From assembly GCF_032678705.1 (NCBI RefSeq), contig NZ_JAVTSS010000001.1, positions 1,488,001 through 1,552,000 of the forward strand: a DNA stretch of 64,000 nucleotides. The letters are read 5' to 3'. Position numbers and translations under genes: made by a program. Shown here one piece after another: positions 1 to 64,000 of this stretch. Position 1 is the stretch's first letter. Every line of letters begins with the position of its first letter. The notes beneath the pieces were generated by a model. The model was not told the origin of the DNA. It saw only the letters and a program-made list of their open reading frames with translations, and made no database searches. This DNA is from Pedobacter frigiditerrae. GTDB lineage: Bacteria; Bacteroidota; Bacteroidia; Sphingobacteriales; Sphingobacteriaceae.

Positions 1-218
1 CTATCACATTAAAACCTCAACCTTTTTATAGACAAGGTACAAATACAATTAGTTTTATTTATACCACTGCAGATTTGGGCTACTTCAATCAATTAGGAGG
101 TATTTTTGATACTACATTAGGTAAATGGGTTAAAGCAAGAACACAGAAATCTTTTACCTTAACTAAAACCTCTCCTTTAAGTGCAATTGAAAATGCTGAG
201 TCAACTGAAATAAAATAA
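1..218 (+). CDS. 3' end of an unrecognised protein (partial)
   Basis: An open frame runs in from the left edge (first full codon at 3) and stops with TAA at 216-218, giving about 71 C-terminal residues that include GKWVKARTQKSFTLTKTSP. I do not recognise the family. It is followed by a strong intrinsic terminator, so it ends a separate transcript before the phosphoesterase operon. The original start lies outside the window. Confidence 0.6.
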   Translation, partial: ITLKPQPFYRQGTNTISFIYTTADLGYFNQLGGIFDTTLGKWVKARTQKSFTLTKTSPLSAIENAESTEIK

Positions 219-243
219 TAAGTATAAATAATTTATATATAAG

Positions 244-286
244 CCCAGAACGCTCATTTTTATAATGTAATGTTCTGGGTTTTTTT
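244..286 (+). terminator. Intrinsic terminator
   Basis: The eight-base arms CCCAGAAC (244-251) and GTTCTGGG (272-279) form a hairpin followed by a run of seven T. It separates the partial gene at the left edge from the operon that starts at 360. Confidence 0.85.
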
Positions 287-359
287 AAAATCATCCCATT
301 AGGTAAGAAATTGTTTTTAACGGTTTCATTCTAAATTAAAATAGTTTCAAAAACTAAAA

Positions 360-1763
360 ATGAATAGAAGATCATTTATAAAAGAAGGCAGCTTATTAGC
401 CACTACATTATTTGTTAGTTTAAAATCTTATCCATTTTCGTTATTCGATGCAGATAATAAAATCTCTGGTAGTATAACTAGTAATGGAAAAGGAGTTGCA
501 AATGTTGTTGTTTCTGATGGTTTTAATGTTGTTAAAACTGACAAAGACGGCAATTATATCATTGAAGTTAATACGCTAGCCAAATTTGTATGGTTAAGTA
601 CACCATCTGGTTATGAGTTTAAAACAGATAGTTATTTAGCTAAGCATTATCAAAATGCAAGTGCTAACGCTAAGTTAAATTTCGAGTTAAAAGCATTAAA
701 ACAAAATGATAATAAACATAATTTTATCATTTGGGCAGACCCACAAGTAAAAAACAAAAAAGATGTTCAGAAAATGATGTCTGAGTCTGTGCCTGATACA
801 AAAAAGGTTATTAAATCTTTAGGTAACGCACTAGTTCATGGTGTTTGCGTGGGCGATATAGTTTGGGATAATCACGAATTATTTGTTGATTATAACAAAG
901 CGGTAACTGAAATGGGCATTCCATTTTTTCAGGCACTAGGTAATCATGATATGGATTATCGCATGGGTGGCGATGAAACATCTGACAAAACTTTCCAAGA
1001 GCATTACGGACCAACTTATTATTCGTTTAATAGAGGTAAAGCTCATTATGTAGTTTTAGATGATGTCAGGTACCTGGGGATTGAACGTACCTACGATGGT
1101 TTCATTTCTCAAGCTCAATTAGATTGGTTGGCTAAAGATTTACAATTTGTTCCAAAAAATGCATTAGTTATCCTTTGTGCACACATTCCAATTCATAATG
1201 CTGTTAAAAATAATGAAGATTTATATAAAGTATTAAATGGCTTTACAAATGTTCATTTTATGTCTGGCCATACACACTATAACAAAAACACTATAAAAAA
1301 TAATATATACGAGCATAATCACGGTACTGTATGCGGCGCTTGGTGGACTGGCCCTATATGTGAAGATGGTACGCCTTCAGGTTATGGTGTTTATGAAGTT
1401 AATGGAACTGACCTGAAATGGTATTATCAGCCTACTGGATTAGAAAGAACAAATCAGCTACGTATTTATGTGGATGAGTTAACAAATCAGAAAAGATTAA
1501 TTGTCAATGTTTGGAATTGGGATCCGCAATGGAAAGTAGAATATTTCCTAGATGGAAAATCGTTGGGAGAGATGGAGATACATAAAGGATTTGACCCAAT
1601 GTCGGTTACCTTATTTAAAGGCGATAAATTACCAATGGGAAGAACTTTTGCAGAACCAAAAATGACTGAACATTTATTCGTGGCACATTTTGAACCCTCT
1701 ATTAAAAAAGTAAAAGTTGTTGCAACCGATAGATTCGGTGAAAAATTTATCGCAGAAGCATAA
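360..1763 (+). CDS. Secreted calcineurin-like metallophosphoesterase
   Basis: This is a 467-residue phosphoesterase. It opens with an RR-containing hydrophobic export signal (MNRRSFIKEG and following), then a small beta-sandwich domain around residues 35-70 like the N-terminal domain of Bacteroidota metallophosphoesterases. The catalytic domain follows with the metal-binding motifs ADPQ (D127), GDIVWDN (166-171), GNHD (194-197), AHIPIH (274-279) and GHTH (303-306), and a C-terminal domain of about 120 residues. The first motif has Gln where DxH is usual, which I believe is common in this subgroup. It is the first gene of a tightly packed operon, four bases before the glycerophosphodiesterase. 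The substrate is unknown; context suggests a phosphodiester or phosphomonoester of glycerol or sugar. Confidence 0.88.
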   Translation: MNRRSFIKEGSLLATTLFVSLKSYPFSLFDADNKISGSITSNGKGVANVVVSDGFNVVKTDKDGNYIIEVNTLAKFVWLSTPSGYEFKTDSYLAKHYQNASANAKLNFELKALKQNDNKHNFIIWADPQVKNKKDVQKMMSESVPDTKKVIKSLGNALVHGVCVGDIVWDNHELFVDYNKAVTEMGIPFFQALGNHDMDYRMGGDETSDKTFQEHYGPTYYSFNRGKAHYVVLDDVRYLGIERTYDGFISQAQLDWLAKDLQFVPKNALVILCAHIPIHNAVKNNEDLYKVLNGFTNVHFMSGHTHYNKNTIKNNIYEHNHGTVCGAWWTGPICEDGTPSGYGVYEVNGTDLKWYYQPTGLERTNQLRIYVDELTNQKRLIVNVWNWDPQWKVEYFLDGKSLGEMEIHKGFDPMSVTLFKGDKLPMGRTFAEPKMTEHLFVAHFEPSIKKVKVVATDRFGEKFIAEA

Positions 1764-1767
1764 TATT

Positions 1768-2673
1768 ATGAAATTAAATATCTTATTCAGTTTTTTGACT
1801 GTAGCTTTAGTAAGTGGTTGTAGCCAATCAACCCATCAAAAAAATATGCAAAATGTGAGTTTCCCTTCTTTCAGTGCCGAAGCACATCGAGGTGGTAGAG
1901 GCTTAATGCCAGAAAATACAATCATCGCCATGCAAAATGCGATGACAATGGAGCGTATCACCACCTTAGAAATGGATACACATATTACTAAAGACAATAA
2001 AGTTGTGGTAACGCATGATGATTATTTAAGCCCAGGTTTTATGTTGACTCCTGAAGGAAAAGAAATTCCGAAAGAGGACGCTAAGAAGTATGCCATTTTT
2101 CAAATGAATTACGATTTGTTAAAAACCTTTGATATCGGCACAAAAGTAAATACAGGTTTTCCTCAACAAAAGAAGGTTAAAACCTTTATCCCTCTATTAT
2201 CAGATTTAATTGATGTTGTTCAGGCTGATATCAAGACAAAAGGGAAAAAACAACTCTTCTATAATATTGAAACTAAATGTGACGTGGCTGGAGATAATGT
2301 CGTTAATCCAACACCAGAGATTTTCGTTAAATTATTGATGGATGTAATTGAAAGTAAAAAGATTACACCTTTTGTAGTTATCCAATCTTTCGACAAAAGA
2401 ACCATTCAAATCATCAATCAAAAATATCCAGGTGTAAAAACATCCTTCCTGGTAAGTAATAAAAAAACATACGAGGAAAATATAGCTGATTTAGGTTACA
2501 AACCATTTATTTTAAGTCCTAATTACAGTATGGTAAATGCAGAATTGGTTAAAAAGGCTCACGCTGATGGAGTTAAAGTTGTGCCTTGGACTGCAAATGC
2601 AACTGAAGAAATTAATCGTTTAAAATCTTTAAAGGTTGATGGTATTATATCAGACTATCCAAATTTATTATAA
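1768..2673 (+). CDS. Glycerophosphodiester phosphodiesterase lipoprotein
   Basis: A 301-residue GDPD-family enzyme, predicted to hydrolyse glycerophosphodiesters to glycerol 3-phosphate and an alcohol outside the cytoplasm. I chose the ATG at 1768 because it gives a clean lipoprotein signal (MKLNILFSFLTVALVSGC, lipobox VSGC); a longer frame open from 1717 overlaps the previous gene. Family motifs are visible: AEAHRGG near residue 40, PENT, the metal-binding EMDTH and a conserved HDD. The fold closes with the VKVVPWTAN and DGIISDYP segments typical of GDPD. Its stop codon overlaps the next start (TAATG). Downstream lies a GlpT-like transporter, which fits glycerol 3-phosphate scavenging. Confidence 0.88.
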   Translation: MKLNILFSFLTVALVSGCSQSTHQKNMQNVSFPSFSAEAHRGGRGLMPENTIIAMQNAMTMERITTLEMDTHITKDNKVVVTHDDYLSPGFMLTPEGKEIPKEDAKKYAIFQMNYDLLKTFDIGTKVNTGFPQQKKVKTFIPLLSDLIDVVQADIKTKGKKQLFYNIETKCDVAGDNVVNPTPEIFVKLLMDVIESKKITPFVVIQSFDKRTIQIINQKYPGVKTSFLVSNKKTYEENIADLGYKPFILSPNYSMVNAELVKKAHADGVKVVPWTANATEEINRLKSLKVDGIISDYPNLL

Positions 2674-4823
2674 TGAATAAACTGTTTTCTTTATTTCTAA
2701 TATTCGCGTCTTTAAATTTATTAGCACAAGAAGTTACAACCATAAAAATATCTGGTAAAGACACAGAGTTGATATTTAAAGTTGGTAACAACAAAAGAAT
2801 TTATCAAAGTTATTTTGGTGTTAAACTGGCGGATGAAAGTTACTCAGACAAAAGATTTGAAGCATATCCCGCAGGAGGAATGGAATTTGAATTTGAGCCA
2901 GCCATACGTGCTGTTCATACAGATGGAAACCCTTCTTTAGAATTAAGGTATGTTAAACACAATGTTCAAACAAATGTTGATGGTTCTACTCAAACTGACA
3001 TATTTTTAAAAGACCAAATTTATAATACTGAAGTTGTTTTACATTACTTGGCTTATTCAGCACAAAATGTTTTTAAAAATTGGGTAAGCATTAAAAATGC
3101 AGAGAAGAAAGAAATTATTTTAACTAATTATGCTTCTTCGATGTTGCACTTTAACGCAAACAAATATTTTCTAACTCAATTTCATGGCGATTGGGCAAAG
3201 GAAATGAACATGCAGGAGCAGCAATTAACAAGTGGAATAAAAATTATCGACAGTAAGTTAGGAACGAGAGCTAATAAATATCAAGCACCTCACTTTTTCT
3301 TAACCATTGGTGATGAACCTTCAACAGAAGATACCGGAGAATTAATTGCTGGTACCTTGGCTTGGACTGGAAATTTTAAATTTTCTTTCGAACTTGATAA
3401 TAGAGATAATCTTCATATCGCAACTGGAATTAATAATTATGCTTCAGAGTATCATTTAAAACCAGCAGAAACTTTTACTACTCCAGCATTTATTTTTACT
3501 TATAGCAATAAGGGAAAAGGATTAGCAAGTAGAAATCTACATACTTGGGCTCGAAAATTTGCAGTTTTAGATGGTGAAAAAGGAAGATTCACCTTGTTAA
3601 ACAATTGGGAAGCAACAGGATTTAAATTTGACCAGCAAAAGATAGTTAACTTGTTCGATGGAGCTAAAAGCTTAGGCGTTGATTTGTTCTTATTAGATGA
3701 TGGATGGTTTGGAGAAAAATATCCTCGTGATAACGATAAAACGAGTTTAGGTGATTGGATGGTTGATAAAAAGAAATTGCCAGATGGCGTTTCTTATCTA
3801 GTAAAATCTGCAACTGAGAAGGGAATTAAATTTGGAATTTGGATTGAGCCTGAAATGGTTAGTCCGAAAAGTGAATTATATGAAAAACATCCAGATTGGG
3901 TATTAAAATTGCCAAACAGGGCAGAAAACTATCAACGTAATCAATTGGTTTTAGATTTAACGAATCCAAAAGTTCAAGATTATGTTTTTAAAATAGTAGA
4001 TGATTTATTTACAGAAAATCCAAACTTGGCTTACATTAAGTGGGATTGCAATAGAACCATCACAAATGGATATTCAAGTTATTTGGGTTATAATCAATCT
4101 CATTTATATATAGACTACACAAAAGCACTTTATTCAGTTTTAGAAAAGATTAGAAAGAAATACCCTCATGTACCAATCATGCTTTGTTCTGGTGGTGGCG
4201 GTAGAGTAGATTATGGCGCAATGAAGTATTTCACAGAGTTTTGGCCAAGTGATAATACCGATGGATTAGAAAGGGTGTTTATCCAATGGGGATTTTCTTA
4301 TTTCTTTCCTGCAAATACAATTGCTAATCATATTACTAGTTGGGGCAAGCAGTCTTTAAAATTCAGAACAGATGTAGCCATGATGGATAAATTAGGTTAT
4401 GATATTGATGTAGCTGAATTTACAAAAGACGAGTTATTGTTTAGTCAACAAGCAGTTGCTAATTACAAGCGTTTTAGCCCTACTGTTTATCAAGGTAATT
4501 TATATCGATTGGTTTCTCCTTATGAGAATAATAGAGCAGTTTTGATGTATAGCGACGAAGCGAAAAACAATGCTGTTTTATTTGCTTACAATTTGAGTTC
4601 TAGATACAGGGAGTTTTTTAATCCAGTTAAATTGCAAGGTTTAGACCCATTAAAAAAGTATAAAATTAAAGAGATAAATTTAATGCCTAATGTTAAATCT
4701 GCATTGGCAAGCAATGATAAAATTTACACAGGCGAATATTTAATGAATGTTGGTATTGATGTAAGTAAAACCAACTCAGAGCCACTTACAAGCGTGGTTT
4801 TAGAAATAACTACAACTAACTAA
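2673..4823 (+). CDS. Alpha-galactosidase, GH36 family
   Basis: A 716-residue secreted alpha-galactosidase (signal peptide ending near LLAQ). The N-terminal half is the beta-sandwich domain. The TIM barrel then carries the GH36 signatures: FLLDDGWFG (substrate binding), WIEPEMVSP, LVLDLTNP, YIKWDCNR with the nucleophile Asp458, and CSGGGGRVDYG followed by WPSDNTD (residues 525-530), which holds the acid/base Asp. Length is normal for the family. It removes terminal alpha-linked galactose. It sits between a glycerophosphodiesterase and a glycerol-phosphate-type transporter, so its substrate may be a galactosylated glycerol or glycerophosphate compound rather than a plant oligosaccharide; that part is inference. 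Confidence 0.93.
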   Translation: MNKLFSLFLIFASLNLLAQEVTTIKISGKDTELIFKVGNNKRIYQSYFGVKLADESYSDKRFEAYPAGGMEFEFEPAIRAVHTDGNPSLELRYVKHNVQTNVDGSTQTDIFLKDQIYNTEVVLHYLAYSAQNVFKNWVSIKNAEKKEIILTNYASSMLHFNANKYFLTQFHGDWAKEMNMQEQQLTSGIKIIDSKLGTRANKYQAPHFFLTIGDEPSTEDTGELIAGTLAWTGNFKFSFELDNRDNLHIATGINNYASEYHLKPAETFTTPAFIFTYSNKGKGLASRNLHTWARKFAVLDGEKGRFTLLNNWEATGFKFDQQKIVNLFDGAKSLGVDLFLLDDGWFGEKYPRDNDKTSLGDWMVDKKKLPDGVSYLVKSATEKGIKFGIWIEPEMVSPKSELYEKHPDWVLKLPNRAENYQRNQLVLDLTNPKVQDYVFKIVDDLFTENPNLAYIKWDCNRTITNGYSSYLGYNQSHLYIDYTKALYSVLEKIRKKYPHVPIMLCSGGGGRVDYGAMKYFTEFWPSDNTDGLERVFIQWGFSYFFPANTIANHITSWGKQSLKFRTDVAMMDKLGYDIDVAEFTKDELLFSQQAVANYKRFSPTVYQGNLYRLVSPYENNRAVLMYSDEAKNNAVLFAYNLSSRYREFFNPVKLQGLDPLKKYKIKEINLMPNVKSALASNDKIYTGEYLMNVGIDVSKTNSEPLTSVVLEITTTN

Positions 4824-4833
4824 ATATATATAA

Positions 4834-6189
4834 ATGGGACTTTTTCCACCACCGGCGGCGCATATACCTCGTTTGCCAGAAGATAAAATTAAATCTATCT
4901 ATAGTAAAGAACGTATCAAAGTATTTATCGGAATTTTCTTTGGCTATGCTGCTTATTATTTTGTCCGTAAGAATTTTTCTTTTGCTATTCCAGAACTGCA
5001 AAAACTAGGTTTTAGTAAAGGCGAATTAGGTATAGCTGCGTCAGCACTTTCCATAGCATACGGTTTTAGTAAATTTTTAATGGGGAATATATCCGATAGG
5101 AGTAACGCTAGGTATTTCCTTTCTATCGGTTTAATATTATCTGCCTTTACCATGATTTTTATGGGGGTTATCCCATTTGCTACTTCATCAATTGCAATTA
5201 TGTTTGTTTTGATGTTTATAAATGGTTGGTTCCAAGGAATGGGCTGGCCAGCTAGCGGTAGGGTAGTTGCACATTGGTATTCTATCAGAGAAAGAGGAAC
5301 GGCAATGTCTGTTTGGAACTTAGCGCACAACATAGGAGGTTTTTTAGTAGGACCATTAACAGTGCTAGGTTTTGAGCTTTTTGCTGATTACCATGGTATG
5401 CTATATTTTCCTGGATTAGTAGCAATTCTATTTGCAATATTAGCTTTAGTGTTAATTAGAGATACACCACAATCAGTTGGTTTACCCCCAATTGAAGAAT
5501 ACAATAATGATTATCCTAAAAGTTATAATGCTGCAACGCAAGAAAAAGAGTTTTCAGCCAAAGAAATATTCTTAGAATATGTTTTAAACAATAGACTACT
5601 TTGGTTTATAGCTATTGCAAATGCATTTATATATTTAGTTAGAAACGGTATCATTAATTGGGCACCAACATTTTTGCAAGAGGTTAAGCATTATACAAAA
5701 GGTGAAGCTGCTTGGGCTTCTGGCGGTTACGAATTAGCTGCAATACCAGGAACTTTACTTTGTGGAATAATTAGTGATAAAGTATTTAATGGAAGAAGAG
5801 CGCCAGTAACAATCATTTATATGGCAATGACACTAGTTGCTGTATTGGTTTATTGGAAAAGTCCTGATTCAAATCATTTAGTTCAAAATGCCTCACTTTG
5901 GGCGATTGGCTTTTTTATTTATGGTCCAGTAATGTTAATAGGTGTACAAGCTATTGATTTGGTGCCGAAAAAAGCAGCAGGTACAGCAGCTGGCCTAACG
6001 GGATTATTTGGTTATTTTATTGGAGATTTATTAGCAAATGCTGCCTTAGGAAGATTAGTTGATAAACAAGGTTGGGATGCGAGTTTTATGGTAATAGCCG
6101 CCTCATGTTTAGTTGCTATTTTCTTTACATCATTTACATGGAATAGGGAGAAGAAAAATTTAGCTAACCTTACTCCATTATCTCATTAA
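4834..6189 (+). CDS. glpT: Glycerol-3-phosphate transporter-like MFS protein (OPA family)
   Basis: A 451-residue, 12-helix major facilitator of the organophosphate:phosphate antiporter group. Seen motifs include YYFVRKNFSFAIPEL in helix 1, SDRSNAR in the loop between helices 2 and 3, and NGWFQGMGWPASGRVVAHW, all characteristic of GlpT/UhpT/UhpC. Glycerol 3-phosphate as substrate is the best guess, given the glycerophosphodiesterase two genes upstream, but hexose phosphate cannot be excluded from sequence alone. It begins 10 bases after the alpha-galactosidase stop and is clearly in the same operon. Confidence 0.82.
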   Translation: MGLFPPPAAHIPRLPEDKIKSIYSKERIKVFIGIFFGYAAYYFVRKNFSFAIPELQKLGFSKGELGIAASALSIAYGFSKFLMGNISDRSNARYFLSIGLILSAFTMIFMGVIPFATSSIAIMFVLMFINGWFQGMGWPASGRVVAHWYSIRERGTAMSVWNLAHNIGGFLVGPLTVLGFELFADYHGMLYFPGLVAILFAILALVLIRDTPQSVGLPPIEEYNNDYPKSYNAATQEKEFSAKEIFLEYVLNNRLLWFIAIANAFIYLVRNGIINWAPTFLQEVKHYTKGEAAWASGGYELAAIPGTLLCGIISDKVFNGRRAPVTIIYMAMTLVAVLVYWKSPDSNHLVQNASLWAIGFFIYGPVMLIGVQAIDLVPKKAAGTAAGLTGLFGYFIGDLLANAALGRLVDKQGWDASFMVIAASCLVAIFFTSFTWNREKKNLANLTPLSH

Positions 6190-6207
6190 TTAATAAATTG
6201 CATTGAT

Positions 6208-6900
6208 ATGAAAACACAGTTTAATAAAATATTAATAACACTCACCTTACTTTTAGTAGTTTCTTTTACTCAATTAAATGCGCAAACTGTAAAATGGGAT
6301 AGTACTTATCGCCCCGGTAAGTATAAGGAAATTGTAACCAAGTGGAAAACCGAAGAAACCTCAAAAAAGGATTATGTCTTTTTAGGAAATAGTATTACAG
6401 CAGGCACTGATTGGGCTAAATTGCTAAATCTTCCTCAAGCAAAAAACAGAGGTATTTCTGGCGATATTACTTACGGAGTTTTAGAACGTCTGCAAGATAT
6501 TATTGATGGAAAACCTAAAAAGATTTTTATCCTAATAGGGATAAATGATATTTCTAGGAACATTCCTGATAGTGCAATTTTAAGTAATTACAAAAAAATA
6601 GTAGATAGGATTAGAAAAGGTTCTAAGAAAACTCAAATCTATTTTAATACTTTATTACCTGTTAATGCTTCATTTGAGAAGTTTAAAAATCATTATGGTA
6701 AAGATGACCACATTCTTTATTTAAATAGTGAGATTAAGAAGTTGGCTGCAAAAAATGTAACGGTTATAGATTTGTATTCACAATTTTTAGATAAGGATAA
6801 CCATTTAAGAGCAGAGCTGACTAAAGATGGTCTTCATCTTATTCCAGAAGGATATAAGGTTTGGGCAGATTTTTTAAACTCTACGGGTTATCTCAAATAA
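6208..6900 (+). CDS. Secreted SGNH/GDSL-family hydrolase
   Basis: A 230-residue exported hydrolase (signal peptide ending LNAQ). The SGNH blocks are present: block I FLGNSITAG with the nucleophilic Ser, block II RGISGDI with Gly, block III LIGINDI with Asn, and block V DGLHLIPEGY with the Asp/His pair. Members remove acyl or acetyl groups from sugars and lipids. It is the last gene of the operon, 18 bases after the transporter, and is followed by a strong terminator. A role in deacylating the operon's galactosyl-glycerol substrate is plausible but unproven. Confidence 0.87.
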   Translation: MKTQFNKILITLTLLLVVSFTQLNAQTVKWDSTYRPGKYKEIVTKWKTEETSKKDYVFLGNSITAGTDWAKLLNLPQAKNRGISGDITYGVLERLQDIIDGKPKKIFILIGINDISRNIPDSAILSNYKKIVDRIRKGSKKTQIYFNTLLPVNASFEKFKNHYGKDDHILYLNSEIKKLAAKNVTVIDLYSQFLDKDNHLRAELTKDGLHLIPEGYKVWADFLNSTGYLK

Positions 6901-6920
6901 TATAGACGGTCATTAAAAGT

Positions 6921-6955
6921 AAAAAGGTCTCGAATTATTTTTCGAGACCTTTTTT
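6921..6955. terminator. Bidirectional intrinsic terminator
   Basis: The arms AAAAAGGTCTCGAA (6921-6934) and TTCGAGACCTTTTTT (6941-6955) form a strong hairpin with U-tracts on both strands. It lies between the convergent SGNH hydrolase gene and the Spy/CpxP-like gene and can end both transcripts. Confidence 0.9.
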
Positions 6956-6957
6956 AA

Positions 6958-7407
6958 TTAATTATTATTTGCTGGTGGAGGTGGAGGAGGAGTTCCATTT
7001 CCAGGTCTTGGGCCTCTCGGACCTTTACCACCTTTTCTGTCTTTCATCTTATCTTTCATCTCTGCACGAGAAGCTTCTAAAGTTTTTTTCTGGTCGGCAG
7101 TTAAGATAGCATCCATTTTATCTTTAGAGGCCTTCATATAAGCTTTACGCTCTTCCATCTTTCCCTTCATTGTACCTTCATCAGCCTTGCGCCATTCTTC
7201 ATTTTTCTTAATGCGATCTAATTCAATTTGTTGAACTTTTTGTTTTTGATCGGCAGTTAATGAAAGTTTTTGCTGTAATGCTGTAGCTGCTTTTTCGGCT
7301 CTTTGCTCTGGTGTCTGATTTTCTCTTCCAGTTCTTTCACGTTTTTGTGCATAACTTGCTGTAATTCCCATTACAACCAAAGCTATTGTGTAAAGTATTT
7401 TTTTCAT
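6958..7407 (-). CDS. Spy/CpxP-like periplasmic protein
   Basis: A 149-residue exported protein. The signal peptide ends near ASYAQ. The mature part is charged and helical, with two LTADQK repeats (LSLTADQKQKVQQIE and AILTADQKKTLE) spaced as in the LTxxQ repeats of Spy/CpxP periplasmic chaperones. The tail is rich in Gly, Pro and Asn (PPPPPPANNN). Such proteins respond to envelope stress. The start codon is embedded in an 11-bp inverted repeat (7399-7447), and two GTTAA repeats ten bases apart lie upstream at 7473-7487. Both are unusual and are discussed as findings. Confidence 0.75.
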   Translation of the reverse strand: MKKILYTIALVVMGITASYAQKRERTGRENQTPEQRAEKAATALQQKLSLTADQKQKVQQIELDRIKKNEEWRKADEGTMKGKMEERKAYMKASKDKMDAILTADQKKTLEASRAEMKDKMKDRKGGKGPRGPRPGNGTPPPPPPANNN

Positions 7408-7447
7408 CTGTTTAATAATTGGTTATTTAATAGCATAGATGAAAAAA
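7399..7447 (-). promoter_or_regulatory. Start-codon-masking leader hairpin
   Basis: On the minus strand the leader TTTTTTCATCT (7447-7437) is the exact complement of AGATGAAAAAA (7409-7399), which contains the ATG of the Spy/CpxP-like gene; the loop is 27 nt. In mRNA an AU-rich 11-bp stem would hold the start codon. The structure is seen directly; a regulatory role such as thermosensing is inference. Confidence 0.4.
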
Positions 7448-7472
7448 GTAGTAAAGAGTTTAATCGGTCTTT

Positions 7473-7487
7473 GTTAAAATATGTTAA
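7473..7487. promoter_or_regulatory. Candidate OmpR-type regulator site
   Basis: GTTAA at 7473-7477 and again at 7483-7487, ten bases apart (TTAAC-N5-TTAAC on the minus strand), lies about 70 bases upstream of the Spy/CpxP-like start. The same phased pentamer occurs four times upstream of the OmpR-type two-component operon at 40419-40454. Confidence 0.35.
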
Positions 7488-8260
7488 TTCTTATTTAATT
7501 GAGAAATAGATTTTTGCATTTGAGCCATCATACTTGAAAGCGTTTCAATAGTTGGTTCAGGAGTAGGGTCTGGTAAAGTTGTAGAGATATAGGCCTTCGC
7601 TCTCCAAATCTCTAAAATGTCATCAGCATCAACAGAATAAGGATCATATACCTTGTTGTCAGATATCAATTTCAATTCCTTGTTTTCTTTGAAGCGATTG
7701 CCAGCTCTTTTATATACCACGCCTTCATTTTTGCTGATGATTACATAAGTTTCGCCAGTTTTAACATCGTTCCAATTATCCATGTATTCGCCAATAATTA
7801 CACTACCTGGTTGAATAGGCAACATCGAATCTCCCATAATTTCAAATGCCCTAAATGTGCCTTGTTTTAACGCTGGCAATGGTAATTGAAATTTTGGCAA
7901 ATCCTTAACATATTGGGGGTCTGAAAAACCATTTAAATATCCAGCACTTGCTTTAACGGGAACTAGTTCTATGTTCTCATTATCATTTTGATCAACCGAA
8001 ATACTTAATACCCTTAAATTAGAACCTTGACTCTTTGGTTTTGGTTTCCAATTATCATTTATGTTTTCATTGATAAATTCATCAATGGTTAAGTCAAAAT
8101 ATTCTGCTATTTTTTTTAGTAAGTCATATTTTGGTTCTGCTCTATCTTCTTCATAGGCTCCAATCAATGAACGCTTAATTTCCATAGCATCAGCAAATTG
8201 CTGCTGTGTGTGACCTTTTTTCTTTCTTAAGTACTTAAGGTTGGATGAAATGTTTGACAT
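7484..8260 (-). CDS. XRE-HTH/S24 peptidase repressor (LexA-like)
   Basis: A 258-residue regulator with an N-terminal XRE helix-turn-helix (residues 6-65, HTQQQFADAMEIKRSLIGAYEE) and a C-terminal S24/LexA-type domain. The catalytic dyad is visible: Ser145 in IMGDSM and Lys184 in VVYKRA, 39 residues apart as in LexA-type proteins. A possible self-cleavage bond is Ala106-Gly107 (KASAGYL). The family is cleaved after RecA activation or by similar signals. It is divergent from a GIY-YIG gene, and the intergenic region holds a perfect TACTAA-N5-TTAGTA palindrome that recurs only upstream of dinB2-dnaE and the DUF763 gene in this window. I infer it is the repressor of that set. A classical phage repressor is less likely, as no phage genes are near. 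Confidence 0.88.
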   Translation of the reverse strand: MSNISSNLKYLRKKKGHTQQQFADAMEIKRSLIGAYEEDRAEPKYDLLKKIAEYFDLTIDEFINENINDNWKPKPKSQGSNLRVLSISVDQNDNENIELVPVKASAGYLNGFSDPQYVKDLPKFQLPLPALKQGTFRAFEIMGDSMLPIQPGSVIIGEYMDNWNDVKTGETYVIISKNEGVVYKRAGNRFKENKELKLISDNKVYDPYSVDADDILEIWRAKAYISTTLPDPTPEPTIETLSSMMAQMQKSISQLNKN

Positions 8261-8276
8261 AAAAATAATTTTAAAA

Positions 8277-8284
8277 TAAATTTG
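8277..8284 (+). promoter_or_regulatory. -7 promoter element for the GIY-YIG gene
   Basis: TAAATTTG matches the Bacteroidota -7 consensus TAnnTTTG. It ends five bases before the palindromic operator, so the transcription start would fall inside the operator. Confidence 0.4.
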
Positions 8285-8288
8285 TTTT

Positions 8289-8305
8289 TACTAAAATTGT
8301 TAGTA
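8289..8305. promoter_or_regulatory. Palindromic operator, site 1
   Basis: TACTAA-AATTG-TTAGTA is a perfect six-base inverted repeat with a five-base spacer. It lies between the divergent S24 repressor and GIY-YIG genes, 28 bases from the repressor start, well placed for autoregulation. An extra TTAGTA half-site is at 8323-8328. The identical half-sites and spacer length recur at 44644 and 54739. Confidence 0.65.
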
Positions 8306-8394
8306 TTATTGTGCCAATAAAGTTAGTAATATTTATTGAAAGTGCAAACATTAATCTAATTAATTTAGTTTTTAACCCATTAAGCCACGAAGTC

Positions 8395-8745
8395 ATGAAA
8401 AAATTTGTTTACATCGTAACCGACAGAAACCGTACAAGCTTACACGTAGGAATGAGCGCAGATCTTATTAAAACGTTAGACTTCTATAAACAGATGCCAA
8501 ATCTTTTTTTTGATAGTGGACAACAGTTAACTCGTTTGGTTTATTTTGAAGAGTTTAGAACAGAAGCACAAGCTTTAAGCCGCTTTAAATTGGTAAGTCG
8601 TTTTACAAGAATGCAGAAGGAAAGAATTGTTCGTTCTTGTAATCCTGATTGGGTTGATTTAACTATCGGTTTAGATTTTGAAAATATCCTTTCTCACCGA
8701 AAGATTAATACGCAAGTTGCTTTACCCTTAGCTATTTTGTCATAA
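8395..8745 (+). CDS. GIY-YIG domain protein
   Basis: A 116-residue single-domain protein of the GIY-YIG/UvrC N-terminal superfamily. KKFVYIVTDRNRTSLHVGMS corresponds to the usual YVYIL...LYVGVT opening, followed by RLVYFEEFRTEAQALSRFKL and the closing NPDWVDL. The Tyr pair is partly changed (HVG for YVG), so nuclease activity is uncertain. I chose the ATG at 8395 because the frame upstream to 8311 is not domain-like and runs close to the operator. It is divergent from the S24 repressor across a shared operator, which suggests damage-inducible expression. Confidence 0.72.
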   Translation: MKKFVYIVTDRNRTSLHVGMSADLIKTLDFYKQMPNLFFDSGQQLTRLVYFEEFRTEAQALSRFKLVSRFTRMQKERIVRSCNPDWVDLTIGLDFENILSHRKINTQVALPLAILS

Positions 8746-8761
8746 TTAAAAGTAAGCTCAT

Positions 8762-8794
8762 AAAAAAACCACGACAGTTTGCCGTGGTTTTTTT
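8762..8794. terminator. Bidirectional intrinsic terminator
   Basis: AAAAAAACCACG (8762-8773) pairs with CGTGGTTTTTTT (8783-8794). It lies between the convergent GIY-YIG gene and the large outer-membrane protein gene. Confidence 0.9.
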
Positions 8795-8811
8795 ATTTAA
8801 AGCTAATGTTT

Positions 8812-11800
8812 TTACCATCCAGGGGCAAAGTTTAAACCAAATACACCTTTACCTCCTAAGTCTCTACGTTGAAAAGGATATGCATAGTATGGTTCTATTA
8901 CAAAATAACCAAACACATTAATCCTAAGAGATACACCTACACTCATCGCTGGTACTCTTTCATTAGTTACTAGTGTTGTTCTTTGATTACCACCTTGATC
9001 TAAAACCGGATTTCCTTGATTATCAACTAAAGGTATACTTTGGTAAGTGGGTTGACTTTTAAAGACAACTTTAGAAGTCTCTGTCCAAGATAAGCCTGCA
9101 TCAAAAAATACGTTTAAATCAGAAAACAAATATCTTGACTGTATTTGCGCCAGTTTTTTAGGACCTGTAAAAGGTAGTCTAGCTTCAAAATTAAATACAG
9201 CTAATTTACTTCCAGATAATTGATCAATATCAAATGTACCAACGGTTTGATATTTGCTGTTGTAAAATGAATTTGCATCGTAACCCCTGATTAAATAGCC
9301 GTAGCCTGCATATAAAGGATACAGATTTTCTCCATCCTCACCAAGCCTCAAATAGTTATAAGATCTTACTGCAAATGTAACCGGCTTAGCTCTGAAATAC
9401 TTTCTTCCATCTACTGTAACAGCAGCAAAATTATAATCACCAAAATATTTTTCTGCACCAACTCTATACCTAAATCCATCTAATGGAGCGGTTACTCCAA
9501 ATATGGAATTATCTCCTATAAATGATGCATTTGTTTGCATGATAGAAAATGCTTTTAAAGGTATACCTAATTGACTTGAGCCTTTTGAATTGGATACTTT
9601 TTCCCTATCAGAACCTAAATAACCATAGGGATAATTGCCTGCAACATGATAATTATTAAATCTATCTAGGCGATAACTATAATAAGAAAATGCACCCCCA
9701 GCTTCAAAACGATGAACCTTGCTAAAAGGGTAAGAGCCAAATAATTCTAATTTATCTTCAAAAGTTCTTAATATGTTAGTGCTTATGGTATCAATAGGGT
9801 CTGTTGTTGTAGAGCCATCATAAAACCCGACGCTTGTGAATCCAGTAACATACGGAATATGAGAAATACCAACACCCCAGTTAATTCTATGTCTTTGGTT
9901 AATATATCCAACTAATCCACCAAAATCTGAAATTTCTCCATTAATTGATAAATTGGCAATGATTTGATTTCTACCAAGGATATCACTGAACATAGCCATA
10001 ATGCCACCTTGAATTCCTGTTCCGAATCGGCTTGTAGAAACCCCAACGCCACTATTGGCTAAGTAATCTAGTTTAAATTTAGGAACATAAGCCACAGTTT
10101 TCATTGAATCTGTTGTTGTTTTCTCAAAGCGCTCAAAGTTGCCTAGATTAGAGTTAACAATGTTAACGCCAACGTTTTCCATTGGAGGTAGTACTGCTGC
10201 ATCTAAGTTTACATCCTTAGCATCAACAGTTTTAGATTTGAAATTACTTAAAGCAGAATTGTAAAGCGTATATCTTTGGTATCTGTAATAACTGTAAACA
10301 ATATCATCATTTCTAGAAACAGTTATAGCAGGAGAAAATTCCGTAATACCACTAATACCAGTAAAGTAATCAGTCAATTGTTTTACAGAACTGTTATCTA
10401 AATTATATTCGTACAAGTTCCTGAAACCATCACGATTAGATAAAAAGAAAATACGTTTACTATCTCCAGAAAACTGTGCGTTTAAATTATTAGCACCAGG
10501 GAAAACTGGAATATTGCTTAAAGATTTTGTAGTAAAATCGTAAACGGTTAAATTAATCGGATTAACAGCATTAATATTTCCAGCAACTATAGCAGCTCTA
10601 TCAGATGAGAAAACTATTTTTTTGCCATCTGGCGAAAAGCTTGGTGCATAATCAGAATATTCATCATTAGTGATTTGTGTAAGCTCTTTAGTAGTTAAGT
10701 TATAAGAGAAAATATCACTTTGTCCTTCAACCATGCCAGAGAATGCTACTTCCTTACCATCTGGCGACCAAGTTAAATTTCCAAATTGTTCAACTCGCCC
10801 CATAGCTGTTTGAGATATAGTATTGCCATTTGCTACATCAATAATGAGCATTTGATTTTTCCCCTGACTAAAAATACTAAAGGCAAATTGTTTACTATCT
10901 GGCGACCAAGCACCAGCAGATTCAATAAAATTGAAATCATCAATATGGGAGTTAGCAATCTGGCTACTTAACTTTCTAATGATTTTTCCTGTTCGTGCAT
11001 CCGCTAGAAACAAGTCAATTCCAAATAAATCCTTTTCAGATAAAAAGGCTAAATAATTCCCATTTGGACTAATAGCAGGCGCAACATTCATGTTCCCAGC
11101 ATTTTTATTGTCGATAATTTTAGCACCTGATATTTTAATTTGTGAACTATCGGCTTTTAATAATGGTCTGTAATGTTGTTCAATTGAATTTTTCCATAAA
11201 CCAGATAACGTTTTATCATCATAGCCTAAAGTATATTTAATCCCATTTTCATAACCAAATTTGGCTGTATTCTTAAATAATGGAACAATAGTGGTATCGC
11301 CATAAAGAGAGCCTACAAAAGTCCAAAATGCCTGGCCGTAACGGTAGGGGAAGTATTTATTAGAATTAGTTAAATCTTTTAATGATGGAATATCTCTATT
11401 CAATAAAGCATCACGCATCCACATAGATGTGAAGGCGTCTTTTTTACCGACGGATAAATATTCTGCCATACCTTCCACCATCCACAAAGGGGTATTTCCG
11501 ATATTCTCTAAACTGATAGAATCTTTTTCTAATAAAACATGGTATTGAAAAGCGTGAACCAGCTCGTGTCCTAAAACGTGCCTTGTTTGGCTACTGATAT
11601 CTAAAACAGGCATAATAACCCTGTTTTTTAAGGCCTCAGTAACACCACCTGTTCCAACTCCAATTTCTCCATTTAAAGCTGTAGTCTGCTGAAAATCTGG
11701 ATGATTACTATAAAGTATGATTGGGTTTTTCCTCAAGAATGTATCACGAAACACCTCTTGATGCATTTTATACCAAGTTTCTGCATCTTGGGCAAATTTC

Positions 11801-11985
11801 TTCAACAGTTTTTCATTCTTAATATAATAGTAGATTTCAAAGTGTGGTGTTTGCAAAACCTTGAAATCTTCATTTTTATATCTCACTTTATTTTGCCCAA
11901 AATATTGAGCTTTTACAGAAAGAACAGATACTAGGATGAATGTTAAAATCAATAAAGACTTTTTAAAAGTAGTGGTTCTATTCAT
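8812..11985 (-). CDS. Outer-membrane protein: gluzincin-like protease, PD40 propeller and beta-barrel
   Basis: A 1057-residue exported protein (signal peptide ending VKAQ) with three modules. Residues about 35-270 resemble a gluzincin-type metallopeptidase: HELVH at 140-144 and the downstream EGMAEYL with a candidate third ligand Glu171. The middle (about 290-600) has TolB/PD40 propeller blades such as LTWSPDGKEVAFSG and SFSPDGKKIVFSSD. The last 380 residues look like an Omp85/surface-antigen barrel, with YLIRGYD recalling the L6 VRGF motif and a terminal Trp. I take it to be outer-membrane anchored with the protease and propeller in the periplasm; orientation is inference. It lies 67 bases downstream of the PBP gene in the same direction. 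Confidence 0.78.
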   Translation of the reverse strand: MNRTTTFKKSLLILTFILVSVLSVKAQYFGQNKVRYKNEDFKVLQTPHFEIYYYIKNEKLLKKFAQDAETWYKMHQEVFRDTFLRKNPIILYSNHPDFQQTTALNGEIGVGTGGVTEALKNRVIMPVLDISSQTRHVLGHELVHAFQYHVLLEKDSISLENIGNTPLWMVEGMAEYLSVGKKDAFTSMWMRDALLNRDIPSLKDLTNSNKYFPYRYGQAFWTFVGSLYGDTTIVPLFKNTAKFGYENGIKYTLGYDDKTLSGLWKNSIEQHYRPLLKADSSQIKISGAKIIDNKNAGNMNVAPAISPNGNYLAFLSEKDLFGIDLFLADARTGKIIRKLSSQIANSHIDDFNFIESAGAWSPDSKQFAFSIFSQGKNQMLIIDVANGNTISQTAMGRVEQFGNLTWSPDGKEVAFSGMVEGQSDIFSYNLTTKELTQITNDEYSDYAPSFSPDGKKIVFSSDRAAIVAGNINAVNPINLTVYDFTTKSLSNIPVFPGANNLNAQFSGDSKRIFFLSNRDGFRNLYEYNLDNSSVKQLTDYFTGISGITEFSPAITVSRNDDIVYSYYRYQRYTLYNSALSNFKSKTVDAKDVNLDAAVLPPMENVGVNIVNSNLGNFERFEKTTTDSMKTVAYVPKFKLDYLANSGVGVSTSRFGTGIQGGIMAMFSDILGRNQIIANLSINGEISDFGGLVGYINQRHRINWGVGISHIPYVTGFTSVGFYDGSTTTDPIDTISTNILRTFEDKLELFGSYPFSKVHRFEAGGAFSYYSYRLDRFNNYHVAGNYPYGYLGSDREKVSNSKGSSQLGIPLKAFSIMQTNASFIGDNSIFGVTAPLDGFRYRVGAEKYFGDYNFAAVTVDGRKYFRAKPVTFAVRSYNYLRLGEDGENLYPLYAGYGYLIRGYDANSFYNSKYQTVGTFDIDQLSGSKLAVFNFEARLPFTGPKKLAQIQSRYLFSDLNVFFDAGLSWTETSKVVFKSQPTYQSIPLVDNQGNPVLDQGGNQRTTLVTNERVPAMSVGVSLRINVFGYFVIEPYYAYPFQRRDLGGKGVFGLNFAPGW

Positions 11986-12052
11986 AATCTTAGATTTTGC
12001 TAAACAATGTATTTTATTTACGATGTTGAATAACTAATGGTTTTAAATACAA

Positions 12053-14506
12053 TTAATTATCATTTCCGTTTTTCTTTTTTTCTTTTTCTTCTTGTCTTTG
12101 TTTTCTACGTAATTCTCGCTCTTCTTTTTTAGTAAGTGGTACTGTAGGAGTTACTGGGTTTTGTTTTACAGGTTCTGTAGTTTTTTTATCATCAACCTTC
12201 TGAACTTCTGTTTCTGGTTTTGAAACAGGAGGTTGTTCCTCTATAATTGGAACTTCCATATCTAACGAATCAATTTGAGTGCTATCAACTTCTGCTGTAT
12301 CTACTTGTTGCCTAGGTGTAACACAGTTGATGTTTCTTGTAATTTCTACCTTAGCTTTTGGAAACTGCCCATAGGTATATCCACTATTTGGATCATGGTA
12401 AACTTTTTCCATAAACTTAGCAAAAATCGGCAGGGCAGTACGAGAACCTTCACCTTGTTCGCCATTTTGGAAATGCGCTGTACGTTCATCACACCCCACC
12501 CAAACACCCGTTACTAAGTCTTTGGTAATACCCATATACCAAGCATCAACATAATCTGATGATGTACCAGTTTTACCTCCAATTTGATTGTTTTTGCCAA
12601 ATAAATCCCATTCCCATAAAGCTTGAGAAGTACCTCCTGGTTCTTCCATACCTCCTCTAAACATATATAACATTAACCAAGCTATTTCCTCGGTTAGTAC
12701 ACGTTTAGTTTTTGCAGTAAATTCCTCAATTATATTATCATTTTGGTCTGTAATTTTTTCAACTAAAATTGGGTCAACCTTTACACCTTCATTTAAAAAT
12801 GTACCATAGGCTCTAACCATTTCATAAACAGTTACATCATTGGGGCCTAAACTTACTGAAGGAACAGATTGTAATGGACTTTCGATGCCACATGCATGGG
12901 CCCATTTAACCACATTATCCCATCCAACTTTTTCCGTTACTTGAGCTGTAACGGTATTTACAGATTTTGCCATTGCCCAACGTAAAGACATTTCTTGGTA
13001 AGAGTTACTCCAATCGGCATTTTTCGGTTCCCAATATTCTGTTTTACCCTTATTTTGATAAGCAATTTTTACAGGTTTATCTACAAAAGTATCACAAGGA
13101 CTCATTCCGCTTTCTAATGCTGCTAGATAGGCGAAAGGCTTAAACGTAGAGCCAGCTTGACGTTTTGATTGATTAACGTGGTCATACTTGAAGAACTTAT
13201 GGTCAATACCACCAACCCAAACCTTAATCTTGCCAGATTTTGGTTCCATTGTCATCATCCCAGTATTTAATATTTTACCATAATAGCGGATTGAATCCAT
13301 TGTAGAAAATAAAGTATCTCTATCACCTTTATAGGTAAAGATTTTCATCTTTTTCTTCTTGTTAAAGTAAGCGTCTACCGAATCAGCATTGTTGTTAAAT
13401 TTCTTCTGCAACATGGCGTAAATAGGTAAGTTCTTCTTAGCCCTATCGGGATAATCAACCTTTTTGCGTTCAGAATCTTCCCACGGGTCTTCATTGCCCC
13501 AAACACTATAAAAACGTCTTTGTAAAATCCTCATTTGATCTTTTACAGCTTCTTCTGCGTAACCTTGCAATTTTGAGTCGATGGTGGTGTAGATTTTAAA
13601 GCCATCTTCATATAAATCAACATTGTTCTCTTCACACCATTTTTCCAGGTATTTGTCAACTGCTGCTCTTAAATAAGAATCGCCATCACTACTATCTTGC
13701 ATTTTCCCTTCCTTTAACTGCATCGGTTGTTTAGAAAGTAATGTCAAGCTGTCCTTACTTAAATAGTTGTATTTATTCATCTGACTTAAAACCGTATTCC
13801 TGCGATCTAATGTTCTTTCAGGATATTTAAGTGGGTTATAAAACGATGTACCTTTAAGCATACCCACAAGTAGGGCCGCATCAGTTGTGGAGAGTTCCTT
13901 AGCTTCTTTATCAAAGTAAATCCTTGCAGCGGTTTTTATGCCATAAGTATTGTTTCCAAATGAAACTGTGTTTAGGTACATGGTGATAATATCGTTTTTG
14001 CTATAGTTAGATTCAAGCTTTAAAGCCGTCATCCATTCCTTTAATTTAGACACCAATGTTCTAACCAATGGGATGTGCTTAACAAAACCAGACGACTTGC
14101 TATAACGAGTACGATATAAGTTCTTTGCAAGTTGCTGCGTTATGGTACTTGCCCCACCATCTTTACCCATTCCAACTACAGCTCTACCAACTGCTTGTAT
14201 GTCAATCCCTGAATGTTTATAGAAACGAATATCCTCCGTTGCCACCAACGCATTAATTACACTTGGGGATATTTCATTAAAATTAACTGGCGTTCTATTT
14301 TCCTTGAAATACCTACCTATTAATACCCCATCAGACGTGTATAATTCTGAACCCACACGTTGGGCCGGTTTTTTAATGTCTGCGTAACTAGGAGAGTAGC
14401 CAAATAGCCAAAGAAAGTTTAATTGTAGTGCACAAAAGAAGATTATGATGAAAAATACAAAAAGTGCGAAATAGCGTACGTACTTATTTTTTATTTCTTT
14501 AAACAT
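12053..14506 (-). CDS. Class A penicillin-binding protein (PBP1-type)
   Basis: An 817-residue bifunctional peptidoglycan synthase with a short cytoplasmic start and a membrane anchor at residues 11-36. The GT51 glycosyltransferase domain has EDIRFYKHSG (catalytic Glu91) and GGASTITQQLAKNLY. The transpeptidase domain has the STFK motif (Ser453-Lys456), the SVN motif in AKSVNT, and GGKTGTSSDYVDAW. A low-complexity tail rich in Lys, Glu and Pro follows residue 740. Length fits PBP1A-type enzymes. It is divergent from ppk2. Confidence 0.95.
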   Translation of the reverse strand: MFKEIKNKYVRYFALFVFFIIIFFCALQLNFLWLFGYSPSYADIKKPAQRVGSELYTSDGVLIGRYFKENRTPVNFNEISPSVINALVATEDIRFYKHSGIDIQAVGRAVVGMGKDGGASTITQQLAKNLYRTRYSKSSGFVKHIPLVRTLVSKLKEWMTALKLESNYSKNDIITMYLNTVSFGNNTYGIKTAARIYFDKEAKELSTTDAALLVGMLKGTSFYNPLKYPERTLDRRNTVLSQMNKYNYLSKDSLTLLSKQPMQLKEGKMQDSSDGDSYLRAAVDKYLEKWCEENNVDLYEDGFKIYTTIDSKLQGYAEEAVKDQMRILQRRFYSVWGNEDPWEDSERKKVDYPDRAKKNLPIYAMLQKKFNNNADSVDAYFNKKKKMKIFTYKGDRDTLFSTMDSIRYYGKILNTGMMTMEPKSGKIKVWVGGIDHKFFKYDHVNQSKRQAGSTFKPFAYLAALESGMSPCDTFVDKPVKIAYQNKGKTEYWEPKNADWSNSYQEMSLRWAMAKSVNTVTAQVTEKVGWDNVVKWAHACGIESPLQSVPSVSLGPNDVTVYEMVRAYGTFLNEGVKVDPILVEKITDQNDNIIEEFTAKTKRVLTEEIAWLMLYMFRGGMEEPGGTSQALWEWDLFGKNNQIGGKTGTSSDYVDAWYMGITKDLVTGVWVGCDERTAHFQNGEQGEGSRTALPIFAKFMEKVYHDPNSGYTYGQFPKAKVEITRNINCVTPRQQVDTAEVDSTQIDSLDMEVPIIEEQPPVSKPETEVQKVDDKKTTEPVKQNPVTPTVPLTKKEERELRRKQRQEEKEKKKNGNDN

Positions 14507-14629
14507 GGTATAAAGATGGAAAAAACGTGAAATATTTAGGTGTTAAAATGTGTTAAAACTGTAAGTACAAATTAACGTATTTAATTTACTTAAATTTTAG
14601 TCTATATTTAAAATAAAATCATTTTACCG

Positions 14630-15511
14630 ATGAAGACCAACACAAAAAAATATTTAGCAAAAGCAGGGATGCAATTTTCTATAAAGGATTATAGCACTAC
14701 TTATGATGGTCACTTAGATAAAGAGGCTGGAAAAGAGGAGCTTGAACGTGTGAAAGGAGAATTGAAAGATTATCAAGAGGCTTTGTATGCGTCAGATTCA
14801 CATTCACTATTGATTATTTTTCAAGCCATGGATGCTGCTGGAAAAGACAGTGCCATTGAGCATGTGATGTCCGGCTTAAATCCTCAAGGTTGCCAAGTTT
14901 ATAGTTTTAAAACACCAAATAGCGAAGAGTATAGTCACGATTTTTTATGGAGACATTATAAAGCCTTGCCTGAAAGAGGAAAAATTGGAATTCACAATCG
15001 ATCACACTATGAAAACGTATTGGTTTGTAAAGTTCACCCAGCATATGTTCTTAGTGAAAATATTCCTGGTTATGACGATGTAAAGAAAATTGACAAGAAG
15101 TTTTGGAAAGAGCGTTATGAAAGTATCAGGAATTTTGAAAAACACTTAGTAGCAAATGGTACAGTAATTTTAAAATTCTTTTTACACGTTTCTAAGGATG
15201 AGCAAAAGCAACGTTTTTTGGATAGGATAGAAGAGCCTAGTAAAAACTGGAAGTTTTCCGCTGGAGACTTGAAAGAGAGAGCATTATGGAAAGATTACAT
15301 GGCTGCTTATGAAAATGCAATTCGAGAAACTTCAACGGATGATGCTCCTTGGTATGTAATTCCAGCAGATAAAAAATGGTACGCTAGATTGGCTATCAGT
15401 CAAATAATTGAAGAAACATTGGAATCTCTCAATTTAAAATATCCAACCTTGCCAAAAGAAGAGGCCGACCAACTAGAAGCAATTAAACATCAATTATTAA
15501 ACGAGAAATAA
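14630..15511 (+). CDS. ppk2: Polyphosphate kinase 2 family
   Basis: A 293-residue PPK2 enzyme that transfers phosphate between polyphosphate and nucleotides. The Walker A-like loop is FQAMDAAGKDSAIEHVMSG near residue 65-83, followed by the family lid and acceptor motif NRSHYENVLVCKVHP and the arginine-rich segment RFLDRIEEPSKNWKFS. Length matches single-domain PPK2. Direction of the reaction and nucleotide choice (AMP, ADP or GDP) cannot be read from sequence with confidence. It is monocistronic by spacing. Confidence 0.9.
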   Translation: MKTNTKKYLAKAGMQFSIKDYSTTYDGHLDKEAGKEELERVKGELKDYQEALYASDSHSLLIIFQAMDAAGKDSAIEHVMSGLNPQGCQVYSFKTPNSEEYSHDFLWRHYKALPERGKIGIHNRSHYENVLVCKVHPAYVLSENIPGYDDVKKIDKKFWKERYESIRNFEKHLVANGTVILKFFLHVSKDEQKQRFLDRIEEPSKNWKFSAGDLKERALWKDYMAAYENAIRETSTDDAPWYVIPADKKWYARLAISQIIEETLESLNLKYPTLPKEEADQLEAIKHQLLNEK

Positions 15512-15762
15512 CTTATACTGCTTACTTTATCATTTAAAAGAATATTTTGACCTCATCGAGGTCAAATACTTATAGGAAATGACATTAAAGGTGTGCAATT
15601 CCAGCTGAGGTCAAATGTTTTTCTATAAATATTTTATCCCATTTGGACAATTATGATTGTTTGACCGACCTTAAAAATTTTAGACGGAAAATAACAGATA
15701 AATACCCAATAGCAGGTATTAAAAATCCATTTTTTATTTAAGATTATTGTATGATAAATTAA
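15512..15762. other. Intergenic stretch with an inverted repeat and a third copy of the arm
   Basis: TTTGACCTC (15546-15554) and GAGGTCAAA (15558-15566) form a nine-base perfect inverted repeat with a three-base centre. GAGGTCAAATG recurs at 15607-15617. No U-tract follows, so it does not look like a terminator; an operator is possible. Nothing else is recognisable. Confidence 0.45.
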
Positions 15763-16194
15763 ATGAACAATATGACTTATTTAGAAGCTCTGTATGGTAG
15801 TCAGTACGACGAAATAAAACGTAATGGAAAAGATGGCAACAAAGGAAGGTTGAATGGAAACATTTTTTTGACCGCATTCTTGATTATGTTTTTAACCACG
15901 GCAATTTTAGCATTATGTTATTTTGTACCTCAAATAAGTAATGGTTTAGGAAGGATGTTAAGAAATACTTTTGGTAACAATGGAAAGGCTACTGGAAAAT
16001 TACTCGCCGTCATATTTGGAGGATTAATTTATTTCATCATTAATAAAACCATTGGTACTCAGGAAAATTTCACTCATTACGTAGATAACTTCTTAGCATA
16101 CCCAGAAGACACTAGAAATAAAGCTGCGAAAATGTTGTTAGTGCCATTTTTCATAGTTTTAGCCCTAATGTTTGTGCTTGCTTTCTTAAATTAA
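15763..16194 (+). CDS. Small membrane protein of unknown function
   Basis: A 143-residue protein that I do not recognise. The first 30 residues are polar and include KRNGKDGNKGRLNGN. Three hydrophobic segments follow at about 33-56 (FLTAFLIMFLTTAILALCYF), 79-97 (KLLAVIFGGLIYFIINKT) and 124-142 (LLVPFFIVLALMFVLAFL). There is no signal peptide. It lies just upstream of the cobalamin-riboswitch unit, but a separate promoter precedes that riboswitch. Confidence 0.7.
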   Translation: MNNMTYLEALYGSQYDEIKRNGKDGNKGRLNGNIFLTAFLIMFLTTAILALCYFVPQISNGLGRMLRNTFGNNGKATGKLLAVIFGGLIYFIINKTIGTQENFTHYVDNFLAYPEDTRNKAAKMLLVPFFIVLALMFVLAFLN

Positions 16195-16226
16195 AAGAAC
16201 ATTTTTTTTCTTAGTAAATTAAAATA

Positions 16227-16234
16227 TACCTTTG
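16227..16234 (+). promoter_or_regulatory. -7 promoter element of the riboswitch transcript
   Basis: TACCTTTG matches TAnnTTTG exactly and is placed to start the transcript about 5-8 bases later, just upstream of the cobalamin aptamer. Confidence 0.55.
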
Positions 16235-16240
16235 CGTCGC

Positions 16241-16442
16241 TTTTTGGTTTCCGATTAACATCGGAATTAAAAGGGAATACAGTGTAAATCTGTAACTGTC
16301 CCGCAGCTGTAAGCTCTATTAAAGTTTTTCAAATCTAAAGTCACTTTTCGCCAACTGGCGGATGGGAAGACAGGAAAACCAGAGTAAGTCAGAAGACCTG
16401 CCTAAAAGTTTAATATTTCATAGCTTTCGGGGATTGAAGCTA
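16241..16442 (+). ncRNA. Cobalamin (B12) riboswitch
   Basis: The leader has the conserved core AAGGGAATACAGTG and CTGTAACTGTCCCGCAGCTG (16271-16310) and the B12 box AGTCAGAAGACCTGCC (16387-16402), in the right order and spacing for the aptamer. A further hairpin TAGCTT/AAGCTA (16421-16442) follows as a likely expression-platform element. Adenosyl- or other cobalamin binding should switch off the downstream BtuB receptor. There is no U-tract terminator before the gene, so control of translation initiation is more likely than termination. Confidence 0.93.
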
Positions 16443-16509
16443 GGAATGGGACTTTTTATACCTCATTTCTATTCTGATTCTGTTGCTGTGCGTGAAAAAC
16501 TCACAACAA

Positions 16510-18384
16510 ATGAACAAAAAAACAAAATTGATTGTCGCAGGTCTAGGACTTGTGCAATTAGCCCTTTTGGGTAAATCTGCTGTGGCACAAGATGCCAAAA
16601 CATTAAATGAAGTGGTTATTTCTACCACAAAAAATGAACAAAAACAATCACAAACAGGTAAAGTAGTAACAATCATTACAAGCGAAGAATTAGCTCGTAG
16701 TAGCGGAAGAAACTTGGCCGAACTGTTAAATCAGCAAGCTGGAATTACAGTTGTTGGTGCTGGAAGTAACGCAAGTAAAGAAAGAAGCGTGTTTTTTAGA
16801 GGTGCAGCAAGTGCTTATGCCGTTATTTTAATTGATGGTGTTCTAGCTACTGATCCTTCTGGAACTGGAGGTGCTTTCGATTTACGTTTATTGGCCATCG
16901 ACCAAATCGAGAGAATTGAAATTTTAAGAGGTGGTCAGTCGACTATCTATGGTTCTGATGCTGTTGCTGGTGTTATCAATATTATCACTAAAAAGAATGG
17001 CACAAAAGGTAATAATGTTTATGGTGTGGCATCTGCTGGAAGCTATGGAACTTATAAAGGACAAATTGGATTAAGCAGTAAAGTTGATGCTTTTACTTAT
17101 AACCTAAGTTATTCTCATTTTAAAACTGATGGAATCTCTGAGGCTGAAAATCCTGCAGGAAATACTCAAGTTTTTGATAAAGATGGTGTTAAACAAGATG
17201 CATTAAACGCAAACTTCTCCATACAAGTTGATAAGAGATTTAGCATCAATCCTTTTGCACGTTATTATGAAGGCAAGTTTGATTATGATGATAATGCCTT
17301 TACTGACGCAAACAACACCTCAATCTCAAAACATTTTAATGGTGGTTTAAATGCTGTTTATCAATTAGGCAAAGGAAAAATCAGTTTAAATTATAGTCAC
17401 GAGAATACTAATCGTGAATATAAAAGTTTATATGGTGGCAAATACCAAGGTAAAATGGATTTGCTTGATGTTTTCTACAATCAAAATCTGGGAGAGAAAG
17501 TAAACATCCTTTTAGGTTTAGATAATAGAGCAACTTCAGTAACTTATTTTAGTGCTGCTGCAACAAAAGAACCATCAGCAAATTTATTCAGTACTTATGC
17601 ATCTGTGTTTTTACACGATTTAAGTGTTTTCAATTTAGAAGTTGGTGGCCGTTATAACAAGCACAATAAATACGGTGAAAACTACACTTATGCTGTAACG
17701 CCAAGCATCAATATTGTTAAAGAGGTAAAGTTATTTGGTACAATTTCTTCTGCATTTAGAGCACCAACTTTAGATATGTTGTTTGGTATGTATGGAGCTA
17801 ACTTGAACTTAAAGCCAGAAAAAGCATTAACGTATGAAGCTGGAGCAAGCTTAAATTTCTTAGATGAGAAAATTAATCTTCGCGTTGTTGGTTTCAAGAG
17901 AGATATGGAAGACGCCATTATTTATGGGGCAACAGGATATATTAATCAAGACCAACAAAAAGATAAAGGTTTTGAAATTGAACCAAGTATAAAGTTTGGT
18001 AAATTCTCATTGAACGGTTATTACGCCTATGTTGAAGGAAAACAAATTACTGGAACTAAGGTGTCGGATATTCTTTTGCGTAGACCAAAAAATACTTATG
18101 GAGTTAATGCTGGTGTTCAAGCGACTGAAAATTTATACTTAAGTGCTAACTATAAATTTACTGGAGAAAGAACTGATAGTGATTTTAGTACTTTTCCTTC
18201 AGTTAATAAGGTGCTGGATTCTTATCAGTTATTTAACTTTTATGTGGAATATGCTTTGGCTAAAAAACGTGTTAAAATCTTCGCAGATTTGAAAAACTTA
18301 ACTGACGAAAAGTACATTGAGATTATTGGTTACCGAACAATGGGTTTCAATATGAATGCTGGTGTAAGCTTTAATTTTAAATAA
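16510..18384 (+). CDS. btuB: TonB-dependent vitamin B12 receptor BtuB
   Basis: A 624-residue outer-membrane receptor. The ATG at 16510 gives a proper signal peptide (MNKKTKLIVAGLGLVQLALL, cleavage after AVAQ); a longer frame from 16483 does not improve it. The TonB box region LNEVVIST precedes the plug domain with RNLAELLNQQAGITV, FFRGAASAYAVILIDGV and LRGGQSTIYGSDAVAGVINI. The barrel ends MNAGVSFNFK with a Phe near the terminus. Size and plug sequence match BtuB. The riboswitch directly upstream confirms a cobalamin role. No BtuFCD ABC transporter genes lie next to it. Confidence 0.93.
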   Translation: MNKKTKLIVAGLGLVQLALLGKSAVAQDAKTLNEVVISTTKNEQKQSQTGKVVTIITSEELARSSGRNLAELLNQQAGITVVGAGSNASKERSVFFRGAASAYAVILIDGVLATDPSGTGGAFDLRLLAIDQIERIEILRGGQSTIYGSDAVAGVINIITKKNGTKGNNVYGVASAGSYGTYKGQIGLSSKVDAFTYNLSYSHFKTDGISEAENPAGNTQVFDKDGVKQDALNANFSIQVDKRFSINPFARYYEGKFDYDDNAFTDANNTSISKHFNGGLNAVYQLGKGKISLNYSHENTNREYKSLYGGKYQGKMDLLDVFYNQNLGEKVNILLGLDNRATSVTYFSAAATKEPSANLFSTYASVFLHDLSVFNLEVGGRYNKHNKYGENYTYAVTPSINIVKEVKLFGTISSAFRAPTLDMLFGMYGANLNLKPEKALTYEAGASLNFLDEKINLRVVGFKRDMEDAIIYGATGYINQDQQKDKGFEIEPSIKFGKFSLNGYYAYVEGKQITGTKVSDILLRRPKNTYGVNAGVQATENLYLSANYKFTGERTDSDFSTFPSVNKVLDSYQLFNFYVEYALAKKRVKIFADLKNLTDEKYIEIIGYRTMGFNMNAGVSFNFK

Positions 18385-18403
18385 TATTCATCCCTAATAA
18401 ATG

Positions 18404-18438
18404 AAAAAGCCTTCTCGGTATATCGGGAGGGTTTTTTA
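18404..18438 (+). terminator. Intrinsic terminator after btuB
   Basis: AAAAAGCCTTCTCG pairs imperfectly with TCGGGAGGGTTTTTT across a short loop, followed by a T-run. It ends the btuB transcript. Confidence 0.75.
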
Positions 18439-18565
18439 GTTGAAGATTTACGTCATTGAGAAGTTGATTTTTCTTCAGCCGTGACAATCCCCTTTGAAAT
18501 ATGGCATTCATAAGATTTTGCAGCTGGATTTTTATTTCATAAATTAATCGAACATTTATTCTTCT

Positions 18566-19075
18566 ATGATAAAGAAATTAATTTTGGTTATGTTTTTATT
18601 GTCAAGGGCTAACTTATGTAATGCACAAGTAGTTGATATTAAAGAATTAACTCTTCTTTTTGATGTTCCTATTCAGATACTGGAAAAAAAGATAAACATT
18701 AATAAATGGAATAAAATTAATGAACTTAAGAATGATGATAATATAGTTTATTTGAGCAATTACAGATATAAAAGTCCGAATGGTGATATTCAACCAACCA
18801 AAATTAGAATGGTTGAATATTTGAAAGGCCCGCCGAAAATTATCTTATTTATGACCGCAAATATGAAAACGATTATTGAGCTAGAAACTAAGATTTTAGC
18901 TACGAAATTTAATTTAGTTGAAACTAATAATAAAAATGGAGCTTTAAATAAAACTTATATAAATGGTAAATACCTTTACATTTATAGTAAGGCAGAAACA
19001 ACTTCAGTTCTCCTCATAACGACTTCTAAAGAATATTTACAAGATAAAAAGACTAATTCCCATAATCCATCTTAA
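18566..19075 (+). CDS. Hypothetical exported protein
   Basis: A 169-residue protein that I do not recognise. It has a signal peptide (MIKKLILVMFLLSRANLCNAQ). The mature part is polar and Lys/Asn-rich, with a mixed alpha/beta look. Its last 23 bases overlap the convergent serine hydrolase gene. No conserved motif stands out. Confidence 0.6.
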   Translation: MIKKLILVMFLLSRANLCNAQVVDIKELTLLFDVPIQILEKKININKWNKINELKNDDNIVYLSNYRYKSPNGDIQPTKIRMVEYLKGPPKIILFMTANMKTIIELETKILATKFNLVETNNKNGALNKTYINGKYLYIYSKAETTSVLLITTSKEYLQDKKTNSHNPS

Positions 19076-20303
19076 ACTTACTCAAATCTGGCAAGTGTCT
19101 TTTCTGCCTACTTAACTCTAACTCATAAATCATTTTACCTAGGTTTTTCATAAAAGGATAACATACAGTTTCATATTCGTATTTGTTATCATTATAAATT
19201 CCATCCTCATTGCTTTGTACAACTGCGGTTAAAAAATACTCAACCTTGTTTTTAAAATCTACAAAGTAGGAGTTGTCTATAATGAAGCCATAACTATCTC
19301 CGTATTTGTTAAAAATTCTAATATTTGGGTCTATAACCGCCTCTTTTTCTCTTCCATAAAAAAGCATCTTCGCATAAGTTGGCCAAAATTCTTTCGGGTC
19401 ATATTTTGGGAAATCACTTTCTGTTGGCAGTTTACTCATGTAAGTGTAAATGAGTTTATAATCTTCAGCCCTTAAGTTGAACCTTTCTTTAACAAGATAA
19501 GCTTCGGGCATTATTAAACGTTTCATTAAAGACTGTTGGTCAGCAATGGTAAAAACATTTTTATTGGCAAAGCTGTAAGGTTCGTTAACAAGCTTATCAT
19601 TGCTATCCATATAACCTTTGCCTACAGTTAAATTGATTAGTTCTAGTGGATAATCTTTTGCGTCATATTGTTCAGCTTGATGGTAAACTAATTTATCCCC
19701 TTCATAAAAATCAATCGGATTGGTATGTCTGGCAGATTCACCGCCATCGCCTATGGCTAAACGATTTAAGATTCGGCTATCTGTCATTCCGTATTTTTTC
19801 AGCTTGGCGTTAATTTCAGCTCTGCCAATAAATTCAAATAATCTATTGTAAGCATCATTATCGCTGGTTAGCAATACTTTTTTAATATAATGAGCTAATG
19901 ATGGTTTTCCATTTGCAGCGCTTTCGTCCTTCAAAACTTTCGTCTGACCTTTAAAACTGCTATCCGTAATCATAGTTAAGTTAGCAGTTAGTCCTTTAAT
20001 CTTTAATTCATTTATCTTTTCTAAAGCGAAGATTACAGCCGCTAGTTTAACCGTACTTGCAGGATAAAAATATCGCTTTGTGTTAAGGTTATAGCTAAAG
20101 CTTTTGAAACTTGGTTTATTGTTTTTATCTCTTGTAACCTGAGTGTACATGATTTGCACTTCATTTTTATTAGGATGATTTAATATTCCAGAAAATAATT
20201 CAGGTTTACTTTCCATTAGTATTTTTAAAAATGTAGTATCTGTTTTTTGCGCCATCGCTTTGATGTTGATTAAGAGTAATAAACAAAGGGATAATTTTCT
20301 CAT
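19053..20303 (-). CDS. Serine hydrolase, class A beta-lactamase-like
   Basis: A 416-residue exported protein (signal peptide ending KAMAQ) of the beta-lactamase/PBP-fold serine hydrolases. The SxxK motif is ASTVK (Ser83-Lys86) and the SDN motif is TSDND (147-149), both as in class A enzymes. The third motif is atypical: KYGD at 333-336 stands where KTG/KSG is expected. An insertion makes it longer than true class A beta-lactamases (about 290 residues). I would not call it a resistance enzyme; hydrolysis of peptidoglycan fragments or another substrate is possible. Confidence 0.75.
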   Translation of the reverse strand: MRKLSLCLLLLINIKAMAQKTDTTFLKILMESKPELFSGILNHPNKNEVQIMYTQVTRDKNNKPSFKSFSYNLNTKRYFYPASTVKLAAVIFALEKINELKIKGLTANLTMITDSSFKGQTKVLKDESAANGKPSLAHYIKKVLLTSDNDAYNRLFEFIGRAEINAKLKKYGMTDSRILNRLAIGDGGESARHTNPIDFYEGDKLVYHQAEQYDAKDYPLELINLTVGKGYMDSNDKLVNEPYSFANKNVFTIADQQSLMKRLIMPEAYLVKERFNLRAEDYKLIYTYMSKLPTESDFPKYDPKEFWPTYAKMLFYGREKEAVIDPNIRIFNKYGDSYGFIIDNSYFVDFKNKVEYFLTAVVQSNEDGIYNDNKYEYETVCYPFMKNLGKMIYELELSRQKRHLPDLSKFKMDYGN

Positions 20304-20364
20304 AATTTTTATAGCTAATATTTAAAGGTAATATCTATAATTTTTTATTCAGCATTAAAAAAGC

Positions 20365-20372
20365 TAATTTTG
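20365..20372 (+). promoter_or_regulatory. -7 promoter element for the DUF6580-like gene
   Basis: TAATTTTG fits TAnnTTTG and lies 18 bases before the ATG at 20391, in the divergent gap with the serine hydrolase gene. Confidence 0.4.
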
Positions 20373-20390
20373 TGACACTAAAAAAAAGAA

Positions 20391-20978
20391 ATGAAAAATA
20401 TTTTCACCCCTAGAACATTGGTTTTGTTATTATTTATGCTGGTTATTATTGGCATAAGAGTAATTGCTCCACTTTCTCCTGACTTTAAATTGTTTGCTAA
20501 TCTTTCAGCAATAGGTGCTGTTGCCATATTCGGAGGTGCATATTTCAAAAATAATTTGAATGCGTTTTTATTACCAGTAGCCGTGCTGTTATTGAGTGAT
20601 TTAGGACTTTTCTTAACAATGGGCAAAGAATATGGCTTCTACGATGGATGGTACTATACCTATATTGCATTTATTTTAATGGTAACAGTAGGAAAACTGA
20701 TGATTAAAAAAGTAAACGTTCAGAATGTTTTAGGTGCAAGCATTGCTGCTGTATTTGTTCATTGGATTGTTTCAGATTATGGCTATTTTCTTGCTCAAAC
20801 AATCCATCCACAAACATTGGCAGGTTTTTGGGCTTGTTTAGTAGATGCCATTCCTTTTGAATTGAATTTCTTATACGGAACTTTGGTTTATTCGGCTATT
20901 ATGTTTGGCGCATTTGAAATGTTAAAAGCAAAATACCCTGCTTTAAGTTTAAATAGAAATACTGCAATCCATTCTTAA
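20391..20978 (+). CDS. DUF6580-like membrane protein, putative transporter
   Basis: A 195-residue protein with five or six membrane helices. The fold pattern and motifs AIGAVAIFGGAYFKN, LSDLGLF, YYTYIAFILMV and the final helix around FLYGTLVYSAIMFGAFEML resemble the DUF6580 family, whose members look like ECF-type S-components. Such proteins are often near vitamin uptake genes, and a B12 receptor lies 2 kb upstream, but no riboswitch precedes this gene. Substrate unknown. An intrinsic terminator follows it. Confidence 0.65.
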   Translation: MKNIFTPRTLVLLLFMLVIIGIRVIAPLSPDFKLFANLSAIGAVAIFGGAYFKNNLNAFLLPVAVLLLSDLGLFLTMGKEYGFYDGWYYTYIAFILMVTVGKLMIKKVNVQNVLGASIAAVFVHWIVSDYGYFLAQTIHPQTLAGFWACLVDAIPFELNFLYGTLVYSAIMFGAFEMLKAKYPALSLNRNTAIHS

Positions 20979-20997
20979 GGATTAAAATAATAAAGTT

Positions 20998-21033
20998 AAA
21001 ACCCTTTCGAATAATGTTCGGAAGGGTTTTTTG
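20998..21033 (+). terminator. Intrinsic terminator
   Basis: AAAACCCTTTCGAA (20998-21011) pairs with TTCGGAAGGGTTTT (21018-21031), with one wobble, and is followed by T residues. Confidence 0.85.
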
Positions 21034-21046
21034 TTTAATTTAGAAC

Positions 21047-21739
21047 ATGAAACAACGATTAGTAGTTTTAACTGGGGCGGGTATTAGTGCAGAAAGCGGC
21101 TTAAAAACATTTAGAGATGCTGACGGACTCTGGGAAGGCTACAATGTAATGGATGTGGCAACTCCTGAAGCTTGGGATAGAAATCCTGCATTGGTGCAAC
21201 AATTCTATAATGAACGAAGGAAACAGGTTTTAAATGCCAAGCCTAATGAGGCCCATTTAATGTTAGCAAAGCTGGAAGAACATTTTGATGTACAAATCAT
21301 TACTCAAAACATAGACGACTTACATGAACGTGCTGGGTCGACTAACATTACGCATTTACATGGTATCATTACATTTGCGCAATCAGATAAAAATGCTTCG
21401 TTATTATACCCAATTCAAGGTGATGATATTAAAATGGGAGAGTTGTGTGAGCTTGGTTCACAACTACGACCTCATGTAGTTTGGTTTGGTGAGGCAGTGC
21501 CGATGATAGAATCTGCAGCCGCAATTTGTGAGGAAGCAAATCTGTTCATGCTGGTAGGTACTTCTTTAGCTGTTTATCCAGCGGCTGGTTTAATTGATTT
21601 TGTTCCCAAACAAGTTTCAAAATACATTGTCGACCCAAAAATTCCAGCAGTAAATCATTATCAAAATGTAATTAAGATTGAAAAGTCTGCAACTGCAGGA
21701 GTAAAAGAAGTAGCTAAAATATTAATCGAAAATGCCTAA
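21047..21739 (+). CDS. cobB: Sirtuin NAD-dependent protein deacylase (CobB-type)
   Basis: A 230-residue SIR2-family enzyme with GAGISAESGLKTFRDADGLW, the TQNIDDLHERAG loop and the catalytic HLHG. FYNERRKQ provides the Tyr-x-x-Arg pair found in class III sirtuins that accept succinyl and malonyl lysine. The four structural zinc cysteines (two CxxC pairs) are missing: the region after HLHG has only one Cys (ELCELGSQLRPHVVWFGE). This zinc-less form seems usual in the Bacteroidota subgroup. It overlaps the next gene by 8 bases. Confidence 0.88.
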   Translation: MKQRLVVLTGAGISAESGLKTFRDADGLWEGYNVMDVATPEAWDRNPALVQQFYNERRKQVLNAKPNEAHLMLAKLEEHFDVQIITQNIDDLHERAGSTNITHLHGIITFAQSDKNASLLYPIQGDDIKMGELCELGSQLRPHVVWFGEAVPMIESAAAICEEANLFMLVGTSLAVYPAAGLIDFVPKQVSKYIVDPKIPAVNHYQNVIKIEKSATAGVKEVAKILIENA

Positions 21740-22427
21740 ACAACCAGCGGTATTTAATTGGAGCGGCGGCAAGGACAGTACTTTAGCGTTGCATTATGTT
21801 TTGCAAAACGATGATTTCTATATTCGCTATTTGCTAACTACCGTGAATGATGGCTTTAATAGAATCGCTATGCACGGCGTGAGGGAGGCTTTGTTGTTAG
21901 AACAGGTTAGTAGTTTAAAAATTCCTTTAGTTCAAGTACGTCTTCCTGAAATGCCTGATATGGAGATTTACGAACAAGAATTAAGGCAAGCTTTAAATAA
22001 GTTAAAATCTGAAGGAATTCATCATTCTATTTTTGGAGATATTTTTTTAGAGGATTTAAAGTTCTATAGAGAAACCCAATTAAGTAAAATCGGAATGCAA
22101 GCAGTTTTTCCTTTATGGAAAAGAGATAGTTTAGAGTTGGTTAAAGAATTTATTGCATTAGGGTATAAAACAATAGTTGTTTGTGCAAAAGAAGGTTTAC
22201 AAGATTTTTGTGGAAGAATAATAGACGAATCTTTCTTAGATGATTTGCCACAAAACATTGACCCAGCTGGTGAAAATGGAGAATTCCATACCTTTGTTTT
22301 TGATCGACCAATTTTTAGCAAACCTATAGATTTTACACTAGGAGAGAAGCTGCGTAAAACTTTCCCAGACCCAAATCAGTCTGGTAATGAAATTGGCTAT
22401 TGGTATATAGATTTAGTGCCCTACTAA
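21732..22427 (+). CDS. PP-loop ATPase, Dph6/COG2102-like
   Basis: A 231-residue protein with the ATP-pyrophosphatase loop NWSGGKDSTLALH at residues 9-21, and GDIFLEDLKFYRE and GEFHTFVFDRP motifs characteristic of the Dph6 (diphthine-ammonia ligase-like) group. Bacteria lack diphthamide, so the true amidation substrate is unknown. Translation is probably coupled to the sirtuin, as the start overlaps its stop region by 8 bases. Confidence 0.8.
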   Translation: MPKQPAVFNWSGGKDSTLALHYVLQNDDFYIRYLLTTVNDGFNRIAMHGVREALLLEQVSSLKIPLVQVRLPEMPDMEIYEQELRQALNKLKSEGIHHSIFGDIFLEDLKFYRETQLSKIGMQAVFPLWKRDSLELVKEFIALGYKTIVVCAKEGLQDFCGRIIDESFLDDLPQNIDPAGENGEFHTFVFDRPIFSKPIDFTLGEKLRKTFPDPNQSGNEIGYWYIDLVPY

Positions 22428-22702
22428 CAATTTACTGAATGTTTTTTCTAAAATTTATTCTGATTAAAATTATTGATTTTTTGATAAAACCTCTATAATA
22501 TTTGGCGAATTTGTACTTCCAAATATTATATTGTTTGTTATTTTATTAGTTTAATTATCAATAAGTTATAGTTATTTAATTAAACTAATACTTATTTTAA
22601 TAATTGTAGTTGTAGTCTTTATGTAGCTAAAGATCAAAATAAAATTTTGTTTAATATACGAAACTACTATATTACAGCAAGTTATCTATTTTATCTAAAT
22701 AA
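22428..22702. other. AT-rich convergent gap with a 12-bp inverted repeat
   Basis: TATAATATTTGG (22494-22505) and CCAAATATTATA (22519-22530) are perfect arms around a 13-base loop. The gap separates convergent genes, so the hairpin may end transcripts, although its stem is AT-rich and the U-tract is poor. The rest is AT-rich sequence without coding potential. Confidence 0.5.
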
Positions 22703-22951
22703 TTACTGTTGTCTTTGGTAAGCTGCAGAAAAATCGCTCCTCATTGTCTTAAATCTCTCAACAACGGTAGCTATAAATTCTTCATCAAGCATTTGAAAAA
22801 TCTCATTCGCTCCTCCTCCTGTAAGTTCCAGCTCTGATATTTTATAGCTTTGTTCAAGCGGTCCTTGTTCAAACTTTACGATGTATTTTTGGTTCATGTT
22901 AAACAAGGTAATCTTGCATGCTGGATGTGGTAACTCTGCTATTGTTCTCAT
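22703..22951 (-). CDS. Conserved hypothetical protein (82 aa)
   Basis: I chose the ATG at 22951, giving MRTIAELPHPACKITLFNMNQKY; the open frame reaches 22996 but adds only a weak extension. The protein is small and soluble, with a beta-rich first half (KITLFNMNQKYIVKFEQG) and a helical second half. No function is recognisable. It is convergent with the PP-loop ATPase and divergent from the next small membrane protein. Confidence 0.65.
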   Translation of the reverse strand: MRTIAELPHPACKITLFNMNQKYIVKFEQGPLEQSYKISELELTGGGANEIFQMLDEEFIATVVERFKTMRSDFSAAYQRQQ

Positions 22952-23058
22952 AATTTTTCTTTGAATTTCAAAGCTAAGTAATTTGTAAATAGTCATTGCA
23001 CAATGTTGAATAGTTGGCGAATGTTAATTCTTATTGCTATTTTAGAGAAAAGAATTTT

Positions 23059-23259
23059 ATGAACGCAGGCATCATCTTTATTTATGTATTAGTTGGCTTA
23101 TGGTTAGCTTCCATCATTTGGGCGGTTAATGATATTGCTAAACATCCTTATAAAAAGAAAATTAAAAAACTGATTTGGACAAACATCGTTGTGGTTTTCC
23201 CTTTTGGTGGATTAATCGTCTATTATTTGATGGGTAGAAAAAACCTTAGTGAGGCTTAA
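23059..23259 (+). CDS. PLDc_N-type small membrane protein
   Basis: A 66-residue protein with two hydrophobic helices, GIIFIYVLVGLWLASIIWAV and NIVVVFPFGGLIVYYLMG. The order resembles the phospholipase D N-terminal (PLDc_N) domain: W-x-x-x-D between the helices and FPFGGLIVYYLMGRK at the end. I use the ATG at 23059; the upstream extension to 23014 lacks conservation features. The role is unknown, probably membrane-associated. Confidence 0.7.
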   Translation: MNAGIIFIYVLVGLWLASIIWAVNDIAKHPYKKKIKKLIWTNIVVVFPFGGLIVYYLMGRKNLSEA

Positions 23260-23342
23260 TTCTATCACCCATTTGTAAATCTCTTTAGAACTAGCTTAGT
23301 TAATTTTTGTTATGGTTAACTTTGTTTATCAAAATTATTCTA

Positions 23343-23819
23343 ATGGCTGAAGATTTAACTATTGCCAAAACAGGCACCAAAGAAGAACAATACCAATCTC
23401 TTATTCCTCAAATTGAAGCTTTGCTTTATGGCGAAACTGATTTAATAGCAAATTTGGCTAATGTTTGCGCTGCATTAAAAGAGCAATTTAACTGGTTTTG
23501 GGTAGGCTTTTATTTAGTTAAAAACGATGAATTGGTATTAGGTCCGTTTCAAGGTCCCGTGGCTTGCACTAGAATTAAAATGGGAAAAGGTGTTTGTGGT
23601 ACTTCTTGGCAAAAAGCAGAAACCATTATTGTTTCAGATGTTGATGAATTTCCTGGTCATATCGCCTGTGCTTCTGCATCAAAATCTGAAATCGTATTGC
23701 CGCTTTACAAGGGAGAAAACATTATCGGCGTTTTAGATGTTGATAGCGAATATCTTGCTCACTTTGATGAAGTTGATGGCAAATACCTCAACCAGATTAT
23801 CAATCTATTAAATGCCTAA
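23343..23819 (+). CDS. msrC: Free methionine-R-sulfoxide reductase (GAF domain)
   Basis: A 158-residue single GAF domain enzyme that reduces free methionine-R-sulfoxide. The three family cysteines are present with correct spacing: Cys75 (GPVACTRI), Cys85 (KGVCG) and Cys109 (HIACASAS), which match the E. coli 84/94/118 set. SEIVLPLYK and VLDVDSE close the domain. I start at ATG 23343; the frame to 23307 encodes a non-conserved hydrophobic stretch. It overlaps the glycosylase gene by 8 bases, so the two are translationally coupled. Confidence 0.92.
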   Translation: MAEDLTIAKTGTKEEQYQSLIPQIEALLYGETDLIANLANVCAALKEQFNWFWVGFYLVKNDELVLGPFQGPVACTRIKMGKGVCGTSWQKAETIIVSDVDEFPGHIACASASKSEIVLPLYKGENIIGVLDVDSEYLAHFDEVDGKYLNQIINLLNA

Positions 23820-24417
23820 ATTACCTTATTCTTTTTACCAACAAGAAGATGTGACCAGCTTAGCTGTTAAACTTTTAGGCAAGCAACTTTTCACATTAAT
23901 TGATGGTCGACTGACAGGCGGAACAATTGTGGAAACGGAAGCCTACAATGGGATTATTGATAAGGCGTCTCACGCTTATAATGGCAGATTTACTCCTAGA
24001 ACAGCAACAATGTATGAAGCTGGTGGCATTTCGTACGTTTACTTATGTTATGGCATCCACCACTTATTTAATGTGGTTACAAACACTAAAAACAATCCTC
24101 ATGCTGTTTTAATACGCGGCATAGAACCTACTGAAGGTTTATCAACTATGTTAGATCGTAGAAATATGCAAAGTATAGCACCAAGAATAACGGCAGGACC
24201 AGGTGCACTTGCAAAAGCCTTAGGCATAGATAAAAATCTAAATGCTAAAGATTTACTTGGTGATGAAATTTGGATTGAGGATAATGGCATTCATTTTAAG
24301 CCTGAATATATAATTACATCTCCCAGAGTTGGTGTAGATTATGCCGAAGACCATGCGTTGTTGCCTTGGCGATTTTACATCAAGGGCAATAAATATGTAA
24401 GCAAACCAAATTCTTAG
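23812..24417 (+). CDS. DNA-3-methyladenine glycosylase (AAG/MPG type)
   Basis: A 201-residue alkyladenine DNA glycosylase for base-excision repair. The catalytic region VETEAYNG holds Glu43 and Tyr45; KASHAYNGRFTPRTATMYEAGG and YVYLCYGIHHLFNVV follow as in the family, and the C-terminal half carries TAGPGALAKALGI and SPRVGVDYA. Length is normal. Pairing with a methionine-sulfoxide reductase suggests a small damage-repair operon. Confidence 0.93.
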   Translation: MPKLPYSFYQQEDVTSLAVKLLGKQLFTLIDGRLTGGTIVETEAYNGIIDKASHAYNGRFTPRTATMYEAGGISYVYLCYGIHHLFNVVTNTKNNPHAVLIRGIEPTEGLSTMLDRRNMQSIAPRITAGPGALAKALGIDKNLNAKDLLGDEIWIEDNGIHFKPEYIITSPRVGVDYAEDHALLPWRFYIKGNKYVSKPNS

Positions 24418-24500
24418 TGAATTTCATTCTGGACCTGTAGAAGGATTATTTCTTAAAACCTTTCCACATATCTGATGTTTATAAATCAAATACATCTTTT

Positions 24501-24989
24501 ATGAAAAATGAAAAAAATATAGCCATACTTAAAGAAATGGCAGAAAAGGTAAGAATTTGTATGCTTACTACTTTAAGCAGTGAAGATGAGTTTAGCAGTA
24601 GACCAATGGGTACAGCTAAAATAGAAGACGATGGTAGCATTTGGTTCTTTACCAACGAGTATTCGTTAAAAAGTAAAGAGATTTCTAAGGAGAATGAAGT
24701 TAATTTGGCATATAGCGAGCCATCGAGCAATACTTACATTTCAGTAAATGGAAAAGCTGAATTGGTTGATGACCAAGCTAGGAAGGAAGCATATTTCTCT
24801 CCGCCCATTAAAGCTTGGTTTCCAGAAGGTGCGGATGACCCGAATTTAATACTAATTAAAGTAACGCCAAGTGTAGCAGAATATTGGGATGCGAATGCCA
24901 GTAAAATGGTGGTAGCGTTTAAGATGTTAAAAGCAATTGTAACGGGAGATGCACCCGATTTGGGTAAACACGATACTATTAAATTTTAA
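24501..24989 (+). CDS. Pyridoxamine 5'-phosphate oxidase-family protein
   Basis: A 162-residue split-barrel flavin-binding-type protein, like general stress protein 26. Typical pieces are MLTTLSSEDEFSSRPMGT, GSIWFFTNEYSLKSKEI, VNLAYSEPSSNTYISVNG and KAWFPEGADDPNLILIKVTP. Members bind FMN, F420 or haem; the cofactor cannot be chosen from sequence here. It is not expected to be the biosynthetic PdxH. Confidence 0.85.
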   Translation: MKNEKNIAILKEMAEKVRICMLTTLSSEDEFSSRPMGTAKIEDDGSIWFFTNEYSLKSKEISKENEVNLAYSEPSSNTYISVNGKAELVDDQARKEAYFSPPIKAWFPEGADDPNLILIKVTPSVAEYWDANASKMVVAFKMLKAIVTGDAPDLGKHDTIKF

Positions 24990-25010
24990 TCAATTTAATA
25001 TGTTAATGAA

Positions 25011-25039
25011 AAGTCTAGCCTTACGGTTAGGCTTTTTTT
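25011..25039 (+). terminator. Intrinsic terminator
   Basis: AAGTCTAGCC (25011-25020) pairs with GGTTAGGCTT (25025-25034), allowing two G-U pairs, around the loop TTAC, followed by a T-run. Confidence 0.8.
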
Positions 25040-25052
25040 GTAATATTGCGGT

Positions 25053-26339
25053 ATGAATTTCGAGAATAATTTAGACTTTGCTCAAGCTTTAGATCAACAA
25101 GATGTTTTAAGAGAAATGCGTAATGAATTTTTGTTTCCGCAACAAAATGGTAATCCATTTATCTACTTGTGTGGTAATTCTTTAGGCTTACAACCTAAAG
25201 CAGCAAGAGAGGTGTTGGAAGTACAATTAAATAACTGGCAAAACCTTGCAGTTGAAGGTTGGTTTGATGGAGATTCGCCTTGGATGTTTTACCATAAAGA
25301 ACTGAAAAAGTTAATGGCTCCAATTGTTGGTGCTAAACCCTCGGAAGTTTGCCCAATGAATACTTTAACCGTTAACCTTCATTTGTTAATGGTTAGTTTT
25401 TATCAGCCAAAAGCGAAAAAATATAAAATCATAATGGAAGCTGGTGCATTTCCATCAGACCAGTATGCTATAGAAAGTCAAGTTAGATTCCATGGTTTTG
25501 ATCCTGCGGATGCCATTATTGAGGTTAAACCTAGGGATGGAGAATACATTTTAAGGACAGAAGACATTATCAGCGCAATTGAAGATAATGCAGATGAATT
25601 AGCTTTAGTGCTGTTTGGAGGTGTAAATTACTTCACAGGGCAGTGGTTTGATATGTCGGCAATAACTAAGGCCGGACATAAGATTGGTGCAATTGTAGGC
25701 TTTGATTTAGCTCATGCCGCAGGTAATGTACCATTGCAATTACACGATTGGGATATAGATTTTGCTTGTTGGTGTTCGTATAAATACCAAAATGCTGGGC
25801 CTGGTGGAATAAGCGGAATATTTGTACACGAAAAACATTTTACTGATATTACTTTAAATCGATTTGCGGGATGGTGGGGTTATAAAGAAGAGCAGCGATT
25901 TAAAATGGAAAAAGGATTTATTCCTGAACTTGGTGCAGACGGTTGGCAAGTAAGCTGTACGCAGGTAATGCCAATGGCTTTATACCACGCTTCACTCCAA
26001 TTGTTCGAAAAAGCAGGATTTATAGATACATTAAGAACTAAAAGTAAAACTTTAACTTCTTATTTGTTTTACATTATAAATGAAGTAAATAGCAAATTAG
26101 GGGAAGAGCAATTTAAGATTATCACTCCTTCAAAAGAAGAAGATAGAGGAGCTCAGGTTTCTATCATTGCAAAAGAGGACGGGAAGAAAATATTCGACCA
26201 GTTGGTTGCTCATCATGTACTTGGAGATTGGCGTGAACCCAATGTAATTCGCCTAAGTCCGGTGCCTTTGTATAACAGTTTTGAAGATGTTTTTAAAACT
26301 GGTGAGTTGTTGTTAACCATTAGCCAAAATCTTAAATGA
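25053..26339 (+). CDS. kynU: Kynureninase
   Basis: A 428-residue PLP enzyme that cleaves kynurenine to anthranilate and alanine. FIYLCGNSLGLQPK opens the domain, VLFGGVNYFTGQ and GFDLAHAAGN (Asp218) form the cofactor pocket, and CSYKYQNAGPGG carries the PLP lysine Lys244. Length matches bacterial kynureninases. No other tryptophan-degradation gene is adjacent. Its stop overlaps (ATGA) the start of a broken lipoprotein gene. Confidence 0.95.
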   Translation: MNFENNLDFAQALDQQDVLREMRNEFLFPQQNGNPFIYLCGNSLGLQPKAAREVLEVQLNNWQNLAVEGWFDGDSPWMFYHKELKKLMAPIVGAKPSEVCPMNTLTVNLHLLMVSFYQPKAKKYKIIMEAGAFPSDQYAIESQVRFHGFDPADAIIEVKPRDGEYILRTEDIISAIEDNADELALVLFGGVNYFTGQWFDMSAITKAGHKIGAIVGFDLAHAAGNVPLQLHDWDIDFACWCSYKYQNAGPGGISGIFVHEKHFTDITLNRFAGWWGYKEEQRFKMEKGFIPELGADGWQVSCTQVMPMALYHASLQLFEKAGFIDTLRTKSKTLTSYLFYIINEVNSKLGEEQFKIITPSKEEDRGAQVSIIAKEDGKKIFDQLVAHHVLGDWREPNVIRLSPVPLYNSFEDVFKTGELLLTISQNLK

Positions 26340-26829
26340 TAAAGGTCTGGATTAAGTTTTTCTTAATCGTTCTACTCGTAACGGCAATTTGTTCTTGTTC
26401 AGAAAACTATAAGAACATTGACCCAAGCTCTTTTAATCAAAAAATTAGCTTTTCTTAATCGTTCTACTCGTAACGGCAATTTGTTCTTGTTCAGAAAACT
26501 ATAAGAACATTGACCCAAGCTCTTTTAATCAAAAAATTAGCTTAAGAAATGATATCAAAACACCAGAGGAGTTAATCAAACGATATTACATAGATTCAAA
26601 CGAAGTGCCTCATCAAATTAACATAAATAAGAAAACAATAGAGAAGAATAGTTTCCAGATAACCTTGATAAATGAACGTGTAGATGATGATGCAGTTCAA
26701 AAAGAAAAAATAATGATGTTCGCTAAATTTGATGGAGCACATTGGAAAGTTAAGGAAATTAGAAAAAATTGGAAGTGCGAAAATGGAAGAGGTGGTTCAA
26801 CAGAGTGGGGGATTAATGAATGCCCATAA
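26336..26829 (+). pseudogene. Lipoprotein gene broken by a 92-bp tandem duplication
   Basis: The ATG at 26336 overlaps the kynU stop. It begins a lipoprotein-like signal (MIKVWIKFFLIVLLVTAICS followed by Cys), but reading passes into the second copy of a 92-bp repeat and stops at TAA 26456-26458 after 40 codons. If one copy is removed the frame is continuous to the stop at 26827-26829, giving a lipoprotein of about 133 residues ending EWGINECP. The unbroken part from 26605 still looks coding. The product family is not recognised. Recombination between the copies could restore the gene. Confidence 0.82.
26358..26541 (+). repeat. Perfect 92-bp tandem duplication
   Basis: Bases 26358-26449 and 26450-26541 are identical as read. 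Ninety-two is not a multiple of three, so the extra copy shifts the frame of the surrounding lipoprotein gene. Confidence 0.95.
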
Positions 26830-26846
26830 TTAATAGAATTTAAAAC

Positions 26847-27707
26847 ATGATCAATTACAATCCTAAAGAGTGGATGAGCTTTATTTTCCACGTCCATAAA
26901 TCAGATACCTTTAGAAAGTTATGGCCTTTAATGCTGGGTATAGCAATTCTTTCGGCAATAATAGCCTATTTGGAACTGAATCATTTAAAGCTAGGAGAAA
27001 CCACATACATCAAAAATGTAGGAATGATGCACAATTTATTAGGTTTCGTGTTGTCTATGTTATTAGTTTTTAGAACTAATACCTCTTATGATAGGTGGTG
27101 GGATGGCAGAAAGTTACTTGGCGCTTTAACCAATGTGAGTCGTAACCTTGCGCTAAAAATAAAAGCGTTAAACTTATCGGAAGAAGAAGTTGAGTTCTTC
27201 AAGTATGCCATTCCGAAATATGGTTTTGCTTTAAAGGAGCATTTAAGGGAGAAACAATATTTTGGTAAGGATAGCTTTTTGATTGAAATAGATGGCGGAA
27301 AACACATTCCGAATCAGGTTGCAGCAAGTATAATTGCTAGGTTATACGATTTGCAAAGAGATGGGAAGATTTCACAAGAACAATTAATTACCTTAAGTGG
27401 CGATGCCAACCAATTCACAGATATTTGTGGTGGTTGTGAAAGAATTAGAAATACACCAATCCCATATTCTTACAGTGCTTTCATCAAAAAATTCATATTC
27501 ATTTATGTGATAACTTTACCTATTGGATGGGTGTTTAGTTTAGGCTATTTTGTTGTTCCAATAGTACCCTTTATTCTCTATGTATTAGCGAGTTTAGAGC
27601 TCATAGCTGAAGAAATAGAGAACCCATTTAATCAGGATGCAAATGACCTGCCAGTAGATCAAATTTGCAATAATATTGAAAAACACGTCCAAGAGATTTT
27701 AAGCTAG
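26847..27707 (+). CDS. Bestrophin-family channel protein
   Basis: A 286-residue bestrophin/RFP-TM-like protein (YneE group). LLVFRTNTSYDRWWDGRKLLGALTN at residues 70-94, CGGCERIRNTPIPYSYS and ELIAEEIENPFNQDANDLP are hallmark segments. Four membrane helices are visible. Bacterial members are anion or cation channels. It is probably transcribed alone or with the broken gene 17 bases upstream. Confidence 0.9.
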   Translation: MINYNPKEWMSFIFHVHKSDTFRKLWPLMLGIAILSAIIAYLELNHLKLGETTYIKNVGMMHNLLGFVLSMLLVFRTNTSYDRWWDGRKLLGALTNVSRNLALKIKALNLSEEEVEFFKYAIPKYGFALKEHLREKQYFGKDSFLIEIDGGKHIPNQVAASIIARLYDLQRDGKISQEQLITLSGDANQFTDICGGCERIRNTPIPYSYSAFIKKFIFIYVITLPIGWVFSLGYFVVPIVPFILYVLASLELIAEEIENPFNQDANDLPVDQICNNIEKHVQEILS

Positions 27708-27713
27708 TTCAAT

Positions 27714-27853
27714 TGCTTTATTGTTGGAAATAAAAGTTAATTGCTCTATTGTTAAATTGCTGAATTGTTGGGAAACCGTGAATAACAGTTTTGCGATTGT
27801 CTTGTCCAGTAATTGTCAACAACAATAGAACAATCTAGCAATGCAACAATCTA
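27714..27853. repeat. Intergenic short-period repeat with opposed arms
   Basis: An eight-base pattern near ATTGYTNN repeats through 27740-27770, and its complement (NARCAAT-type) repeats through 27820-27850. The two 31-base arms match at about 23 positions when one is reversed and complemented. No gene fits here. Confidence 0.5.
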
Positions 27854-27869
27854 AACCACATTACAATAG

Positions 27870-28772
27870 ATGTTAAAAATAGCCTATCATCCCCTTTATG
27901 CACATCCTTTGCCAGAAGGTCATCGTTTTCCGATGCTTAAATATGAGTTGATACCAGAGCAGCTATTACACGAAGGGACAATTACAAAGGATAACTTATT
28001 TGCTCCTGAACCTTTGGATGAGGAAAATATCATCACAACTCATGGCAAAGCCTATTGGTTACAGCTTAAAAATTTAACCTTATCAGCTAAGGACCAAAGA
28101 AGAATAGGCTTTCCTTTAAGTGCTCAATTGGTAGAAAGAGAAATTAGAATTGCCCAAGGAACAATTGATGGTGCTAGGTATGCTCAGCAGTTTGGTGTTG
28201 CTTTTAATGTTGCCGGTGGAACGCATCATGCTGGTAGTAATTGGGGAGAAGGATTTTGTTTATTAAACGATCAAGCTATTGCTGCTAACTATTTATTAAA
28301 TAATGATTTAGCTAATCATATCTTAATTATAGATTTAGATGTACATCAGGGAAATGGAACAGCAGAAATCTTTCGAAATGAACCAAGGGTTTTTACTTTT
28401 TCTATGCATGGCGATAAAAATTTTCCTTTCAGAAAAGAGCAATCTGATTTAGATATCCCATTAGAAGATGGAACCGATGATGAAACCTTTTTGAATAAAT
28501 TAAGTGATGCATTAACAGTGGTTTTTGCGAAACACAAACCAGATTTTGTTTTTTATTTAGCAGGAGTTGATGTTTTAGAAAGCGATAAATTAGGTAAATT
28601 GTCTTTAACAAAAAATGCATGTAAACAACGTGATTTAATGGTTTTTGAGGCTTGCTTTAAACATCAAGTGCCAGTTCAGGTGAGTATGGGAGGTGGTTAT
28701 TCTGCAGATATTAAAGTAATTGTTGATGCGCATTGTAATACTTTTAGGTTAGCCGCAGATTTGTATATTTAG
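27870..28772 (+). CDS. Histone deacetylase-superfamily amidohydrolase
   Basis: A 300-residue HDAC-fold enzyme close to class IV (HDAC11-like). GGTHHAG has the catalytic pair His119-His120; IDLDVHQGNGT provides the zinc ligands Asp157 and His159; and AGVDVLESDKLG provides Asp234. SMGGGYS supplies the transition-state Tyr. Bacterial members deacetylate small amines or proteins; the substrate is unknown. Length is standard. Confidence 0.92.
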   Translation: MLKIAYHPLYAHPLPEGHRFPMLKYELIPEQLLHEGTITKDNLFAPEPLDEENIITTHGKAYWLQLKNLTLSAKDQRRIGFPLSAQLVEREIRIAQGTIDGARYAQQFGVAFNVAGGTHHAGSNWGEGFCLLNDQAIAANYLLNNDLANHILIIDLDVHQGNGTAEIFRNEPRVFTFSMHGDKNFPFRKEQSDLDIPLEDGTDDETFLNKLSDALTVVFAKHKPDFVFYLAGVDVLESDKLGKLSLTKNACKQRDLMVFEACFKHQVPVQVSMGGGYSADIKVIVDAHCNTFRLAADLYI

Positions 28773-28774
28773 TT

Positions 28775-29311
28775 ATGAAAAATTATTTACTCTTCTTAAT
28801 GCTTCTATTAGCAGCTTGCAATAACAATACTTCAGTTAGCGAACCGAAAAAAATTGAAGAAGACACCTTGGGCGATAGAACAGATATCCCTCCAGTTGTA
28901 AAAGAACAAGTTTATAACTTGGATTCTGTTAGACAAAAAATTTTAAAGGATAATTTGAAGTCTAATCATTCTGATAAAATTGTTCATAGTTTCTCATTAG
29001 AAGGGGACTACAGTGCTGAAGGAAACGATGGGAAAGCTTTTTACATAGATAATCAGATTAAAAAAATAGCCATTACATTTTATGGCGAAAGTGGAAAGTC
29101 TGGTTACACTTATATTTTTGAGAATGATAAAATTATGGTAGAAGAGAAAAGACATGAATATGATGTTCCGCTTTCAGGCAATATTATTTCAACCCAAGTT
29201 GCTTCTTATCAAATCGATTACAATGGAAAAATCCTTGAGAACGATAATAAGGAAATTGATTTAGATACTTATTTTATCCTTAAAAAATCAATACCATTTA
29301 CATTAAAGTAA
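28775..29311 (+). CDS. Hypothetical lipoprotein
   Basis: A 178-residue protein with a type II signal (MKNYLLFLMLLLAACNNN, lipobox LAAC). The mature part is acidic and includes GDYSAEGNDGKAFYIDNQIKK. I do not recognise a family. It starts two bases after the HDAC-like gene stop, so they are co-transcribed. Confidence 0.7.
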   Translation: MKNYLLFLMLLLAACNNNTSVSEPKKIEEDTLGDRTDIPPVVKEQVYNLDSVRQKILKDNLKSNHSDKIVHSFSLEGDYSAEGNDGKAFYIDNQIKKIAITFYGESGKSGYTYIFENDKIMVEEKRHEYDVPLSGNIISTQVASYQIDYNGKILENDNKEIDLDTYFILKKSIPFTLK

Positions 29312-29398
29312 TCTCTATCCGTGGTCTGTGGCACACAGCACATGATTTAGGATTTGTATAGTTAATTGTGAAAAGTACCGTTTTAAATTTTATTAATA

Positions 29399-30006
29399 AT
29401 GAAATATAAAATACAGCCTATCATTATAATCTTGGGTGTTCTTTCATTGGGTTTTGGCAGCTTTAAAATGTTGCAAACAGAAACAATGATACTTCCTTCT
29501 TGGTTTTTGGTCTTAATCTATTTGCCTTGTACGCTTTTAATATCCTTAATATTAGGTTATTTGGCAAAGAAAATGTTAAACTCAAAATGGTGGACTATAA
29601 CATTTACATCCATTTTTGTAATAATATTTTGCTCTATTTTTTATTTAAGTGAATATAGGCCTAATAAAATTATTACTATTCCACAAAGCTACGTAGGGGA
29701 AGTAAGGCTATTTGTTTCCAATGAAGAAGAAAATGATTTTTTTATTAATAAATATGGTATTGGTTACATAAATAAAAAAACCTTTGACCAAGGTTTTATC
29801 CAAAAATAATTAAGGGGAATGTTAACATAACGAAACAAGTTAAAGAATATGCTAAAGGTGCATTAGCCACAATGCCAGAAGATATTTATTCATATCAATA
29901 TTTGAGTTTTTATATCCCGTTCAACGGAGGTGTTTTAGTGGATAACGATATTATGAAACTAATAAAAATCAAAGCAATAGATACTACTCGTTTATATAGA
30001 AAATAA
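29399..30006 (+). pseudogene. Membrane protein gene with a frameshift in an A-tract
   Basis: The first frame (29399-29809) encodes 136 residues with three hydrophobic segments and ends KTFDQGFIQK. A second frame, open from 29788, continues with coding-like sequence (ITKQVKEYAKGALATMPED, then YSYQYLSFYIPFNGG) to a stop at 30004-30006. The frames join smoothly if one A is added to the A5 run at 29802-29806. The whole product would be about 202 residues, with a soluble C-terminal half. The family is unknown. It may be a real mutation, a slippery switch or a sequencing error. Confidence 0.65.
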
Positions 30007-30048
30007 CGAGTAGTGTATTAGATGTTAGTTAGGTAAAGCTACTTGCTT

Positions 30049-30152
30049 GCGTGAGGGATAGTAGTGAAAATCCTTTTTATGGAAGGAGGTTGATGTGGCA
30101 TAAAAAGATTGCAGCGAATGAGCCCGACCCTTGCGTAGCTTGGGGCACGCCC
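30049..30152 (+). repeat. Intergenic conserved-looking element
   Basis: A GC-richer block reads GCGTGAGGGATAGTAGTGAA, then a short hairpin, then GATTGCAGCG, AGCCCGACCC and GGGGCACGCCC. A block with the same order (GATAG-GTGAA, hairpin, AGCGGGACTGCAAT) lies on the minus strand at 44258-44316. I think it belongs to a family of dispersed Bacteroidota intergenic elements. Confidence 0.4.
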
Positions 30153-30207
30153 AAATAATTTAAGTTTTTCATTAAAGATTTCTTCAAGTAATTAAATCGA
30201 TGTATAG

Positions 30208-30251
30208 ATGCTTCGCGTTGCTTTACACGACAAAATCTTTCAGAATGACAA
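30208..30251 (-). repeat. REP-like element remnant
   Basis: Read on the minus strand it begins GTCATTCTGAAAGATTTT and ends GCGAAGCAT, like the widespread Bacteroidota element GTCATTCTGAGC...GAAGAATCT. Its presence over the first 40 bases of the frame open from 30208 argues that truC starts downstream, at 30271. Confidence 0.45.
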
Positions 30252-30270
30252 TATTGTTTATCTTCGCCAA

Positions 30271-30954
30271 ATGTTAGAAATCGTTTACCAAGACGAGCAT
30301 TTAATTGCTATCAATAAACCTCACGGATTGCTTGTTCATCGTTCTAAGATGGCTAATGATGCCACGGAATTTGCCTTACAAATGCTAAGAGACCAAATCG
30401 GTCGACACGTTAGTCCAGTACATCGCTTAGATAGAAAAACTAGTGGTATTTTGCTTTTCGCATTTGAGAAAGAGGTAGAAATAGCCATGCATAAACAGTT
30501 TCAAGAGAGTTTGGTGGAAAAGAAATACCTGGCAATTTTGCGTGGGTATGCGCCAGATGAATTAGGTATCGATTATCCCTTGGCAAAGGAAAATGGAAAT
30601 ATGCAAGACGCCTTTACATATTTCAAAACATTGCAAAGGGCAGAAATAGATATAGCTTTTGGAAAACACCAAACCTCTAGGTACTCATTAGTAGAGGCTA
30701 CACCAAAAACTGGCCGTATGCACCAATTGAGGAGGCATTTTGCTCATATCTTCCATCCCATCATTGGAGATAGAAAACATGGCTGCAATAAACAAAATAG
30801 GTTTTTCATGGAGCAATTTGAAATGACAACCATGTTGCTTCATGCGTCAGAATTATCATTTATTCATCCAGTTACACAACAAAAAATAAGCATTAACTCA
30901 ACTATTCATGAAGAATTTAAAAGAGTAATGGAGCTAATGAAATTCAGTAAATAG
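30271..30954 (+). CDS. truC: tRNA pseudouridine synthase C (RluA family)
   Basis: A 227-residue pseudouridine synthase. It starts at ATG 30271 (MLEIVYQDEHLIAINKPHGL); the longer frame to 30208 runs through a REP-like element. The catalytic motif HRLDRKTSG has Asp54. KTGRMHQLRRHFAHIFHPIIGD, GDRKHGCNKQNRFF and LLHASELSF match TruC, which modifies tRNA position 65. No S4 domain is present, as expected for TruC. Confidence 0.9.
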   Translation: MLEIVYQDEHLIAINKPHGLLVHRSKMANDATEFALQMLRDQIGRHVSPVHRLDRKTSGILLFAFEKEVEIAMHKQFQESLVEKKYLAILRGYAPDELGIDYPLAKENGNMQDAFTYFKTLQRAEIDIAFGKHQTSRYSLVEATPKTGRMHQLRRHFAHIFHPIIGDRKHGCNKQNRFFMEQFEMTTMLLHASELSFIHPVTQQKISINSTIHEEFKRVMELMKFSK

Positions 30955-30991
30955 ATAATAATTTACGGCAAAAGCTGTTATTATTTTATCT

Positions 30992-31741
30992 ATGACTAAT
31001 AACTTACGTTTTGCACCAATATTTTTGGTGATATTTTTATCTGGCTGCTCTTCAATTTATATTCCAAGTGTACCTAATACGCCAATGCTAACTACGCAGG
31101 GCGAAATTGCTGCTGGTGCGCACATGTCCCTTAAAGGAAATTTCAATTTTAATTCGGCCTATGCCTTAAGCAACCATTTCGCAATTTTAGCAAATGGGGC
31201 ATTTTTACAGAATGAAAAGGATAAAAAAGACATAAAACATAAAATGATAGAGTTTGGTGGAGGTTATTTCAAAACATTCGGACCTAATAAGAACAGGATT
31301 TTGGAAATTTATGCAGGTTTAGGAAGTGGGAAAAGCGAAAGGACATTTAGAGAACTTGATGATAACAAGAATATTATCAGTACAGATTTTCAAGAGGCAG
31401 GTTATGATAAAAAGTTTATCCAAGTAAATTATAGTTCCAAAAGGAGGAGGAACTTAAAGCTTTTTGGTGCAAAATTTGGTTTAAACTACGGTACCGCATT
31501 GCGGATGAGTTTCATCAACACCAACAATTTTTATAGAAATAATGTATTGCAGCCCAATGAGGATAATATTTTCTTAGAACCTGTTTTTTATACAAGAATG
31601 ATTTTAAGTGATGAAGTGCAACTGCAATATACAAGCGGAAGTAACTTTGGCTTAAAAAGCAGAAAGTTTTTAAATGCTGGCAATTCTGTTTTTAGCGTGG
31701 GTGCTGTTATAAATTTAGGTAGGACACCTAAAAAACAATAA
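30992..31741 (+). CDS. Outer-membrane lipoprotein, hypothetical
   Basis: A 249-residue protein with a lipoprotein signal (FLSGCSS). The mature sequence has alternating aromatic and polar strands (GAHMSLKGNFNFNSAYALSN, FFLEPVFYTRMIL-like strands) and ends VFSVGAVINLG, so a small beta-barrel or barrel-like fold is likely. Function unknown. It is followed by an esterase-like gene and a DNA polymerase in the same direction. Confidence 0.68.
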   Translation: MTNNLRFAPIFLVIFLSGCSSIYIPSVPNTPMLTTQGEIAAGAHMSLKGNFNFNSAYALSNHFAILANGAFLQNEKDKKDIKHKMIEFGGGYFKTFGPNKNRILEIYAGLGSGKSERTFRELDDNKNIISTDFQEAGYDKKFIQVNYSSKRRRNLKLFGAKFGLNYGTALRMSFINTNNFYRNNVLQPNEDNIFLEPVFYTRMILSDEVQLQYTSGSNFGLKSRKFLNAGNSVFSVGAVINLGRTPKKQ

Positions 31742-31751
31742 GAGATTATTG

Positions 31752-31759
31752 TAAATTTG
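31752..31759 (+). promoter_or_regulatory. -7-like element right before a start codon
   Basis: TAAATTTG matches TAnnTTTG and lies only three bases before the ATG at 31763. If used, transcription would begin at or just after the start codon, so it may be coincidental or drive the downstream dinB. Confidence 0.3.
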
Positions 31760-31762
31760 GGT

Positions 31763-32719
31763 ATGAAGTGGTCGCTATTAATCATTTACTTACTCATCTT
31801 TAATGTTGAAACAAAAGCTCAATCATCCTTTGCTGCAAAATTCCATTCCTTAAAAAAAATTGAAATTGATAGCGGAGTGGTTTTATCTATAGACGAGCCA
31901 GCAGTTTTCACGCTTTCAGAACCTACTAAAATTATCATTTATGCTTTGCCAAATGGAAATACGACCGAGCAAACTTTTGGTAAAAGACTAGCGCAGGGCG
32001 ATGATTGGCATTTTGATATTCAGCATATTGGTGCACAAACCGAATTTATTAGGAATGCCGACCAAAACACAAACTACATAGTTGTTTATGCAGAAAACTA
32101 CTTAAAGAGTTGGCCAGCTTGGAGAAGAAAATATACAAATAGCGATACGCAAATAGGAGAAATTGTTTCTAGCTTGTTACAACGATATAAAAATTTTAAT
32201 CCTCAAATTATATTAAGCGGGCACAGTGGTGGTGGAAGCTTCATTTTTGGGTATATCAATTCTCAAGCTCAAATACCTGCTTATATTGAACGTATTGGCT
32301 TTTTAGATGCAACTTATGGTTATGAAACAGAAAAGCATCCAGCAAAGCTTAAAACCTGGTTAAAAGCTAAAAACAAATCATTACAAGTTATTGCTTACAA
32401 TGATAGTGTGGTGGTTTACAACGGTAAGCCTTTAGTATCACCAACCGGTGGAACTTGGTTTAGGAGCAAATTAATTGCAAAAAATTTACAGGCTGATTTT
32501 AAGTTAAAGTCGTTTGACTTGGCTGATAGATTAACGTGGTTTGATAAAAGACATTCAATAGATTTTAAATTAATTAAGAATCCAGAGGGGAAAATTTATC
32601 ACACTGTGTTAGTAGAAAAGAATGGTTTTGTAGATTTGATTTTTGATGGCACAGATCTCCAAGATAAGGGCTATAAGTTTTGGGAAGATAGAGCTTACAC
32701 TAAATTCATTTTGCAGTAA
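31763..32719 (+). CDS. Exported alpha/beta-hydrolase
   Basis: A 318-residue protein with a signal peptide (MKWSLLIIYLLIFNVETKAQ). The ATG at 31763 is preferred over an upstream TTG. The nucleophile elbow is ILSGHSGGGSF with Ser155, and an acid and His follow in the C-terminal half (DKRHSID, KIYHTVLV). It resembles esterase-like alpha/beta-hydrolases of unknown substrate. Its stop codon directly abuts the dinB start. Confidence 0.78.
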   Translation: MKWSLLIIYLLIFNVETKAQSSFAAKFHSLKKIEIDSGVVLSIDEPAVFTLSEPTKIIIYALPNGNTTEQTFGKRLAQGDDWHFDIQHIGAQTEFIRNADQNTNYIVVYAENYLKSWPAWRRKYTNSDTQIGEIVSSLLQRYKNFNPQIILSGHSGGGSFIFGYINSQAQIPAYIERIGFLDATYGYETEKHPAKLKTWLKAKNKSLQVIAYNDSVVVYNGKPLVSPTGGTWFRSKLIAKNLQADFKLKSFDLADRLTWFDKRHSIDFKLIKNPEGKIYHTVLVEKNGFVDLIFDGTDLQDKGYKFWEDRAYTKFILQ

Positions 32720-33829
32720 ATGGAAAATGAAAGTAAAAGCATCGTTCGTAAAATTATCCACATAGATATGGATGCCTTTTACGCTTCGGTAGAGCAAAGG
32801 GATTTTCCAGAATATAGAGGAAAGCCATTAGTTGTTGGGGGTTCGCCAGAAGGGAGAGGTGGCGTTGTGGCCACTGCGAGTTATGAAGCTCGTAAATTCG
32901 GAATTAAATCTGCAATGACATCTAAAAAAGCACAACAACTTTGTCCGTATGCAATTTTTGTGCGACCTCGATTTGATGCCTATAAAGACGTCTCTAGAAA
33001 GATTAGGGAAATATTTAGTCGTTATACAGATTTAATAGAACCACTTTCCTTGGATGAAGCTTACTTAGATGTTAGTGAAGATAAGTTAGGCATTGGTTCT
33101 GCCATCACCATTGCGGAGCAGATTAAACAAGCCATAAAAGACGAATTAAACCTAACAGCATCTGCTGGAGTTTCTATAAACAAATTTGCAGCTAAGATTG
33201 CATCAGACATGAACAAGCCAGATGGATTGACTTTTATTGGTCCTTCGAAAATGGAAAAATTCATGGAGAAGTTGCCGGTTGAAAAGTTTTTTGGTGTTGG
33301 AAAAGTAACTGCCGAAAAAATGAAAAGACAAGGTTTACATACTGGTCTAGACCTGAAAAAACAGACCGAGGCAAGGCTAATCCAGCTTTTCGGCAAAACG
33401 GGTAAGTTCTTTTATAACATTGTTAGAGGGATAGATAACCGCCAAGTTCAGCCACATCAAGAAATTAAATCCATTAGTGCAGAAGATACCTTTTCTTATG
33501 ATTTAGGCAGGGGAGAAGAGTTAGATGATTGGATTGAAGTTATCTCAAAATCTGCTTTTAGGAGGCTGCAGAATTATAAAATATATGGAAGAACAATTAC
33601 CTTGAAGGTTAAATTCGGCGATTTTAAGCAGATTACCAGAAGTTTATCTTTTCCAACTCCCATCAATGAGTTAGATCAAGTTATTGACACAGCAAAACAA
33701 TTATTAAACAATGTTGATTTAGGAGAAAAGAAAATAAGGCTTTTGGGTGTAGGCTTTTCAAATTTCGGCGAAGTTAAAATTAGAGAAAGATACGATGGGC
33801 ATCAGCAAGTGCTATTCCCTAATGATTAA
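32720..33829 (+). CDS. dinB: DNA polymerase IV (DinB), first copy
   Basis: A 369-residue Y-family polymerase. Catalytic carboxylates are in HIDMDAFYASVEQ (Asp16) and PLSLDEAYLDVS (Asp112, Glu113). The little-finger domain has KSISAEDTFSYDL, and the protein ends QQVLFPND, a good clamp-binding motif. It starts the base after the esterase gene stops. No TACTAA-N5-TTAGTA operator precedes it, unlike the second dinB at 44680, so the two copies are probably controlled differently. Confidence 0.95.
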   Translation: MENESKSIVRKIIHIDMDAFYASVEQRDFPEYRGKPLVVGGSPEGRGGVVATASYEARKFGIKSAMTSKKAQQLCPYAIFVRPRFDAYKDVSRKIREIFSRYTDLIEPLSLDEAYLDVSEDKLGIGSAITIAEQIKQAIKDELNLTASAGVSINKFAAKIASDMNKPDGLTFIGPSKMEKFMEKLPVEKFFGVGKVTAEKMKRQGLHTGLDLKKQTEARLIQLFGKTGKFFYNIVRGIDNRQVQPHQEIKSISAEDTFSYDLGRGEELDDWIEVISKSAFRRLQNYKIYGRTITLKVKFGDFKQITRSLSFPTPINELDQVIDTAKQLLNNVDLGEKKIRLLGVGFSNFGEVKIRERYDGHQQVLFPND

Positions 33830-33903
33830 GATTTAACACAGAGTTAAAATTAAAGAAACATAATGATGTTATTTTTAGTTATTAGATTATAAATCTTAAT
33901 ACC

Positions 33904-34062
33904 ATGAAGATCAATATCGTAGTTATTGCTATAGTTGTGATTGCAATTTTGGCATTTTTTCTTTTCGTGATTAAGCGAAACAAAAAAGATCAAAAGGAAT
34001 TGGAAAATGAGTTAAATAGTAAAGAACTTAACCCAGAGAAACATACTGAAGATAAAATCTGA
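33904..34062 (+). CDS. Small single-span membrane protein (52 aa)
   Basis: The ATG at 33904 opens 52 codons: MKINIVVIAIVVIAILAFFL, a short continuation of the helix, then a basic patch VIKRNKKDQK and an acidic tail ELNPEKHTEDKI. One membrane helix with the charged C-terminus in the cytoplasm is predicted. It is too short for family assignment, but its composition is that of a real protein. It is convergent with the sigma factor gene, ending eight bases before it. Confidence 0.6.
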   Translation: MKINIVVIAIVVIAILAFFLFVIKRNKKDQKELENELNSKELNPEKHTEDKI

Positions 34063-34070
34063 TTAAGCAA

Positions 34071-34688
34071 TCAGAGATTTAAGTTGGTATTTGTTTCATT
34101 AAAATACTGCCTTAAGGCTAATATCGATTGTCTGAGTTTTGTTTTTACAGTGCCCAAAGGGATATATAGCTCTTTGGCAACTTCAGATTGGGTGTAACCC
34201 TCAAAATAGAACAATCGAACAACCTCCATCTGATCCTGTTTAAGTTTTAATATAATGTGTTTTAAACCAATATTATCAGGGTTAAATAAGACATGTGTTT
34301 GTTGGTCCAATACAGTCAGTGATTCATCTATGTCATCAGTAATTGTTGCTTTTGAGTAGTGTTTGCTCCTAACTTGGTCAATCGCTTTATTTTTAGCCAA
34401 ATTAGCCATCCATGTAAATAATCTACCTTTAGAGGCATCATATTGTCCAATCGATTTCCATATTTTTAAGAAAGTATCTTGAAGTACATCTTCGGCAATC
34501 TCATCAAACTTTACAATTCTAGATATAATGCCCATTAATGAGCCTGCATACATTCTATAAAGACTTTCTATGGATTTTGTGTCGCCATTTTTTAAGCCAG
34601 CCACTAAAATTTCTTCTGCAGATGGGGCTGTACTAATATGTAGTTCCTTATGGATTAATTTATTAAAAGGTAGTACTAAAGCAATCAT
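34071..34688 (-). CDS. ECF-type RNA polymerase sigma factor
   Basis: A 205-residue sigma factor. Region 2 is visible in IESLYRMYAGSLMGIISRIV and DEIAEDVLQDTFLKIWKSI with RLFTWMANLAKNKAID; region 4 in LKQDQMEVVRLFYFEGYTQSEVAKELYIPLGTVKTKLRQSI. No anti-sigma gene is adjacent. A hairpin (34694-34715) lies within ten bases upstream of the start and may affect its translation. A receiver protein is encoded just upstream in the same direction. Confidence 0.92.
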   Translation of the reverse strand: MIALVLPFNKLIHKELHISTAPSAEEILVAGLKNGDTKSIESLYRMYAGSLMGIISRIVKFDEIAEDVLQDTFLKIWKSIGQYDASKGRLFTWMANLAKNKAIDQVRSKHYSKATITDDIDESLTVLDQQTHVLFNPDNIGLKHIILKLKQDQMEVVRLFYFEGYTQSEVAKELYIPLGTVKTKLRQSILALRQYFNETNTNLNL

Positions 34689-34693
34689 CCTTA

Positions 34694-34715
34694 TTGTTTA
34701 TTAGGCTATAAACAA
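34694..34715. promoter_or_regulatory. Inverted repeat in the sigma factor leader
   Basis: TTGTTTAT (34694-34701) and ATAAACAA (34708-34715) flank a six-base loop, five bases upstream of the sigma factor ATG. In RNA it would cover the ribosome-binding region; in DNA it could be an operator. Confidence 0.35.
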
Positions 34716-34768
34716 CAATGATTACCTATTGTTCAGTGTATTCCTGAATGCTATGTGAATTTAAAATG

Positions 34769-35134
34769 TTAAGAAACACTTTTCAACTGTTCGCTTATAA
34801 TCTCAACTAAACCGTCAATATCAAATGGTTTTGGAATAACTTCATCAGCACACACTTCTTTAACTTTTTTTATGTGTGGATGCGTAGATAGTACGATAAC
34901 TGGTATATGACTAGTACCTTCGGCTTCTTTTATCTGTCGGCAAAGTTCAGTTCCTTGTACGGTAGGCTGAACAATGTCTAATAAAATAGCGTCTGGCTGA
35001 AATTTCACAATATGATCAAAGATTTTCTTCTCATTAGAAAATAAATCTACCTCATATCCTGCATCATTTAAAACAAATGATATCAATTCTAAAATATCAG
35101 GATTGCTCTCAACAACCAAAATTCTCTTTTTCAT
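34769..35134 (-). CDS. Stand-alone response-regulator receiver protein
   Basis: A 121-residue CheY-like domain. I use the ATG at 35134 (MKKRILVVESNPD); the frame beyond it is hydrophobic and unlike receivers. The phosphoacceptor is Asp53 in AILLDIVQP, the switch Thr/Ser is in VIVLSTHPH and the conserved Lys is in VIPKPFD. The acidic pocket is reduced: VES replaces the usual VDD or VED pair, leaving Glu9 as the only acid there. With no output domain it probably acts by protein contact. Partner kinase unknown. Confidence 0.88.
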   Translation of the reverse strand: MKKRILVVESNPDILELISFVLNDAGYEVDLFSNEKKIFDHIVKFQPDAILLDIVQPTVQGTELCRQIKEAEGTSHIPVIVLSTHPHIKKVKEVCADEVIPKPFDIDGLVEIISEQLKSVS

Positions 35135-35194
35135 AAAAAATATAAAGGTTAAATATAATATTAAAATAAATGCCAATAAATAGTATTGGCTTAA

Positions 35195-36550
35195 TTATTT
35201 TATTAAAGACCTTGTTTTGAATTGAAACCTTAAAAACAATAAAACAGAGGCGGTTAATAAACCAAAAGTTAATCCGTACCATATTCCTTTTACACCAAAA
35301 TCTAAATGAAAGCCTAAAAAATAGCCAAAGGGAATACCAATAATCCAATAAGAAAGAAAGGTAATAAATGTAGGAATATTTACATCTCCAATACCTCGCA
35401 AAATACCTAAACCAACCACTTGAGTTCCATCAAATAATTGAAAAAAGCCAGCGATAATTAGTAATTGAGCTGCAATGCCGATTACTTCTAAATCTTTAGT
35501 ATAAATATATGGCAGGAGCGTATTAGCCAGAACAAATAATACAGCTGTAAAAGACATGAAAGCAATAACAACATGGTAACTCGCTATAGCAGAACGACGT
35601 AGGTCTGTAAAGCTTTTTTGGCCCAAATAATTCCCAGTTTTAATAGTAGCTGAGGAAGCTACACCACTAGCTATCATATAGGTAAAAGCTGCTAAGTTAA
35701 TTGCAATTTGGTGAGCTGCTTGTGGCGCAGTGCCAATTGTTCCAATAATAATAGCCGCACCACTAAATGCACTGATTTCGAAAATGTATTGCATGGCTAC
35801 AGGAGCACCAATTCTTATGATTTGGGTACTTCTAATTTTATCAATTGCGTAAATTTTAAACTCCTTTAAGAAAATCTTAAAGTTTCTTGACCTTAGAACA
35901 TACATCGCCATTACTAGCGCCATTAAAGACCTATCAATTAATGTACTTATTCCAACTCCTTTAACGCCCATGGCCTCAAAGCCGAACATTCCCCTAACCA
36001 AAATTACTCCAATAATAATGTTGATGATGTTACCAAAAATAGAAATCAGCATTGCTTGTAAAGTAAAACCTAAACCTTCAGCAAACTGCTTAAAGGTTTG
36101 AAAAATCATTAATGGAACTATAGAAAAAGATAAGTAACCAAGGTATGGTTTTGCGTAAAAAACAACATCTGGAGATTGGCCAATATTATCTATTAAAGCT
36201 AACGTGCCAAAATGGATAAGTACATAAAGAAACAGACCAGTTATTATGTTTATGATTAAGCTATTTGATAATAATCTGCCACATTCGTTATTGTCTTGCC
36301 TGCCATTGGCTTGTGCAATTAAAGGAGTTAGGCCATAAGAAATACCCAAGCCTACAACTAAAACCAACATAAATAAACTATTAACCAAAGAAACAGCTGC
36401 CAATTGTGTTGTTCCTGCAAATTGACCAACAATAATACTGTCGGCCATGTGCACAGCCATGTGTCCAATTTGAGAGCCAACAATTGGTAGGGCAAGAATT
36501 AAATTTTCTTTATAGTAAGATTTATATTTGGTAAATAGCGATTGTTGCAT
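35195..36550 (-). CDS. MATE-family efflux transporter
   Basis: A 451-residue, 12-helix multidrug and toxin extrusion protein of the NorM type. Seen motifs are ALPIVGSQIGHMAVHMADSI at the start, VGLGISYGLTPLIAQANG in the first half, and the mirrored IGAPVAMQYIFEISAFSGAA and ASGVASSATIKTGNYLGQK in the second half. It exports cationic compounds with Na+ or H+; substrates cannot be read from sequence. It is preceded by AlbA_2 and thioesterase genes in the same direction. Confidence 0.92.
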   Translation of the reverse strand: MQQSLFTKYKSYYKENLILALPIVGSQIGHMAVHMADSIIVGQFAGTTQLAAVSLVNSLFMLVLVVGLGISYGLTPLIAQANGRQDNNECGRLLSNSLIINIITGLFLYVLIHFGTLALIDNIGQSPDVVFYAKPYLGYLSFSIVPLMIFQTFKQFAEGLGFTLQAMLISIFGNIINIIIGVILVRGMFGFEAMGVKGVGISTLIDRSLMALVMAMYVLRSRNFKIFLKEFKIYAIDKIRSTQIIRIGAPVAMQYIFEISAFSGAAIIIGTIGTAPQAAHQIAINLAAFTYMIASGVASSATIKTGNYLGQKSFTDLRRSAIASYHVVIAFMSFTAVLFVLANTLLPYIYTKDLEVIGIAAQLLIIAGFFQLFDGTQVVGLGILRGIGDVNIPTFITFLSYWIIGIPFGYFLGFHLDFGVKGIWYGLTFGLLTASVLLFLRFQFKTRSLIK

Positions 36551-36600
36551 ACACTACAAAGGTGCTGTTTTAATCCCGCAAAGCGGAAAATAAAAACTGA

Positions 36601-37233
36601 TTATTTTACATCTGCAGCAGTAAAATACTCTTCCTTTTCTGAAAGGTGCGGTAAAAGAACTCCTGTTAAAATCAATCCGACAATAATCTTTTGAGCCTTT
36701 TTATGAGCACTTTTAATCAATTTGCTATATTCTTTTAAAGTGATTCTGCCATGTTCTCCGAGGTAGGTTAACAATTTCTTTTCGTATTCGGTATACAATA
36801 TAAGTTGACCATTATCGTTATTACCTTCCTTTAGTACATCAACAATTATTTTACTAGCTAGCACACTTTTATCCTTAACTCGAAAGTAAACCCACCATTT
36901 CTTGTTCTCATCTAAGGCATAATGTGGTTTCAAATCGCTTTTAGGGATATCAACTACCAAAACAATTTTATCATCTACATAAACTTCTTCAAATTTTGGT
37001 TCTATTGCAGGTTTACAAAAGACATGAGCAGCTTTTGTAATCATGTATCTTTCTTCATCTTCTGATTTAACACCTTTTATTGCGCCATCATCAGCCACGC
37101 CAATTAAAAGTTTACCACCCCGATTATTAGCAAAGGCCACTAAGGTTTTTGCTATTTTTTCAGTATTGCTAATGGTCTTTTTAAAATCTAAGCTTACGTT
37201 TTCGCCTTCTAAAATTAGTCTCTTGATATTCAT
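36601..37233 (-). CDS. AlbA_2 (Schlafen-type) domain protein
   Basis: A 210-residue protein with an N-terminal AlbA_2/Schlafen-like domain: LEGENVSLDFKKTIS, KTLVAFANNRGGKLLIGVADD and a VYFRVKDKS strand. The C-terminal third (EYEKKLLTYLGEHGRITLKE) looks like a winged-helix DNA-binding segment. Such proteins are thought to be transcription regulators or RNA/DNA-binding proteins. It begins 11 bases after the thioesterase-like gene. Confidence 0.8.
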   Translation of the reverse strand: MNIKRLILEGENVSLDFKKTISNTEKIAKTLVAFANNRGGKLLIGVADDGAIKGVKSEDEERYMITKAAHVFCKPAIEPKFEEVYVDDKIVLVVDIPKSDLKPHYALDENKKWWVYFRVKDKSVLASKIIVDVLKEGNNDNGQLILYTEYEKKLLTYLGEHGRITLKEYSKLIKSAHKKAQKIIVGLILTGVLLPHLSEKEEYFTAADVK

Positions 37234-37244
37234 GGCTCAGCATT

Positions 37245-37730
37245 TTAAATAGCAACTTTCTGTTTCTCTCCAGGGAATTTTGTGCGCAAGTAAATTTCGT
37301 TCATCACCGTAGCACATAATTCGCCTTCTTTATTAAATAATTCCATTGGGTAAGCCATTACAAATTTTCCTTTTTCGGTTAAGGCATCTTCAGCCTCAAT
37401 TATCATTTCATCAGTAATTTTTAAAGTAAAATGGAGATCTGTTAAACCAGGCTTAAGATATTGGATAGATGCACTCTTTAACCAAACACGAACTTTGAAC
37501 CCTCTACGTTGCATTAATTGATCAAACAAAATAGCATAAAATGGATCTGTGGCAGCGTAAATAGAGCCTCCAAAAATAGAGCCATTATAGTTTCTGTTTA
37601 AAAAGCTATTGCTGATTTTTACATCTACGCCCAAAAAGCCAGGATGAAACCTTTTAACCCAAATGCGTTGAAATAATAGTGGTGGATAAAAACACATCGC
37701 CCACTTAAGGGTTCTTTCTGAAACTATCAT
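37245..37730 (-). CDS. DUF4442-type hot-dog protein
   Basis: A 161-residue protein of the DUF4442 hot-dog thioesterase-like family. NYNGSIFGGSIYAATDPFYAI is the characteristic helix-start segment, followed by the strands KVRVWLKSASIQYLKPG and HFTLKITDEMI. Members may be acyl-CoA thioesterases, but activity is unproven. It leads a minus-strand run with AlbA_2 and the MATE pump. Confidence 0.78.
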   Translation of the reverse strand: MIVSERTLKWAMCFYPPLLFQRIWVKRFHPGFLGVDVKISNSFLNRNYNGSIFGGSIYAATDPFYAILFDQLMQRRGFKVRVWLKSASIQYLKPGLTDLHFTLKITDEMIIEAEDALTEKGKFVMAYPMELFNKEGELCATVMNEIYLRTKFPGEKQKVAI

Positions 37731-37818
37731 GATGCTTAAATATCAGAATTAGAATTGGAGTTTAAAAGTTTTACAAAGTAGATTTATGCACAATAAAGTA
37801 AAATTAGTAAATTGCTGT

Positions 37819-38130
37819 ATGCATATATACGATACACTAACTGCTGCAGTAGCCGATCTAGAAAAAAGAGGTTACGAATACGATTTTAATTTAGCTCAAG
37901 ATTGTATTGAGTGTAAATCTTTAGACCTTCAACTCATGCCCGAAGAATTTGAGATAGATGAATTTTATCGTTTTGAAGGAATGACAGACCCTGGAGATAG
38001 TTCAGTTATTTACGCCATTTCATCGCCAGTGGGCAACTTAAAAGGAGTTATAATTGATGCTTATGGTGCTTATGCTGATAATATCTCTGCGGAATTATTG
38101 GATAAGTTAAAAATGCATCATGATAGTTGA
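37819..38130 (+). CDS. Conserved Bacteroidota protein of unknown function
   Basis: A 103-residue soluble protein. I use the ATG at 37819 (MHIYDTLTAAVADLEKRGY); an ATG at 37786 would add 11 non-conserved residues. The sequence is acidic with a conserved-looking core (PEEFEIDEFYRFEGMTDPGD, SSVIYAISS). Similar proteins are sometimes named phosphoribosylpyrophosphate synthetase, but no PRPP loop is present, so I do not accept that name. Confidence 0.68.
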   Translation: MHIYDTLTAAVADLEKRGYEYDFNLAQDCIECKSLDLQLMPEEFEIDEFYRFEGMTDPGDSSVIYAISSPVGNLKGVIIDAYGAYADNISAELLDKLKMHHDS

Positions 38131-38163
38131 TTTGGCATTCAAACTTGTACCGATTTCATATCG

Positions 38164-38220
38164 GTAGTGAAGCGAAGAATCTAATGAGTTAATTCACTAT
38201 TACAGATTCTTCAAAGTAGG
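38164..38220. repeat. REP-like hairpin at a convergent junction
   Basis: GAAGAATCT (38174-38182) and AGATTCTTC (38204-38212) are perfect nine-base arms, with flanking AGTGAAGC like the dispersed GAGCGCAGCGAAGAATCT element at 44201. It sits between convergent genes and may also help end transcription. Confidence 0.5.
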
Positions 38221-38231
38221 ATGAAAACGAA

Positions 38232-38915
38232 TTAACAAATCAATTTATAACCAATTCCTCTAGCGTTTAAAATTTCTACTTCACTATCTTTTTTAAGATG
38301 TTTCCGCAACCGCGTGATAAAAACATCCATTGTTCTCGTATTGAAAAAACTATCATCACCCCAAAGGGTAATTAATGCCGTTTTTCTATATGTTAAAGTA
38401 TTTTTGTTTTTATATAATAGTAATAATAATCCTGCTTCACGATTTGATAATTTAATTATATCATCGCCTATACATAATTCTTGTTTGTGGTAGCTGAAAT
38501 TATATTTGCCAATACTTATTTCGGATAGATTTATTGGGGTTTGCTTTTGATTTCTTTTTAATAATTCATCAACTCGAAGAAATAGTTCTTCAAGGCTAAA
38601 TGGTTTTTTTAAGTAATCGTTACCTCCACTTTTGTATCCTTCAATTAAATCGGCAGTTTCTGTTTTCGCGGTAAGAAATAATATAGGGGTGTTGTCATCG
38701 TTTTTTCTAATCTGTTTAGCTAAAGTAAATCCATCCGTATACGGTAGCATAACATCTAGAATTAAAAGATCAAATTTGTTGTTCAGGAAGAGGTTATAGC
38801 CTTTTTTACCATCAGCTGCATAACTAACAGTATATCCTTTTTGCTTGAGGCTGTCCTCAACTACCTTTGCTAAGAAAGGCTCATCTTCAACAAGAAGTAG
38901 CTTTGCGTTACCCAT
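38232..38915 (-). CDS. OmpR-family response regulator
   Basis: A 227-residue regulator: receiver domain with VEDEP, phosphoacceptor Asp54 (LLILDVMLP), LTAKTE and LKKPF, then a winged-helix domain with LSNREAGLLLLLYKNKN and DVFITRLRKHLKK. I start at ATG 38915 (MGNAKLLLVEDEP), which overlaps the kinase gene by 8 bases; a longer frame to 38948 lies inside the kinase gene. It pairs with the kinase directly upstream. Its likely binding site is the phased TTAAC array at 40419. Confidence 0.95.
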   Translation of the reverse strand: MGNAKLLLVEDEPFLAKVVEDSLKQKGYTVSYAADGKKGYNLFLNNKFDLLILDVMLPYTDGFTLAKQIRKNDDNTPILFLTAKTETADLIEGYKSGGNDYLKKPFSLEELFLRVDELLKRNQKQTPINLSEISIGKYNFSYHKQELCIGDDIIKLSNREAGLLLLLYKNKNTLTYRKTALITLWGDDSFFNTRTMDVFITRLRKHLKKDSEVEILNARGIGYKLIC

Positions 38916-40389
38916 TAATTGGCAGATTAATTGAAAATATACTTCCAAATGGTTTGTTGTCAGCTATAATAATTGAGCCTTTGTGCCTAGATATTACCTT
39001 TTTAACATAGCTCAAACCCAAGCCATATCCTTTTATATCATGAACATTTCCTGTAGGAATACGATAAAATTGTTCAAATATTTTTTGTTTAAATTCATCA
39101 GCGATGCCAGGGCCATTATCTATTATGCTTAGGTTAATTCCTTTTTTACTTTTTACTATTTTAAATTCAATTGTAGGGTTGGCTGTTGAATTATATTTAA
39201 TTGCATTTTCTAAAATGTTAGTAATAGAACGTGATAAATGCACTGTGTTTCCCTTGATAAATAAGCTCTCTTCTGTAGACTTATGTTCTAACTGGATATT
39301 TTCTGGTAATACTGTAGCTTTTATTACATTTAGGATTAGCTTATTTAAATCAATATCTTCATTCATTGTAAACTCTACATTTTCTAGTTTCGCACTAGCC
39401 AAAATCTCTTCAGAAAGTAGATTTAATTTTTTGGTTTGATATAGGATAATATCAAGGTACTTTTCCTTAGTTTCTTTATCAAGATTAAATCTTTGCAAAG
39501 CCTCAGTTGTAATTTGAATTGAGGATAAGGGTGTATGAATTTCGTGCGTCATGTTACTTATAAACTCATTCTTTATGGCAACCAATTTATGCTGATTTAG
39601 CAACGTTTTAATGGTGTAATAAAAACATAAAAGTGTAATTGTAATAAGTAGGAGTGAAGAAATCATTAACCATTTCATTTCTCTTAAATAATAGCTATTT
39701 GGATTTTCTAAACTTGCCCAAATTGTTGTATTAACATATGGTCTTCTAAATGCAGTATTTGCCTTATGTGTAACGAACTGATTCTTTTGCTCTGCACTAT
39801 TTGTATTAAGTTTAAACGAAGTTGATATTTGTCTTTTAGCTAGTTCCTCTGTATAAATTTTATTGAAATTGCTTCGATTAATTTTACTGCTTTTAAATGC
39901 ATTTTCAATCCTATGCCCTAAACCTTGAGTATAATAGTGTACCGTGGATTGATTAAGGTCATTTTTTACAATTTCTCCAAAATGATTTATAAATGCTGTT
40001 TTCGCTTTTGGAGTAATTTTCCCTACTTTATCTTTAAAATCACTTATACCTAAAGTGATTTTATCGGCTTTTTCGTCTGCATAATAAGGAATAACATCTT
40101 CCATTGTAAATGCAGTACTGTGATCTTTATTAAGCGTGTCGCAAGTAATCCTTACAATGGTAGAATCGGCTAACCATTTTTTTACTATTAATACTAGAGC
40201 AGCTCTTCTTTGAGCCATTTCTCTATCTACAGCTATATCAAGTGCATTATTGGCATCCTTTTTAAAGTTTGCAACAACAGTTTGATAGTTTTTATAATTC
40301 CAATAGAGCTGTAGACCCGTAATGCCAATTACGCAGCAGCTCATTAAAACCAATATCACAACTATTTTTTTCTGCATCGGTACAAACAT
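38908..40389 (-). CDS. Sensor histidine kinase of the OmpR-linked pair
   Basis: A 493-residue membrane kinase with helices at about 8-30 and 240-262, which enclose a periplasmic sensor domain of about 210 residues. HisKA has FISNMTHEIHTPLSS with the phospho-acceptor His282. The ATPase domain has NILENAIKYN (N box), DNGPGIADEF (G1) and GYGLGLSYVKKV (G2). The sensor domain is not one I recognise. It is co-transcribed with the response regulator downstream and divergent from a secreted protein gene, with the TTAAC array in between. Confidence 0.93.
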   Translation of the reverse strand: MFVPMQKKIVVILVLMSCCVIGITGLQLYWNYKNYQTVVANFKKDANNALDIAVDREMAQRRAALVLIVKKWLADSTIVRITCDTLNKDHSTAFTMEDVIPYYADEKADKITLGISDFKDKVGKITPKAKTAFINHFGEIVKNDLNQSTVHYYTQGLGHRIENAFKSSKINRSNFNKIYTEELAKRQISTSFKLNTNSAEQKNQFVTHKANTAFRRPYVNTTIWASLENPNSYYLREMKWLMISSLLLITITLLCFYYTIKTLLNQHKLVAIKNEFISNMTHEIHTPLSSIQITTEALQRFNLDKETKEKYLDIILYQTKKLNLLSEEILASAKLENVEFTMNEDIDLNKLILNVIKATVLPENIQLEHKSTEESLFIKGNTVHLSRSITNILENAIKYNSTANPTIEFKIVKSKKGINLSIIDNGPGIADEFKQKIFEQFYRIPTGNVHDIKGYGLGLSYVKKVISRHKGSIIIADNKPFGSIFSINLPING

Positions 40390-40418
40390 AAGTCTCAGAA
40401 ATCAAAAACAGAACTGAG

Positions 40419-40454
40419 TTAACACTAATTAACTGAACCTTAACTGAGGTTAAC
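40419..40454. promoter_or_regulatory. Four helically phased TTAAC repeats
   Basis: TTAAC occurs at 40419, 40429, 40440 and 40450, so spacing is 10, 11 and 10 bases, all on one face of the helix. This is the usual architecture of OmpR/PhoB/CpxR-type binding sites. It lies in the divergent gap between the sensor kinase (start 40389) and the gene at 40500. Confidence 0.55.
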
Positions 40455-40499
40455 GATAATAGATGTTTTTTCAGCTCATTTTTGAAAAAAAAACAAATT

Positions 40500-41126
40500 A
40501 TGAAAAAGCATTTAATTTTAAATTTACTGGTTTCAGTAATGATGGTTGCTCCATCTTATGGGCAACAAAAAAAGGAGGATTTAAAAATGATTTCCGTTTA
40601 TGGCTCAGAGAATAAAGAGTTACTCGACCTCTTTAGATTTGAGAACATTGATTGCTACAAAATAAATTTTAATGGCAAAGAATTAAAAAGTAAGACATAC
40701 ACCATTACGGTTAAAGAGATTTGGAATGGAAAAATTAAATCAGAAAGTACTGTCTTTAATAGTAAGGAAATGGTTGGGATTGGAATGGATAAGGTAAATG
40801 ATACAACTTTAAACATAAAAGTCCTGTCGAAATCAACGTCAAAAAATAAACTTAAAATATCATTTCAGTTTTCGAGGTTTTCTACAACAAAAGAATATGA
40901 AGCTATTGAAAGTAATGAATATAGTTTAAGGAATTTAGCAGAAGAAAGTAAACTTGAAATAGGATATAATGAGTCATTTCATTTTTTAGCTTACATTTTA
41001 CCTTATAAAAGAGCAGATGGATCAAAGTCTTGGTGTGAAGTAGGAAGTAATGGAAAGGACATAGAAAATTGGGGTAAAAAATTTGGTATTAAACACTATT
41101 TGCTTTTTGAAATGAAGTTTGAATAA
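40500..41126 (+). CDS. Hypothetical exported protein next to the two-component system
   Basis: A 208-residue protein with a signal peptide (MKKHLILNLLVSVMMVAPSY, then GQ). The ATG at 40500 is preferred over an upstream TTG. The mature part is beta-rich (KTYTITVKEIWNGKIKSEST) and of unknown family. Its promoter region holds the phased TTAAC array, so it is a probable target of the divergent regulator. Confidence 0.65.
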   Translation: MKKHLILNLLVSVMMVAPSYGQQKKEDLKMISVYGSENKELLDLFRFENIDCYKINFNGKELKSKTYTITVKEIWNGKIKSESTVFNSKEMVGIGMDKVNDTTLNIKVLSKSTSKNKLKISFQFSRFSTTKEYEAIESNEYSLRNLAEESKLEIGYNESFHFLAYILPYKRADGSKSWCEVGSNGKDIENWGKKFGIKHYLLFEMKFE

Positions 41127-41232
41127 TGTTTCTAAAATTAGAAAGCTGAGCTTAACTAATTTTTTCCATTTCAAGAAAACCTTTTTCTCATTTACATCGT
41201 ATATACAGAAAACAAACAATTGTAAACAAATT

Positions 41233-41823
41233 ATGAAAAAGGTATTTTTATGCTCAGCTATAGGCGTAGTGTGTTTAGCTTTAATCTCATCTTGTAATTT
41301 GTCTAAGGCAGATTCTGTACCAGAAAATTTAGTTAAAGAATCAGATAAAGCAGTTAGTGATGTAGCAGTTGCTGAAACTAGTGTTGAAGTAGGAGGAACA
41401 ATGATGGTTCCCTCTAAGAACATTTTTGACAATATATCCAATTCCAAAGATCACACAACGTTCATAGCTGCGGTTAAACAAGCTGGATTAGTAGAGATTT
41501 TAAGTAGCGACGATTTGTTCACTGTATTTGCACCAACAAACCAAGCTTTTTCGACTATAAATAAAGCCACATTAGATAGTTTAATGAAGTCAGAGGCTAA
41601 AGCAGACTTAACCAAAGTGTTAACATATCACATTGTTTTAGGAACATTAAAAGCGGGGGATTTGAAAGATGGCCAGGAATTAATTACTGTACAGGGAGGT
41701 AAATTAAAGGTATCTGTTAAGAATGGTAAAGTGATGGTAAACAATGCTAATATATCCATTGCCGATGTTGTTTCTAGTAATGGAGTTACACACGTTATTG
41801 ATGGTGTTTTAATGCCGAAATAA
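41233..41823 (+). CDS. Fasciclin-domain lipoprotein
   Basis: A 196-residue lipoprotein. I use ATG 41233 (MKKVFLCSAIGVVCLALISS, then Cys, lipobox ISSC); the frame open from 41119 overlaps the previous gene. A single FAS1 domain fills residues 65-196: NIFDNISNSKDHTTFIAAVK, LFTVFAPTNQAF, LTYHIVLG and the closing THVIDGVLMPK. FAS1 domains mediate cell-surface adhesion. A terminator follows. Confidence 0.9.
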   Translation: MKKVFLCSAIGVVCLALISSCNLSKADSVPENLVKESDKAVSDVAVAETSVEVGGTMMVPSKNIFDNISNSKDHTTFIAAVKQAGLVEILSSDDLFTVFAPTNQAFSTINKATLDSLMKSEAKADLTKVLTYHIVLGTLKAGDLKDGQELITVQGGKLKVSVKNGKVMVNNANISIADVVSSNGVTHVIDGVLMPK

Positions 41824-41854
41824 AATATATGTTTAAATAGTTGATTAATTTTAG

Positions 41855-41886
41855 AAGCCAATTCACATTGTGGGTTGGCTTTTTTG
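41855..41886 (+). terminator. Intrinsic terminator
   Basis: AAGCCAA (41855-41861) and TTGGCTT (41875-41881), with an inner CAC/GTG continuation through G-U pairs, form a hairpin followed by T residues. Confidence 0.85.
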
Positions 41887-41934
41887 TTTCTATCTATTTT
41901 TTTGTAGTTTAAAGCCTTCAAACTTTAACCTCAT

Positions 41935-43155
41935 ATGAACCCATCTAATAAGCGCAACGTAACCCTCATCATTATTGTAGCTGCATTAGGCTATTTTGTA
42001 GATATTTATGATTTAATACTTTTTTCTGTAGTTAGAGTTGCTAGCTTAAAAAGTTTGGGTGTTTCTGCAGATGATATGCTGAGTGTTGGGGCCAGTATCA
42101 TCAATAGTCAAATGTTTGGGATGTTAGTTGGAGGAATTCTTTGGGGCATTTTAGGAGATAAGAAAGGGAGGCTGAGCGTCTTGTTCGGTTCTATTATCGT
42201 TTATTCCTTAGCAAATATTGCCAATGGATTTGTTACTACGGTTCCTGCATACATTGTTATCCGCTTTATTGCAGGTGTAGGTTTGGCAGGGGAGCTAGGG
42301 GCAGGAATAACACTTGTAACCGAAAGTATGAGTAAAGAAAACAGGGGTTACGGAACGATGATTGTTGCCGGCGTTGGTTTATTCGGTGCGGTTGCAGCAG
42401 CCTTAATTGGTGGTCATTATGCTTGGCAAACTAGCTATTTTATAGGTGGCGGAATGGGATTGTTATTATTGTTTTTACGTGTTGGTTTAGCTGAGTCTGG
42501 ATTATTTAAGGAAGCTAAAGAAGCCAATATACAACGTGGTAACATGTGGATGTTGTTTAATAATGGAAGTAGGTTTAAGAAATATTTATGCTGTATTTTA
42601 ATCGGTTTGCCACTTTGGTTTGTGGTAGGCGTATTAATTACGTTTTCACCAGAGTTTGGTAAAGCTTTAGGTGCAACAGGGGTTATAAATGCGGGTAAAG
42701 GAATCATGTATTGTTACATAGGTATTGCTGTGGGCGATGTGGTTGCAGGATTTTTATGTCAAATGCTAAAATCACGCAAAAAGGTAATGCTAATTTTCTT
42801 ATTGCTTACCGCCGTTGCAATTGTAGTTTATTTATATTCAACTGGCTTAACGCCAGATACCTTTATATGGTTAAGTTTGTTCTTAGGTTTCGCATCGGGT
42901 TATTGGGCAACATTTGTAACAATCGCTTCAGAACAATTTGGAACCAATTTAAGAGCAACCGTTACTACCACTGTTCCTAATTTTGTTCGTGGCTCTGTTG
43001 TGGCGGTAACACTTTCATTCCAGTTTTTAAAAGGTCAGTACGGTATTTTACAAGGCGCAATGATAGTTGGTTTTGTGTGTCTAGTTATCGCCTTAATAGC
43101 CTTAAGCCAACTTAAAGAAACTTTTAACAAAGACTTAGATTACGTAGAAGTTTAG
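41935..43155 (+). CDS. MFS metabolite:H+ symporter
   Basis: A 406-residue, 12-helix transporter. FVDIYDLILFSVVRVASL in helix 1, GILGDKKGRLSVL between helices 2 and 3, and RFIAGVGLAGELGAGITLV in helix 4 match the metabolite:proton symporter branch (as in dicarboxylate, shikimate and proline/betaine carriers). The substrate is not evident. It stands alone, followed by a short-period repeat stretch and hemF. Confidence 0.85.
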   Translation: MNPSNKRNVTLIIIVAALGYFVDIYDLILFSVVRVASLKSLGVSADDMLSVGASIINSQMFGMLVGGILWGILGDKKGRLSVLFGSIIVYSLANIANGFVTTVPAYIVIRFIAGVGLAGELGAGITLVTESMSKENRGYGTMIVAGVGLFGAVAAALIGGHYAWQTSYFIGGGMGLLLLFLRVGLAESGLFKEAKEANIQRGNMWMLFNNGSRFKKYLCCILIGLPLWFVVGVLITFSPEFGKALGATGVINAGKGIMYCYIGIAVGDVVAGFLCQMLKSRKKVMLIFLLLTAVAIVVYLYSTGLTPDTFIWLSLFLGFASGYWATFVTIASEQFGTNLRATVTTTVPNFVRGSVVAVTLSFQFLKGQYGILQGAMIVGFVCLVIALIALSQLKETFNKDLDYVEV

Positions 43156-43214
43156 CGGTTCAGTAGTTCATTGGTTCATTTGTCTCAAATCTCATATCTC
43201 AATACTCATATCTA
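43156..43214. repeat. Intergenic short-period repeat
   Basis: Between the MFS gene and hemF the sequence cycles every eight or nine bases: AGTTCATT-GGTTCATT, then TCTCAAAT-CTCATATC-TCAATACT-CATATCTA. It resembles the degenerate periodic stretches at 27714 and 45876. Confidence 0.4.
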
Positions 43215-43274
43215 TTATTATGTCAAAAAAACGTAATTCTAATTATTAGTTAATCATAAGCATTTCATTAGCCT

Positions 43275-43282
43275 TACCTTTG
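43275..43282 (+). promoter_or_regulatory. -7 promoter element of hemF
   Basis: TACCTTTG matches TAnnTTTG exactly and lies 18 bases before the hemF ATG. Confidence 0.5.
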
Positions 43283-43300
43283 ATATATAATTTATAGACG

Positions 43301-44194
43301 ATGTTTAGGGACGAAGTAGCGTTAGCATATCAAGAAATACAGGATAGCATTTGTGAGGGATTGGTTCAGGCAGATGGAAAGGCAAAATTCCAAGAAGAGC
43401 TTTGGGAACGTGATGGTGGGGGTGGCGGCCGAACTCGTGTCATGCAAAATGGAAATGTGATAGAGAAGGGCGGCGTTAATTTTTCTGCTGTTCATGGTAA
43501 ACTTCCTGAAGCTGTAAAAAAGGCATTTAAAGTAGATAGCGATGATTTTTTTGCAACTGGTGTTTCTATTGTCATGCATCCAGAAAATCCTTTCGTACCC
43601 ATTATTCACATGAACATTCGCTATTTCGAAATGGACGAGCAAACTCGTTGGTTTGGTGGTGGTATCGATTTAACGCCACATTATGTAATCCCCACTGATG
43701 CCCGCTTTTTTCATCATCGTTTAAAGCAAACCTGCGATAGTTTTGACACTTCTTTTTATCCGAAATTTAAGGCAACTGCCGATGATTATTTCTTCATTAA
43801 ACATCGTGAAGAGACAAGAGGAGTGGGTGGTATCTTTTACGACCGTCTAAAACCAGAAACCGCAAATCTAGATTTTAGTCGGATTTTAGAGTTTTCTAAA
43901 GCTGTTGGCAATACATTTTTGCCAGTTTATACAGAGCTAATAGACCGTAACCGCGACCAAGAATATACCGAAGCGCATAAAGAGTGGCAGTATTTGCGTC
44001 GCAGTCGTTATGCAGAGTTTAATCTAGTTTATGATGCCGGTACCAAGTTCGGTTTAGAAACTAATGGCCGTATAGAAAGTATTTTAATGAGTTTGCCGCC
44101 AACTGCAAAATGGAATTACAATCCGCAGGTTTTACCAGAAAGCGAAGAAGAAAAGACATTAAATTTCCTTAAAAAAGGAATTGATTGGGTTTAA
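43301..44194 (+). CDS. hemF: Aerobic coproporphyrinogen III oxidase
   Basis: A 297-residue oxygen-dependent coproporphyrinogen oxidase of the haem pathway. FQEELWERDGGGGGRTRVMQ, EKGGVNFSAVHG, HPENPFVPIIHMNIRYFEM, WFGGGIDLTPHY and RGVGGIFYDRL are all family signatures, and the C-terminal RYAEFNLVYDAGTKFGLETN is intact. Length is standard. It is monocistronic with its own -7 element. Confidence 0.97.
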   Translation: MFRDEVALAYQEIQDSICEGLVQADGKAKFQEELWERDGGGGGRTRVMQNGNVIEKGGVNFSAVHGKLPEAVKKAFKVDSDDFFATGVSIVMHPENPFVPIIHMNIRYFEMDEQTRWFGGGIDLTPHYVIPTDARFFHHRLKQTCDSFDTSFYPKFKATADDYFFIKHREETRGVGGIFYDRLKPETANLDFSRILEFSKAVGNTFLPVYTELIDRNRDQEYTEAHKEWQYLRRSRYAEFNLVYDAGTKFGLETNGRIESILMSLPPTAKWNYNPQVLPESEEEKTLNFLKKGIDWV

Positions 44195-44600
44195 TGTCTT
44201 TGTCATTCAGAGCGCAGCGAAGAATCTTATTTGAAAAACAACGTCAGTAATTCTTGGCGATTGCAGTCCCGCTATTTGTTGCCGCCATAGAAAAAATGGC
44301 ATTCACGTCTATCGGGTTTAGTTAACAAAGCTTCTGGTTCTTAGGATTAGATAGTTCCTGCAATATTCAATCATATTTTTCCTTCTTCCGTTGGTTTAAA
44401 CCAACGGCAATGAAATTTACAAATCTCTTAAACTAGGCAACTGCTGTTTCTTGTACAGTTTTTGTTTCCTAAACCTGATGGAAGTGAACACGTAGGAGTA
44501 ACCCTTGCGGTTACCCGAAGTAAAACGTACAGCAGGACTAACATTGCTATCCTCTTCTGTTTCTGCTTTTCAAATTCTTCTAATTTTATCAAACCAAACT
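44195..44600. other. Long gene-free stretch with dispersed palindromic elements
   Basis: No coding sequence is visible. It holds a REP-like element at 44201-44228 (GTCATTCAGAGCGCAGCGAA...), a minus-strand element at 44258-44316 like that at 30049, a 20-base palindrome at 44388-44407 and a GTAACC/GGTTAC hairpin near 44496-44512. The stretch looks like a patchwork of small dispersed elements upstream of the dinB2 promoter. Confidence 0.5.
44388..44407. repeat. Perfect 20-base palindrome
   Basis: CCGTTGGTTTAAACCAACGG reads the same on both strands. It is not followed by a U-tract. Similar sequences are common between genes in Bacteroidota, as far as I recall, so a dispersed repeat is likely. 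Confidence 0.6.
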
Positions 44601-44617
44601 TACTAACATTTTTAGTT
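44601..44617. promoter_or_regulatory. Degenerate operator, upstream copy at dinB2
   Basis: TACTAA-CATTT-TTAGTT differs by one base from the perfect operator TACTAA-N5-TTAGTA and lies 43 bases (about four helical turns) upstream of the perfect site at 44644. Confidence 0.4.
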
Positions 44618-44643
44618 TAAAATCTTGATAAATAATTTCTAAT

Positions 44644-44660
44644 TACTAAAATAATTAGTA
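44644..44660. promoter_or_regulatory. Palindromic operator, site 2 (dinB2-dnaE)
   Basis: TACTAA-AATAA-TTAGTA is a perfect inverted repeat. It ends one base before a TATATTTG -7 element (44662-44669), so a bound repressor would block RNA polymerase. A further half-site TTAGTA lies at 44671-44676. The dinB2 ATG is at 44680. Confidence 0.7.
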
Positions 44661-44661
44661 T

Positions 44662-44669
44662 TATATTTG
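44662..44669 (+). promoter_or_regulatory. -7 promoter element of dinB2-dnaE
   Basis: TATATTTG matches TAnnTTTG and lies 10 bases before the dinB2 ATG, so the leader is at most a few bases long. Confidence 0.5.
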
Positions 44670-44679
44670 TTTAGTAATT

Positions 44680-45867
44680 ATGGAATTCGCCGATAAACAT
44701 ATCATACACATGGACCAAGATGCTTTTTTTGTTTCTGTAGAAATAAAGAAAAATAGCAGTTTGGCTGGACACCCCGTTATTATTGGTGGCATGTCTGATA
44801 GGGGCGTGGTGGCATCTTGTAGTTATGAAGCTCGTAAGTTTGGTGTGCATTCGGCAATGCCAAGTAGGATGGCTCGTCAGCTTTGCCCACACGCTATTTT
44901 TGTTAAAGGCAGCATGGACGAGTACAGTAAGTATTCGCATCAAATTACGGAGCTTTTACAAGAGAAAGTACCTTTGTTAGAAAAGGCCAGCATTGATGAG
45001 CATTATATAGACATGACCGGAATGGATAAGTTTTTTGGTTGTATGAAGTTTGCCCACGAACTGCGCCAATCGGTAATGGACCAAATTGGTTTGCCAATTT
45101 CCTTTGGATTGTCTGTTAATAAAACGGTATCTAAAATGGCAACCAACGAGTGTAAACCAGATGGGGAATTGCAAGTTGAAAAGTTAGCTGTACAATCATT
45201 TTTAAATCCGCTTTCCATTAAAAAGATACCAGGCTTAGGCGATTCTACTTTTTTGAAGCTCAGCGAAATGGGAGTTAGGAAAATTCATACATTAACTCAA
45301 ATTCCGCAAGATTTAATGTTTAAGATATTAGGTCAGAATGGCTTAAGCCTATGGCAAAAGGCAAACGGAATAGATAATTCGCCTGTTGTGCCTTACAGAG
45401 AACAAAAATCCATAGGTAAACAAACTACGTTTGATAGCGATAGCATGGACATAGCGGGTATGAAAATCATTTTAATGGATATGATTACCAAGTTGGCTTT
45501 TGAGCTTCGGCAAAAACAGAAGTTAACCGCTTGTATTACGGTAACCATTCGTTACGCCAATTTTGAAACGGTTACACATCAGGCAAAAATTCCTTATACC
45601 TCATTAGATACCACGCTAATAGCTAAGGCAAAAGAACTCTTTGATAAACTTTACACTAAAAGAATGTTGTTGAGGTTGGTTGGTGTAAAATTATCTCATC
45701 TGGTAAGCGGAAATGAGCAAATTGGTTTATATGGACCTTCTGAAAAAATCTATAACCTATACCAAAGTATGGATAGAATGCGCTCTCGTTATGGTGTAGA
45801 TACGATTAAGCTGGCAACGGTTTTGCCTAGTAAAGGAGAAACTAAAAAATTATACAGACGACATTAG
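44680..45867 (+). CDS. Second Y-family DNA polymerase (DinB-like, mutagenesis cassette)
   Basis: A 395-residue Y-family polymerase. Catalytic residues are kept: Asp12 in IHMDQDAFF, and Asp106 and Glu107 in KASIDEHYIDMTG (His replaces the usual Ala after DE). So unlike ImuB it should be an active polymerase. A C-terminal NEQIGLYGP could bind the clamp, followed by MDRMRSRYGVDTI as in the UmuC/DinB accessory tail. It is followed after 100 bases by a second DnaE, and both are preceded by a repressor-type operator. This suggests damage-induced translesion synthesis. Confidence 0.9.
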   Translation: MEFADKHIIHMDQDAFFVSVEIKKNSSLAGHPVIIGGMSDRGVVASCSYEARKFGVHSAMPSRMARQLCPHAIFVKGSMDEYSKYSHQITELLQEKVPLLEKASIDEHYIDMTGMDKFFGCMKFAHELRQSVMDQIGLPISFGLSVNKTVSKMATNECKPDGELQVEKLAVQSFLNPLSIKKIPGLGDSTFLKLSEMGVRKIHTLTQIPQDLMFKILGQNGLSLWQKANGIDNSPVVPYREQKSIGKQTTFDSDSMDIAGMKIILMDMITKLAFELRQKQKLTACITVTIRYANFETVTHQAKIPYTSLDTTLIAKAKELFDKLYTKRMLLRLVGVKLSHLVSGNEQIGLYGPSEKIYNLYQSMDRMRSRYGVDTIKLATVLPSKGETKKLYRRH

Positions 45868-45875
45868 GTTGAGAG

Positions 45876-45960
45876 TCAATGGCTTAATAGTTAATAGTCA
45901 AGATGTTTAGCCTTGCATTGCGATTAGCCTATAGGCCATTAACGATCAGCTATTAACTTA
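45876..45960. repeat. Short-period repeat between dinB2 and dnaE
   Basis: AATGGCTTAATAGTTAATAG, then a spacer and GGCCATTAACGATCAGCTAT form loosely repeated and opposed TTAAT/ATTAA units. It resembles other periodic intergenic stretches in this window. No promoter is obvious, so dnaE is probably read through from dinB2. Confidence 0.35.
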
Positions 45961-45967
45961 TTCAAAA

Positions 45968-48900
45968 ATGTTCCTCAACGTCCATTCTCAATACAGCCTT
46001 CGATACGGTACAATTGACATTAAAGAGTTAATTGCTGAAGCTAGACGAAAGAATGTACATCAAATGGTGTTAACGGATATCAACAATTCTACGGGTTGTA
46101 TGGAGTTTATTCGGCTTTGCCGAAAAGAAGGATTGGATGAGAAAGATGAAGATGGAAATATCATTAAACAAGCCTATCGCATTAAGCCAATTATCGGAAT
46201 AGAATTTAGACGAGATAACCAACTTTTATACATCGGCATTGCCAAAAATAAGGAAGGAATGAAAGAGTTAAATGATTTTTTAACTCATCATAACTTGAAT
46301 CAACTGCCTTTACCCAATGAACCTTTTGAGTTTAAAAATGCATTTGTGCTTTATCCTTATGGCAGTAAAACTGATTTAAAAGAAAACGAATACTTAGGAG
46401 TTAGAGCTAATGAACTTAATAAAATTGCAGGTAAATCATTAGCGAATATTAAAGAGAAGTTGGTTGTTTTTCATCCAGTAACAGTTAAAAATAAACTTGA
46501 GCATAGGTTACATAAATACTTAAGAGCTATTGGTTTAAGTACGGTTTTTGGAAAGTTAATGGAAAACGATTTCTGCCAAGAAGATGAAATGTTAATTACT
46601 GAGAATGAGCTGAAACAAAAATTTGAAAACTACGAGTTCATTTTAGAAAACACTCAGAGGCTTTTGGATAGTTGCTGTATGGATGATTATACATTCGGTC
46701 GTAAAAATAAAAAAAGCTTTACGGGAAACATAAAAGACGATTTATCATTGTTAACCAAATTAGCAATGGAGGGAGCGACTTATCGATATGGGAAAAATAA
46801 TAAGGAAGCAATAGCTAGAGTTAAAAAAGAGCTAAAAGTAATTGCCGAGCTTGATTTTTGTGCTTATTTTTTAATTACTTGGGATGTTGTTTCTTATGCA
46901 ATGAAAAGAGGATATTACCATGTAGGTAGGGGTTCTGGCGCAAACAGTATAGTAGCTTATTGTCTTAAAATAACTGATGTTGACCCAATTGCTTTAGACC
47001 TTTACTTTGAACGATTTTTAAATCATAAAAGAACTTCTCCACCAGATTTTGATATAGATTTTAGTTGGGATGAAAGGGAAGATGTACAAGATTATATTTT
47101 TAAAAGGTATCAAAGTGAACACACAGCACTTCTAGGTACGATGAGTACTTTTAAAGATAGGGCAATAATTAGAGAGATTGGCAAAGTGATGGGTTTACCA
47201 AAGAGTGAGATTGATAATTTTACAGACCCTTCGCAAGGCCATATCCATCGCCACAATCCAACGTTTAACAAAATTTTAGCTATTAATGCAATGATGCAAA
47301 ATATGCCAAATCAGCGCTCCATACATGCTGGTGGTATATTAATTAGCGAAGAACCTTTAACTTATTATACGGCTTTAGACTTGCCACCTAAAGGAATGCC
47401 AACCGTGCAATGGGATATGTATGAGGCGGAATTAATAGGATTAGATAAATATGATATTTTAAGTCAGCGTGGTATTGGGCACATTAGAGAAGCCGTTCAG
47501 TTGGTTTTAAAGAATAAAAAGGAACGTGTGGATATTCATGATTTTAAATCCTTTAGATACGACCCAAATTTAAATGCACAGTTAAGAGCTGGTACGCCAA
47601 TTGGCTGTTTTTACATAGAATCTCCAGCCATGAGGCAATTGCTCAAAAAATTGGAGTGCGAAGATTACCTGACTTTGGTAGCTGCAAGTTCTATCATTAG
47701 ACCTGGGGTTGCCAGTTCAGGGATGATGAAAATGTACATTCAGAGTTACCATAAGCCACAAGAAGTAACTTACTTACACCCAGTAATGAAAGAACAATTA
47801 CAAGAAACTTTTGGGGTAATGGTTTACCAAGAAGATGTAATTAAAATTTGTCACCATTATGCAGGTTTAGATATGGCAGACGCTGATATTCTTAGGCGTG
47901 GAATGAGCGGTAAATATAGAGCCAAAATAGAATTTGATAAGCTGGTTCAACGTTTTTTCGATAAGGCAAAAGAGCTAGGAAGAGATGAAACTGTTACAAA
48001 AGAGGTATGGCGACAGGTTTCAAGTTTTGCAGGTTATAGTTTTTCTAAAGCACATTCAGCTAGTTTCGCCGTGGAAAGCTACCAAAGCCTTTATCTTAAA
48101 ACTTATCATCCGATGGAGTTCATGGTGGCTGTTTTAAACAACTACGGAGGATTTTATCAGCGCTGGGTATATGTGCATGCCTTGCAACAAACAGGTGCAA
48201 AAGTTAATTTACCTTGTGTAAACCATAGCGATGCTGTTGTTAATATCAAAGGTGATGAAGTTTATTTGGGTTTGATTGGTATCCAAGGGTTGGAAAGTAA
48301 ACTAATTGAAATTATCCCGCAGGAACGGAAACAAAATGGTAATTATATCGATTTAGAAGATTTAATTAAACGAGCCCATCTAACTTTAGAACAGTCACTT
48401 ATATTAATTAGAATTGGTGCTTTGCGTTTTACAGGCAAAAGCAAAAAAGAATTATTATGGGAAGTTCATAACTACTTAGGAAATAAGACCAAAATAGTTG
48501 CAGACAGAGAATTATTTCACCTGCCCAGTAAGGAATATGTTTTACCAAATTTAGATAATCATTTAATTGAAGATGCTTATCAGGAACTAGAATTACTGGG
48601 ATTTCCCGTTACTTTGAATATGTTCGATTTACTCAAAACAGATTACCGCGGTGATATTTTAGCTAAAAATTTAGAGGAACATGAAGGTAAAACTGTAAAA
48701 ATGTTAGGCAACTTTGTATGTGACAAAACTGTTCACACCATTAAAAACACCAAAATGTGGTTCGGTACCTTTATAGATATTGAAGGAAATTTCTTTGATA
48801 CCACACATTTTCCAAATAGTTCTCCCATTTATCCTTTTAGAGGTAAAGGATGCTATTTGATTCTCGGCAAAGTTGTGCTAGATTTTGGAGTGCCTAGTAT

Positions 48901-48997
48901 CGAAGTGATTAAGTTTGCAAAATTACCAATTATGAATAACCCCGTATTGGTAACGGATAGTAAGCCGCTGAAACAGAAATTTAAAGCCACAGATTAG
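45968..48997 (+). CDS. dnaE: Second DNA polymerase III alpha subunit (error-prone-type DnaE)
   Basis: A 1009-residue C-family polymerase, shorter than replicative DnaE (about 1160). The N-terminal PHP domain is degenerate: FLNVHSQYSLRYG keeps the first His but LTDINNSTG has lost the usual TDH histidine. The catalytic aspartates are present: Asp360, Asp362 (PDFDIDF, with Asp364) and Asp496 (LDKYDIL). The tHhH and OB-fold region follow, with VKMLGNFVCDKTVHTIKN. Its stop codon falls inside an inverted repeat. Pairing with dinB2 and the upstream operator point to a mutagenic translesion role rather than chromosome replication. Confidence 0.93.
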   Translation: MFLNVHSQYSLRYGTIDIKELIAEARRKNVHQMVLTDINNSTGCMEFIRLCRKEGLDEKDEDGNIIKQAYRIKPIIGIEFRRDNQLLYIGIAKNKEGMKELNDFLTHHNLNQLPLPNEPFEFKNAFVLYPYGSKTDLKENEYLGVRANELNKIAGKSLANIKEKLVVFHPVTVKNKLEHRLHKYLRAIGLSTVFGKLMENDFCQEDEMLITENELKQKFENYEFILENTQRLLDSCCMDDYTFGRKNKKSFTGNIKDDLSLLTKLAMEGATYRYGKNNKEAIARVKKELKVIAELDFCAYFLITWDVVSYAMKRGYYHVGRGSGANSIVAYCLKITDVDPIALDLYFERFLNHKRTSPPDFDIDFSWDEREDVQDYIFKRYQSEHTALLGTMSTFKDRAIIREIGKVMGLPKSEIDNFTDPSQGHIHRHNPTFNKILAINAMMQNMPNQRSIHAGGILISEEPLTYYTALDLPPKGMPTVQWDMYEAELIGLDKYDILSQRGIGHIREAVQLVLKNKKERVDIHDFKSFRYDPNLNAQLRAGTPIGCFYIESPAMRQLLKKLECEDYLTLVAASSIIRPGVASSGMMKMYIQSYHKPQEVTYLHPVMKEQLQETFGVMVYQEDVIKICHHYAGLDMADADILRRGMSGKYRAKIEFDKLVQRFFDKAKELGRDETVTKEVWRQVSSFAGYSFSKAHSASFAVESYQSLYLKTYHPMEFMVAVLNNYGGFYQRWVYVHALQQTGAKVNLPCVNHSDAVVNIKGDEVYLGLIGIQGLESKLIEIIPQERKQNGNYIDLEDLIKRAHLTLEQSLILIRIGALRFTGKSKKELLWEVHNYLGNKTKIVADRELFHLPSKEYVLPNLDNHLIEDAYQELELLGFPVTLNMFDLLKTDYRGDILAKNLEEHEGKTVKMLGNFVCDKTVHTIKNTKMWFGTFIDIEGNFFDTTHFPNSSPIYPFRGKGCYLILGKVVLDFGVPSIEVIKFAKLPIMNNPVLVTDSKPLKQKFKATD

Positions 48998-49040
48998 CAG
49001 ATTTGAAGAAAATTACATATATAATCTGTTAATCTGTGGC
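48986..49040. repeat. Inverted repeat overlapping the dnaE 3' end
   Basis: GCCACAGATTAGCAGATT (48986-49003) pairs with AATCTGTTAATCTGTGGC (49023-49040) with one mismatch. The left arm encodes the last dnaE codons and stop. It is the same element type as the perfect repeat at 62281. Confidence 0.8.
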
Positions 49041-49085
49041 TAACAATTCAATGTATTTTACATTAAAATTCACCTCAAAAAAACA

Positions 49086-49113
49086 TTATCCCCAAGGGCA
49101 AAACTTTTCCACA
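49086..49113 (+). other. Two DnaA-box-like sequences upstream of gyrA
   Basis: TTATCCCCA (49086-49094) and TTTTCCACA (49105-49113) each differ by one base from TTATCCACA. They lie about 100 bases upstream of gyrA. This could be chance or DnaA-linked control; there is no sign of an origin. Confidence 0.25.
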
Positions 49114-49202
49114 TTAAGGTGCATATTGAGCGTTATTTTGTTAAATTCGCAAGGTTATAGTAAAACCTAATTTAAATTCGTTTTTAGCGAACAATATTAT
49201 TT

Positions 49203-51797
49203 ATGGCAGAAGATTTAGAAAATCAAGAGAACGACAAAATCATTTCAATAAACATAGACGAGCAGATGAAGTCTGCTTACATCGATTATTCGATGTCTGT
49301 TATTGTAAGTAGGGCTTTGCCTGATGTACGTGACGGGTTAAAACCAGTACACCGCCGTGTTTTATACGGTATGTTAGACTTAGGTTTAGGTGCAGGAAAA
49401 CCTTATAAGAAATCTGCACGTATTGTAGGAGAGGTATTGGGTAAATATCACCCTCACGGAGATTCATCAGTTTATATGACAATGGTACGTATGGCTCAAG
49501 AGTGGAGTTTACGTTATTTAATGGTTGATGGACAAGGTAACTACGGTTCTATTGATGGAGATTCGCCTGCAGCGATGCGTTATACAGAGGCACGTTTCCA
49601 GAAAATGGCTGAAGAAATGTTGGCAGATATCAATAAAGATACTGTTGATTTTCAGTTAAACTTTGATGATTCGTTACAAGAGCCGACAGTATTACCTGCA
49701 AAGGTTCCAAACTTGTTGATCAATGGTTCATCTGGTATTGCAGTAGGTATGGCAACCAATATGGCGCCACACAATATTACTGAGGTTATCAATGCAACTG
49801 TTGCTTACATCGAAAACAACGAAATTACCATTCCTGAGTTAATGAAATTTGTAAAAGGCCCTGATTTCCCGACAGGAGCTATTATTTATGGTTATTCAGG
49901 TGTTCAGGATGCTTTCGAAACTGGTAGAGGCCGTATCGTAATGCGTGCTAAAGCTGAGATTGAAACCGTAAAAGACCGCGAAACAATTATCGTAACCGAA
50001 ATTCCTTATCAAGTAAATAAGGCAATGATGATTGAGCGTACCGCTGAATTGGTTGGCGAGAAAAAACTGGAAGGTATATCTAACATTAAAGATGAGTCGA
50101 ACAAGGATGGTATCCGTATCGTTTACGAAATTAAACGTGATGCCAATGCAAGTATCGTTTTAAACAACTTATACAAACAAACTGCTTTACAAACATCTTT
50201 CAGTGTAAATAACATTGCCTTGGTTCATGGCCGTCCGCAAATGTTAAACTTGAAAGACTTAATTCGTCACTTTGTTGACCACAGACATGATGTTGTTGTT
50301 CGTAGAACGAAGTTTGAATTAGCAGAAGCTGAAAAACGTGCACATATTTTAGAAGGTTTATTAATTGCTTTAGACCATATTGAAGAAGTAATTAAATTAA
50401 TTCGTGCATCAAATACGCCAGAAGAAGCAAGAGTTGGCTTAATGGAGCAATTCGGCTTGAGCGATATCCAAGCAAGAGCAATTTTAGACATGACCTTACG
50501 TAGGTTAACAGGTCTGGAACGTGATAAGATTAAAGATGAGTACGCAGAATTGATGAAAACCATCGAGTATTTAAAATCAATTTTGGATAGCGAAACTTTA
50601 AGAATGCAAATTATTAAGGATGAATTAGCTGAAATGCTTGAGAAATATGGCGATGAACGTAGAACAACTATCGTTCACTCGGCAGAAGACATGAGTATGG
50701 AAGATTTCATCGAAGATGAAGAAGTTGTAATTACCATTTCTCACGAAGGTTATATTAAACGTACACCAGCTTCAGAATACCGCACGCAAGGTAGAGGCGG
50801 AAAAGGTTCAAAAGGAAGTGATTCTAGAAATGAAGATTTCATCGAACATTTATTAATTGCTTCGAACCATAATTATATGTTATTCTTTACCGAAGCGGGA
50901 CGTTGTTTCTGGTTAAGAGTTTATGAAATTCCAGAGGGAAGTAGATTAAGTAAAGGAAGAGCATTACAAAATATCATCAATATCCCTAAAGAAGAAAAGG
51001 TTAAGGCTTATATCAAGGTTAAAAATTTAAAAGACCAAGATTATCTAGAGAATAACTTCATCATCATGTGTACTAAAAAAGGTACCATTAAGAAAACTTC
51101 TCTAGAAGCTTATTCTCGTCCACGTGTTAATGGTATTAATGCTATTAACATTAACGAAGGCGACCAATTGTTAGAAGCAAGCTTAACAACTGGAAGCAGT
51201 GAAATTGTAATGGCTTTACGTTCTGGAAGAGCAATCCGCTTTAACGAAAGTACGGTTAGACCAATGGGAAGAACTGCAACAGGAGTAAGAGGCGTTACTT
51301 TAGCACATGATAAGGATGAGGTTGTAGGTATGATTGCCATTGATGACCCTTCTGCAACTGTATTAGTAGTTTCTGAGAAAGGTTACGGCAAGCGTACTGA
51401 TATTGACGATTATCGCGTTACAAACAGAGGAGGTAAAGGAGTTAAAACAATTAACGTTACTGAAAAAACTGGCGCATTAGTTGCTATTAAAAATGTAACA
51501 GATGCTGATGACTTAATGATTATCAATAAATCTGGTATAGTTATTAGGATAGTAGTGAGCGAGTTAAGGGTTATGGGTAGAGCAACACAGGGTGTTAGAT
51601 TAATTACTTTAAAAGGTAATGATGAAATTGCATCTGTAGCTAAAATTGAACACGAAGATGAGATTGAAGAAGTAGAAGAAGGTGTGGTTGTAGAGGGCTC
51701 AACAGAAGAAACTGCCACAGATTCGGTAGAAACAACAGGAGAAAAACCTACGGAAGATAACAATCCTGATACCGAAGAAGAAACAGAAGAGAATTAA
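49203..51797 (+). CDS. gyrA: DNA gyrase subunit A
   Basis: An 864-residue type II topoisomerase subunit. The catalytic Tyr127 is in AMRYTEAR. The quinolone-determining region is [17 protein letters not shown]: Ser88 corresponds to E. coli Ser83, and Met92 stands where E. coli has Asp87. The C-terminal wrapping domain has a GyrA box written QGRGGKG (usually QRRGGKG) and ends in an acidic tail ([10 protein letters not shown]). Length and the C-terminal propeller repeats point to gyrase rather than ParC. It is monocistronic. Confidence 0.96.
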
Positions 51798-51899
51798 TAT
51801 AATTTCGAAAAAAAATAAAAAATGGAACTATCAAGATTTGACAAATCAAAAAAGCAAATCTTTATAGTTTCATTACATTAAAAAACAACTAAATACAAT

Positions 51900-52988
51900 A
51901 TGAAAAAATTACTTTTAAGTATGTTATTTGTAGGTGTGGCTACACTTGCTAATGCTCAAAAGAGTGAAGTTGCTGAAGCAAAAAAAGCATGGGATTTATT
52001 CACATTAGTAAGTGGGGGCAAACAGCCTTTCGATAAAACAATGGCGAGCTTAAATAAAGGCTTAGGTCATACAGATCTTGCAATAGCAAATGAAAAGTCT
52101 AAAGTAATGCCTGATGCATGGTCTTATAGAGCATTATTTGCATCCTCAATTGCATTGACAGATTCTGTAAATATTGAGAACTCTGTTGCGAAGCAAAAAA
52201 TAGCAGAAGAAGCAATTGAAAAAGCGAAAAGCCTTGACGCTAAATCTTCGGAAAAAGACAACATTGCTTTAGCGCAAACTAACATTATAAATGCAATAAG
52301 CGGAAGAGCGGTTAGAGCATATTATAAAAAAGATTATGCTGCTGCTTTAGTTGGGTTTAATCAATTAATTGCATTGAATCCAAATGATACTTCTATGATT
52401 GTTAATGCAGCGGTAACAGCTAAATTAGCAAAAGACTATCCTCAAGCAATTGAAAAGTATAAAAAAGTAATTAGTCTTAATGTACCTAATGCTAAGGATT
52501 TTTATTCTGATGCAATTAACACTACCCTAGAATTTGTAAAAGATACTACTGCTGCTTTAGCCTTACTTAAGGAAGCATCTATTAAATTTCCTGATGATGC
52601 TGCTTTTATTGGTGTTGAAACTGATATATACATTACAAGAGGGGATATTGTTAAATCTCAAGAGATGTTAAATAAATTAATAGCTAAAGACCCTAGTAAA
52701 CCAATTTATCATCATCTAATGGGAGATACTTATTACAAGCAAGCCTTAGAAATTCAAGCACAAAAAAACAAACTAGATCAGAAGAAAATTAAAGAGCTTG
52801 ATGCTTTGACAGTAAAAATGACCAAACTTATTGATCAAGCTTTGCCTTTTTATAAAAAAGCAACTGAATTAGATACAAATTATGTACCTTCTTTAGAGTC
52901 GTTGAAACAGATCTACGGCTTTAAAAATGATGTGACTAATTTTAATGATGTTAAGAAAAGATTAGACGCCATTCCTGCAAAAAACTAG
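51900..52988 (+). CDS. Exported TPR protein, first of two paralogues
   Basis: A 362-residue protein with a signal peptide (MKKLLLSMLFVGVATLANAQ). Several TPR units are visible, for example YYKKDYAAALVGFNQLIALN and KDYPQAIEKYKKVISLN. The next gene encodes a similar-sized TPR protein, so they are probably tandem paralogues. No function can be assigned; periplasmic protein-protein contact is likely. Confidence 0.82.
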   Translation: MKKLLLSMLFVGVATLANAQKSEVAEAKKAWDLFTLVSGGKQPFDKTMASLNKGLGHTDLAIANEKSKVMPDAWSYRALFASSIALTDSVNIENSVAKQKIAEEAIEKAKSLDAKSSEKDNIALAQTNIINAISGRAVRAYYKKDYAAALVGFNQLIALNPNDTSMIVNAAVTAKLAKDYPQAIEKYKKVISLNVPNAKDFYSDAINTTLEFVKDTTAALALLKEASIKFPDDAAFIGVETDIYITRGDIVKSQEMLNKLIAKDPSKPIYHHLMGDTYYKQALEIQAQKNKLDQKKIKELDALTVKMTKLIDQALPFYKKATELDTNYVPSLESLKQIYGFKNDVTNFNDVKKRLDAIPAKN

Positions 52989-53005
52989 AATGTAAAAATG
53001 TTTTT

Positions 53006-53038
53006 AAAAGAGGGATTAATCATCCCTCTTTTTTTTTG
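53006..53038 (+). terminator. Intrinsic terminator between the TPR genes
   Basis: AGAGGGAT (53009-53016) and ATCCCTCT (53022-53029) flank a five-base loop and are followed by a long T-run, so the two TPR genes have separate transcripts or are attenuated here. Confidence 0.85.
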
Positions 53039-53066
53039 TTATTTTTGTGATATCAATACCCGTGAA

Positions 53067-54200
53067 ATGATAAATAAGTATTTAATCTCGCTATTTCTCT
53101 TAATTAGTTTCCAAGCTGTTGCTCAAACATCTCAAGTTCAAATTGCACAAAATAGCGTAGGAAAACTTCAGGCAAGCATTGCAAATAAAGAAGATTTTAA
53201 AAAGCAACTGACTATAATAGGTGAGGGGATGAAGGCTCTGGAATTAGCTCAAGTAGATAAAAAGACCAAAAATTGGCCAGAAACTTGGGCTATCAAAGCA
53301 TATTTAAGCTCTTATGTAGCAATTATTGATGATAATGAAACCAATGCAGATAAATACTATGGTTTAGCAGTTGAAGCCTATGAGAAAGCAAAAACATTAG
53401 ATAAATATCAATCTAATGGCGCCTTAGTTACAGCTGCAAATCACAACATCAATATCAAAAAGCAAAAAGATGGTAATAAAGCTTACCAGCAAAATGATTT
53501 TATTACTGCATACAAACTATTAAAACAAGTAAGCGATTTCTTTCCTACAGATACAACTTTAGCAGTAAATACAGCAATTTGTGCACAGAATATTCAATAT
53601 TACAACGAAGCTTTAACCTATTATAAAAGAGCTAAAGAAAATGGCATCAAGAATCCAATTGTATTTCAATATCTTGCCAATATGTATAGCTCAAAATTTG
53701 AGAGTGAACTTGCCATAAAAACTTTAGAGGATGGATTAATAATTAACCCATATCATCCGTATTTAACCAACGATTACATTAATCTATTGCTAGATAATGA
53801 TAAGTATGATAAAGCAGTTAAAATTATCGAAGGATCAATATCTACCGAAAAAAGAAATAAATTGTTACTTTATCTTTATGGCTATCTACAGCAATCAGAA
53901 TCAAATAATAAATCAACCGCAGAGCTAGCTTTTAAAAAAGCTTTAGATATCGACCAAAATTATTTTGATGCATTATATCAATTAGGATTAGTTTATATAA
54001 ATAATTCTAATGAGAGCTTAAAGGAAAAAAACAAACAAAAGATGGGCTCCTTTATTAATCGTGCGGAAATAACTTTATTAAGAGCTCATGAGATTAATCC
54101 AAATGATAGAAATACAATTCAACTTTTAATTCAAATCTACACAAGGAAGAACAGATTGGATAAAGTTCAAGAATTAAGAAGAAAACTTAACGAGTTTTAA
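53067..54200 (+). CDS. Exported TPR protein, second paralogue
   Basis: A 377-residue protein with a signal peptide (MINKYLISLFLLISFQAVAQ). I use ATG 53067; the frame open from 52998 runs through the terminator hairpin. TPR-like units include QQNDFITAYKLLKQVSDFFP and YYNEALTYYKRAKENG, ending with AHEINPNDRNTIQLLIQIYT. It is similar in layout to the preceding protein. Function unknown. Confidence 0.8.
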   Translation: MINKYLISLFLLISFQAVAQTSQVQIAQNSVGKLQASIANKEDFKKQLTIIGEGMKALELAQVDKKTKNWPETWAIKAYLSSYVAIIDDNETNADKYYGLAVEAYEKAKTLDKYQSNGALVTAANHNINIKKQKDGNKAYQQNDFITAYKLLKQVSDFFPTDTTLAVNTAICAQNIQYYNEALTYYKRAKENGIKNPIVFQYLANMYSSKFESELAIKTLEDGLIINPYHPYLTNDYINLLLDNDKYDKAVKIIEGSISTEKRNKLLLYLYGYLQQSESNNKSTAELAFKKALDIDQNYFDALYQLGLVYINNSNESLKEKNKQKMGSFINRAEITLLRAHEINPNDRNTIQLLIQIYTRKNRLDKVQELRRKLNEF

Positions 54201-54309
54201 TTTAGTTGTCAGTGTGTATATGATATGTTGTAAAATATTACTTAACATAATATTAATTATAGGACAATTAAAATTCGTGTATTTTTATTAAATTTATTTT
54301 AAAAATAAT

Positions 54310-54720
54310 ATGAAACTTCTATTTTTTAATCTAATTTTTCTAATCACTTTCAGCAATATTTATTCACAAAATAAAATTGATTTCTCTGGCACATACAAAG
54401 CAAAATCTATTACCTTGGGTGATGCCTTCGTTAAAGTGGATAAAGAGAATAATGCAGTCTTTACTGTGGTTAACAATTACAGGTATGAATGCAACTGTAA
54501 AATACTTAACCAAAATACGCTAGGTTGCTATATGGTTAAATTACTCGATGGCAGAAATATTTTGAATCCTAAAGCAGGAGAATTTCTTTTTGCCATTATT
54601 TACGAAAATGGAAATTATTTTCCTTTTTTTAGAGGCGATAATCCACCATTTACCAACAGCTTACCGGCCGACAAATTAATTATGAAAAAAGATGCTAAGA
54701 AATTTATCAAGACAAAATAA
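54310..54720 (+). CDS. Hypothetical exported protein
   Basis: A 136-residue protein with a signal peptide (MKLLFFNLIFLITFSNIYSQ). The mature part is small and beta-rich (FSGTYKAKSITLGDAFVKV) with three Cys residues (YECNCKILN, LGCYM). Lipocalin-like or secreted small-domain folds are possible. Not recognised. It ends 18 bases before the operator of the DUF763 gene. Confidence 0.62.
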   Translation: MKLLFFNLIFLITFSNIYSQNKIDFSGTYKAKSITLGDAFVKVDKENNAVFTVVNNYRYECNCKILNQNTLGCYMVKLLDGRNILNPKAGEFLFAIIYENGNYFPFFRGDNPPFTNSLPADKLIMKKDAKKFIKTK

Positions 54721-54738
54721 GAAATTTTAATTTCATTT

Positions 54739-54755
54739 TACTAAATTTGTTAGTA
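54739..54755. promoter_or_regulatory. Palindromic operator, site 3 (DUF763 gene)
   Basis: TACTAA-ATTTG-TTAGTA is a perfect inverted repeat. The -7 element TAAATTTG (54742-54749) lies inside it and the ATG follows at 54758, so repressor binding would cover the core promoter. Confidence 0.7.
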
Positions 54756-54757
54756 TT

Positions 54758-55960
54758 ATGAAGAGAGCTGGAACTGCAGATTTGCCTTTACATTACGGTC
54801 ACGTTCCGTTATGGCTTGCCGAAAGAATGGGTAAGTTAGGTTTAGCAATTACAGAAGAAATTATAGCAAATAAAGGAAAGGATGATTTTTTAGCTAGAAT
54901 GAGTAACCCATTTTGGTTTCAAAGCTTAGGAGCGGTAATGGGAATGGATTGGCACTCATCTGGAATAACAACTTCAGTTATGAGGGCGTTAAAAAGAAGT
55001 ATAAATCCACTTGCTAAAGAATTTGGGATTTATATTTGTGGTGGAAAAGGAAAATTATCTCGTCAGACACCAATGGAGTTAGCGAAGTTTTCAGACTCGA
55101 ATGGATTAAATACAAAGGATTTGGTTAGATGCAGTAAACTAAGTGCAAAAGTTGATAATACTGCAATTCAAGATGGCTTTCAATTATATCAACACAATTT
55201 CATTATAAGTAATGAAGGAAATTGGACGGTTATTCAGCAAGGAATGAATGATAAAAGTTCTACAGCACGTAGATATCATTGGCATTCATCAGCTATAAAT
55301 TCTTTTACTGAAGAGCCTCATACCTTTATTTATGGGAAAAATCAAGGAGAGATTTTAAATCTAACCGATAAAAGAGCTACTCCACTAAAACAATCAATGC
55401 TTAGTATAACTTCAGAGTCTCCAAATAGAATGATAGCTGAAATTAATAAACTGGTTATGCCAAATCATCACGATGTGAAAGCAAAAGATATTGATATAAA
55501 AAGATTAGGTGCTATTTTATGGTTAGCTCAAGACAAAAACATTTCGAATTTTGATGAACTTTTATTGTTGGAAGGGCTTGGTCCTAGAACTTTGCAATCT
55601 TTAGCTTTAGTTAGTGAAATAATTTATGGAAATCCATCAAGATTTAAGGATCCAGCTCGTTTCTCTTTTGCCAATGGCGGAAAAGACGGCTACCCCTTCC
55701 CTGTTCCTGTGAATGTTTATGATGAAACCATAAAAACTTTACAACGTGCAATTGATAAATCTAAATTGGGCAACTCTGATAAGACACAGGCCATCAAATC
55801 ATTATCTCAAATTTCTCAACGAGTTGAAAAAGATTTTATCCCCAATGAAAATTTTGATGAACTAATTGAGAAAGAAAGAAATGAATCTTGGAAATTTGGA
55901 GGAAGAACTGTTTTTGGGAAAGCTAAACCTCCTGTTAATGAGCAATTAAACTTATTTTGA
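54758..55960 (+). CDS. DUF763 protein, putative DNA-repair factor
   Basis: A 400-residue protein of the DUF763 family (MKRAGTADLPLHYGHVPLWL is the family opening). FQSLGAVMGMDWHSSGITTS and ARRYHWHSS are further conserved segments. DELLLLEGLGPRTLQSLALV near residue 270-290 resembles a helix-hairpin-helix DNA-binding motif. Function is unknown. The operator overlapping its promoter is the same as at the S24 repressor and at dinB2-dnaE, so I infer a DNA-damage role. The promoter geometry predicts a leaderless or nearly leaderless mRNA. Confidence 0.82.
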   Translation: MKRAGTADLPLHYGHVPLWLAERMGKLGLAITEEIIANKGKDDFLARMSNPFWFQSLGAVMGMDWHSSGITTSVMRALKRSINPLAKEFGIYICGGKGKLSRQTPMELAKFSDSNGLNTKDLVRCSKLSAKVDNTAIQDGFQLYQHNFIISNEGNWTVIQQGMNDKSSTARRYHWHSSAINSFTEEPHTFIYGKNQGEILNLTDKRATPLKQSMLSITSESPNRMIAEINKLVMPNHHDVKAKDIDIKRLGAILWLAQDKNISNFDELLLLEGLGPRTLQSLALVSEIIYGNPSRFKDPARFSFANGGKDGYPFPVPVNVYDETIKTLQRAIDKSKLGNSDKTQAIKSLSQISQRVEKDFIPNENFDELIEKERNESWKFGGRTVFGKAKPPVNEQLNLF

Positions 55961-56073
55961 TGATATTGTTAATGAATTTAGAATTGGTAAATTACAAACT
56001 GGATATTATGAAGTTAAGCCATCATTAGAATTATTTAAGTTTAAAAACTATATTTTTACATCAAACCTTTACA

Positions 56074-57282
56074 ATGACCACAAGAAAATCAGCCCTAGGC
56101 TTTATATTTATTACCATATTAATTGATTGTATTGGTTTTGGAATCATAATTCCGGTATTACCTAATTTAATTAAAGAACTTTCGGGTAAATCTCTAGCTC
56201 AAGCATCTGAGATTGGCGGTTTGCTCTTATTGGCTTATGCAATTTCTCAATATCTTTTCTCGCCTGTCGTTGGTGGTTTAAGTGATAAATATGGAAGGCG
56301 AATTATTTTACTAATCTCATTATTTGGTTTAGGTGTTGATTACATTTTTCTCTCGTTCGCACAAACGATTGGTTTATTATTTCTGGGAAGAATTATTGCT
56401 GGAATTACAGGTGCAAGTTTTACCACGGCGATGGCTTACATTGCCGATATTAGTACACCAGAAAAGAAAGCTCAAAATTTTGGATTAGTTGGAGTTGCCT
56501 TTGGTATTGGTTTTATTATTGGGCCGTTAATTGGGTCATTCGCAAGCCATTTTGGTATTAGAGCACCATTTATGGTGGCGGCTGCTTTATCTTTAATCAA
56601 TTGGTTATACGGTTATTTCATTCTTCCTGAATCATTGGCTAAAGAAAAACGTAGAGAATTTTCATGGAAAAGAGCAAACCCAATTGGCTCATTAATTAGT
56701 GCATCAAAATATCCAGCAATTATCGGGCTTATAACTGCTTTACTTTTACTTTATATTGCCAGTCATTCCGTACAATCAAACTGGGGTTTCTATGTTATGG
56801 AAAAATTTAAATGGGATCCTGCAATGATAGGTTATTCATTAAGTATAGTTGGTCTATTTGTAGCAATAGTACAAGGTGGACTTATAAGGATTGTAATTCC
56901 AAAAATTGGAGCGAAAAATGCTATAATGCTAGGATTTAGCTTATACATTATCGGATTTCTTTGCTTTGCATTTGCTCCAAATGGCGTAATGATGATGATT
57001 TTTATCCTTCCATATTGTTTAGCTGGTATTGGAAATCCTGCCATGCAAACCATTATATCAAATCAAGTACCGGATAATGCGCAAGGAGAAATACAGGGGA
57101 TTATTACAAGTATGCAAAGTTTAGGGGCTATATTTGGGCCCATAACTATGGCTTTTATATTCGCTTATTTTATCAATAAAAATAATAGTATTTATTTTCC
57201 AGGAGCACCATTTATCTTTAGTGCGATAATAACACTAATTGCCTTACTAATAGCAGCAAGGGCCTTAAGAAAGCACCATTAA
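56074..57282 (+). CDS. Tet-type MFS drug efflux protein
   Basis: A 402-residue, 12-helix transporter of the TCR/Tet branch of the DHA1 family. LIDCIGFGIIIPVLPNLIKE in helix 1, SDKYGRRIILL between helices 2 and 3, and GITGASFTTAMAYIADI in helix 4 (motif C-like) are typical. It is a chromosomal relative of TetA, not recognisably a known resistance gene. It overlaps the convergent phoH gene by four bases. Confidence 0.87.
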   Translation: MTTRKSALGFIFITILIDCIGFGIIIPVLPNLIKELSGKSLAQASEIGGLLLLAYAISQYLFSPVVGGLSDKYGRRIILLISLFGLGVDYIFLSFAQTIGLLFLGRIIAGITGASFTTAMAYIADISTPEKKAQNFGLVGVAFGIGFIIGPLIGSFASHFGIRAPFMVAAALSLINWLYGYFILPESLAKEKRREFSWKRANPIGSLISASKYPAIIGLITALLLLYIASHSVQSNWGFYVMEKFKWDPAMIGYSLSIVGLFVAIVQGGLIRIVIPKIGAKNAIMLGFSLYIIGFLCFAFAPNGVMMMIFILPYCLAGIGNPAMQTIISNQVPDNAQGEIQGIITSMQSLGAIFGPITMAFIFAYFINKNNSIYFPGAPFIFSAIITLIALLIAARALRKHH

Positions 57283-58631
57283 AGTAATTCTATTGCCAAG
57301 TTTGCTAGCTCACTCCTCTCCCCTTTTTGTAGGGTTATGTGCGCATATAGCGGATGTTTTTTTGCATTTTCTATTAAATAGGATAATCCGTTACTCTCAG
57401 AATCTAAATATGGTGTATCAATTTGATAAATATCTCCAGTAAATACAATTTTTGTATGTTCACCAGCTCTTGAGATAATGGTTTTAACCTCATGTGGTGT
57501 TAAATTTTGCGCCTCATCAACAATGAAGAAAATTTTAGTAATTGTTCTTCCACGGATAAAAGCAAGTGGGGCAATTTGAATTTTTTCTGTACGGATTAAT
57601 TCATCAATCTTGAAAAGCATTTTCTCATCCCCAGCAAATTGTTCTCTTATAAACTTTAAATTATCCCATATTGGTGCCATATAAGGGTCTATCTTGGCCT
57701 TAACATCACCTGGTAAAAAACCGATATCCTTGTTACTTAGCGGAACAATTGGTCTGGTTATGTAGATTTGCCTGAAATCTTTTCTTTGCTCTAAAGCTGT
57801 TGCTAAGGCCAATAAAGTTTTACCAGTGCCAGCATTTCCTTGTATACTAACTAATTTAATATCGGGGTTTAGTAAGGCATCAATGGCAAAAGATTGTTCC
57901 GCATTGCGAGGATAAATATTAAAGGCAGATTCTTGAAAAATAAATCTTAAGTTTTTAGCAACCTTATCATAAAATGCAATTGCACTTTTCTTCTTGTTTT
58001 TTAAGACATAAAAATGATTCGAATCTGTATAGGGTAACATTAAGGACGAAGCATCAACAATTCCGCTATTTTTTAGCTCATCAATTATTTCGTTAGAAAA
58101 ATCTGATATTTCCGTCTTACCAGTATAAAGTTCATCAGCATTTTTAATTTTACCAGTTTCATAATCCTCTGCATACAAGTCTAAAGCTTTAGCTTTTAAA
58201 CGCAAACAAATATCTTTTGAAACCAATATAACCTTACGTTTTGGATTTTCTTCTTTTAAAGCTAGCGCAGCATTTAAAATGCGGTTATCAAATTTCCCAT
58301 CACCAAATAGCTTTTCTGCATTAATTTTTTTTGGATGTTCATCTAAAACAACCTTAAATTTTCCCAGACTATTTTTCTTTAGGTTAAACCACTTGTTAAT
58401 CAAATGATTTTTAGATGCCTTATCTATCAATCTTATGAAATTCCTAGCTTCAAAATTTCTTGTATCGTTACCACTTTTAAAATTATCTAATTCTTCTAGT
58501 ACTAATATCGGAACAGCAACATCATGTTCTTGGAAATTATTTACAGCATCATGGTCATAGAGAATAACTGATGTATCTAAAACAAATATCTTTTTCGAGG
58601 AATTTTTATCTTGAAGTGCAGCCTTTGACAT
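57279..58631 (-). CDS. phoH: PhoH-family ATPase with PIN domain
   Basis: A 450-residue protein. The N-terminal PIN domain (residues 14-160) starts FVLDTSVILYDHDAV and has VPILVLEELDNFK. The PhoH ATPase has Walker A SIQGNAGTGKTLLA near residue 262-275 and Walker B FFIVDEAQNLTPHEV. Such PhoH2-type proteins combine RNA cleavage and helicase activity. It lies just downstream of the candidate structured RNA on the same strand, but a terminator separates them. Confidence 0.94.
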   Translation of the reverse strand: MSKAALQDKNSSKKIFVLDTSVILYDHDAVNNFQEHDVAVPILVLEELDNFKSGNDTRNFEARNFIRLIDKASKNHLINKWFNLKKNSLGKFKVVLDEHPKKINAEKLFGDGKFDNRILNAALALKEENPKRKVILVSKDICLRLKAKALDLYAEDYETGKIKNADELYTGKTEISDFSNEIIDELKNSGIVDASSLMLPYTDSNHFYVLKNKKKSAIAFYDKVAKNLRFIFQESAFNIYPRNAEQSFAIDALLNPDIKLVSIQGNAGTGKTLLALATALEQRKDFRQIYITRPIVPLSNKDIGFLPGDVKAKIDPYMAPIWDNLKFIREQFAGDEKMLFKIDELIRTEKIQIAPLAFIRGRTITKIFFIVDEAQNLTPHEVKTIISRAGEHTKIVFTGDIYQIDTPYLDSESNGLSYLIENAKKHPLYAHITLQKGERSELANLAIELL

Positions 58632-58691
58632 AATACCTTAAATTTAGTATTTACCATTTAAAGATTATAGTTATTTAGAATAAAAAAGCTG

Positions 58692-58739
58692 TAAAAAGAA
58701 AAACGGAGACCCTCTTCTTTCGATTTGGTTCTCCGTTTT
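58692..58739 (-). terminator. Intrinsic terminator of the minus-strand RNA
   Basis: The arms AAAACGGAGA (58700-58709 on plus) and TCTCCGTTTT (58730-58739) form a hairpin. The U-tract is longer on the minus strand (GTTTTTCTTTTT), and no plus-strand gene precedes it, so it most likely ends a minus-strand transcript before phoH. Confidence 0.75.
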
Positions 58740-59311
58740 AACCTTATCCTTAACCGTAGTCAAAAATATGGCATCAATTGAATATACTTAACCTAATTCG
58801 TGGTTCTGTTCATCTTGCGAATTCCTGAACTCGTTTATAACCTATTATTTATATTGCTTTACTCCGTAAAATGCGGCAATTAATAATAGTGCCCGATATT
58901 GCTTTTCAAACTAATTACTGGTTTTACAACCGTTAAGTCTTTCAATTATCCGTTCTTGCGAGTGATTATTTGATAACTTAATTTTTTACATGCTAACCGT
59001 CTTGCGACTTCTTAATGTAAAACGATTTTGCATTTTGCAACGCTTGTCGAATTTGTATCAAATTAATTATAGGTCTTAAACCTGGTAGTTATTAGAAACT
59101 TATCTTTCCCTTTCGGGTGATTGAGTTTTAAATTACTTTAATCTTTTACATGCTATCCGTCTTGCGACTTCTTAATGTAAACCGATTAACATTTTGCAAT
59201 GTTTCTCGAATTTGATGTTAAAGCTTTGAATACTCCCAAAAAGTTTAGCCTTGCGACTTCATTTTTGTTTTGGATTATTCTATCAGACTGTCAAAGTACT
59301 TCGTTATTGAT
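58700..59311 (-). ncRNA. Candidate large structured RNA with repeated GNRA hairpins
   Basis: No reading frame fits this 1-kb gap (58632-59631). On the minus strand it holds several hairpins capped by GNRA tetraloops: GTC-GCAA-GAC at 58999-59008 and 59159-59168, GCAA-capped stems at 59030-59043 and 59189-59202, CCC-GAAA-GGG at 59108-59117 and GGTT-GTAA-AACC at 58920-58931. A related GTC-GCAA-GGC unit is at 59248-59257. Two of the units form a 60-base module repeated 160 bases apart. One stem changed from ACATT/AATGT to GCGTT/AATGC, keeping pairing. A promoter (59317-59347) and a terminator bound it. I do not recognise the class. Confidence 0.55.
58984..59202 (-). repeat. Duplicated hairpin module inside the candidate RNA
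   Basis: Copies at 58984-59043 and 59144-59202 share TTTACAT...ATGTAAA outer arms, an identical GTC-GCAA-GAC inner hairpin and flanking internal-loop bases, then a second GCAA-capped stem. Sequence in loops is kept while stem bases vary in step. Confidence 0.7.
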
Positions 59312-59316
59312 ATCAT

Positions 59317-59347
59317 CTAAATTAGTGTCTAAAGCAATACTTGTCAA
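59317..59347 (-). promoter_or_regulatory. Candidate minus-strand promoter of the structured RNA
   Basis: On the minus strand TTGACA (59347-59342) is followed after 17 bases by TAATTTAG (59324-59317), one base from the -7 consensus TAnnTTTG. Transcription would start near 59310 and run into the hairpin region. Confidence 0.35.
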
Positions 59348-59619
59348 GTAAAATCGATTTTTCTTTTTAACAAGTTATGAACCTTAATAATTAGGTTATC
59401 AACATATTAAATAATCAAAAAACATAACTATTAGCGAGAATGTATTGTTTTACCATTATATTTTTTGATGTTATTAACAATTGCTTCAAATTGTCTTGTT
59501 CACATTTTAGCTAAAAAAAGAGTAAAATAGAAAATGATATTCTGCTTGATTTTCTCTTTTATGCAAGAATGTTTGTTTTTAAAGTATGATTTTCGAAGCT
59601 TTTTAAGACCTAAATAATG

Positions 59620-59627
59620 TAAATTTG
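59620..59627 (+). promoter_or_regulatory. -7 promoter element of the FUSC gene
   Basis: TAAATTTG fits TAnnTTTG and lies four bases before the ATG at 59632, so the leader would be very short or absent. Confidence 0.4.
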
Positions 59628-59631
59628 TGTC

Positions 59632-61788
59632 ATGTTCAATCAACCAATTAGAAATATACAAGACTTTTTGCTGAGTACCTATTTTGCAGATGGCTTACGT
59701 ATTACAATTGGTGTACTTTGCCCCTCTTTGCTTTTAGCCCAATTTGGTATGTTGCAATACGGAATGACACTTTCCTTAGGTGCGTTATGTATTAGTGTGG
59801 TAGATTCTCCAGGCCCTATTGTGCATCGCAGAAATGCAATGTTAATTACAACTGTGTTAATTTCTGTCATCTCAATTATTGTAGGTTTAACAAACAAGAG
59901 CATCATTGTAACTGGAACGCTATTGGTTATTTGCAGTTTCATATTTTCAATGCTCTCTATTTATGGAGATAGAGCTGCTTCCATAGGTATTTCTGTTTTA
60001 CTCATCATGGTTTTGAGCATTGATGACATTAGGCCATGGAGAGAAGTTTTATTTTATGCCTTATTGATTTTTGTTGGCAGTATTTGGTATACGCTACTAA
60101 GTTATTTCGTTTACAGGCTTCGTCCATACAGGTTAGTACAGCAAATATTAAGTGATTCTATTTTACAAGTTAGTGAGTTTTTGAGAGCAAAAGCAAAGTT
60201 CTATCATGAAAATGCTGATTATGAAAAGAATTACGCAGAGCTATTACAATTGCAGGTACATGTTCATGAAAAGCAGGATGAAGTTAGAGAGGTTTTATTT
60301 AGGACAAGGGAAATAGTAAGAGAATCTACACCAGAAGGAAGATTTTTGTTGCTTGTATTTGTAGACATGGTCGATTTATTTGAACAAGTAATGTCTACCT
60401 ATTACAATTACAAACAACTACACGAGCAGTTCGATTCCATTGGTATTTTACCCCAGTATGAAGATGTAATTAATAAAATTGCAACGTCGCTGGATGAAAT
60501 TTCATTTGCATTGAAAAGTGGTGGAACACCAACATTAGCTCATAACTTGGTAGATGATGTAGCAAAGCTAAAGGAAGAAATTACTAAGCTAGAAGTTAAT
60601 AGTGATGAAAAATATACTACACTTGGCTTAATAGCTTTAAAGAACATTGAGGTAAATATTGAGAATATCGTTTCGAGAGTAAAAACTATTAATGGTTATT
60701 TCAACAAAAAGGAAAAGAAGAATTTAAAGAGCAGAGACATTGATGTAGATAAATTTGTAACCAGGCAAAGCACAGATGTTAAATTACTGCTTGATAACTT
60801 AACCTTTAGCTCTTCTACATTTAGACACTCACTTCGTGTAGCAATAGTAATGTTGATTGGTTTTGTAGTTGCCAAAAGTTTAAATTTTGAACATAGCTAT
60901 TGGATACTCTTAACTATTCTGGTTATTTCTAAGCCTGGATTTAGTTTAACAAAAGAACGAAATATCCAACGTTTAATAGGGACTATTGTTGGTGCATTTA
61001 TTGGAATGGGCATTTTAATGTACATTAATGATAAAAATACACTATTTGTAATCCTGTTAATCTGCATGATTGGCAGTTATAGTTTTCAGCGTAAAAATTA
61101 TGTTGTCAGCGTGCTGTTCATGACACCTTACATTTTGGTGCTTTTTGATTTCTTGGGAATGGGAAGCATGTCTATTGCTAGAGAAAGGATTTATGACACG
61201 TTGATTGGTTCAGGAATTGCATTGCTGGCAAGTTATTCTTTATTCCCTAATTGGGAACACGAAAAGCTAAAACAAGCAATGATGGATATCATTAAAGCAA
61301 ATTCCAATTATTTTAAGGAAGTAACTTTACTTTATTTTGAGCAAACACATAACTTAACTAATTACAAATTAGCTAGAAAATCTGTTTATGTGAGCACATC
61401 AAATCTTGCTTCTTTATTTCAACGGATGTTCTCTGAACCTAAGAGTAAACAAATGCACATTAAAGAATTACATCAGTTTACAGTGTTAAATCATCTGCTA
61501 TCATCTTATATAGCAACATTGTCATTGTATAAAAAAGAGCATCAATTTGTTCATAGTAATTTTGAAGAATTAAAACCAGTTTCTGAAAATACGTTGTATT
61601 TGTTAAATCTATCTTCTGAAAATTTATTAATTCATCAAGAAAATATTAGTAACGTTCCTTTAATTCGTAGAAAAAATATTGCAGAACCAAATATTGAGGA
61701 TGAAAATATGATTATTGCAGAACAGTTTGATTCAATTCAAAAAGTAGCTTATGATATTTTTAAATTAGCAGAGAAACTTAAAATTTAA
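59632..61788 (+). CDS. FUSC-family (YccS/YhfK-like) inner-membrane protein
   Basis: A 718-residue protein with two hydrophobic blocks. The first (residues 20-165) has about six helices with GMTLSLGALCISVVDSPGP; the second (about 395-540) has SFRHSLRVAIVMLIGFVVA-like helices and YWILLTILVISKPGFSLTKE, the FUSC signature, with RLIGTIVGAFIG. Between them and at the C-terminus are long helical cytoplasmic parts. The family is linked to export of aromatic acids or unknown small molecules. It stands alone downstream of the structured-RNA region. Confidence 0.9.
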   Translation: MFNQPIRNIQDFLLSTYFADGLRITIGVLCPSLLLAQFGMLQYGMTLSLGALCISVVDSPGPIVHRRNAMLITTVLISVISIIVGLTNKSIIVTGTLLVICSFIFSMLSIYGDRAASIGISVLLIMVLSIDDIRPWREVLFYALLIFVGSIWYTLLSYFVYRLRPYRLVQQILSDSILQVSEFLRAKAKFYHENADYEKNYAELLQLQVHVHEKQDEVREVLFRTREIVRESTPEGRFLLLVFVDMVDLFEQVMSTYYNYKQLHEQFDSIGILPQYEDVINKIATSLDEISFALKSGGTPTLAHNLVDDVAKLKEEITKLEVNSDEKYTTLGLIALKNIEVNIENIVSRVKTINGYFNKKEKKNLKSRDIDVDKFVTRQSTDVKLLLDNLTFSSSTFRHSLRVAIVMLIGFVVAKSLNFEHSYWILLTILVISKPGFSLTKERNIQRLIGTIVGAFIGMGILMYINDKNTLFVILLICMIGSYSFQRKNYVVSVLFMTPYILVLFDFLGMGSMSIARERIYDTLIGSGIALLASYSLFPNWEHEKLKQAMMDIIKANSNYFKEVTLLYFEQTHNLTNYKLARKSVYVSTSNLASLFQRMFSEPKSKQMHIKELHQFTVLNHLLSSYIATLSLYKKEHQFVHSNFEELKPVSENTLYLLNLSSENLLIHQENISNVPLIRRKNIAEPNIEDENMIIAEQFDSIQKVAYDIFKLAEKLKI

Positions 61789-61852
61789 AGTTGTCAGCTT
61801 AAAACAAAACCTTATTAGCTAATAATTTGTTTAGAGAATAAAGGATGTTATT

Positions 61853-62263
61853 ATGAATAAGTTATATACAGGTGCTGTTGAAGCAAAAGGTGGTAGAGAT
61901 GGGCACGTTAAATCTAGTGATGGAATTATAGATTTCGAACTAAAAAAACCAAAAGAATTAGGTGGACAAGGTGGTGCTACAAACCCAGAGCAGTTGTTTG
62001 CTGCAGCTTGGGGTGGTTGTTATTTAGGTGCCTTAGGTAGTGTTGCAGAACGTGAAGGCGTTGATACAAGCGAAGCAACAGTTAATGTTCAAGTATCTTT
62101 TAATGAAGATGGTAAGGAATTTGCACTTTCTGCAGACTTGGATGTGCATATTCCAAACATTTCACACGACGAAACTCAAAGATTAGCAGATATGGCACAT
62201 AAAGTTTGTCCGTATTCTAAAGCTACCAAAGGTAATATAGAAGTTAGGGTTACCGCAGTTTAA
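61853..62263 (+). CDS. ohr: Organic hydroperoxide resistance protein (Ohr/OsmC)
   Basis: A 136-residue thiol peroxidase. The two catalytic cysteines are Cys56 (AWGGCYLGAL) and Cys119 (HKVCPYSKAT), and GGATNPEQLFAAA is the Ohr signature. It detoxifies organic peroxides using lipoyl-protein thiols. No OhrR-type regulator is adjacent. It is convergent with bioB across a perfect inverted repeat. Confidence 0.94.
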   Translation: MNKLYTGAVEAKGGRDGHVKSSDGIIDFELKKPKELGGQGGATNPEQLFAAAWGGCYLGALGSVAEREGVDTSEATVNVQVSFNEDGKEFALSADLDVHIPNISHDETQRLADMAHKVCPYSKATKGNIEVRVTAV

Positions 62264-62280
62264 AATAAAAACAATGGAGA

Positions 62281-62323
62281 AAGCCGCAGATTCGCAGATT
62301 ATTAATCTGCGAATCTGCGGCTT
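62281..62323. repeat. Perfect inverted repeat with 21-bp arms
   Basis: The arms at 62281-62301 and 62303-62323 are exact complements around a single T. Each arm contains the internal repeat GCAGATT-CGCAGATT. It lies between convergent ohr and bioB and may act as a bidirectional terminator. It is related to the element at 48986-49040 (GCCACAGATTAGCAGATT against GCCGCAGATTCGCAGATT). Confidence 0.85.
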
Positions 62324-62349
62324 AAACTTTAGCCTAATAATTAAAAATA

Positions 62350-63351
62350 TTATACTGTAACCGCTTCTTTAATTGTATTTTCTGGTCTGCCATTTTTAAA
62401 GGCTTCCCTGGTTTTTAAGCCTAACAATTCAAACATCGCCATATCATCTACAAAAGATGGGTTCGGAGTAGTTAATAATTTATCTCCTGCAAAAATAGAG
62501 CTCGCACCAGCCATGAAACAGAAAGCTTGTTCTAAAGTGCTCATTTCCATTCTTCCAGCACTTAAACGGACAACAGAATTAGGCATTACAATTCTTGCCG
62601 TTGCAATCATTCTTACCATATCCCAAATTGGTACACGTGGTTGGTCTTCCAGAGGTGTTCCTTTTACAGGCACCAATGCATTAACAGGAACCGATTCTGG
62701 GTGTTTTTCCATATTGGCTAATGTTTGTATCATTGCAATTCTATCTTCTGGCGTTTCGCCTAAACCAATAATACCACCACTACAAACTGTTAATTTTGCT
62801 TTACGTACATTCTTAATTGTATTTAAACGGTCGTCATAAGTACGGGTAGAGATAATTCTTTTATAATCATCTTCAGAAGTATCTATGTTATGGTTATAGG
62901 CATATAAACCTGCATCAGCTAAACGTTGTGCCTGATTTTCAGTTAACATCCCCAAGGTACAGCAAACCTCCATGTCCATATCGTTAACTGCCTTAACCAT
63001 TTCAATAACACGATCAAAATCACGATTATCTCTCACTTCACGCCAAGCAGCACCCATACATAAACGAGATGCTCCACCCTCTTTTGCTTTTACGGCAGCA
63101 CTAACAACCTGACCAATTTGCATTAAGGGCTGTACCTCTAAGTCAGTATGGTAACGGGCAGCTTGCGGACAGTAAGAACAATCTTCTGCACAGCCACCTG
63201 TTTTTATAGATATCAATGAACTAATTTGAACCTCATTGTAATCTTTTTGCTCACGATGAATACTTGCAGCTTCGTAAACCAAATCTAAAAATGGCTTATG
63301 ATAAATTGCTGAAATTTCTTCCTTTGTCCAATCGTGTCTTAATGTTTGCAT
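62350..63351 (-). CDS. bioB: Biotin synthase
   Basis: A 333-residue radical-SAM enzyme that inserts sulfur into dethiobiotin. The SAM cluster motif is [10 protein letters not shown] (Cys54, Cys58, Cys61). Ligands for the second cluster follow in [21 protein letters not shown] and the [10 protein letters not shown] segment, with RLSAGRMEM near the end. Length and motifs are canonical. No other bio genes are adjacent. It is followed upstream on the same strand by mgtE. Confidence 0.97.
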
Positions 63352-63395
63352 ATTTTATTTATTCGTTTTATTAATATGTTCTATTTAATCTCGTT

Positions 63396-64000
63396 TTATA
63401 AAAGTAGTTTACTAGCTAATCCTAGTAAAAGTAAAAATCCGAAAACGTCTGTAAATGTCGTAATAATTATAGATGATGCAATAGCTGGGTCAATGCCAAC
63501 TCGTTTTAGCACCAAAGGAATACTCGAACCAGTAATCCCTGCAATAACTAAGTTACCAGTCATAGCCATAAAAATAACTAAGCCTAACATTGGTTGTCCA
63601 TCAAAAAAGTAAGCAAAAATAAATACGATTAAGCCTGTTACAGCACCATTAATTAAACCTACTGTAAACTCTTTTAAAACAGTTCTATAAGCTTGATTGT
63701 CTGTTAAATCATATAATGAAATACGCCTAACCGTTACGGCCAAGGCTTGCGTGGCTGCGTTCCCTCCCATTCCTGCAATGATTACCATATAAGCAGAAAG
63801 TACAGCTAACTGACTTAAAGTACTTTCATAATGACGAACAACCGCCGATGCCAGAAAAGCTGTACCTAAATTGATAATTAACCAAGGTAGGCGAGATTTT
63901 ACCGCTTCAATCCAGTTACCACTTAATTCTTCGTCTTCAGATACCCCAGATATTTTCAGGAAATCTTCTGTATTCTCATCTTCTAAAACGTCAATCACAT
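63396..64000 (-). CDS. mgtE: Magnesium transporter MgtE, C-terminal part (partial)
   Basis: The last 200 or so residues of an MgtE channel; the gene runs off the right edge. The GTG at 63998 is an internal Val of the ...VIDVLEDENTEDFLK segment that links the CBS pair to the channel. Five membrane helices follow, with MGGNAATQALAVTVRRISL and MTGNLVIAGITGSSIPLVLKR, the family's pore-lining motifs. The N-terminal and CBS domains lie outside the window. Confidence 0.92.
   Translation of the reverse strand, partial: VIDVLEDENTEDFLKISGVSEDEELSGNWIEAVKSRLPWLIINLGTAFLASAVVRHYESTLSQLAVLSAYMVIIAGMGGNAATQALAVTVRRISLYDLTDNQAYRTVLKEFTVGLINGAVTGLIVFIFAYFFDGQPMLGLVIFMAMTGNLVIAGITGSSIPLVLKRVGIDPAIASSIIITTFTDVFGFLLLLGLASKLLL

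Follow-up and report, generated by a model that had tools for sequence, protein, structure and literature searches.

A Bacteroidia-wide family of large structured RNA genes with recurrent phoH2 linkage and upstream DnaA-box-like sites

INTRODUCTION

Does the spacer between phoH2 and a divergent FUSC/YccS-like gene in Pedobacter frigiditerrae (positions 58692-59347 of the 64,000-nt stretch of DNA analysed here, referred to as the window) contain a gene of its own and, if so, what might the product of this gene do? An initial annotation had proposed that the spacer specifies an undescribed large structured RNA with GNRA-capped hairpins. To our knowledge, few classes of large structured RNAs have been recognized in bacteria, and most of these still lack a function. 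Little is known of the physiological role of PhoH2, a conserved enzyme.

RESULTS AND DISCUSSION

A stand-alone RNA gene in the phoH2-FUSC spacer

The minus strand at 59324-58696 almost certainly harbours a stand-alone gene for a non-coding structured RNA, a member of a real and hitherto undescribed RNA gene family, its transcription being inferred. At the level of sequence, the gene boundaries, conservation, base pairing, non-coding character, lack of an Rfam match, duplication of the whole unit and linkage to phoH2 are established. The features of the locus are listed in Table 1.

Table 1. Features of the RNA locus and of its flanking genes, in window coordinates
Feature	Position	Strand	Description
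phoH2 (PIN_4 + PhoH, 450 aa)	57279-58631	minus	Proposed partner, encoded on the RNA strand; start 72 nt past the terminator hairpin; Pfam
RNA, about 610-615 nt	58696-59313	minus	5' and 3' ends inferred from promoter and terminator, respectively; ends and structure conserved
Terminator hairpin	58704-58735	minus	CGGAGAACC-AAA-UC-GAAA-GA-AGA-GGGUCUCCG; conserved internal loop, GNRA cap; U-run (T-rich DNA) to 58696
Conserved hairpin with C-UACG-G cap	58741-58772	minus	UNCG/YNMG-type loop at 58758-58755; tree-aware test
P1, 3' strand AUUGAUG	58772-58778	minus	Covariation with the 5' strand of P1
P2, 3' strand GUUAAGU	58786-58792	minus	RNAalifold in five clades
Duplicated module, second copy	58978-59055	minus	GCGUU-GCAA-AAUGC hairpin, then GUC-GCAA-GAC hairpin
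Duplicated module, first copy	59138-59214	minus	ACAUU-GCAA-AAUGU hairpin, then GUC-GCAA-GAC hairpin
P2, 5' strand ACUUUGAC	59290-59297	minus	Within the near-invariant 5' block CGAAGUACUUUGACAGUCUGA; boxA-like
P1, 5' strand UAUCAAU	59306-59312	minus	Pairs with 58778-58772; covaries class-wide
Promoter	59317-59347	minus	TTGACA at 59347-59342, 17-nt gap, TAATTTAG at 59324-59317; Bacteroidota TTG/TAnnTTtG type
Oriented DnaA-box-like array upstream of the promoter	59363-59479	minus	TGTTAATAA at 59479-59471, TGTTGATAA at 59404-59396
DnaA-box-like array, remaining sites	59363-59383	minus	GGTTCATAA at 59383-59375, TTGTTAAAAAG at 59373-59363
FUSC/YccS-like membrane protein	59632-61788	plus	Divergently oriented gene next to the RNA in Pedobacter and some related genera; Pfam

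Consistent with the earlier claim that the gap has no coding potential, no minus-strand ORF of at least 40 aa lies between the promoter and the terminator, and the sole ORF of at least 40 aa in the RNA region encodes 50 aa on the plus strand (59199-59351). The promoter and the intrinsic terminator, which had been described as bounding about 600 nt, were both located, with coordinates and sequence in agreement; the promoter is kept in aligned homologues and the terminator hairpin (CGGAGAACCAAAUCGAAAGAAGAGGGUCUCCG) is present in every one of them. A generic promoter/terminator scan listed neither.

Eight hairpins with stems of at least three pairs are capped by GNRA loops on the minus strand, compared with a mean of 1.45 in shuffled sequences, and none of 500 shuffles reached eight; the plus strand has a single one. 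These counts bear out the previous description of at least six such hairpins on the minus strand and of an unremarkable plus strand. Folding energy is below that of shuffles on both strands (z of -4.3 and -4.1), so that energy alone cannot pick the strand, and its z-score was dropped as a strand test. The strand was chosen on the basis of the GNRA count, promoter, terminator and covariation.

The module reported to occur twice, with a stem changed from ACATT/AATGT to GCGTT/AATGC, was found as claimed. Its copies are 160 nt apart and match at 94% over 58978-59027 and 59138-59187 and at 78% over 59020-59055 and 59179-59214. This duplication accounts for the long form of the window RNA: most species of the genus have an RNA of 366-378 nt, whereas that of the window has about 610-615 nt and the longest member reaches 702 nt. 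The duplicated module is missing from most relatives and is an accessory of a few species, not part of the core.

Base pairing of the 5' and 3' ends

Separate folding of five clades produced one and the same layout, with helices P1 and P2 connecting the 5' end with the 3' end, a set of hairpins in the interior and two 3' hairpins after them. Covariation in homologues, which had been set as one of the checks on the initial annotation, is statistically supported in the 3' domain and in P1. In an alignment of 89 sequences, 93.3% of cells at the 25 base pairs of the 3' domain are paired, as against 79.1% when shuffled and at most 50.4% when slid, and 20 of the 25 pairs display compensatory changes on both sides. 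Because this alignment was fitted to the covariance model, it leans towards the proposed structure; an unfitted alignment of 36 sequences has double changes in 14 of 20 pairs. In a tree-aware test, which involved comparison with 200 alignments simulated along the tree, the top seven pairs among all columns are pairs of the proposed structure. Two pairs reach E<0.05 when all pairs are considered, and 11 of 25 do so when the test is restricted to the structure. The UACG-capped hairpin has a compensatory change in each of its 13 pairs.

The two strands of P1 were each anchored independently of the partner strand. This helix is 86.5% paired, compared with 81.2% in shuffles (maximum of 84.4%), and the observed value was reached in 0 of 2000 shuffles. 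Depending on the lineage, the last position of P1 is G-C, A-U or U-A, and the change is complete in individual cases such as CACCAAAC/GUUUGGUG. Within the closest Pedobacter clade, the tree-aware test over all pairs had no power and returned no significant pair. Since the middle of the RNA consequently rests on RNAalifold alone, it is less certain than the ends.

In sequence, the 5' strand of P2 is reminiscent of boxA, an antitermination element (window positions 59303-59283; also position 2368 of locus L115 and the 5' block of loci L163-L171). In genus g4, the 5' block of the RNA itself reads GTTCTTTGA, and the P. frigiditerrae rRNA operon likewise contains GTTCTTTGA, downstream of the 16S gene. 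Given that the boxA-like bases pair in P2, the reading of the 5' block as an rRNA-type boxA is kept as a remark only.

The pairing pattern bears on the possibility that the transcript is a base-pairing regulatory RNA or an mRNA sponge using exposed loops as seeds. A free-standing gene with a terminator, several loops and tandem paralogues such as those of many sRNA families would all suit this role. However, the most conserved parts (P1, P2 and the 3' hairpins) are paired and leave no exposed seed, and the size far exceeds that of usual sRNAs; we consider such a role improbable.

Distribution in Bacteroidia

BLAST identified relatives in 112 of the 145 genomes of the genus, with about a quarter lacking a match. 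Among named genomes, the 5' block TATCAANNACGAAGTACTTTGA retrieves about 60 records of Pedobacter, Nubsella, Daejeonella and related taxa, plus a few chance matches. Homologues are conserved at their ends, namely, in the promoter and 5' block and in the 3' region comprising the UACG-capped hairpin and the terminator hairpin. With covariance models of the 3' domain, the RNA was detected in 196 of 400 genomes of the family, in 173 of 300 genomes of the order (9 of 17 genera) and in 28 of 395 genomes of the class, where it is found in several other families. A phylum-level draw of 296 genomes gave 11 matches, all of them inside the class. The genome searches were limited in extent. The models represent the 3' domain alone and diverged members may escape them, so that absence from the rest of the class is not shown; furthermore, related loci are not independent, and locus counts therefore overstate the evidence.

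The existence of a family of putative RNAs of about 300 to 700 bases across the class Bacteroidia is well supported. The scope initially suggested was the phoH-FUSC spacer of Sphingobacteriaceae, and homologues are indeed present there, but the family is wider than that, being class-wide and not restricted to this spacer. Distant members, from families f5, f10, f15, f24 and f46, keep this arrangement: a promoter is accompanied by a 5' strand, in most cases CAAGUGAGRGAUAAAAGG, and by a 3' strand that matches it, together with a hairpin of the UACG or GNRA type and a terminator hairpin, the latter usually bearing a GNRA cap. GNRA, UUCG and CUUG tetraloops are abundant in these members. Members occur in hundreds of sequenced genomes, and culturable Pedobacter and relatives account for many of these.

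Several genomes contain two or three copies of the RNA; the inspected copies each have their own promoter and terminator, and most have their own DnaA-box-like sites (see below). In locus L176 of genus g14 (positions 3340-5438), two copies flank a protein-coding stretch and are near-identical over most of their length, pointing to a recent duplication. Typical Sphingobacteriaceae-type copies are also found in records labelled Flavihumibacter soli R14 (L090) and Flavobacteriaceae bacterium PS02338 (L101), the names of which may be wrong. One class-level match (L240), located where an ORF ends, resembles a plain terminator and was dropped. Matches in L242 (family f3), L255 (family f54) and L256 have no confirming 5' end.

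Comparison with known RNA classes

Searches against Rfam 15 yielded no match to the RNA at the gathering score and nothing credible in the region up to E=10, and no credible match was obtained up to E=1 in 15 homologous loci (twelve family or class members and three further ones). Neither in the window nor in the homologous loci did OLE, GOLLD, ROOL, HEARO or group II introns match, and the proposal that the RNA belongs to no known Rfam class stands. Elsewhere in the window, Rfam 15 identifies a Cobalamin riboswitch (16228-16419, plus strand, 107 bits) and a Flavo-1 RNA (RF01705; 30040-30133, plus strand, 48 bits). Searches limited to open-access papers retrieved no description of the RNA. Pedo-repair RNA (RF01715) and Flavo-1 (RF01705) are candidate structured RNAs of Pedobacter/Bacteroidetes (PMC2864571) and in this respect are similar, but both are in Rfam and neither matches the RNA locus. 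Phage or plasmid origin was rejected: there was no match in phage or plasmid records, and pattern matches in viral contigs lack the RNA 3' end.

Wide spread in one class and a helix closing the 5' and 3' ends would also be expected of a diverged housekeeping RNA, such as RNase P RNA, tmRNA or 6S RNA. Yet RNase P RNA (RF00010) lies elsewhere in 11 of the 12 genomes tested, including that of P. frigiditerrae, and ARAGORN finds no tmRNA in the window, which leaves this explanation scarcely credible. The 6S-Flavo model (RF01685) had no match in any genome, controls included, and the search is thus uninformative on 6S RNA.

The nearest look-alikes are OLE, ROOL and GOLLD, whose long non-coding RNA genes are rich in capped hairpins, vary in their inner segments and have no known function. 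All three assemble into oligomers made of RNA alone, held by A-minor and kissing contacts (PMC12286853). The RNA described here might be a self-assembling molecule of the same sort, acting as a homo-oligomer or scaffold, with phoH2 adjacency being incidental. Its size (300-700 nt), own promoter and terminator, many hairpins capped by GNRA, UNCG or CUUG and variable middle between conserved 5' and 3' parts agree with this possibility, as does the lack of a nearby phoH2 in 26 of 99 loci. However, there is no covariance match to the OLE, ROOL or GOLLD families, and the repeated phoH2 adjacency in two arrangements would be left unexplained. Unlike these RNAs, the present family combines a Bacteroidia host and no Rfam match with a 5'-3' closing helix, a UACG hairpin and a GNRA-capped terminator, and its gene is linked to phoH2 and DnaA-box-like sites. 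Overall, we regard self-assembly of this kind as unlikely, though by no means negligible.

Linkage to phoH2

PF13638 and PF02562 are found in the neighbour proteins from the window and from families f1 and f24, indicating a PIN domain fused to a PhoH domain, and a PIN_4 + PhoH protein was identified in every phoH2 case examined with Pfam. The NCBIfam PhoH2 equivalog matches it over the full length, under the cut-off (255 vs 680 bits), and a defence library produced only weak partial helicase-type matches to it. The gene is located within 1.5 kb of the RNA in 73 of 99 loci. In 57 it follows the RNA on the same strand, often 44-190 nt past the terminator; the remaining 16, which belong to genus g4 of the same family and to the distant families f24 and f13, have it upstream on the other strand. 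In the other 26 loci, including all those of f10, f46, f15 and f5, no phoH2 was found within 1.5 kb in the available sequence, and PhoH2 therefore need not be the only partner of the RNA. By our estimate, chance adjacency would be rare, given roughly one phoH2 per genome of several megabases. The other neighbours vary between lineages. The FUSC gene is not beside the RNA in distant families; it is a frequent neighbour only, and a functional link is probably absent.

The same-strand loci with short gaps could be taken to mean that the RNA is a cis-acting phoH2 leader, a giant attenuator that switches phoH2 expression by means of a terminator located 44-190 nt ahead of the start of this gene. 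However, the 16 divergent phoH2 genes cannot share a transcript with the RNA, 26 loci have no phoH2 and duplicated RNA copies possess their own promoters and terminators. A leader role as the sole function is disfavoured, and we deem the attenuator decidedly improbable. The recurrence of the same partner in two arrangements suggests a functional tie between the RNA and PhoH2 rather than a shared transcript. Such a partnership is an inference, to which we assign slightly less than an even chance.

In type III toxin-antitoxin systems (ToxIN, CptIN, TenpIN), an antitoxin RNA consisting of short tandem repeats is encoded upstream of an RNase with the ToxN fold. The RNA locus has a common layout with these systems, namely, promoter, structured RNA, terminator, short gap and same-strand RNase gene. 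Nevertheless, its RNase is a PIN-PhoH protein rather than one of the ToxN fold, the RNase gene is in many cases divergent from the RNA or located far away and, instead of a short tandem-repeat array, there is one 160-nt duplication, absent in most members. A terminator placed as in type III systems, between the RNA and a same-strand RNase gene, is present in 57 of 99 loci but not in the 16 divergent and 26 unlinked ones. The resemblance is one of layout, not of membership.

Mycobacterial PhoH2 is an RNase and RNA helicase, and its small partner protein is encoded upstream and co-expressed (PMC7390352). The RNA locus is similar to phoAT-phoH2 in that the partner is encoded just upstream of PhoH2 (PMC7390352); however, the mycobacterial partner is a small protein, whereas here it would be an RNA, as inferred from position only.

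DnaA-box-like sites upstream of the promoter

Class-wide, the motif TGT[GT]NATAA occurs 117 times between -220 and -55 of 68 units, compared with 2.9 expected occurrences, and the perfect DnaA box TGTGGATAA is found 21 times in the same interval, with 0.1 expected. Nearly all upstream sites have one orientation, the reverse orientation being near background. In 200 kb of the P. frigiditerrae genome, DnaA-box-like sites are few, and no two of them on one strand lie within 60 nt of each other. Sites of the same type cluster directly upstream of dnaA in several Pedobacter, but not in every genome examined. Because unlinked and duplicated RNA copies also carry them, the boxes belong to the RNA unit. 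The promoter thus meets the description of one with a DnaA-box cluster, the boxes being inferred from sequence match only, with no binding data; whether DnaA is an upstream regulator of the RNA appears to us evenly balanced. These upstream sites and the phoH2 linkage in two orientations are new relative to the initial annotation.

Possible mechanism

The RNA would be transcribed from a housekeeping-type Bacteroidota promoter and end at its own intrinsic terminator. P1 and P2 are predicted to pair the 5' with the 3' parts, closing a domain of GNRA- and UNCG-capped hairpins, with the UACG and terminator hairpins following. The folded RNA may act in trans as a partner of PhoH2, determining the activity or targets of this enzyme as a decoy, cofactor or inhibitor, and this step is inferred. 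Where phoH2 is 44-190 nt downstream, the dosage of PhoH2 could in addition depend on terminator read-through, in the manner of type III toxin-antitoxin loci. The DnaA-box-like array, again by inference, might time RNA synthesis, tying it to DnaA (or a protein of its specificity) or to replication. In its full form, this proposal holds that a new Bacteroidia-wide large RNA forms a ribonucleoprotein with PhoH2 and that its synthesis is set by DnaA, with replication state controlling an RNA-degrading helicase. The full proposal is tentative and rather unlikely to be correct in all its parts, while the narrower reading, an RNA gene plus an inferred functional partnership with PhoH2, falls just short of an even prospect. 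With PhoH2 as a candidate partner and DnaA as a candidate regulator, the functions of both the orphan RNA and PhoH2 would be directly testable in one strain.

Chromosomal position of the locus

In complete Pedobacter genomes with a single dnaA, the RNA locus is ~0.35-0.42 of the chromosome away from dnaA; at this distance it is not oriC, and identity with oriC was rejected. This position bears on the idea that the locus is a DNA element first, serving in DnaA titration or replication, with the transcript being part of it. The oriented DnaA-box-like array, present class-wide, would be in line with such an element, but the transcript itself is under structural selection and the locus is not oriC, so that we see only a faint prospect for this explanation.

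GC skew changes from positive to negative near the window (P. frigiditerrae C1, around 1.4-1.6 Mb), which suggests that in this genome the RNA locus is closer to the terminus of replication than to the origin. Two full-length DnaA genes are present in the complete Pedobacter genomes G012, G036, G069, G076, G126 and G135, and in G012, G036, G069 and G076 one DnaA gene copy lies 60-165 kb from the RNA locus.
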